Part shown: positions 1 through 20,693 of the stretch, one piece after another
Position numbering within the stretch: the stretch's first letter is position 1
How the letters are laid out: each line of letters starts with the position of its first letter
Virus record (IMG/VR): IMGVR_UViG_3300033182_000670
Span: 1 to 20,693 of that record
Reading direction: 5' to 3' (one strand)
Length of the DNA stretch: 20,693 nt
DNA from: a virus
Position numbers and translations under genes: made by a program
The notes under the pieces: generated by a model
Databases searched by the model: none
Seen by the model: the letters and a program-made list of their open reading frames with translations, nothing else
Told to the model about the DNA's origin: nothing

Positions 1-3
1 GGC

Positions 4-201
4 ATGGCACGAATGATTAGCGTTCATAAAGACAAGAATAGCTATTACTTCAACTTCCCCAATGACATCATGGAAGAATTGGATTGGCGCACTGATGATA
101 CGATACGCTTCGATGAAGTGGAAAATTGCACAGATGATGGGAAATATAATTCACTTGTACTTGTGAACGAGTCCCTTGAAGAACGGATGGAAGGTGAGTA
201 G
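4..201 (+). CDS. Small AbrB/MazE-like phage protein
   Basis: A 65-residue soluble acidic protein. The pattern of a short N-terminal strand, then 'FPNDIMEELDWRTDDTIRF' and a C-terminal strand resembles the swapped-hairpin fold of AbrB/SpoVT-like proteins, in which a phrase like 'LGW..GD.I.F' is typical. Small proteins of this kind occur in many phages with no known job. The open frame continues to base 1, so the true start may be ATG at 4, ATG at 13, or upstream of the window. Its stop overlaps the start region of the next gene, which suggests co-translation. The AbrB link rests on pattern only. Confidence 0.6.
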   Translation: MARMISVHKDKNSYYFNFPNDIMEELDWRTDDTIRFDEVENCTDDGKYNSLVLVNESLEERMEGE

Positions 202-433
202 TAAATTACGCACTGGTCGAAATTTTCCACCAGTTCAATACAGAGATTACGATGAAATGTCTATGACCGATTGCGAAGGTAAGAAAGTAACGATTCAATA
301 TCAATGGGATACGGATATATTCGGAACGATGGAAATCGTAATGCGATTATTGATTGCCAATGGGTTTTCACCCGATACAGTTAAGGATGGATTCAGTTAT
401 ATGTGGAATGAATTTTATAGGGATATAGAGTAA
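194..433 (+). CDS. Hypothetical phage protein
   Basis: A protein of about 79 residues that I do not recognise. It has a probable two-strand segment (GKKVTIQYQWDTD) followed by a helical stretch (GTMEIVMRLLIANGF) and an aromatic acidic C-terminus. The start is uncertain. GTG at 194 gives an 8-base overlap with the upstream gene; TTG at 176 or ATG at 257 are alternatives, and none has an ideal ribosome binding site. It sits in a run of small genes ahead of the lysis region. No membrane segment or cysteine motif is visible. Confidence 0.6.
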   Translation: MSSKLRTGRNFPPVQYRDYDEMSMTDCEGKKVTIQYQWDTDIFGTMEIVMRLLIANGFSPDTVKDGFSYMWNEFYRDIE

Positions 434-434
434 C

Positions 435-596
435 ATGGCAACCATGAGAAAATTCGCCACATTAATCTTCGCAGTGCTGTTTATTGCCTCAAGTTGTAGC
501 GATGATATATATGTCGGTGGATATAATAAGAAATTGGAACATATTGATTCGACATACTATGAAAAATCAAGAAAGATAAATACAGGACATGAATAA
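435..596 (+). CDS. Small lipoprotein, candidate outer-membrane spanin
   Basis: A 53-codon gene. ATG at 435 or, more likely, ATG at 444 begins a signal peptide: basic 'MRK', a hydrophobic core (FATLIFAVLFIA), then the lipobox ending in S-S-C. The mature protein would be 33 residues starting at Cys21, with Ser at +2, which favours outer-membrane retention in Gram-negative cells. The mature part is polar (CSDDIYVGGYNKK...). It overlaps the next gene by 8 bases, and that gene encodes a membrane anchor plus coiled coil. Small lipoproteins paired with such a protein in phages are often o-spanins, which fuse the outer membrane at lysis. Unlike Rz1 it is not proline-rich, so exclusion or lysogenic-conversion lipoprotein are alternatives. 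Confidence 0.7.
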   Translation: MATMRKFATLIFAVLFIASSCSDDIYVGGYNKKLEHIDSTYYEKSRKINTGHE

Positions 597-855
597 GCCA
601 AAAGGAATTAGCGAGGATGCTCAGATACATATTAGCGTAGCTTTTCTTATTAAGGCTATGGTTGGTGTAGCGTTAGTTGTCGGCTCTTGGTATCAAGTAC
701 AAATGAAATTTGCAAATATTGAAATTAGATTAAACGAACTCCAAGATAAGGTTACCGTATTGACTGCATCTGTGGAAGGTATGGAGAAAAAAGACATTGA
801 GGAGTTAGAAGAAACAAACCGAAGCCTGATGCAGAGGTTAGGCTTAAAACGATAG
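589..855 (+). CDS. Membrane-anchored coiled-coil protein, possible inner-membrane spanin
   Basis: An 88-residue protein with one transmembrane segment at about residues 17-37 (VAFLIKAMVGVALVVGSWY), followed by a heptad-like helix (residues ~40-82, FANIEIRLNELQDKVTVL...). The order of N-terminal anchor then coiled coil is the topology of Rz-type i-spanins, and the overlapping upstream gene encodes a small lipoprotein. The same architecture also occurs in phage proteins of unknown role, and a similar protein is encoded at 1495-1800, so the assignment is inference. The start ATG at 589 overlaps the lipoprotein stop, which suggests coupled expression. Confidence 0.7.
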   Translation: MNKPKGISEDAQIHISVAFLIKAMVGVALVVGSWYQVQMKFANIEIRLNELQDKVTVLTASVEGMEKKDIEELEETNRSLMQRLGLKR

Positions 856-864
856 GAGTACAAA

Positions 865-1092
865 ATGGCAAAAAACAAAAAACAAAAAGAAAATCAGCCA
901 GTATTGAATCTAGACGGAAAAGAATACGAAATTGATGCGATGAGTGATGACCAGAAGTTGATGGTATCGCATATTGCGGACCTTAACCGTAAAATTGAAA
1001 GCACATCTTTCAACTTGCAACAACTACAGTTTGGAAGACAGTCTTTCATTGATGCATTAAAAAATGGATTAAATGATGCAAACGAAGATTAA
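865..1092 (+). CDS. DUF6447-like small phage protein
   Basis: A 75-residue soluble protein preceded by a good ribosome binding site (TAGGAG, 865 start). After a lysine-rich N-terminus it has 'LNLDGKEYEIDAMSDDQK' and then a predicted long helix (residues ~34-68, HIADLNRKIESTSFNLQQLQ...). This strand, acidic turn and helix layout matches small proteins from marine phages that I remember as DUF6447; the family name is from memory. Its function is unknown. It lies upstream of two very basic small proteins and may belong to a conserved accessory block. Confidence 0.75.
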   Translation: MAKNKKQKENQPVLNLDGKEYEIDAMSDDQKLMVSHIADLNRKIESTSFNLQQLQFGRQSFIDALKNGLNDANED

Positions 1093-1139
1093 CACAATAG
1101 ATAGAGCCATCAGCCAAGATGGTCTAAAAGGATTGTAAT

Positions 1140-1229
1140 ATGCCAAAAGGTAAAGGTACATACGGAAATAAAGTTGGAAGACCTAAAAAGAAGAAATTAA
1201 AGCAAAAAAAGAAAAAGATGGGTAGATAA
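1140..1229 (+). CDS. Lys/Arg-rich 29-residue protein with AT-hook-like GRP motif
   Basis: A 30-codon gene beginning MPKGKGTYGNKVGRPKKKK. AAGGA lies seven bases before the ATG. Fourteen of 29 residues are Lys or Arg, and 'VGRPKKKK' resembles the Gly-Arg-Pro core of AT-hook DNA-binding peptides. Peptides starting MPKGKGTYG with a GRP-K tail are familiar to me from aquatic phage genomes. Its stop overlaps the start of the next basic protein (TAATG at 1227-1231), which supports it as a real coupled gene despite its size. DNA binding or packaging is inferred from charge and motif. Confidence 0.65.
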   Translation: MPKGKGTYGNKVGRPKKKKLKQKKKKMGR

Positions 1230-1501
1230 TGGCAGTTGTATACAGGGGGGAAAGATTCGCAGGTTATAATAAACCCAAGCGCACTCCAAAACATAAGAAT
1301 AAATCTCACGCTGTACTTGCTAAAGTCGGAGATAGAGTAAAACTTATACGATTTGGACAGCAAGGTGTATCTGGCGCAGGTAAAAACCCCAAGAGCAAAA
1401 GCCAAAAAGCTAGACGGAGATCATTTAAAGCAAGACACGCTAAGAATATCGCCAAGGGTAAAATGAGTGCAGCTTTTTGGGCGGATAAAGTCAAATGGTA
1501 G
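1229..1501 (+). CDS. Conserved basic phage protein
   Basis: A strongly basic 90-residue protein rich in Lys, Arg and Ser with few acidic residues. The segments 'HAVLAKVGDRVKLIRFGQQG' (residues ~27-46) and 'FKARHAKNIAKGKMSAAFWA' (residues ~66-85) resemble a conserved protein seen in many aquatic phages; I cannot name the family with certainty. Its role is unknown; the charge suggests nucleic-acid binding. The start overlaps the previous stop by one base, and its own stop overlaps the next ATG, so it is coupled on both sides. Confidence 0.75.
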   Translation: MAVVYRGERFAGYNKPKRTPKHKNKSHAVLAKVGDRVKLIRFGQQGVSGAGKNPKSKSQKARRRSFKARHAKNIAKGKMSAAFWADKVKW

Positions 1502-1800
1502 AAGCATATTTAGAATATGGTGCGATAGGAGTCATAGTATCTCTATTTGTATTAATGATTACCAATCTCATTAAGAGCCAAAAGCTGCAAAACGAAGACT
1601 TGGATAGGATTCGACAGGCGAATGTAAAGCTAGAAACAAAAATGGCGAATGTTGAATCCATAATATTGAAAATGCTTGACCGATGGAATCGAAGCGATGA
1701 AACATCACAAAGACACAGGGAAGATATTGTAAAGGAACTAAACGATGTCTCTGATGATCTGAATTTCATCAAGGGCAGGATGAACGGACGGAGTAAATGA
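1495..1800 (+). CDS. Membrane-anchored coiled-coil protein in lysis region
   Basis: A 101-residue protein with a transmembrane helix at about residues 7-27 (EYGAIGVIVSLFVLMITNLI), then a long charged helix with heptad spacing to about residue 90 and a basic tail. It is the first of three small membrane proteins in a row before the endolysin (1495, 1797, 2018), which all overlap. It could be an i-spanin-like protein, a holin accessory or a membrane scaffold; the sequence alone does not separate these. The ATG at 1495 lies inside the last codons of the upstream gene. Confidence 0.7.
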   Translation: MVEAYLEYGAIGVIVSLFVLMITNLIKSQKLQNEDLDRIRQANVKLETKMANVESIILKMLDRWNRSDETSQRHREDIVKELNDVSDDLNFIKGRMNGRSK

Positions 1801-2021
1801 AGGTGACTGAATATCGCAGTGAGATGCACGACCTTTTAGTCAAAGTCTCAACACGCCAGGAAGAGATGATCCACAGAGTCGGGCGCATCGAAAAACATTT
1901 AGAAAAAATTAACGGCAAGGTTGCAGAACACGAGGCAAGCCTTATCAAAATCAAAACAATCGGTATGGTAGCCGTATTTGTCATACCTTTAACAATAAAC
2001 ATAATAATGAGGTTAATATGA
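1797..2021 (+). CDS. XhlA-like tail-anchored lysis protein
   Basis: A 74-residue protein with an amphipathic, heptad-spaced N-terminal helix (residues ~5-50, including RQEEMIHRVGRIEKHLEKIN) and a single C-terminal hydrophobic segment (~55-72, GMVAVFVIPLTINIIMRL). A coiled coil followed by a C-terminal membrane anchor is the architecture of the XhlA/haemolysin family found beside holins and endolysins. It shares an ATGA overlap with both the upstream gene and the next membrane protein. A role in holin function or membrane lesion formation is inferred from architecture and position. Confidence 0.7.
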   Translation: MKVTEYRSEMHDLLVKVSTRQEEMIHRVGRIEKHLEKINGKVAEHEASLIKIKTIGMVAVFVIPLTINIIMRLI

Positions 2022-2236
2022 GTGACTGGATGTATGTAGTGGGTGGTTTAGCAGTATTAGTAGGCGGATGGTATGTTCCATTCTTGAGAGCAATGTATAT
2101 GACTGGGTTCAAAGCTATGCTTTCAGAAGCAGTGCTAAAGAAGGTTTTCCTTTCTGTGGCTGAAAAGCTAGTTAAATCATCTAAAAATAAATTGGATGAT
2201 GTTTGGTTTGCACAAATGAAAAAAAACTTAAAATAA
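2018..2236 (+). CDS. Putative holin or lysis-associated membrane protein
   Basis: A 72-residue protein with an N-terminal hydrophobic segment at about residues 5-27 (MYVVGGLAVLVGGWYVPFL), a possible amphipathic second helix (~33-50), and a basic C-terminus (KLVKSSKNKLDDVW...KKNLK). Its gene ends in TAATG, so the next start codon, that of the endolysin, overlaps its stop by one base. Small membrane proteins encoded directly before a signal-less endolysin are usually holins, but I recognise no defined holin family. It could equally be the partner of the XhlA-like protein in a two-component system. Confidence 0.65.
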   Translation: MSDWMYVVGGLAVLVGGWYVPFLRAMYMTGFKAMLSEAVLKKVFLSVAEKLVKSSKNKLDDVWFAQMKKNLK

Positions 2237-2718
2237 TGAGTGCAACTTTCGCACAGATAATCCCAAGGGTTCTAAAGCGAGAAGGTGGGTATGTAAATGA
2301 TCCAAGTGATATGGGCGGAGAGACTCGTTATGGAATCTCTAAGCGTTCATATCCTGATTTGGATATACGAAATCTCACAGTCCAACAGGCAACAGAGATT
2401 TATCGTAAGGATTATTGGGTTCCTTCTAGGGCTGAAAGGCTCCCAGAGGAAATCAGAGAGGACTATTTTGACGCAGTTGTGAATCATGGGCAGGGAAATG
2501 CCGTAAAAATACTGCAAAAAGCCATAAACTCCACAGGAAGCCCAAAATTAGCTGTAGATGGACGGATAGGCAAGAACACGATAAGAGAGTCAAAAAGATT
2601 AAAAAAGTCCCGATTTCGGGCATTTAGAACCCTTTTTTATTCCCAAATCGTAATCAAGAACCCAACCCAGGAAAGATTTTGGTTTGGATGGTGGAAAAGG
2701 GCTATAGGTGTAGACTAA
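2236..2718 (+). CDS. Endolysin, GH108 lysozyme family
   Basis: A 160-residue muralytic enzyme starting at the ATG that overlaps the upstream stop. The N-terminal segment contains 'KREGGYVNDPSDMGGETRYG' (residues 14-33), the signature of glycosyl hydrolase family 108, with the expected catalytic Glu16. A second part (residues ~80-110, 'VNHGQGNAVKILQ' and 'AVDGRIGKNT') matches the peptidoglycan-binding domain usually fused to GH108. Length is typical. There is no signal peptide or anchor, so release should depend on a holin, and membrane proteins are encoded directly upstream. It cleaves peptidoglycan at the end of infection. A small CCCG/CGGG palindrome inside the gene near 2609 is not read as a terminator. 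Confidence 0.95.
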   Translation: MSATFAQIIPRVLKREGGYVNDPSDMGGETRYGISKRSYPDLDIRNLTVQQATEIYRKDYWVPSRAERLPEEIREDYFDAVVNHGQGNAVKILQKAINSTGSPKLAVDGRIGKNTIRESKRLKKSRFRAFRTLFYSQIVIKNPTQERFWFGWWKRAIGVD

Positions 2719-2731
2719 AGAGGTTTAAGTA

Positions 2732-2956
2732 ATGGATTTATCAAATAGATTGAGCAAATTTTTCAAGGATAGCAGAGAAATCAAGGAATTGAGCGAAGAA
2801 ATCTCAATTACAGACTTTTTGCTAAATGTTAGTGACGATAATTACGATACGATTATCAAAATGATGCAAATGATCGATAGGCTTGATATTCCAGATATTG
2901 ACTTAGTATTTGAGGACACACCTCATATTGAATCGAATAACATGGGACTAGCATGA
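2732..2956 (+). CDS. Hypothetical acidic phage protein
   Basis: A 74-residue acidic, mostly helical protein that I do not recognise. It has no membrane segment or cysteine motif. A plausible ribosome binding site (AAAGAGGT) lies in the 13-base gap after the endolysin. Its stop overlaps the ATG of the head-tail adaptor gene (ATGA), which places it at the head of the connector and tail module. It may be a small structural or assembly protein; this is from position only. Confidence 0.7.
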   Translation: MDLSNRLSKFFKDSREIKELSEEISITDFLLNVSDDNYDTIIKMMQMIDRLDIPDIDLVFEDTPHIESNNMGLA

Positions 2957-3927
2957 CATATTTCGAAGCATATTGTAATACTCAGGGAGATTTACAAGCA
3001 GTAATCCCCGATATTCACAATTATAACCAAAAGTTTTTAGTTCAGAATTGGATAGTGCATTCTGGCAGTATTTACAAGTCATTTGATTCTGGATACATTG
3101 ACGTATTATTCAGAAGCGGTGAAGACCTGGGTAGCGCACAAAGCGGTCTCGGTGATCTAAATGTAGATAAGGAATGGTACTACGACTCAGCAGAAGATGT
3201 GGTATATATCTATTCTGATACCGATGTTACTGATTTGGTGATGGAAGGTGGGACAGATTGGGACAGTTTGAAGACTAAAACAGTAAAAGAGTCTGCGGAC
3301 ATGATTCGCAGTTACCTAGGCAGACCAATTATAAGGATGAATAATGCCAATGTGCAGGGTGCAGCAGGTAGGAACTATCCCTATGTTATCATTCGATGCA
3401 ATGCAATACTAGCCTGCGCTCAACTGATTATGCCATACGATCCAGAAAGAGGTCGTGAGGTTCAGGCAATGGCGATAAACGATGAAGGCACTGGCCTACT
3501 GGACAGAATCAAGCGTGGGGAATTTGTTCTCCCTTCTGACACCTCACTTGATAAAAATGCAGGGGTAGTAAGACAGATTTCATTGGATGCCTTCACAACA
3601 GGTGGAATTATTGATGTGCAAAATGCTACACACCCACAAGTACGATTCGATGATATTCGTGTAGTGATTTCCACTGGTGGCACATTCACTGCAGGAACAT
3701 CATCTCCAGTTAAGTACGATGTTTATGTATCTGATGATACTGGCATTCGGAGAACCAAGACTGTAGAGAATGAAGTTGTGACTGGTGTATTTCAACCTGC
3801 AGCTTATGGTATCAAAATTAGATTTAGCGAAGGCGTTTATGTGGCTGATGATGAGTGGGGTATCATTGTTATGGGCGGTCATAGTAATGAAATTAGTTCC
3901 GTCAAAAGCGGTCAAGTTGTTAGATGA
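2953..3927 (+). CDS. Probable head-tail connector (adaptor) protein
   Basis: A 324-residue protein at the junction between the lysis block and tail genes. Residues ~105-160 contain a helical core with 'KESADMIRSYLGRPI' and 'NYPYVIIRCNAILACAQLI', reminiscent of DUF1320/gp6-type connector proteins that ring the portal. The N-terminal part resembles the 'Y.D..D......D...' opening of such adaptors. Residues ~215-324 form a separate beta-rich domain, making this longer than a simple adaptor; it may be a decoration or jelly-roll-like extension. It is followed by a putative tail terminator and tail tube gene, the usual order. ATGA overlaps mark both gene ends. Confidence 0.6.
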   Translation: MTYFEAYCNTQGDLQAVIPDIHNYNQKFLVQNWIVHSGSIYKSFDSGYIDVLFRSGEDLGSAQSGLGDLNVDKEWYYDSAEDVVYIYSDTDVTDLVMEGGTDWDSLKTKTVKESADMIRSYLGRPIIRMNNANVQGAAGRNYPYVIIRCNAILACAQLIMPYDPERGREVQAMAINDEGTGLLDRIKRGEFVLPSDTSLDKNAGVVRQISLDAFTTGGIIDVQNATHPQVRFDDIRVVISTGGTFTAGTSSPVKYDVYVSDDTGIRRTKTVENEVVTGVFQPAAYGIKIRFSEGVYVADDEWGIIVMGGHSNEISSVKSGQVVR

Positions 3928-4370
3928 TATCTTATAATAATACGATTAAATCTAATGTCCTGGATTCTTTGGATAAAATCGTCAATGATGAATTTACCGA
4001 TATACCGATTTACTATGATCAGGAATTCCATGTAAGGGGAAATAGATTCTTTGTATTTCAGCCTCAGACTGATGAGTTAATAGAGCAGAGAGTATCCAGC
4101 GATGTGCGTGAGTACACTGTGCTTATAAAGCTGTATCAGAAGGCAGGAGTAGACTTTAGGAAGAAAACAGAGATTCATCCTATAACTCAAATCACAGAAA
4201 GACTTAAAAGGTTGATAGCAAATAACTCAGACTACAGCCCAAGTTCAACCTACAAATGGCACGATGGGAGAATATCGTTAATCGAATACAGAGTGGATAA
4301 TGAAGAAGCACCTGAATTTAATATTACCGATGTAACCTTTTCTTGCGTAGTAGAGGAAGTATTATCATGA
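3924..4370 (+). CDS. Probable tail terminator / tail completion protein
   Basis: A 148-residue alpha/beta protein. The N-terminal helix 'IKSNVLDSLDKIVNDEF', then strands with 'IPIYYDQEF', a variable loop and 'EYTVLIKLYQK', resembles the fold pattern of gpU-like and other tail terminator proteins, which cap the tail tube and join it to the head. Position directly before a small gene and the tail tube gene supports this. It overlaps its neighbours at ATGA junctions. The assignment is from gene order and length rather than a diagnostic motif. Confidence 0.55.
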   Translation: MISYNNTIKSNVLDSLDKIVNDEFTDIPIYYDQEFHVRGNRFFVFQPQTDELIEQRVSSDVREYTVLIKLYQKAGVDFRKKTEIHPITQITERLKRLIANNSDYSPSSTYKWHDGRISLIEYRVDNEEAPEFNITDVTFSCVVEEVLS

Positions 4371-4543
4371 AAGTAAAAGCGAAAAAACAAATCCCAATGT
4401 GGGGTTCATATCAAGGACTCGATCCAAAAGATTGGGCAGAATTAAATGCAGGTAAAACTGTAGAAATTTCAATGATACCAGATAAAGCCAAGGAATATCT
4501 GGAGATAATTAAATCAAAACAAAACAAGAAAGGCGATGACTAA
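4367..4543 (+). CDS. Small conserved-context phage protein
   Basis: A 58-residue basic protein, chosen from ATG at 4367, which overlaps the upstream stop as ATGA. It contains 'MWGSYQGLDPKDWAELNAGK', a short beta-like core and a Lys-rich C-terminus. I do not recognise a family. It is placed between the putative tail terminator and the tail tube gene, where small accessory genes are common. Its stop overlaps the tail tube start (TAATG). Confidence 0.75.
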   Translation: MKVKAKKQIPMWGSYQGLDPKDWAELNAGKTVEISMIPDKAKEYLEIIKSKQNKKGDD

Positions 4544-5619
4544 TGGCTATTGATTCAGCAGCTTATAGTCCCAAGGAATTTAAGCTTGGAATCCAAGCCG
4601 AAACAACTATAGGCACAAAAATTGTAGATGGAATGACACTAATAAATGTGGATTCTGTGGAGCTTCCAAGTTATAACCCATTACAGGTGCTTGATGTAAG
4701 GTCAGGTGCAGGGAGAACATTAAAATCTTCAGATGTATTCACTCAGAAGGATTTAGTTGATAAAGAGATTAGCTTTAGTGGTACTGCAGATACACAAATC
4801 TTACCACTATTGTTAAAAAATATATTTAATAGCACACAAAGAGCAGCGGTGACCGACACTGTACCTGCAGCATACGTTGTACCTGACAGCTTTAGCCCAG
4901 ATGAATTAAAGAATGGCGGAACAGGTTCAGCTAATGGACATTTAACAATGACTGTTGCGGTTATTAGCCCCGAAGGAAGCACTTCGTCTGTTTTCCCTGG
5001 ATGTCGATTAACTTCTCTGCAGATTAGTGGTGATATGGGAACTGAGAATGGTAGGGTGAAGATTAGTGGCACATTTAAAACAGCATTTAATGTGTTTATT
5101 AATCAGGCAGCACCAACCCAAACTGATTACACTGCAAATTTCTATAATATGAATACAATGGGAAGTGGCACATCTCAAGCCACTAAGAAAATTGCAGGTG
5201 TTTCTGATTTAGTATTACAGAGCTTTTCGCTGAACATTGAAAATCCTTCTGAGTATATTGGATATATAACAACTTCTGCTGACTTAGGTGGTGGTTCATC
5301 AACAACCAACCAAGACCCAGAAGTTATCGCAGTTGGAATCCCAGGTGTAACAGTTACTATGGATGCCACTGTAAAATATGATTCACAGAGCAAAGGAATC
5401 GATGATATCTATCAGCTAGGAACCCTAAGTCAAACACATTTATCCAACAATGCGAATTGGTATGATGCTTCAACTTTTGGTATCTATGCAAATAAATGCT
5501 TAGTAACTTCTTTAGCGCATAATGAGGCAGCAGCAATGATGTTAGATGTTTCAATGCAAATGGCTGCTGATTCTTCAAGCTCTGCGCCCAATGATAGTTT
5601 AATTGAAGTTATTGCATGA
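4543..5619 (+). CDS. Major tail tube protein
   Basis: A 358-residue beta-rich protein, low in cysteine, with many Ser, Thr and Gly. The opening 'KLGIQAETTIGTKI', internal strand-rich segments and the closing 'LDVSMQMAADS' are typical of siphovirus tail tube proteins, which stack as hexameric rings. The gene lies after the putative terminator and immediately before the frameshifted tail assembly chaperone and tape measure genes, the canonical place for the tube gene. It is longer than many tube proteins, so an inserted or C-terminal domain is possible. A host tail tube with Ig-like extensions is an alternative reading. It begins at a TAATG overlap. Confidence 0.8.
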   Translation: MAIDSAAYSPKEFKLGIQAETTIGTKIVDGMTLINVDSVELPSYNPLQVLDVRSGAGRTLKSSDVFTQKDLVDKEISFSGTADTQILPLLLKNIFNSTQRAAVTDTVPAAYVVPDSFSPDELKNGGTGSANGHLTMTVAVISPEGSTSSVFPGCRLTSLQISGDMGTENGRVKISGTFKTAFNVFINQAAPTQTDYTANFYNMNTMGSGTSQATKKIAGVSDLVLQSFSLNIENPSEYIGYITTSADLGGGSSTTNQDPEVIAVGIPGVTVTMDATVKYDSQSKGIDDIYQLGTLSQTHLSNNANWYDASTFGIYANKCLVTSLAHNEAAAMMLDVSMQMAADSSSSAPNDSLIEVIA

Positions 5620-5879
5620 TCGTAAAAACAAAGCAAGGTGAGTTCGAGGTTCGCCCTATCAATTTTAAAGATAGGCGAGAATTACACAGAAAAGAGATTA
5701 AGGTATACTGGGATGAGAAGCTCGATACAGATTCGTATTATGAGCTTCTCGACTGGGTGATGAATAAAGCATTCGCAAACCCAGAAGAAATACTTGGTAA
5801 ATTCAAGGATGAAGAGGTAGATGAAATCCTTGGCAAAATATATCAGGAATACAAAGGTATATCTAAAAAAAAGAGTTAG
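5616..5879 (+). CDS. Tail assembly chaperone, short (G-like) product
   Basis: The 87-residue zero-frame product of the tail assembly chaperone locus. It begins with strands (MIVKTKQGEFEVRPINFKDR) followed by helices rich in Glu and Lys, as in gpG-like chaperones that coat the tape measure during tail assembly. It ends in K-K-K-S at a run of eight A residues, where a -1 shift joins it to the 5873-6283 frame. By analogy with lambda gpG/gpGT, both short and extended products are expected, with the extended one in minority. It shares an ATGA overlap with the tail tube gene. Confidence 0.85.
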   Translation: MIVKTKQGEFEVRPINFKDRRELHRKEIKVYWDEKLDTDSYYELLDWVMNKAFANPEEILGKFKDEEVDEILGKIYQEYKGISKKKS

Positions 5880-5905
5880 CGTACCGAATTAATACTTGGT
5901 ACGCT
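5867..5905 (+). promoter_or_regulatory. Programmed -1 ribosomal frameshift signal
   Basis: The heptamer A-AAA-AAG at 5867-5873 is in the correct zero-frame phase (codons AAA 5868-5870 and AAG 5871-5873). A stem of AGCGTACC (5878-5885) with GGTACGCT (5898-5905), 8 perfect pairs around a 12-base loop, starts four bases after it. The zero-frame stop TAG is at 5877-5879, inside the start of the stem. Slippery site, short spacer and hairpin are the standard -1 frameshift elements. Confidence 0.85.
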
Positions 5906-6283
5906 TACTTTGGTTATAACGAATCTCTTTTACCTGTCGGTGAAGAATACACCGCACATTCCCCCACTTTAAACAAGCCAGTAACATACACTGAATCCGA
6001 AATATGGGAAGAAGTGTATCGTGTAGTGGCTGAAGACAAAGAACGCAAGTTCACACCTGGACAAAATCTATACTATCTTATACCCCACTTCGCTAATCCT
6101 CAATTCTTCGCTGATCCTAGCGTTTCATTAGATATTCAGGAGTATAGCTATATCAAGAAATTCAATATCCCACCTGCCAAAGCAATAGACGAAGCAGAGG
6201 TGGATAGGCTCGTAGTCTATTCGATTATAGATGAGGAACTAATGGCTTGCGACAAAAGAAATAAAGAGAAGAATAATGGCTAG
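5873..6283 (+). CDS. Tail assembly chaperone, -1 frameshift extension (T-like)
   Basis: This frame is open from the slippery site to the stop at 6281-6283 and has no ATG start until far inside it. Read by a -1 shift after 5873, it adds 136 residues (starting E-L-A-Y-R-I-N-T-W-Y) to the 86 residues encoded from 5616, giving a 222-residue fusion. The extension contains 'VTYTESEIWEEVYRVVAED' and a Pro/Phe-rich stretch. An independent GTG start at 6014 would give only 89 residues and leave the conserved-looking upstream part unread. The T-like domain in this position normally binds the tail tube protein. It overlaps the tape measure start by 8 bases. Confidence 0.8.
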   Translation, partial: ELAYRINTWYAYFGYNESLLPVGEEYTAHSPTLNKPVTYTESEIWEEVYRVVAEDKERKFTPGQNLYYLIPHFANPQFFADPSVSLDIQEYSYIKKFNIPPAKAIDEAEVDRLVVYSIIDEELMACDKRNKEKNNG

Positions 6284-8435
6284 AGATGTAAATGAACTCA
6301 TATTAGAATTTAAATTTAGAGCAGAGAAAGCCAAAAGGCAGATTCCAAAAACCACAAGCATGCTAGGCAGGCTTAGGCAATCAACATCTGGCATAAGAAG
6401 AGAGATTGGTGGACTGCGTAATGACTTATTATTGATGAGTTTTGCATTCGCAGGGGTCACCGCTGCGGTAGGAAAGCTCATTGGAGTATCTGCAAAATTT
6501 GAATCTGTCAAAACAAGACTAGTAGGTTTAACTGGATCAGTTGAAAACGCTGAAAAAGCATTTGATAATTTCAATAGGATAGCCGCACAGACTCCATTTA
6601 GCCTTGAAGACGTAGTTGATGCAGGGGCGCAGTTGGAAGCTTTTGGGGCTGACTCTGATGCCTTAATAGGGTCAATTACAGATTTGGCATCTTTTATGGG
6701 TACAACAGCAGTGGAAGCCGCAAATGCCTTCGGTAGAGCCTTCGCAGGTGGCGCAGGTGCTGCTGATATTTTAAGAGAACGTGGAATATTAAATATAATT
6801 AAAGCCTCTCAGGGCTTAGAAGATTTATCTAAAACAACCCTACCTGATTTCAGAAAAGCATTAATATCTGCTATGCAAGACCCTGTTGTTGGTATTGCTG
6901 GATCAGCCGATAGGTTGAGTGAAACATTCCAAGGTTTGATAAGCAACACAGGTGATAGTTTTACTAGATTAGCAGATTCAATAGGCGATATACTAATTCC
7001 TGCATTTACACCTCTAATAAAAAGATTGAAAGAAGGCGCAGAATCTGCCGAAGTATTCTTTAGAAGGGTAGTGGAGACTGACCTAGAAACTTCCATACGT
7101 CAATTAAAAGAAATGGGTGCTTCACTGGAGCAGATTGCAACTTTGCAAGAAGCTCAATTACTTGCAAATCTATTGGAGTTGGAAGAGCAACAGAGCAAAT
7201 TAAACATAGAAGGTAAAACCTCTACTGAGATATTCTCTGAAATCTCACAACTCAATGAAAATATATTAGAATCTCAGGTAAAAGTTGCTGATAAAAATGC
7301 AGAATCGGTAAGAAATCAAGAAAGGATTCTTGAGCTTGATGCAGGTATTGCGAGCCTTCGACAGAGTATCAAAGAGGCGCACGAAGGTACTTTAGATGTT
7401 AGTGATGATGAATTAAAATTAATACGAGAAGCAGTTGCGAATCATGAAATAGAAAGATCGTTTTTAGAAACGAAAGCAAGGATTATTTCGGAAAACTTTG
7501 ACTTTGCCCAAAGAGACCTATCTACGCACAAGAATACTGTTTCTGAATTATCCGAACAAGCTAGAATACTTCAGAGAATAGAGGCAATAAGAGAAAGACT
7601 GTTTGGTAAAAAACCCCTTAAGGAGGAAGAAACATCCTTAGCTAAGGTGATGGAGGTTGATGAGGCAGAGGCTAAACTAGCTGAATTAAGAAGAACTGCA
7701 GCGGTGTTTTTCAAGGAAACCAAGGATGACGCTAAAGATGGTAGTCTTAAGCCCCTGTCAGATCGAGCTGATCTTTTTATCCAAGCAAAACAAGAATTTG
7801 AGGAATTAGGGGATGAATTCCTTGAAGGTACTGAAGTAGATGATAATTTTCTTGTAAAAGTATTAGAAGATATTCAAACTGAACAAGATAAAACAACTGA
7901 GGGTTTTAATAAACTAGGGATCGCTATTGCGGAAGGTGACATGAAGAGGGCGCAAGAAGAGCTAAGATCAGCAGTAGAACCATTTAAAGAATTTGGGGAT
8001 GCTATTGGACAGGCGGTTATATACGGACAGAGCCTTGGAGATGCAGTCGTAAGTTCAATTAAGGCGATAGCTGCGGAATTAGTTGCCCAAGCGGCAACAT
8101 TAGCCTTAATGAAAATATTTCTTGGACCAGGAGCCACAGCAGCAGGGCTTGGGCTAGACTTATTAAGCGGAGTCGGTAAGCTCTTCGGATTCCACCAAGG
8201 TGGCATGATCGGTGGGCGAGGGCAGAATATTCCGATAATAGCACAACCTGGGGAATTTGTAATGCAGAGAAGCGCAGTACAATCCATAGGGGCATCAAAC
8301 CTCGCAGAGATGAATGCCACAGGACAACCAACATCGAATATCACAGTGAATATCCAAGGTGGGGTTGTGGATCAGGACTATGTAACCAACACTCTAATTC
8401 CTGCTATTAACGCTTCAGGACAAATCGTTGCTTAG
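6276..8435 (+). CDS. Tape measure protein
   Basis: A 719-residue protein that sets tail length. It has an N-terminal charged helical part, a hydrophobic segment at about residues 51-70, and a conserved block near residues 100-175 with 'AAQTPFSLEDVVDAGAQLEA' and 'FMGTTAVEAANAFGRAF', typical of tape measure N-domains. Residues ~245-560 are long Glu/Lys/Gln helices. The C-terminus has hydrophobic stretches and 'IIAQPGEFVMQRSAVQSIG', a common tape measure ending. At about 1.5 Angstrom per residue it would suit a tail of roughly 105-110 nm, an estimate from the general rule. It follows the chaperone gene and starts 8 bases before that gene's end. Confidence 0.95.
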   Translation: MARDVNELILEFKFRAEKAKRQIPKTTSMLGRLRQSTSGIRREIGGLRNDLLLMSFAFAGVTAAVGKLIGVSAKFESVKTRLVGLTGSVENAEKAFDNFNRIAAQTPFSLEDVVDAGAQLEAFGADSDALIGSITDLASFMGTTAVEAANAFGRAFAGGAGAADILRERGILNIIKASQGLEDLSKTTLPDFRKALISAMQDPVVGIAGSADRLSETFQGLISNTGDSFTRLADSIGDILIPAFTPLIKRLKEGAESAEVFFRRVVETDLETSIRQLKEMGASLEQIATLQEAQLLANLLELEEQQSKLNIEGKTSTEIFSEISQLNENILESQVKVADKNAESVRNQERILELDAGIASLRQSIKEAHEGTLDVSDDELKLIREAVANHEIERSFLETKARIISENFDFAQRDLSTHKNTVSELSEQARILQRIEAIRERLFGKKPLKEEETSLAKVMEVDEAEAKLAELRRTAAVFFKETKDDAKDGSLKPLSDRADLFIQAKQEFEELGDEFLEGTEVDDNFLVKVLEDIQTEQDKTTEGFNKLGIAIAEGDMKRAQEELRSAVEPFKEFGDAIGQAVIYGQSLGDAVVSSIKAIAAELVAQAATLALMKIFLGPGATAAGLGLDLLSGVGKLFGFHQGGMIGGRGQNIPIIAQPGEFVMQRSAVQSIGASNLAEMNATGQPTSNITVNIQGGVVDQDYVTNTLIPAINASGQIVA

Positions 8436-10629
8436 TTTATCTTCCAATTTAAGTTCAGCATTAGACAAGGATGCGATAGCATCATATTGGTATCTAAAGC
8501 TTTACTACGATGATGAAACTAGCTTTGTGGGACTATCCGATAAAGATAGAACGATTGGTGGTAATGCATACTATGGATTAGTTACCTCATGGTCTAACCT
8601 AACATATTCTGCGAATCTCAATGACTTTGAGGTTAAGTCTTCTGTAATGAGATTGAAATTAGCCAATACTCCAAAAGCTATAGATGGTGGTAGATTCTCC
8701 GACTTTTACTCATCAAGGGAATTTACTAATAGAAAATGGGAATTGTATTTTGGTGAAGATAGTGTGTCTTCAGCCTCTGACCATCAGATTTTAGCCACTG
8801 GAATTATAGGCTTAAATACTGAATACACTAAGACTGATTTTTCCATATCTTTAAATTATATGCTCAATAAATTTAATTTGGAAATACCGACTGTGATTCT
8901 CTCTGGAGTGGATGTACCCGATGAAAATGTAGGGAAACCAGTGCCTTTTGTATATGGGGATTTTGACAGAGAAGCAACTGTTCCAAGCACTGATTTTGAT
9001 AGGCATACTGGACAATATGCTCCAATGATTATATCTAATATGTGGGAACCTACAAATGGTGGTATAGAAGCTAAAGCTGATGATAATTCAACAGAGACTC
9101 TCCATACTTTGCGTGATGAAAATATAGCTATGTATCTTGATAATGTATATGCTTCATTTGATGATAATTTGGTGGATGTGCTGAATAATCCAATCGCATA
9201 TGTTTCTGGGAATCTATTAGAATCAGCTAAGTTTGTTACTGGCGTTACTGAGGTTCAGAATTTTAGTAACTCTACAAGTAAAACATTGTCAGTTAGCGGT
9301 GGCAGTACAGATGATTTTAGTTTTGGAGTGCCGAATCTACCAAAAGGTGTTGATAGAACTGGTCTTAAAATGCTTGTATATTATACTTCAGATATGCCAG
9401 TTCCTGATGCTGCCGCCCCTAATGATTTTTTTAAATTTACGAATACTGCAAATAGTCCTATCAGTGATAATCTACCCCAAGGAACAAATACAGTACAGAG
9501 CATTGCCTTAGGCTCGACAGATACAGGTCGAACTATAAAACTTAGAATGGACGCTACGGACTCTGGTGGGACTTATAGTGCTAGTATACATACGATATTA
9601 ATTGTCGGTGACTATGAGATAGATGATACTGTAGTTGAAACCAAAGTTCACAAAAGAACTACATACACACATGGTATAGATGAGCGTTCTTTTAGGATTG
9701 GTGAAATAGAGTCGCCAATAACAACATCAGTTACAAGGGAGTACAATGTACCTAAAAAGGTTCGTATGCTGTATGGATCATTAAAGGGAAGAAAATATAA
9801 TTCTGACCTAACATCATCTCGCTCCCATGGATATGCGACAACTGATTTTATTGAAAATCCAGTTTATATGATAGAAGATATTGGTCGTAAAATGATGGGT
9901 GCGAGCATTGATACTTCTACGTTTGATGATTATGGAACCAAAACAACAGGTAAATTGAAACATATTTTTAGTGTATCTAATGCTAGTGATGTAAAACTAA
10001 GATTTAGTCAATATTTTTTAGAAAGCGCAGATGATGTTTTGAGAAGGATATGCAGGCAATCTGGATTGTTTTACCATTTCAATGAAAATGGTGCAATAAG
10101 AATTTTTGGTAGAGCTAGATCAGGATACTATATTTCTGATAACTCATCAGATTTTTTAACTCAAACTATCGATTTCGATCACTGCAATTTGGATAGCATT
10201 GCTTATACCGATTCTGGGTACTTACGAAATAAAATTAAAGTAAAATACAATTTCGATTATGGCTCTGAGCAATCAATCGATGAGACTTCATTTGTAGAAG
10301 ATTCAACCAGTAAGGGGACAAGCTCTAGCGGCTATGCAATTACCAACACGCTGATTTCTGAGGCAAATTATATCAATGATTCTACTGTAGCTACTGCATA
10401 TGCCAATACCTTATTGGATTATTTTAAAGACAGAAAACCAGTAATTAAGCTTACTACAGGTAGAATGGAATATGTAAATATTGAAATTGGAGATATCGTG
10501 AATATTAGCAATTTTCCATCAGATGTGAAGATATTCGGCACTGCACTAGCAAGCACAGATTATTTTATGGTGACCAGTGTAAGCAAATCACCAAACATGA
10601 TAAGATTAACTTTGACCGAGGTTTCATAA
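8428..10629 (+). CDS. Tail-tip hub / baseplate-like protein
   Basis: A 733-residue protein from a TTG start (8428) with AGGA seven bases upstream, overlapping the tape measure end. The N-terminal ~180 residues show 'YWYLKLYYDDETSFVGLSD' and an alternating strand pattern; 'PFVYGDFDREATVPS' follows. The later part has 'VLRRICRQSGLFYHFNENG' and 'YVNIEIGDIVNISNFPSDV', which resemble the domains of central tail-hub proteins (gpJ/gp27-like). Position after the tape measure and before receptor-binding genes supports a tail-tip role, opening the tube for DNA release. A minor tail protein of another class is possible. Confidence 0.7.
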   Translation: MLSLSSNLSSALDKDAIASYWYLKLYYDDETSFVGLSDKDRTIGGNAYYGLVTSWSNLTYSANLNDFEVKSSVMRLKLANTPKAIDGGRFSDFYSSREFTNRKWELYFGEDSVSSASDHQILATGIIGLNTEYTKTDFSISLNYMLNKFNLEIPTVILSGVDVPDENVGKPVPFVYGDFDREATVPSTDFDRHTGQYAPMIISNMWEPTNGGIEAKADDNSTETLHTLRDENIAMYLDNVYASFDDNLVDVLNNPIAYVSGNLLESAKFVTGVTEVQNFSNSTSKTLSVSGGSTDDFSFGVPNLPKGVDRTGLKMLVYYTSDMPVPDAAAPNDFFKFTNTANSPISDNLPQGTNTVQSIALGSTDTGRTIKLRMDATDSGGTYSASIHTILIVGDYEIDDTVVETKVHKRTTYTHGIDERSFRIGEIESPITTSVTREYNVPKKVRMLYGSLKGRKYNSDLTSSRSHGYATTDFIENPVYMIEDIGRKMMGASIDTSTFDDYGTKTTGKLKHIFSVSNASDVKLRFSQYFLESADDVLRRICRQSGLFYHFNENGAIRIFGRARSGYYISDNSSDFLTQTIDFDHCNLDSIAYTDSGYLRNKIKVKYNFDYGSEQSIDETSFVEDSTSKGTSSSGYAITNTLISEANYINDSTVATAYANTLLDYFKDRKPVIKLTTGRMEYVNIEIGDIVNISNFPSDVKIFGTALASTDYFMVTSVSKSPNMIRLTLTEVS

Positions 10630-11399
10630 TGGCAAAAAGCTTTATATACGATAGCTCAGGGACTTACAATGCTACGCTAGATGATGGTGTTGTAAGTGGA
10701 ATTACCAATGGATCAACATACACTGGTAGTGGCACGAATATAACCAATGAGTTATATGCAAATGATCAGAATATAAGTAATGCAGTAACTGCTTTTGATA
10801 ATTTGGACTGCATACAATTAGACTATTCTAGCGATGTTACAATCGATACGGTAGCTCTCTATTTTTCAGCAGCAAGTAGTAATTCAGTCGTGATTGCACC
10901 CGAAGGCACTACCCCTGCAACAACTATAGGAACCCCATTAACCACAGATAGTTCATTGGCGATTAATTGGAATGTTACCTCTGATCTATCTGCTACTTCA
11001 AGATATTATTATATCATAGCATCAGGTGGGGCAGTTACCAACCTATCTGAAGTTATCCTAGGTAAAACCCTAACATTCCCACATAACCCAAATCTAAGCG
11101 GTAAAGAAAGCAAGGTATTCGGGGTAGATGTGGTAGAATCTTATGGTGGTTTGGAATATGCGAATAAAAGGCATGATGGGAAGCGAATGTGGGAAATGTC
11201 TTTTAGCAATCTCAATGCCACTGATAAAACAAATTTTGAAACAATGCGAGATGCAATTAGCACAAACTTCCTAAAATTTGTATACTATGATGATAGCACT
11301 TATCATTGGGTAAGGGCATTACCAGGTAGCTTTGAGTTCACAGAGGTAGCATATCAAAGTTATAATATGAACGTTAAAATTATAGAGCAATTAGCATAA
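10629..11399 (+). CDS. Minor tail protein, paralogue of the 14587-15636 product
   Basis: A 256-residue beta-rich protein. Residues 140-206 include 'LSEVILGKTLTF', 'VVESYGGLEYANK' (168-180) and 'TDKTNFETM' (198-206). The same order of motifs occurs in the gene at 14587 ('ISEIFMGVKYEP', 'VQESYSGREYANR', 'TIKTNFESL'), so the two share a C-terminal domain. The N-terminal half looks like a discoidin-type strand pattern ('CIQLDYSSDVTIDTVALYFS'). It is placed between the hub and the fibre, suggesting it links or caps the fibre at the tail tip. Starts and ends are TAATG overlaps. Confidence 0.7.
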   Translation: MAKSFIYDSSGTYNATLDDGVVSGITNGSTYTGSGTNITNELYANDQNISNAVTAFDNLDCIQLDYSSDVTIDTVALYFSAASSNSVVIAPEGTTPATTIGTPLTTDSSLAINWNVTSDLSATSRYYYIIASGGAVTNLSEVILGKTLTFPHNPNLSGKESKVFGVDVVESYGGLEYANKRHDGKRMWEMSFSNLNATDKTNFETMRDAISTNFLKFVYYDDSTYHWVRALPGSFEFTEVAYQSYNMNVKIIEQLA

Positions 11400-14300
11400 T
11401 GGCAGCGAATACTTCACTTACCGATACCGCAATAAATGTAGGTTATACACAGATTCTTCATGTTGGTGACTCGGATGGTCTACACGCAACTACCAATCGA
11501 GCAGTATACGATGGGGATGGAACTGCAAGTGCATTGGAAATAAGTGCTGCCAATGTAGGTGCAAAATCAGGCGCAACGCTACTTCAAGGTGGGGTAGAGA
11601 TTACCGCAACTGCTGCAGAACTAAACATCATGGATGGTGTGACAGCGACTGCTAGTGAGATCAATGCCTTAGATGGAATCACTGCAAGTGTTAGTGAGCT
11701 AAATATCTTAGATGGTGTGACTGCTACCGCAAGTGAATTGAATATTTTGGATGGGGCAACACTGTCAGTATCAGAACTGAACATCCTTGATGGAGTTACC
11801 GCAAGCACAAGTGAGATCAATCAGCTCGAAGGGATCACAGTTGTATCAACTACAGGTAGTCAAACACTGACAAATAAAACTCTTACATCTCCCACAATAT
11901 CAGGACTTAACCTGAGTGATTCTTCAATAGTGTTTGAGGGTTCAATAGCTGATGATTATGAAACCACACTAACAGTCACAAATCCAACCGCAGATAGAAC
12001 ATTAACGCTTCCTAACGCAACTGACACAATCGTAGGAAGAGCGACCACTGATACACTCACTAACAAAACTATCGATGCCGATAGTAATACAATTAGCAAT
12101 TTAGAACATGGGAGTGAAGTGGACAACCCCACATCTGGTGTGCATGGAGTCACAGGATCAGTAGTTGGTACATCAGATTCTCAGACTCTAACAAATAAGA
12201 CCATAAATGCTGATAACAACACAATCAGTAATTTAGCCCATGGTAGCGAAGTAGATAATCCATCATCAGGAGTTCATGGCGTAACTGGTAATGTGGTTGG
12301 GACTTCTGATACACAAACTTTAACGAACAAAACATTAATCACACCGATCATAGCAGAGATTGATAACGCATCAAATATTACGCTTGATGCTGGTGCTGAT
12401 ATCGTATTGGATGCTGATGGTGGTGATGTATTCTTTAAAGATGCAGGCACTACCTATGGCTCAATGACGAATACATCGGGCAATCTTATTGTCAAGTCAG
12501 GTACAACCACAGCCCTGACATTCTCTGGGTCAAGCGTTACAATCGCAGGGGATGCCACAATAGGCGGAGATGATATTAATTCAAGTGGTTTTAGCCCAGG
12601 ATTCTCAGGCATTGGATGGAAGATAGATAATGCCAGCCACTTAACAGTGGAAAGTGCCACAGTCCGAGGAACTTTGTCTGTATATGAATTACTAATTCAG
12701 CAGATTAGAGCTACAAATGGAGCTGTGTTTATATCTTCAGCAGCAAAAGTAGAAAGTGCTTCTGGATTATCTGATAGTGATGACGATGGAACAATAACAT
12801 TCGAAGATGCATCAGGGAATAATTTATGTCCATTTGCAGATGGCGACATTATCATGATGCAAAGAGTTAATCCTGGTGCATTAGTAGCATCGAATGCTGC
12901 AGGGGGTGCAACGAATGTGATTAAGAAGCTTGTATACGAGGTTACTGCAGTTACTAATAATACAGTGACTGTCACTAACGCAGGCTTTAACAACACAGAC
13001 TCACCATCAGCAGGAGATGAGTTTGTAAGAATAGGTAACAATGGGGATACTGCGAATCGTGATGGAGTAATCTATTTAACATCCGATGATTCTAACGCTC
13101 CATTCATTGATATAAAAGCCAGTATCAATTCATACTCTGAGTGGACAACATCCATGCCAAAGGTCAGATTGGGTAAGCTGTCTGGAATTACAGATGCAGA
13201 TATTAATGGTGGATCAGAGCTATCAGGATTCGGTCTTTATTCAGATAATATATACCTCAAGGGTGAAATTGTAGCAACCTCAGGTAAGATTGGTGGGATT
13301 ACGATTGCAAGCAGTAAGGTATACACAGGAAATGGTATACATAAAGATTCTGATACTGGATTCTATATAGATAGTAGCTCAAACTTCTCATTGGGTGATA
13401 AATTGTCTTGGAATGGTTCTGCATTAACAATAGATGGATCAGTTACTATAGGTTCCAATACTGCGAGCAATCTCATTACTGGCAGTGATGTTAACGCTAA
13501 TGTGACCAGTATATCTGGCGGTGTAATCACCACAGGAACATTAGATGCCTCTGTGGTCAATGTTACCAACCTTAATGCAACTAATATCAACACTGGGACA
13601 TTAGATGCCTCTGGTATTACCGTAACCAATTTAGATGCATCAAGCGTTACCGCAGGGACAATGTCTGCCGATAGAATATTGCTCGGTGGATTGGACTTAA
13701 CTACTTATGTAGATAATTCTTTATTTGGCGATGGTTCTGATGGGTCTTCAACAATCAGTGGTAATACAACATTAACTTCTGATAAATATTATTCAAGTCT
13801 TACGATTGATGCAGGGGTTACACTTAACACTGGTGGCTATAGGGTTTTCGTGAGTGGCACATTAATTATGGGAGCTTCTGCCAAGATAGCCAATAATGGA
13901 TCAAATGGAAGTGATGGTGGATTTGCGTTTGGTGGATCTGGTGGGTCTGGGGGCGCAAGTGGAACACTAAGGGGTGGTGCAGACGGAGGAAGAGGTGGAG
14001 GCACTCAAGGCGCAGGAGATGCAGGTGGTAGTGCAGACCCATGTATCAATGCCAATGATGGAGCTGCAGGTGGATCAGGTGGGGGCGTAGGTGGCGGTGA
14101 CCCAGGTTCAGGTGGGAGTGCAGGCTCTGCATCGGTAAAGAAAACCAATTTTGAGCATATAGACCCAACTATACTAATCACGATGCGTGATATTTATGGT
14201 ATCGATGATACTCCTAAAACAATACGCCCAAGTTGTGCAGGTGGAGGTGGAGGCGGTGGAGGCACTAAAGCTACTACACTTGAAGATGGACATGGCGGTG

Positions 14301-14590
14301 GCGGCGGCGGTGGCGGAGGTGGCACTGTCCTCGTTTGTGCCAAGACTATTGCCCTTGGTACTAGTTCCAAATTTGAATCTAAAGGTGGCAATGGTGGGGA
14401 TGGTTATAATGGGTCATCAGGCGATGGTGGTGGCGGTGGTGCAGGCAATGGTGGTGCGGTAATAATCCTCTCCAATACGAATGTTAGCTCATCTTATGTA
14501 GATGTGACTCCAGGATCAGCAGGAACATCGGTTGGTGGTAGCGATGGTGGTGCAGGTAGCAGTGGAACATTCATTATGCGACAGATATGA
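11399..14590 (+). CDS. Large tail fibre with repeat shaft and polyglycine tip
   Basis: A 1063-residue receptor-binding candidate, the largest gene here. Residues ~67-149 are six ~13-residue repeats of the type A-T-A-S-E-L-N-I-L-D-G-V-T, well known from phage fibres. Residues ~150-313 contain three copies of 'QTLTNKT' and two of 'HGSEVDNP.SGVHGVTG'. Residues ~711-771 hold 'NTGTLDAS..NVTNL' repeats. From ~836 the C-terminus is very glycine-rich, including GGGGGGGG tracts at ~948-979, and ends 'SSGTFIMRQI'. Such polyglycine segments are known in adhesins such as gp38 of T4-like phages, where they form a polyglycine-II sandwich. It likely binds the host surface. No dedicated fibre chaperone is visible nearby. 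Confidence 0.88.
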   Translation: MAANTSLTDTAINVGYTQILHVGDSDGLHATTNRAVYDGDGTASALEISAANVGAKSGATLLQGGVEITATAAELNIMDGVTATASEINALDGITASVSELNILDGVTATASELNILDGATLSVSELNILDGVTASTSEINQLEGITVVSTTGSQTLTNKTLTSPTISGLNLSDSSIVFEGSIADDYETTLTVTNPTADRTLTLPNATDTIVGRATTDTLTNKTIDADSNTISNLEHGSEVDNPTSGVHGVTGSVVGTSDSQTLTNKTINADNNTISNLAHGSEVDNPSSGVHGVTGNVVGTSDTQTLTNKTLITPIIAEIDNASNITLDAGADIVLDADGGDVFFKDAGTTYGSMTNTSGNLIVKSGTTTALTFSGSSVTIAGDATIGGDDINSSGFSPGFSGIGWKIDNASHLTVESATVRGTLSVYELLIQQIRATNGAVFISSAAKVESASGLSDSDDDGTITFEDASGNNLCPFADGDIIMMQRVNPGALVASNAAGGATNVIKKLVYEVTAVTNNTVTVTNAGFNNTDSPSAGDEFVRIGNNGDTANRDGVIYLTSDDSNAPFIDIKASINSYSEWTTSMPKVRLGKLSGITDADINGGSELSGFGLYSDNIYLKGEIVATSGKIGGITIASSKVYTGNGIHKDSDTGFYIDSSSNFSLGDKLSWNGSALTIDGSVTIGSNTASNLITGSDVNANVTSISGGVITTGTLDASVVNVTNLNATNINTGTLDASGITVTNLDASSVTAGTMSADRILLGGLDLTTYVDNSLFGDGSDGSSTISGNTTLTSDKYYSSLTIDAGVTLNTGGYRVFVSGTLIMGASAKIANNGSNGSDGGFAFGGSGGSGGASGTLRGGADGGRGGGTQGAGDAGGSADPCINANDGAAGGSGGGVGGGDPGSGGSAGSASVKKTNFEHIDPTILITMRDIYGIDDTPKTIRPSCAGGGGGGGGTKATTLEDGHGGGGGGGGGGTVLVCAKTIALGTSSKFESKGGNGGDGYNGSSGDGGGGGAGNGGAVIILSNTNVSSSYVDVTPGSAGTSVGGSDGGAGSSGTFIMRQI
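11599..11845 (+). repeat. Six tandem ~39-bp fibre repeats (SELNILDGVTA type)
   Basis: Six in-frame units in the fibre gene each encode a close variant of 'TASELNILDGVTA', with I/M/A at the middle position and D or E before G in the last copy. Codons differ between copies, so the units are old rather than a fresh expansion. Confidence 0.85.
13906..14580 (+). repeat. GGN-rich tracts encoding the glycine-rich fibre tip
   Basis: Low-complexity runs of GGT/GGC/GGA codons, densest at 14240-14270 and 14292-14325, encode blocks of seven to ten glycines. They are separated by a non-repetitive insert (about 14125-14235) that breaks the tract. The codon-third variation suggests the repeat is maintained at protein level. 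Confidence 0.75.
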
Positions 14591-15636
14591 TCTTCTATGC
14601 AGATACGATTGGACTTGATCCACCAACTGAAGGATATATTAATTCTTCTATAGAGGTAAAATTTAGTGAGAATACAACTCAGTTTGGCGATGAAACTCGG
14701 AAATTTGGCACTATTGCTGATTCATCATTCGTATCTGATTTTACAACTAATAATCCGACTGTTTTATATGATTATAGGAATGTACTAGCTACAGATTTCA
14801 CAAGCCTAAAAACATTCCAAACATCCGCTGGGAAAACCCTACTTACATCTGATGGTGAAATATTCAAAACTGCTGATGCAGATACGGATATTGGCCTAAG
14901 ATATCAATTTAGCGAAACTTCTCAATTTGACTTTATAGCTTTCCATGTCACAAGAGTTGGCACTGCTGTAGACATTAAAATATATGAAACCTCGAAAAAT
15001 GTAGTTTTCCAAACTTCGGCAGGGAAAAACCTAGTCACCTCTGATGGCGCATTATTCTTAACCGCAGATAATCCTGATGATAGCTTGGGGCTGATATTAG
15101 AAGGTAATATCTCATCTACAGGATGGACAGTAATTGACTTCGGTAGTTTGCAATTCTATGATTCAGATGGTAAGAAATTTCAACCATCTGACGCTGACGG
15201 ACTCAGAACTTCACCTGTTGGATCACAGGAGCAGATTAATACTGATATTATATTGGTTCAATTAAGCGGAAGTTTTGACATTGATATTTCAGAGATATTT
15301 ATGGGTGTCAAATACGAACCTGGTAGGAATTTTGATATTGGCACGAAAACAGGAGCCACTCCATTGGTTAATGTTCAGGAAAGCTATTCAGGGCGTGAAT
15401 ATGCCAACCGAGTAGAAAGCGATAAGGAGTTTTTTGAATATCAATACAATGAGGCAGATAATACAATCAAAACCAATTTTGAAAGCCTATTACAAGACTC
15501 TCAGGACCAAAGAATTCTTATAAATGATGATGATGAATATCGCTATGTATTTAGCGATAAGAGATCATTCGACGCTACGGAAATAGCATCAGGCGTGTAT
15601 GATATAAAACTAAGATTCAGTAACGATAGATTCTAA
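14587..15636 (+). CDS. Minor tail protein with duplicated FQTSAGK insert
   Basis: A 349-residue beta-rich protein. Residues 77-97 (FQTSAGKTLLTSDGEIF...) and 141-161 (FQTSAGKNLVTSDGALF...) are near-identical inserts, with a weaker relative at 190-205 (FYDSDGKKFQPSDADG). Its C-terminal ~115 residues match those of the 10629-11399 product in motif order, showing common ancestry. It directly follows the fibre and overlaps it by four bases (ATGA). It is probably at the tail tip. Its last 27 bases overlap the convergent integrase gene on the other strand. Confidence 0.7.
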   Translation: MIFYADTIGLDPPTEGYINSSIEVKFSENTTQFGDETRKFGTIADSSFVSDFTTNNPTVLYDYRNVLATDFTSLKTFQTSAGKTLLTSDGEIFKTADADTDIGLRYQFSETSQFDFIAFHVTRVGTAVDIKIYETSKNVVFQTSAGKNLVTSDGALFLTADNPDDSLGLILEGNISSTGWTVIDFGSLQFYDSDGKKFQPSDADGLRTSPVGSQEQINTDIILVQLSGSFDIDISEIFMGVKYEPGRNFDIGTKTGATPLVNVQESYSGREYANRVESDKEFFEYQYNEADNTIKTNFESLLQDSQDQRILINDDDEYRYVFSDKRSFDATEIASGVYDIKLRFSNDRF

Positions 15637-16611
15637 ATGTCTAGCCACTGAATCGTATAGCTCTCTTTTCTCTTCCGACAATAAATCCACATAGTATTTT
15701 ACTGTAATATCTACGCTACTGTGGTCCAAAAACTTGGACACATGAAATATTGAAGACCCTTGCCTTAACAATATTGCACCACTAGCCCTGCGAAGATCAT
15801 GTGTGGTGAATTGAATACCTGTAGATTCACGAAGTTCGTTAAATCGATTCCGAACATAGTTTTCGGTGTATGGTATTGGGGCATCACGATCCATCCAATT
15901 ATATAATATATCCATAACATCCTGAGATACGCTAACCCAAGACTTGCGATTGCCTTTGCGCCTCATGGCGATTCTATTGTTTTGAAAGTCCACATCCTGC
16001 CAAGTAAAGTTTTCCTGTAGTGGTTCTGACCTTCTTGCGCCTGTTAATAGATAGAATCTCAATAGATTATGTGTATCGCCTTTAGCATTGTTTAACAAGA
16101 TGCGAATCTCATCATCCGACAGTATGTTAATCTTTTTCTTAGCTATCTTATAATATATAACAGGGGGTTCCTCAGATATTTTCCCCATCTTTTTCGCCCA
16201 ACTGAATGCACTCTTGATTGCACGAAGGTCTGCATTGACACCATTCTTTTGACGGTGAAGGTTGTTCTGTTTAAAATGCTCGATGTTAGCTTTTTCTACC
16301 AATGTGGTTGCGGATTCGGATTTTACCAAATTATTCAACGCAGTCTCGTACCGCACCTTAGTTGACTTGCTTAAATTATTTTCAGCGTGAACGATAAAGT
16401 CTTTTAACAATTCCCCTAAAGTATACTTATTGCTGAACTTACGAGGAATATCAATCCCAAGATAATCTGCCTCAATAATATTTTCTACCTTAGCAAAGAA
16501 TTTCTTGGCCTCAGTTTTACCTGCAATCAGGCGTTTGCGCTGCTTATTTAACTGTGGGTCTTGGAAAGTGACCAAATATTTATTGGACTCTATATGTCTT
16601 AATGTAGCCAT
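15610..16611 (-). CDS. int: Tyrosine-family site-specific integrase
   Basis: A 333-residue integrase. Catalytic residues visible are Arg193 (in TGARRSEP), a candidate Lys219 or Lys223, His271-x-x-Arg274 (THDLRRASG), His297 (FLDHSS) and Tyr306, nine residues after His297, as in lambda Int. The N-terminal part has a core-binding domain (~65-160). Length is typical of phage integrases. The start ATG lies at the minus-strand position 16611, preceded by GGGAG. It would catalyse attP x attB recombination, implying a temperate phage. It converges on the tail operon with a 27-base overlap of coding ends and no clear terminator. The att core was not identified. Confidence 0.95.
   Translation of the reverse strand: MATLRHIESNKYLVTFQDPQLNKQRKRLIAGKTEAKKFFAKVENIIEADYLGIDIPRKFSNKYTLGELLKDFIVHAENNLSKSTKVRYETALNNLVKSESATTLVEKANIEHFKQNNLHRQKNGVNADLRAIKSAFSWAKKMGKISEEPPVIYYKIAKKKINILSDDEIRILLNNAKGDTHNLLRFYLLTGARRSEPLQENFTWQDVDFQNNRIAMRRKGNRKSWVSVSQDVMDILYNWMDRDAPIPYTENYVRNRFNELRESTGIQFTTHDLRRASGAILLRQGSSIFHVSKFLDHSSVDITVKYYVDLLSEEKRELYDSVARHLESIVTES
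15614..15654. repeat. Inverted repeat across the tail/integrase convergent overlap
   Basis: GATTCAGT (15614-15621) and ACTGAATC (15647-15654) are perfect inverted copies around 25 bases, with a smaller nested TAGAT/GTCTA stem. The tail gene's stop falls in the loop. There is no T-run, so it is not a standard intrinsic terminator. Confidence 0.5.
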
Positions 16612-16626
16612 TTTGTCTCCCTATTG

Positions 16627-16655
16627 TTGATTAAATGTAATATTGTGAATATAAT
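16627..16655 (+). promoter_or_regulatory. Predicted promoter of the Cro/CI-type regulator
   Basis: TTGATT (16627-16632), 17 bases, then a perfect TATAAT (16650-16655). It reads towards the regulator at 16710, leaving a short leader with AGGAGAT before its ATG. An AAATGTAA half-site lies between the two boxes. Confidence 0.65.
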
Positions 16656-16678
16656 GGTTGCAAGTTTTATTTACATTT
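16633..16678. promoter_or_regulatory. Candidate operator half-sites in the lysogeny switch
   Basis: AAATGTAA (16633-16640) and TTACATTT (16671-16678) are perfect inverted copies, 30 bases apart. They lie inside and just downstream of the forward promoter, beside a regulator gene. That is a plausible operator arrangement, but no protein-binding evidence exists in the sequence. Confidence 0.4.
16634..16663 (-). promoter_or_regulatory. Possible overlapping integrase promoter
   Basis: On the minus strand TTGCAA (16658-16663) and TACATT (16634-16639) are separated by 18 bases and face the integrase. Each matches the consensus at four of six positions. If real it overlaps the plus-strand promoter, so the two would interfere. 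It is weaker than the forward promoter. Confidence 0.35.
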
Positions 16679-16709
16679 TGTTAACTTCAGGCAAACAACA
16701 GGAGATATA

Positions 16710-16904
16710 ATGACTGATTTAGATCGAATTAAGTTAAAATTAAAAGAAGAGGAGCGCAGCCAAAGGTGGCTTGCGAGGAAAGTCGGAGTTAGTCATAGTC
16801 TGATGAACATGATGCTACATGGGAAAAGAACTATGACCTCACAAGTAAAAATTGATATCGCAAATACACTTGGCGAAAATCCTGAGAGTTTGTATGTTCA
16901 GTAG
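16710..16904 (+). CDS. Small Cro/CI-family helix-turn-helix regulator
   Basis: A 64-residue protein with a single helix-turn-helix. 'SQRWLARKVGVSHSLMNMML' (residues 17-36) covers helices 2 and 3, followed by 'HGKRTMTSQVKIDIANTLGE', typical of the XRE family. Its ATG has a strong AGGAGAT site. It is divergent from the integrase, so it probably controls lysogeny or integration. No second repressor gene or dimerisation and cleavage domain is seen, so the switch is very compact or another repressor lies outside the window. The length suits Cro. Confidence 0.85.
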   Translation: MTDLDRIKLKLKEEERSQRWLARKVGVSHSLMNMMLHGKRTMTSQVKIDIANTLGENPESLYVQ

Positions 16905-16912
16905 TTCATTTC

Positions 16913-16969
16913 GGGGGGTCATCCTTCCTTTCCTTACCATCTCCCTTCGACATCATCGGATGGCTCCCC
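16913..16969 (+). other. Twelve-pair stem with pyrimidine-rich loop
   Basis: GGGGGGTCATCC (16913-16924) pairs with GGATGGCTCCCC (16958-16969) over 12 positions, ten Watson-Crick and two G-U in RNA. The 33-base loop is mostly C and T. It lies between the regulator stop and the next start, with no T-run afterwards. A regulatory RNA structure is possible; a standard terminator is not supported. Confidence 0.55.
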
Positions 16970-16978
16970 ACTCCACAA

Positions 16979-17206
16979 ATGTCTAAGGGTATAATAAAAT
17001 TTGAGTCTCGTATGCAAAAGCTTTCAATGTTGGAGGTAATCATCCGCAAACTCGAAAAGCACAACATTAATTATAAGACTACTAAAAAAGATCAATTAAT
17101 AACAATAGACATCGCTGATGATGATGCTGACAGAGACCTGAAGGGTTTCTTGAAAAATATCATGGAGATGGCTGAAAGGAGAGGATATGAAGGGTATGTT
17201 GAGTAA
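16979..17206 (+). CDS. Hypothetical early protein
   Basis: A 75-residue charged protein that I do not recognise, with an alpha-beta-beta-alpha feel: a helix 'MLEVIIRKLEKHNINY', strands 'DQLITIDIADD', then a helix to the C-terminus. The start is unsure. ATG at 16979 has no Shine-Dalgarno sequence and lies nine bases after the 12-pair stem; ATG at 17012 is an alternative. It is the first gene of the rightward early block and overlaps the next small gene by 20 bases. Confidence 0.65.
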   Translation: MSKGIIKFESRMQKLSMLEVIIRKLEKHNINYKTTKKDQLITIDIADDDADRDLKGFLKNIMEMAERRGYEGYVE

Positions 17207-17312
17207 TCTATTGATGGATATAGCTCATTTTATCGTTTTCGAATTAAAGAATAGGAAAGAGGCAGTTCTGATCGGACTGTTACTTGGCCTATTAATCTAC
17301 ACAAATCTCTAA
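17187..17312 (+). CDS. 41-residue predicted membrane protein
   Basis: Begins at ATG 17187 behind GGAGAGG. An amphipathic N-terminus (MKGMLSNLLMDIAHFIVFEL) is followed by the charged KNRKEA and a hydrophobic C-terminal helix (VLIGLLLGLLIYTNL). This looks like a tail-anchored small membrane protein. It overlaps the previous gene and ends 13 bases before the SSB-like gene. Its function is unknown; superinfection exclusion or host-envelope interaction are possibilities only. It is easily missed because it is short. Confidence 0.6.
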   Translation: MKGMLSNLLMDIAHFIVFELKNRKEAVLIGLLLGLLIYTNL

Positions 17313-17325
17313 AATAGGAGTTAAA

Positions 17326-17832
17326 ATGACACAAAAAGCAAAAACAATGCCCAAGTCATTCATCACTGATGAACTTGTGGTAAAATGGTCGAACCTAATG
17401 AAACCCGATACACATTTCGGCACACCTGGAGATCATAATGTGACTGTCTTGCTAGATAAGGCATTACAAAGGGAAATAAAAGGTTGGCAGAAATCAGTAG
17501 GTGCGAAGAAAGTTAATGGTATCAGTGAAACAACTGAAGGGGAAGAAACCCTGAAGGTTAAGTCTAAGCTGTATACAACAGGTGATAATACACGCACTTC
17601 GTTTCCTTGCTATGATGTAGATGCTAGGGAAACAGACGATGTTCCTTTCGGGGGCGATACAGTTAAGCTGATGTTAGCACCAAGGGTAAATGATCGTGAC
17701 AACTCACTCAGCCTTTGGCTCTCAGGCGTTCAAATTGTTAAATCAGGTGGCAGAACCACAGGATTTACGCCTGTAAATGGATTCACCGCAGAATCGAATA
17801 AAGAATCTGACGAAGATACTTTGCCATTCTAA
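17326..17832 (+). CDS. Single-stranded DNA-binding protein-like
   Basis: A 168-residue soluble protein with an AGGAG ribosome binding site. It resembles the OB-fold DNA-binding family that includes T7 gp2.5-like and DUF2815-like phage proteins: 'ITDELVVKWSNLMKPDTHFG' near the start and 'VKLMLAPRVNDRDNSLSLWL' near residues 120-140. It ends 'SDEDTLPF', an acidic tip with terminal Phe like the SSB C-terminal peptide (D-D-D-I-P-F) that recruits partners. It heads a block of nucleases, consistent with replication or recombination. There is no classic SSB N-terminal pattern, so a non-homologous OB-fold is likely. Confidence 0.75.
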   Translation: MTQKAKTMPKSFITDELVVKWSNLMKPDTHFGTPGDHNVTVLLDKALQREIKGWQKSVGAKKVNGISETTEGEETLKVKSKLYTTGDNTRTSFPCYDVDARETDDVPFGGDTVKLMLAPRVNDRDNSLSLWLSGVQIVKSGGRTTGFTPVNGFTAESNKESDEDTLPF

Positions 17833-17962
17833 GTTAAATGGTGCGAGTAAAGGTCAGATACAGAAACTACAACAGCAGTTAGATAATGCCATCAAAGAGC
17901 AGTCGAAAGGGGTACGCTTACGAGAGAGAGCTGATGGAGTACCTTCAGAACGAGGGATTTGA
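17777..17962 (+). CDS. Possible overlapping small ORF
   Basis: A 61-residue frame overlaps the end of the SSB-like gene and the start of the resolvase gene. Its middle, 'SKGQIQKLQQQLDNAIKEQS', is a plausible amphipathic helix and covers the 53-base gap between the two genes. The ATG at 17777 has no ribosome binding site. It may be a shadow; I list it because its middle is not explained by either neighbour. Confidence 0.2.
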   Translation: MDSPQNRIKNLTKILCHSKLNGASKGQIQKLQQQLDNAIKEQSKGVRLRERADGVPSERGI

Positions 17963-18185
17963 GGTTCAACGAGCATGGGGCAGTGACGGAAGGTCTATGG
18001 GTGTTGAGCCTGATGTTGATTTGATTGCCGATGGTATCAAGATTCAAGCGAAGAGACGGAAAGTCATTCCAAAGTGGCTTGAATTAGGCAACTGTGATGT
18101 AGTAATGACCAGGGGGGATCATCGTAGTACACTTGCGGTGATCCCCTTATATGAATATGTTCGATTATTGCAGCTTAATAAATAA
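17886..18185 (+). CDS. Holliday-junction-resolvase-like PD-(D/E)XK nuclease
   Basis: A 99-residue protein with the Hjc-type pattern: 'KGYAYERELMEYLQNEGFEV' (Glu13 or Glu15 as the first active residue), 'RAWGSDGRS' (29-37), 'EPDVDLIADG' (Asp45) and 'IQAKRRK' (Gln54, Lys56). The order E, D, Q-x-K is that of archaeal-type Holliday junction resolvases, with Gln in place of Glu in the ExK motif. It probably resolves branched DNA during replication or packaging. It lies after the SSB-like gene. No strong ribosome binding site precedes ATG 17886, so coupling to upstream translation is possible. Confidence 0.75.
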   Translation: MPSKSSRKGYAYERELMEYLQNEGFEVQRAWGSDGRSMGVEPDVDLIADGIKIQAKRRKVIPKWLELGNCDVVMTRGDHRSTLAVIPLYEYVRLLQLNK

Positions 18186-18224
18186 GAAGTGTGCTTTTGG
18201 CGCAAGACACAAGGGAGAATTAAT

Positions 18225-18506
18225 ATGTGGTTTCACAAGTGGAGAAAACAGAATAAAGAATTTAAACAAATGCCCAGTCAAGAAGATTTGGGGGCAGCAC
18301 CAAAAATCTATAAAGAGAAATTCTGGTTAGATGTTGGCGAGGGTGTCTGCTCCCATCCACTTTTGGATGAAAGAAGCGAGGGGGAATGGGTATGCTATCA
18401 ATGTGATATCATAGTTTTCGGATGCAAGCATCCTGACGGATTCACAAAGATTAATAACAATCACTATGAATGTTTAGATTGTGGGCTTGTTGATGAAGAA
18501 ATGTAA
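18225..18506 (+). CDS. Tandem zinc-ribbon-like protein
   Basis: A 93-residue protein chosen from ATG 18225 behind AGGGAGA; a longer frame from 18189 exists. It holds two similar metal motifs: C42-x-H44-P45 with C57-x-x-C60, and C67-x-H69-P70 with C83-x-x-C86. The N-terminal ~20 residues are basic. The two motif pairs look like an internal duplication of a zinc-binding unit. A nucleic-acid or protein-binding role is inferred. It overlaps the next gene, which also encodes a four-cysteine protein. Confidence 0.7.
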   Translation: MWFHKWRKQNKEFKQMPSQEDLGAAPKIYKEKFWLDVGEGVCSHPLLDERSEGEWVCYQCDIIVFGCKHPDGFTKINNNHYECLDCGLVDEEM

Positions 18507-18792
18507 AATATGCGGAATAGAGAAATCATTAGATGAGTTCTATAGATACTCTAGGAATGAAAGCAGGGTTGAACCAAACTGCAAGGAATGTAAGAACAAG
18601 AGAAGGATCAACGATGAGTGGCGAGGATGGAAAAAGGGATGGAAATACGATGGTGATATCGATGATCCTGTGTACTTACAAGAGAGAGCAGAATTATTTA
18701 AAGAGAATGGGAATGGGTGGTGGTATTTCCCAGACCCTGAGGTTTCAGAATTTATAAAAACAGGGAATAGGACTAGAAATGAAAAGCAGTGA
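18493..18792 (+). CDS. Four-cysteine zinc-finger protein (HNH-associated type)
   Basis: A 99-residue protein from ATG 18493; GTG 18481 is an alternative. C4-x-x-C7 and C30-x-x-C33 with 'GIEKSLDEFYRYSRNESR' between them is the zinc-finger often found at the N-terminus of phage HNH endonucleases. The remaining ~65 residues lack an obvious His-Asn-His motif, so it may be a finger without a nuclease or a degraded one. It overlaps the genes on both sides (14 bases each), as in a compact early operon. Confidence 0.65.
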   Translation: MKKCKICGIEKSLDEFYRYSRNESRVEPNCKECKNKRRINDEWRGWKKGWKYDGDIDDPVYLQERAELFKENGNGWWYFPDPEVSEFIKTGNRTRNEKQ

Positions 18793-19129
18793 ATATGTCA
18801 AGAAAATCGAAAAAATGTATCCTGAGATGACCAAGCGGTATAAGGAGATTGCAGAACATCAATATGAAACCTTCTGTCGCAAACAACACGACTATGGAAG
18901 CAGTAATATAAGCCTTGGTGGTGACCTTAGTAAGAAAGAGGACCGTATGCTGTCATTAAAAGCATTGGTGATTCGTATGAATGATAAGGCCAACCGATTA
19001 ATTACAATTATTTTTAAAAACAATGGTGAGAATGCGGTAGCGAATGAAACTTATGTGGATGCGTTCCAAGATGCGAGCGTGTATGGGATAATAGCACAAC
19101 TAGTAGATGAGGGCGTGTGGGGTAAATGA
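18779..19129 (+). CDS. DUF1599 / nucleotide-modification-associated (Nmad1-like) protein
   Basis: A 116-residue helical protein. 'FCRKQHDYGSSNISLGG' (residues ~32-48), 'LVIRMNDKANRLITI' (63-77), and 'ETYVDAFQDASVYGIIAQLV' (~90-109) match the conserved elements of DUF1599, described as nucleotide modification associated domain 1. The family is linked by gene context to phages with modified nucleotides, though its chemistry is not established. A methyltransferase gene lies about 1.2 kb downstream, which could fit DNA modification, but no hypermodification pathway is seen in the window. Confidence 0.75.
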   Translation: MKSSEYVKKIEKMYPEMTKRYKEIAEHQYETFCRKQHDYGSSNISLGGDLSKKEDRMLSLKALVIRMNDKANRLITIIFKNNGENAVANETYVDAFQDASVYGIIAQLVDEGVWGK

Positions 19130-19569
19130 GTTGGGTTAAACGATATCCCGAAGACCTAAGATTTATTAAAGATAATCCTGGTGTTTATGCGATGTATAAT
19201 CAGGATGATAATATTATATATATTGGACACTCAAAGCAGTTACTTACAAGAATAAAGAATCACGAAAAATCGGGCGAATACGCCTATTTAAAGCAAAAGT
19301 ATACACTTACTATAGATGATGCCCAAAAACTCGAATCTAGGCTAATTAAGAGGCTTAAACCGTCCCTAAATCGGGCATTATCTCAAGGGGTGGAGTCTGA
19401 AACATATACCACAATGAATTTAAAGGTTCGTGAGGACTTACATCGGGCTTTGAAGATATATTGTGCAGGTAATGATGTGAAGATTCCTGAGGGTGTGTTT
19501 ATGATACTGAGAAAAGCATTGAAAGAAGAAATTAACTACCTGAAAGGATATGGAAATGCCGAGAACTAA
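19126..19569 (+). CDS. GIY-YIG endonuclease with ribbon-helix-helix-like C-terminus
   Basis: A 147-residue protein. G19-V20-Y21 and Y32-I33-G34 form the GIY-YIG pair; Arg42, Glu70 and Asn82 fit the catalytic positions of this nuclease fold. Residues ~94-140 (starting TMNLKVREDLHRALKIYCAG) have the strand-helix-helix spacing of ribbon-helix-helix DNA-binding domains, which often dimerise. The combination suggests a sequence-specific nuclease, either a free-standing homing type or one that attacks competing DNA. It is embedded between the DUF1599 and PD-(D/E)XK genes with ATGA overlap upstream, which favours a working operon gene over a recent invader. Confidence 0.8.
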   Translation: MSWVKRYPEDLRFIKDNPGVYAMYNQDDNIIYIGHSKQLLTRIKNHEKSGEYAYLKQKYTLTIDDAQKLESRLIKRLKPSLNRALSQGVESETYTTMNLKVREDLHRALKIYCAGNDVKIPEGVFMILRKALKEEINYLKGYGNAEN

Positions 19570-20206
19570 AGCACATGGTGGCGCATATGTCACAAAGGAT
19601 GGGAAGAAGTGTCGTTCAGTAACTACGATACTTGGAAATAACTTAGGATGGAACAAGCAGGTACTGATTGGTTGGGCTAGGAGGCAGGCGTTGGCAGGGA
19701 ATGATCCTGAGCTTGTTTTGAAGGAGGCTGCCAATATTGGAACGCTGACCCACTATCTCGTGGAGTGTGATATTAAGGGTGAAAAAGCAGATACATCCAC
19801 ATATAGTCAGGAGCAAATCGAAAAGGCTATGAATGGGTTCGAAGGATTTAAGCATTGGAGAAAGGCATATAAGCCTGAATTTATTGGTACGGAGTTGGTA
19901 TTGGTCGATGATGAGTTAGCCGTTGGTGGTACTGCGGATCAGGTGGCTAGGATTAGCGGTAAGGTGGTGTTGGGTGATATTAAAACAGCCAAGTTTCTAT
20001 ATGATGACCATATAATACAGTTGGGTGCTTATTGCCATATGTACGAAAGGATTCAGCCTAAGGTTAAGATTGAATATGGGTATATCTTGAGGCTTGATAA
20101 AGAAACAGGCTCATTTACCCACCATAATATTAATCGCAAGGAATTAGATTGGGGTTGGAAGGTGTTCCTTGCGTGCTTGGAATTGGATAAACTGAAGAAG
20201 GGATAG
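19550..20206 (+). CDS. PD-(D/E)XK exonuclease, RecB/Cas4-like
   Basis: A 218-residue nuclease. After 'SVTTILGNN' (residues 23-31), the motifs are His68 in 'IGTLTHYLVEC', Glu115, Asp130 in 'GGTADQV', Asp143-x-Lys145 in 'VLGDIKTAK' and Gln157 with Tyr161. This is the Cas4/RecB-type exonuclease order (H, D, DxK, QxxxY). No iron-sulphur cysteine set is visible, so it is the simpler phage version. Likely role is recombination or DNA processing with the SSB-like protein. ATG at 19550 and 19556 are both possible starts, and the gene overlaps the GIY-YIG gene by 20 bases. Confidence 0.82.
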   Translation: MEMPRTKAHGGAYVTKDGKKCRSVTTILGNNLGWNKQVLIGWARRQALAGNDPELVLKEAANIGTLTHYLVECDIKGEKADTSTYSQEQIEKAMNGFEGFKHWRKAYKPEFIGTELVLVDDELAVGGTADQVARISGKVVLGDIKTAKFLYDDHIIQLGAYCHMYERIQPKVKIEYGYILRLDKETGSFTHHNINRKELDWGWKVFLACLELDKLKKG

Positions 20207-20210
20207 TGAC

Positions 20211-20299
20211 CAACGAACGAGTGTATGGCAAGTAAGCCACGCACCAAACTTTGAATTGAAACAATAACTTGATTGGCTTATTTGCTATACACATTGTTG
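20211..20299. repeat. Imperfect stem-loop resembling an integron attC site
   Basis: GTGTATGGCAAGTAAGCCA (20221-20239) and TGGCTTATTTGCTATACAC (20274-20292) pair along 19 positions, 17 Watson-Crick and two G-T, around a 34-base loop. Outside these, CAAC (20211-20214) and GTTG (20296-20299) form a second short pair, separated by unpaired 6- and 3-base spacers. Outer AAC/GTT boxes, spacer, inner arms and variable loop form the plan of attC recombination sites. The outer boxes are only partly complementary. Confidence 0.5.
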
Positions 20300-20335
20300 T
20301 ATGCTGTGGCGGTCTTAAAAAATAAACAGACGATT

Positions 20336-20693
20336 ATGGGAAGTATAAAAGGACAAAAACACAACCCGTACATAGAAGGAAAGTACGGACACTTAAACCC
20401 AAATGATGTAGTATTTACACCTGATTGGTTAGCAAAACAGATTGTAGATATGTTTCCGATTGAAGGCAAGGTGTTAGAACCATGTAAAGGTGAAGGAGCA
20501 TTTTTTCAATACTTACCTGATGATTCTGATTGGTGCGAAATAGCAGAAGGGAAAAACTATTATGATTACGAAAAGAAAGTAGATTGGATTGTAACCAACC
20601 CACCTTACTCTGATTTTAACAGATTTCTTGACCATAGTTTTGACCTTGCAGACAACATAGTATTACTTGTGCCTGTTGCAAAAATGTTCAAGA
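20336..20693 (+). CDS. Adenine-specific DNA methyltransferase, partial (3' end outside window)
   Basis: The frame from ATG 20336 is open to the last base, giving 119 residues. Motif X-like 'FTP' (27-29), motif I 'LEPCKGEGAFF' (47-57, S-adenosylmethionine binding) and motif IV 'NPPY' (88-91, catalytic) are in the order of N6-adenine methyltransferases. The target sequence cannot be read. Unlike most upstream genes it has no overlap with its neighbour and no Shine-Dalgarno sequence before its ATG. It follows the attC-like stem-loop, so it may be an acquired unit. Protection from host restriction is the usual phage role. Confidence 0.85.
   Translation, partial: MGSIKGQKHNPYIEGKYGHLNPNDVVFTPDWLAKQIVDMFPIEGKVLEPCKGEGAFFQYLPDDSDWCEIAEGKNYYDYEKKVDWIVTNPPYSDFNRFLDHSFDLADNIVLLVPVAKMFK

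Follow-up and report, generated by a model that had tools for sequence, protein, structure and literature searches.

The hairpin directly ahead of a DNA methyltransferase gene in this virus record is very likely to be the attC-type site at which a mobile gene cassette with the methyltransferase as cargo recombines, within an integron system of Bacteroidota and their phages; its activity is inferred. We read the site in this way because its relatives show paired cassette ends, phage loci with the upstream gene but neither hairpin nor methyltransferase, and arrays accompanied by an attI and an integrase. For the site family, the data document a structure supported by covariation, cassettes with paired ends, arrays, attI, linkage to a recombinase and complete phage-borne sets. 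The window (the whole stretch of DNA that was analysed, a 20,693-base virus record) stops part-way through the methyltransferase gene.

The hairpin and its surroundings

The hairpin is a 19-position imperfect inverted repeat (arms at 20221-20239 and 20274-20292) between AAC and GTT boxes, directly 5′ of the methyltransferase gene. The features of the locus are listed below, with the basis of each in brackets.

19550..20206, + strand, upstream phage gene, putative left boundary of the cassette, with its stop codon within the outer flank (relatives L111-L118)
20200..20214, + strand, left outer flank (N4-T-x-N6) and AAC box (sequence)
20211-20214, + strand, outer box CAAC (sequence)
20215..20220, + strand, 5′ unpaired spacer GAACGA (sequence, fold)
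20221..20239, + strand, 5′ arm of the attC-like stem, GTGTATGGCAAGTAAGCCA (sequence, fold, covariance model)
20240..20273, + strand, terminal loop of 34 nt, variable across the site family (fold)
20274..20292, + strand, 3′ arm, TGGCTTATTTGCTATACAC (sequence, family alignment)
20293..20295, + strand, 3′ unpaired spacer ATT, 3 nt (sequence, fold)
20296-20299, + strand, outer box GTTG (sequence)
20296..20310, + strand, GTT box and 12-nt cassette-start sequence GTATGC-T-G-TGGC (sequence, position-8 G rule)
20336..20692, + strand, DNA methyltransferase gene with an NPPY motif, inferred cassette cargo, cut by the contig end (ORF, relatives)

The window stem is Watson-Crick paired at 17/19 positions, and the other two are G.T, which is a wobble on the + strand and C.A on the - strand. 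Folded as RNA, positions 20207-20335 reach -37.8 kcal/mol, whereas shuffles average -22.6 (z -4.92; 0/200 shuffles as good). The minus (bottom) strand, which a first-pass annotation made without database searches had proposed to fold, gives a weaker DNA fold (z -1.6), which is partly explained by the two arm positions at which G.T pairing is possible only on the + strand.

That annotation had described a 19-position inverted repeat with outer CAAC/GTTG boxes and unpaired spacers, and this held by sequence, fold and the covariance model R1 (below). Its claim that no gap in the early region other than that of the hairpin exceeds 100 bases failed: a second intergenic gap, at 17207-17325, spans 119 nt and contains no ORF of 50 aa or more. 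Its proposal of an attC-type architecture held in a refined, non-canonical form, with RRRY not kept, asymmetric spacers and an associated integrase without the I2 insert. The canonical fold, an imperfect hairpin in which inner and outer boxes pair while the spacers do not, is present; the canonical attC boxes (R′ GTTRRRY and R″ RYYYAAC) are not, the window motifs in recombination polarity being GTTGGTC and ATACAAC, each 6/7. No match was returned by a tRNA/tmRNA search of the hairpin region, an exact-motif scan of viral contigs for the site, or nucleotide searches of phage and plasmid collections.

Model R1 finds one site in the window and no second copy, the sequence downstream of the methyltransferase lying beyond the contig end; a phage CALIN would require at least two attC sites without an integrase. 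Neither an I2-less recombinase nor an attI is present in the truncated contig. The phage's own integrase (15610-16611) was rejected as the recombinase, as it is unrelated to IntI both by profile score (19 bits to the IntI profile) and by its position far outside in the tree.

A structurally conserved site family

Covariance model R1 was built from four well-aligned sites, all outside the window; it was limited to these because MAFFT placed the arms wrongly when the two site classes were aligned jointly, and its E-values should be taken as approximate. The window site, which was excluded from training, scores 28.6 bits (E 4e-4), and is therefore not a chance match. The covariance-model check suggested in the first-pass annotation thus succeeded with a model of the family itself and not with a standard attC model.

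Matches to R1 were found in 76/148 genomes sampled from the phylum of a Bacteroidota metagenome-assembled genome (MAG; L018), often in arrays, and they cluster, for example at least 10 in 21 kb of G064 contig 1. The control phylum, that of a MAG named Clostridia, yielded matches in 4/149 genomes, one being that MAG. Several sites each were seen in the control-phylum genomes G278 (four within 28 kb of contig 1) and G201, for which real spread and misbinning are both possible; in general, MAG contigs may be misbinned and virus records mis-sorted.

In the alignment of 126 sites, pairing is kept in 93.3 % of stem cells, double changes occur in 21/24 pairs, and the covariation score is 0.686 vs at most 0.093 when the alignment is slid. 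Fitting to the model biases this alignment in favour of the structure, but the margin is wide. One T-A pair and one G.U (G.T) pair are near-invariant, the latter as G.T in 119/126 sites, and the window arms retain both. A variable mismatch follows pair 4 of the stem in the site alignment, extrahelical bases being outside the assessment. RRRY is not conserved, relatives keeping only GTT (GTTGTAT, GTTATAT, GTTACCT), and the family spacers are asymmetric.

Paired cassette ends, attI and polarity

When the 12 nt after GTT were compared with the complement of the 12-nt stretch that precedes the next AAC in 48 neighbouring site pairs, cassette starts matched their own ends at 8.5/12 positions vs 4.6 for mismatched pairs, a value reached in 0/10,000 permutations. 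By position after GTT, 52 cassettes matched at 94-100 % for positions 1-6, 58 % at position 7, 6 % at position 8 and 81-87 % at positions 9-12, with background from position 13 onward. As these cassettes were selected on positions 1-6, the independent evidence is that of positions 7-13 together with the permutation test on the 48 pairs; 63 cassettes from viral contigs gave the same positional profile. At position 8 the start is G as a rule and the end is always T (all 52 and all 63 cassettes).

The cassette start in the window agrees with the 12-nt position profile of the family, the position-8 T of family cassette ends is present in the window flank at 20204, and a scan of the window sequence found no GTTGGTCAC-matching start elsewhere. 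The cassette-end rule predicts GCCAT(A/T)GCATACAAC after the methyltransferase stop. We also observed that the two near-invariant G.T pairs of the family, one in the stem and one at outer-box position 8, lie on the same strand in surroundings that covary. It is likely that these pairs allow the recombinase to distinguish the strands.

The stretch between the array and the recombinase gene usually contains an attI-like box (AACTNNTTATAT) that has no hairpin, and hairpin-less AAC boxes (AACTNNTTATATG and the like) are found between the last cassette and the recombinase. In 14/17 loci checked, the hairpin-less AAC box closes a cassette with a complementary start, often ~100 bp from the recombinase. 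The family thus meets the integron criterion of an attI adjoining a tyrosine recombinase at the array end. Because of the attI box and the ends of the last cassettes, we take the hairpin to be part of the cassette that lies towards its GTT box, and place the crossover at the AAC side. In this polarity, chromosomal arrays mostly show ordinary gene orientation, and most phage ORFs run in the reverse direction, preceded by the hairpin; ORFs in the 52 cassettes are reverse in 34 and forward in 18. The attI-derived polarity makes the window hairpin part of the methyltransferase cassette and leaves the phage gene on its left outside; positions 20200..20214 would then be the crossover (R′) side, an inference from the polarity of relatives, with the flank itself being phage DNA. 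The hairpin as the close of a cassette of the upstream gene was considered and rejected, as the attI and last-cassette ends show the opposite polarity.

A rival explanation is that the hairpin is an RNA element of the phage early operon, such as a terminator, riboswitch or processing hairpin. The strong RNA fold of the + strand, and G.U pairs that favour that strand, speak for it. However, an Rfam search of the hairpin region gave no match, no T-run directly follows the window stem, and family hairpins stand at ORFs of both orientations. An RNA element would also leave the paired ends, the attI and the linkage to a recombinase unexplained, and we regard it as very unlikely.

The methyltransferase elsewhere and a possible empty site

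Relatives of the methyltransferase were gathered from viral contigs and from one scan of bacterial genomes. The gene again lies 3′ of such a hairpin in phage contigs L002 and L004, which hold several family sites each, and in the Bacteroidota MAG contig L018. From a reading of its ORFs, L002 encodes what we take to be a terminase-like and an endolysin-like protein. The cassette ends in L002 are complementary (GTTATATGCAGTGG / CCATTGCATATAAC), as are the box pairs of L004 (GTTACCTACTGGTG / CACTTGTAGGTAAC) and L018 (GTTAGCTGCTGCTG / CAGTTGCAGCTAAC), and in these contigs the end box sits before or after the methyltransferase stop. The boxes vary between the three contigs yet match within each, which we interpret as the signature of a circularising cassette. 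The integron-cassette criterion, a start box complementary to the end box, is therefore met in these three contigs and across the family. For the window, whose own end pair is off the contig, the cassette status of the methyltransferase is inferred from these relatives. Most other methyltransferase relatives (L003, L005-L017, L019 and L020) have no matching boxes, so the gene also occurs outside cassettes.

Two further observations concern these contigs. A second, more distant methyltransferase (52 % identity) directly follows the first at L009:3001-3982, and an ORF resembling an IS605-type TnpB (C-terminal CxxC zinc-ribbon motif) lies at L018:1420-2595, just past the third cassette of the array.

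Phage contigs L111-L118 have the upstream gene (82-85 % identity) with no hairpin or methyltransferase after it; the next gene is one that we take, from its sequence, to be primase-like, GIY-YIG-like or other. The L111 sequence after the stop, TGACCGAC, resembles window TGACCAAC up to the box (7/8 bases). L111 could be an empty-site homologue of the window left flank, but so short a match is only suggestive.

The complementary ends of 14-15 nt could, taken alone, be read as the terminal inverted repeats of a transposon or MITE-like unit around the methyltransferase. Such a unit is very unlikely, as end sequences vary from copy to copy but remain complementary inside any one of them, and as the units are arranged head-to-tail, with genes separated by a single hairpin and with an attI in common beside a tyrosine recombinase.

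With a recombination cassette as the preferred reading, the remaining claims of the first-pass annotation can be judged. Methyltransferase as cassette cargo is supported by the complementary ends in L002, L004 and L018. Cassette capture, or a phage-borne recombination site, is also supported, with the hairpin belonging to the methyltransferase's own cassette and the ORF reversed relative to recombination polarity. The second copy that it suggested looking for after the methyltransferase is absent from the window, but the contig ends inside the gene. Similar elements in relatives were found, including L002, L004, L018, L208, P12002L and the 76/148 Bacteroidota genomes. It had held that a missing covariance hit and a missing second element, together with a stem common to unrelated genes of many phages as a terminator or RNA element, would refute the idea; the stem does occur at many unrelated genes, but as cassette boundaries.

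A tyrosine recombinase without I2

Searching the 148 Bacteroidota genomes with the integron integrase profile TIGR02249 revealed, beside the site clusters, matches of ~100-125 bits that were split around the middle of the profile. The array recombinases retain the catalytic residues, and in alignment are without an insert of roughly 35-40 residues that contains I2; the insert is missing in all 19 viral recombinases whose reading frame covered the region. Against TIGR02249 the I2-less recombinases score 140-211 bits (cut-off 265), with the match split at the missing insert, so the I2 criterion is not met. Their best NCBIfam match is NF040815, ‘site-specific tyrosine recombinase/integron integrase’ (174-226 bits, cut-off 220). 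An integron-like subgroup in which the insert is not fully conserved has been reported in a recombinase classification (PMC8138268), and may possibly represent the same proteins.

Sixteen of 32 I2-less recombinases lie within 10 kb of a listed site vs 0.41 expected (maximum 6 in 200,000 simulations), and the other 16 have no listed site nearby. The count covers only genomes with a listed site, and both the recombinase and the site lists are partial. A tree was built from array recombinases, IntI, Bacteroidota Xer, two archaeal-type XerA and the Vibrio cholerae IntI from the PDB. Support was 96/91 for the array recombinases, 100/99 for IntI, and 99/94 for the split of both together from Xer and XerA. 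As the tree was rooted by midpoint, the placement of the I2-less recombinase as the nearest relative (sister) of IntI is conditional on a root outside the group formed by the two.

Many chromosomal I2-less recombinases (noted in L091, L092, L096, L097, L100, L104 and L107) have an extra N-terminal stretch of ~60-80 residues (RIAVxFxxxxxLIxxIKxxxGAxWSxxxxxWHLP), which is apparently repeated in L094 and L103. In those recombinases that were scanned, Pfam named only SAM-like and catalytic domains. Separately, a true integron integrase above the TIGR02249 cut-off occurs in 46/148 Bacteroidota genomes, with R1-type sites not near it; this is far above the few Bacteroidetes integrons of the IntegronFinder 2.0 paper (PMC9024848).

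Complete sets in phages, and the classical alternative

Among viral-database loci encoding the recombinase, of which the 80 best of 267 were examined, 58/80 contain one or more R1 sites, on the recombinase strand and mostly upstream; the exceptions are two sites in L147 and one in L208. In many of these loci AACTATTATATAT is found shortly before the recombinase start. A terminase is present in 11/35 recombinase-encoding viral records with one family and in 8/25 with another, including contigs of 246, 256, 266 and 362 kb. Records without a terminase match could be fragments, carry other terminases or be mis-sorted host DNA.

Contig L208 (266 kb, with a terminase hit) carries a near-copy of the window site: 24/25 bases are identical between window 20279-20303 (3′ arm and box) and L208:1098-1122. 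The order in L208 is near-copy site, small cassette ending TTGCATACAAC, further sites, attI and recombinase. Several family sites are also present in the lytic Polaribacter phage P12002L, and one of them is identical to window 20212-20235 at 23/24 bases. Phage attC clusters with methyltransferase cargo, including those of P12002L, have already been described, and one of two tested P12002L sites recombined with attI1 through the class 1 IntI1 (Qi et al. 2023, PMC9892861); we did not map the assayed sites to coordinates.

These assays support a further rival: that the site is an ordinary integron attC, captured from a bacterial integron and recognised by a classical IntI with I2, with the nearby I2-less recombinases being incidental. 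The P12002L sites were called by standard HattCI/Infernal tools, and this IntI1-assayed phage carries the site family of the window. Against this, R1 finds nothing in class 1 cassettes (arr-3, dfrA27, aadA16), in two other IntI plasmids or in ten Bacteroidota IntI loci, and the family does not conserve RRRY. Within the partial lists, none of 47 true IntI genes has a listed site closer than 20 kb, and only 1/10 IntI genomes has sites. We consider a classical attC unlikely, and on the same counts, with R1 silent at IntI loci, true IntI was rejected as the recombinase partner.

Proposed mechanism and significance

Our data are consistent with a model in which a cassette of the I2-less system is mobilised as a single folded strand; strand, crossover point, activity, and supply of the recombinase by phage or host are all inferred, and no excision, circle or recombination was observed. 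One cassette strand would fold into the hairpin, most likely the + strand, because the invariant G.T pairs can form on it. The I2-less tyrosine recombinase would link the folded site, at its AAC side, either with an attI box in double-stranded form (AACTNNTTATAT) or with a second site, and strand exchange would then excise the cassette as a circle or insert it. The window may represent the array-distal end, in the order phage gene, hairpin, methyltransferase and contig end, where the cassette would add a methyltransferase, plausibly with an anti-restriction role, to the phage early operon.

The window itself is a further example of the published phage attC-cassette phenomenon. A bolder reading, which we think likely with activity again inferred, is that Bacteroidota host a whole sister lineage of integrons, which phages also carry as complete sets (some on contigs above 200 kb) and whose recombinase, having lost I2 or never possessed it, moves cassettes through attC-like sites folded from single strands. 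The open-access literature that we searched contains no description of a dedicated I2-less integrase with attI or of its phage-borne form. I2 is regarded as the innovation that enabled hairpin recombination: its deletion inactivates IntI1, no other protein is known with it, and Xer proteins are the nearest relatives of integron integrases (PMC7790495). An I2-less sister clade tied to attC-like arrays and attI makes the I2-gain step in integron evolution directly testable. The IntegronFinder 2.0 survey reported few integrons in Bacteroidota (PMC9024848); our findings suggest that an abundant cassette system exists there which would escape integrase-based tools, and that phages also possess this system and may trade cassettes such as methyltransferases with their hosts.

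Comparison with known systems

The array recombinases share a domain layout without I2 with XerA, XerC and XerD (NF040815, TIGR02224, TIGR02225), but the tested Xer proteins split from array recombinases and IntI in the tree (99/94) and, to our knowledge, Xer has not been linked to attC-like arrays. With classical integrons (class 1, Vibrio) the system has in common single-gene cassettes, a folded site in which boxes pair and mismatches are conserved, cassette ends that are complementary, a hairpin-less attI beside a tyrosine recombinase, and a recombinase sister to IntI. It differs from them in that the recombinase is without the I2 insert, RRRY is not kept, spacers are ~5-6 rather than 1-3 nt, a fixed mismatch occurs at extended-box position 8, and phage ORFs are often reversed. 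The class 1 aadA16 cassette also shows extended end complementarity, but no fixed mismatch in that example. The closest published counterparts are the phage CALINs (attC clusters without an integrase; PMC9892861), which likewise have attC-like sites between small genes, methyltransferase cargo and a Bacteroidota phage. Whereas Qi et al. assayed IntI1, used standard attC models and described clusters without an integrase in virulent phages, the family arrays reported here are accompanied by an I2-less recombinase and an attI, in phage contigs as well.
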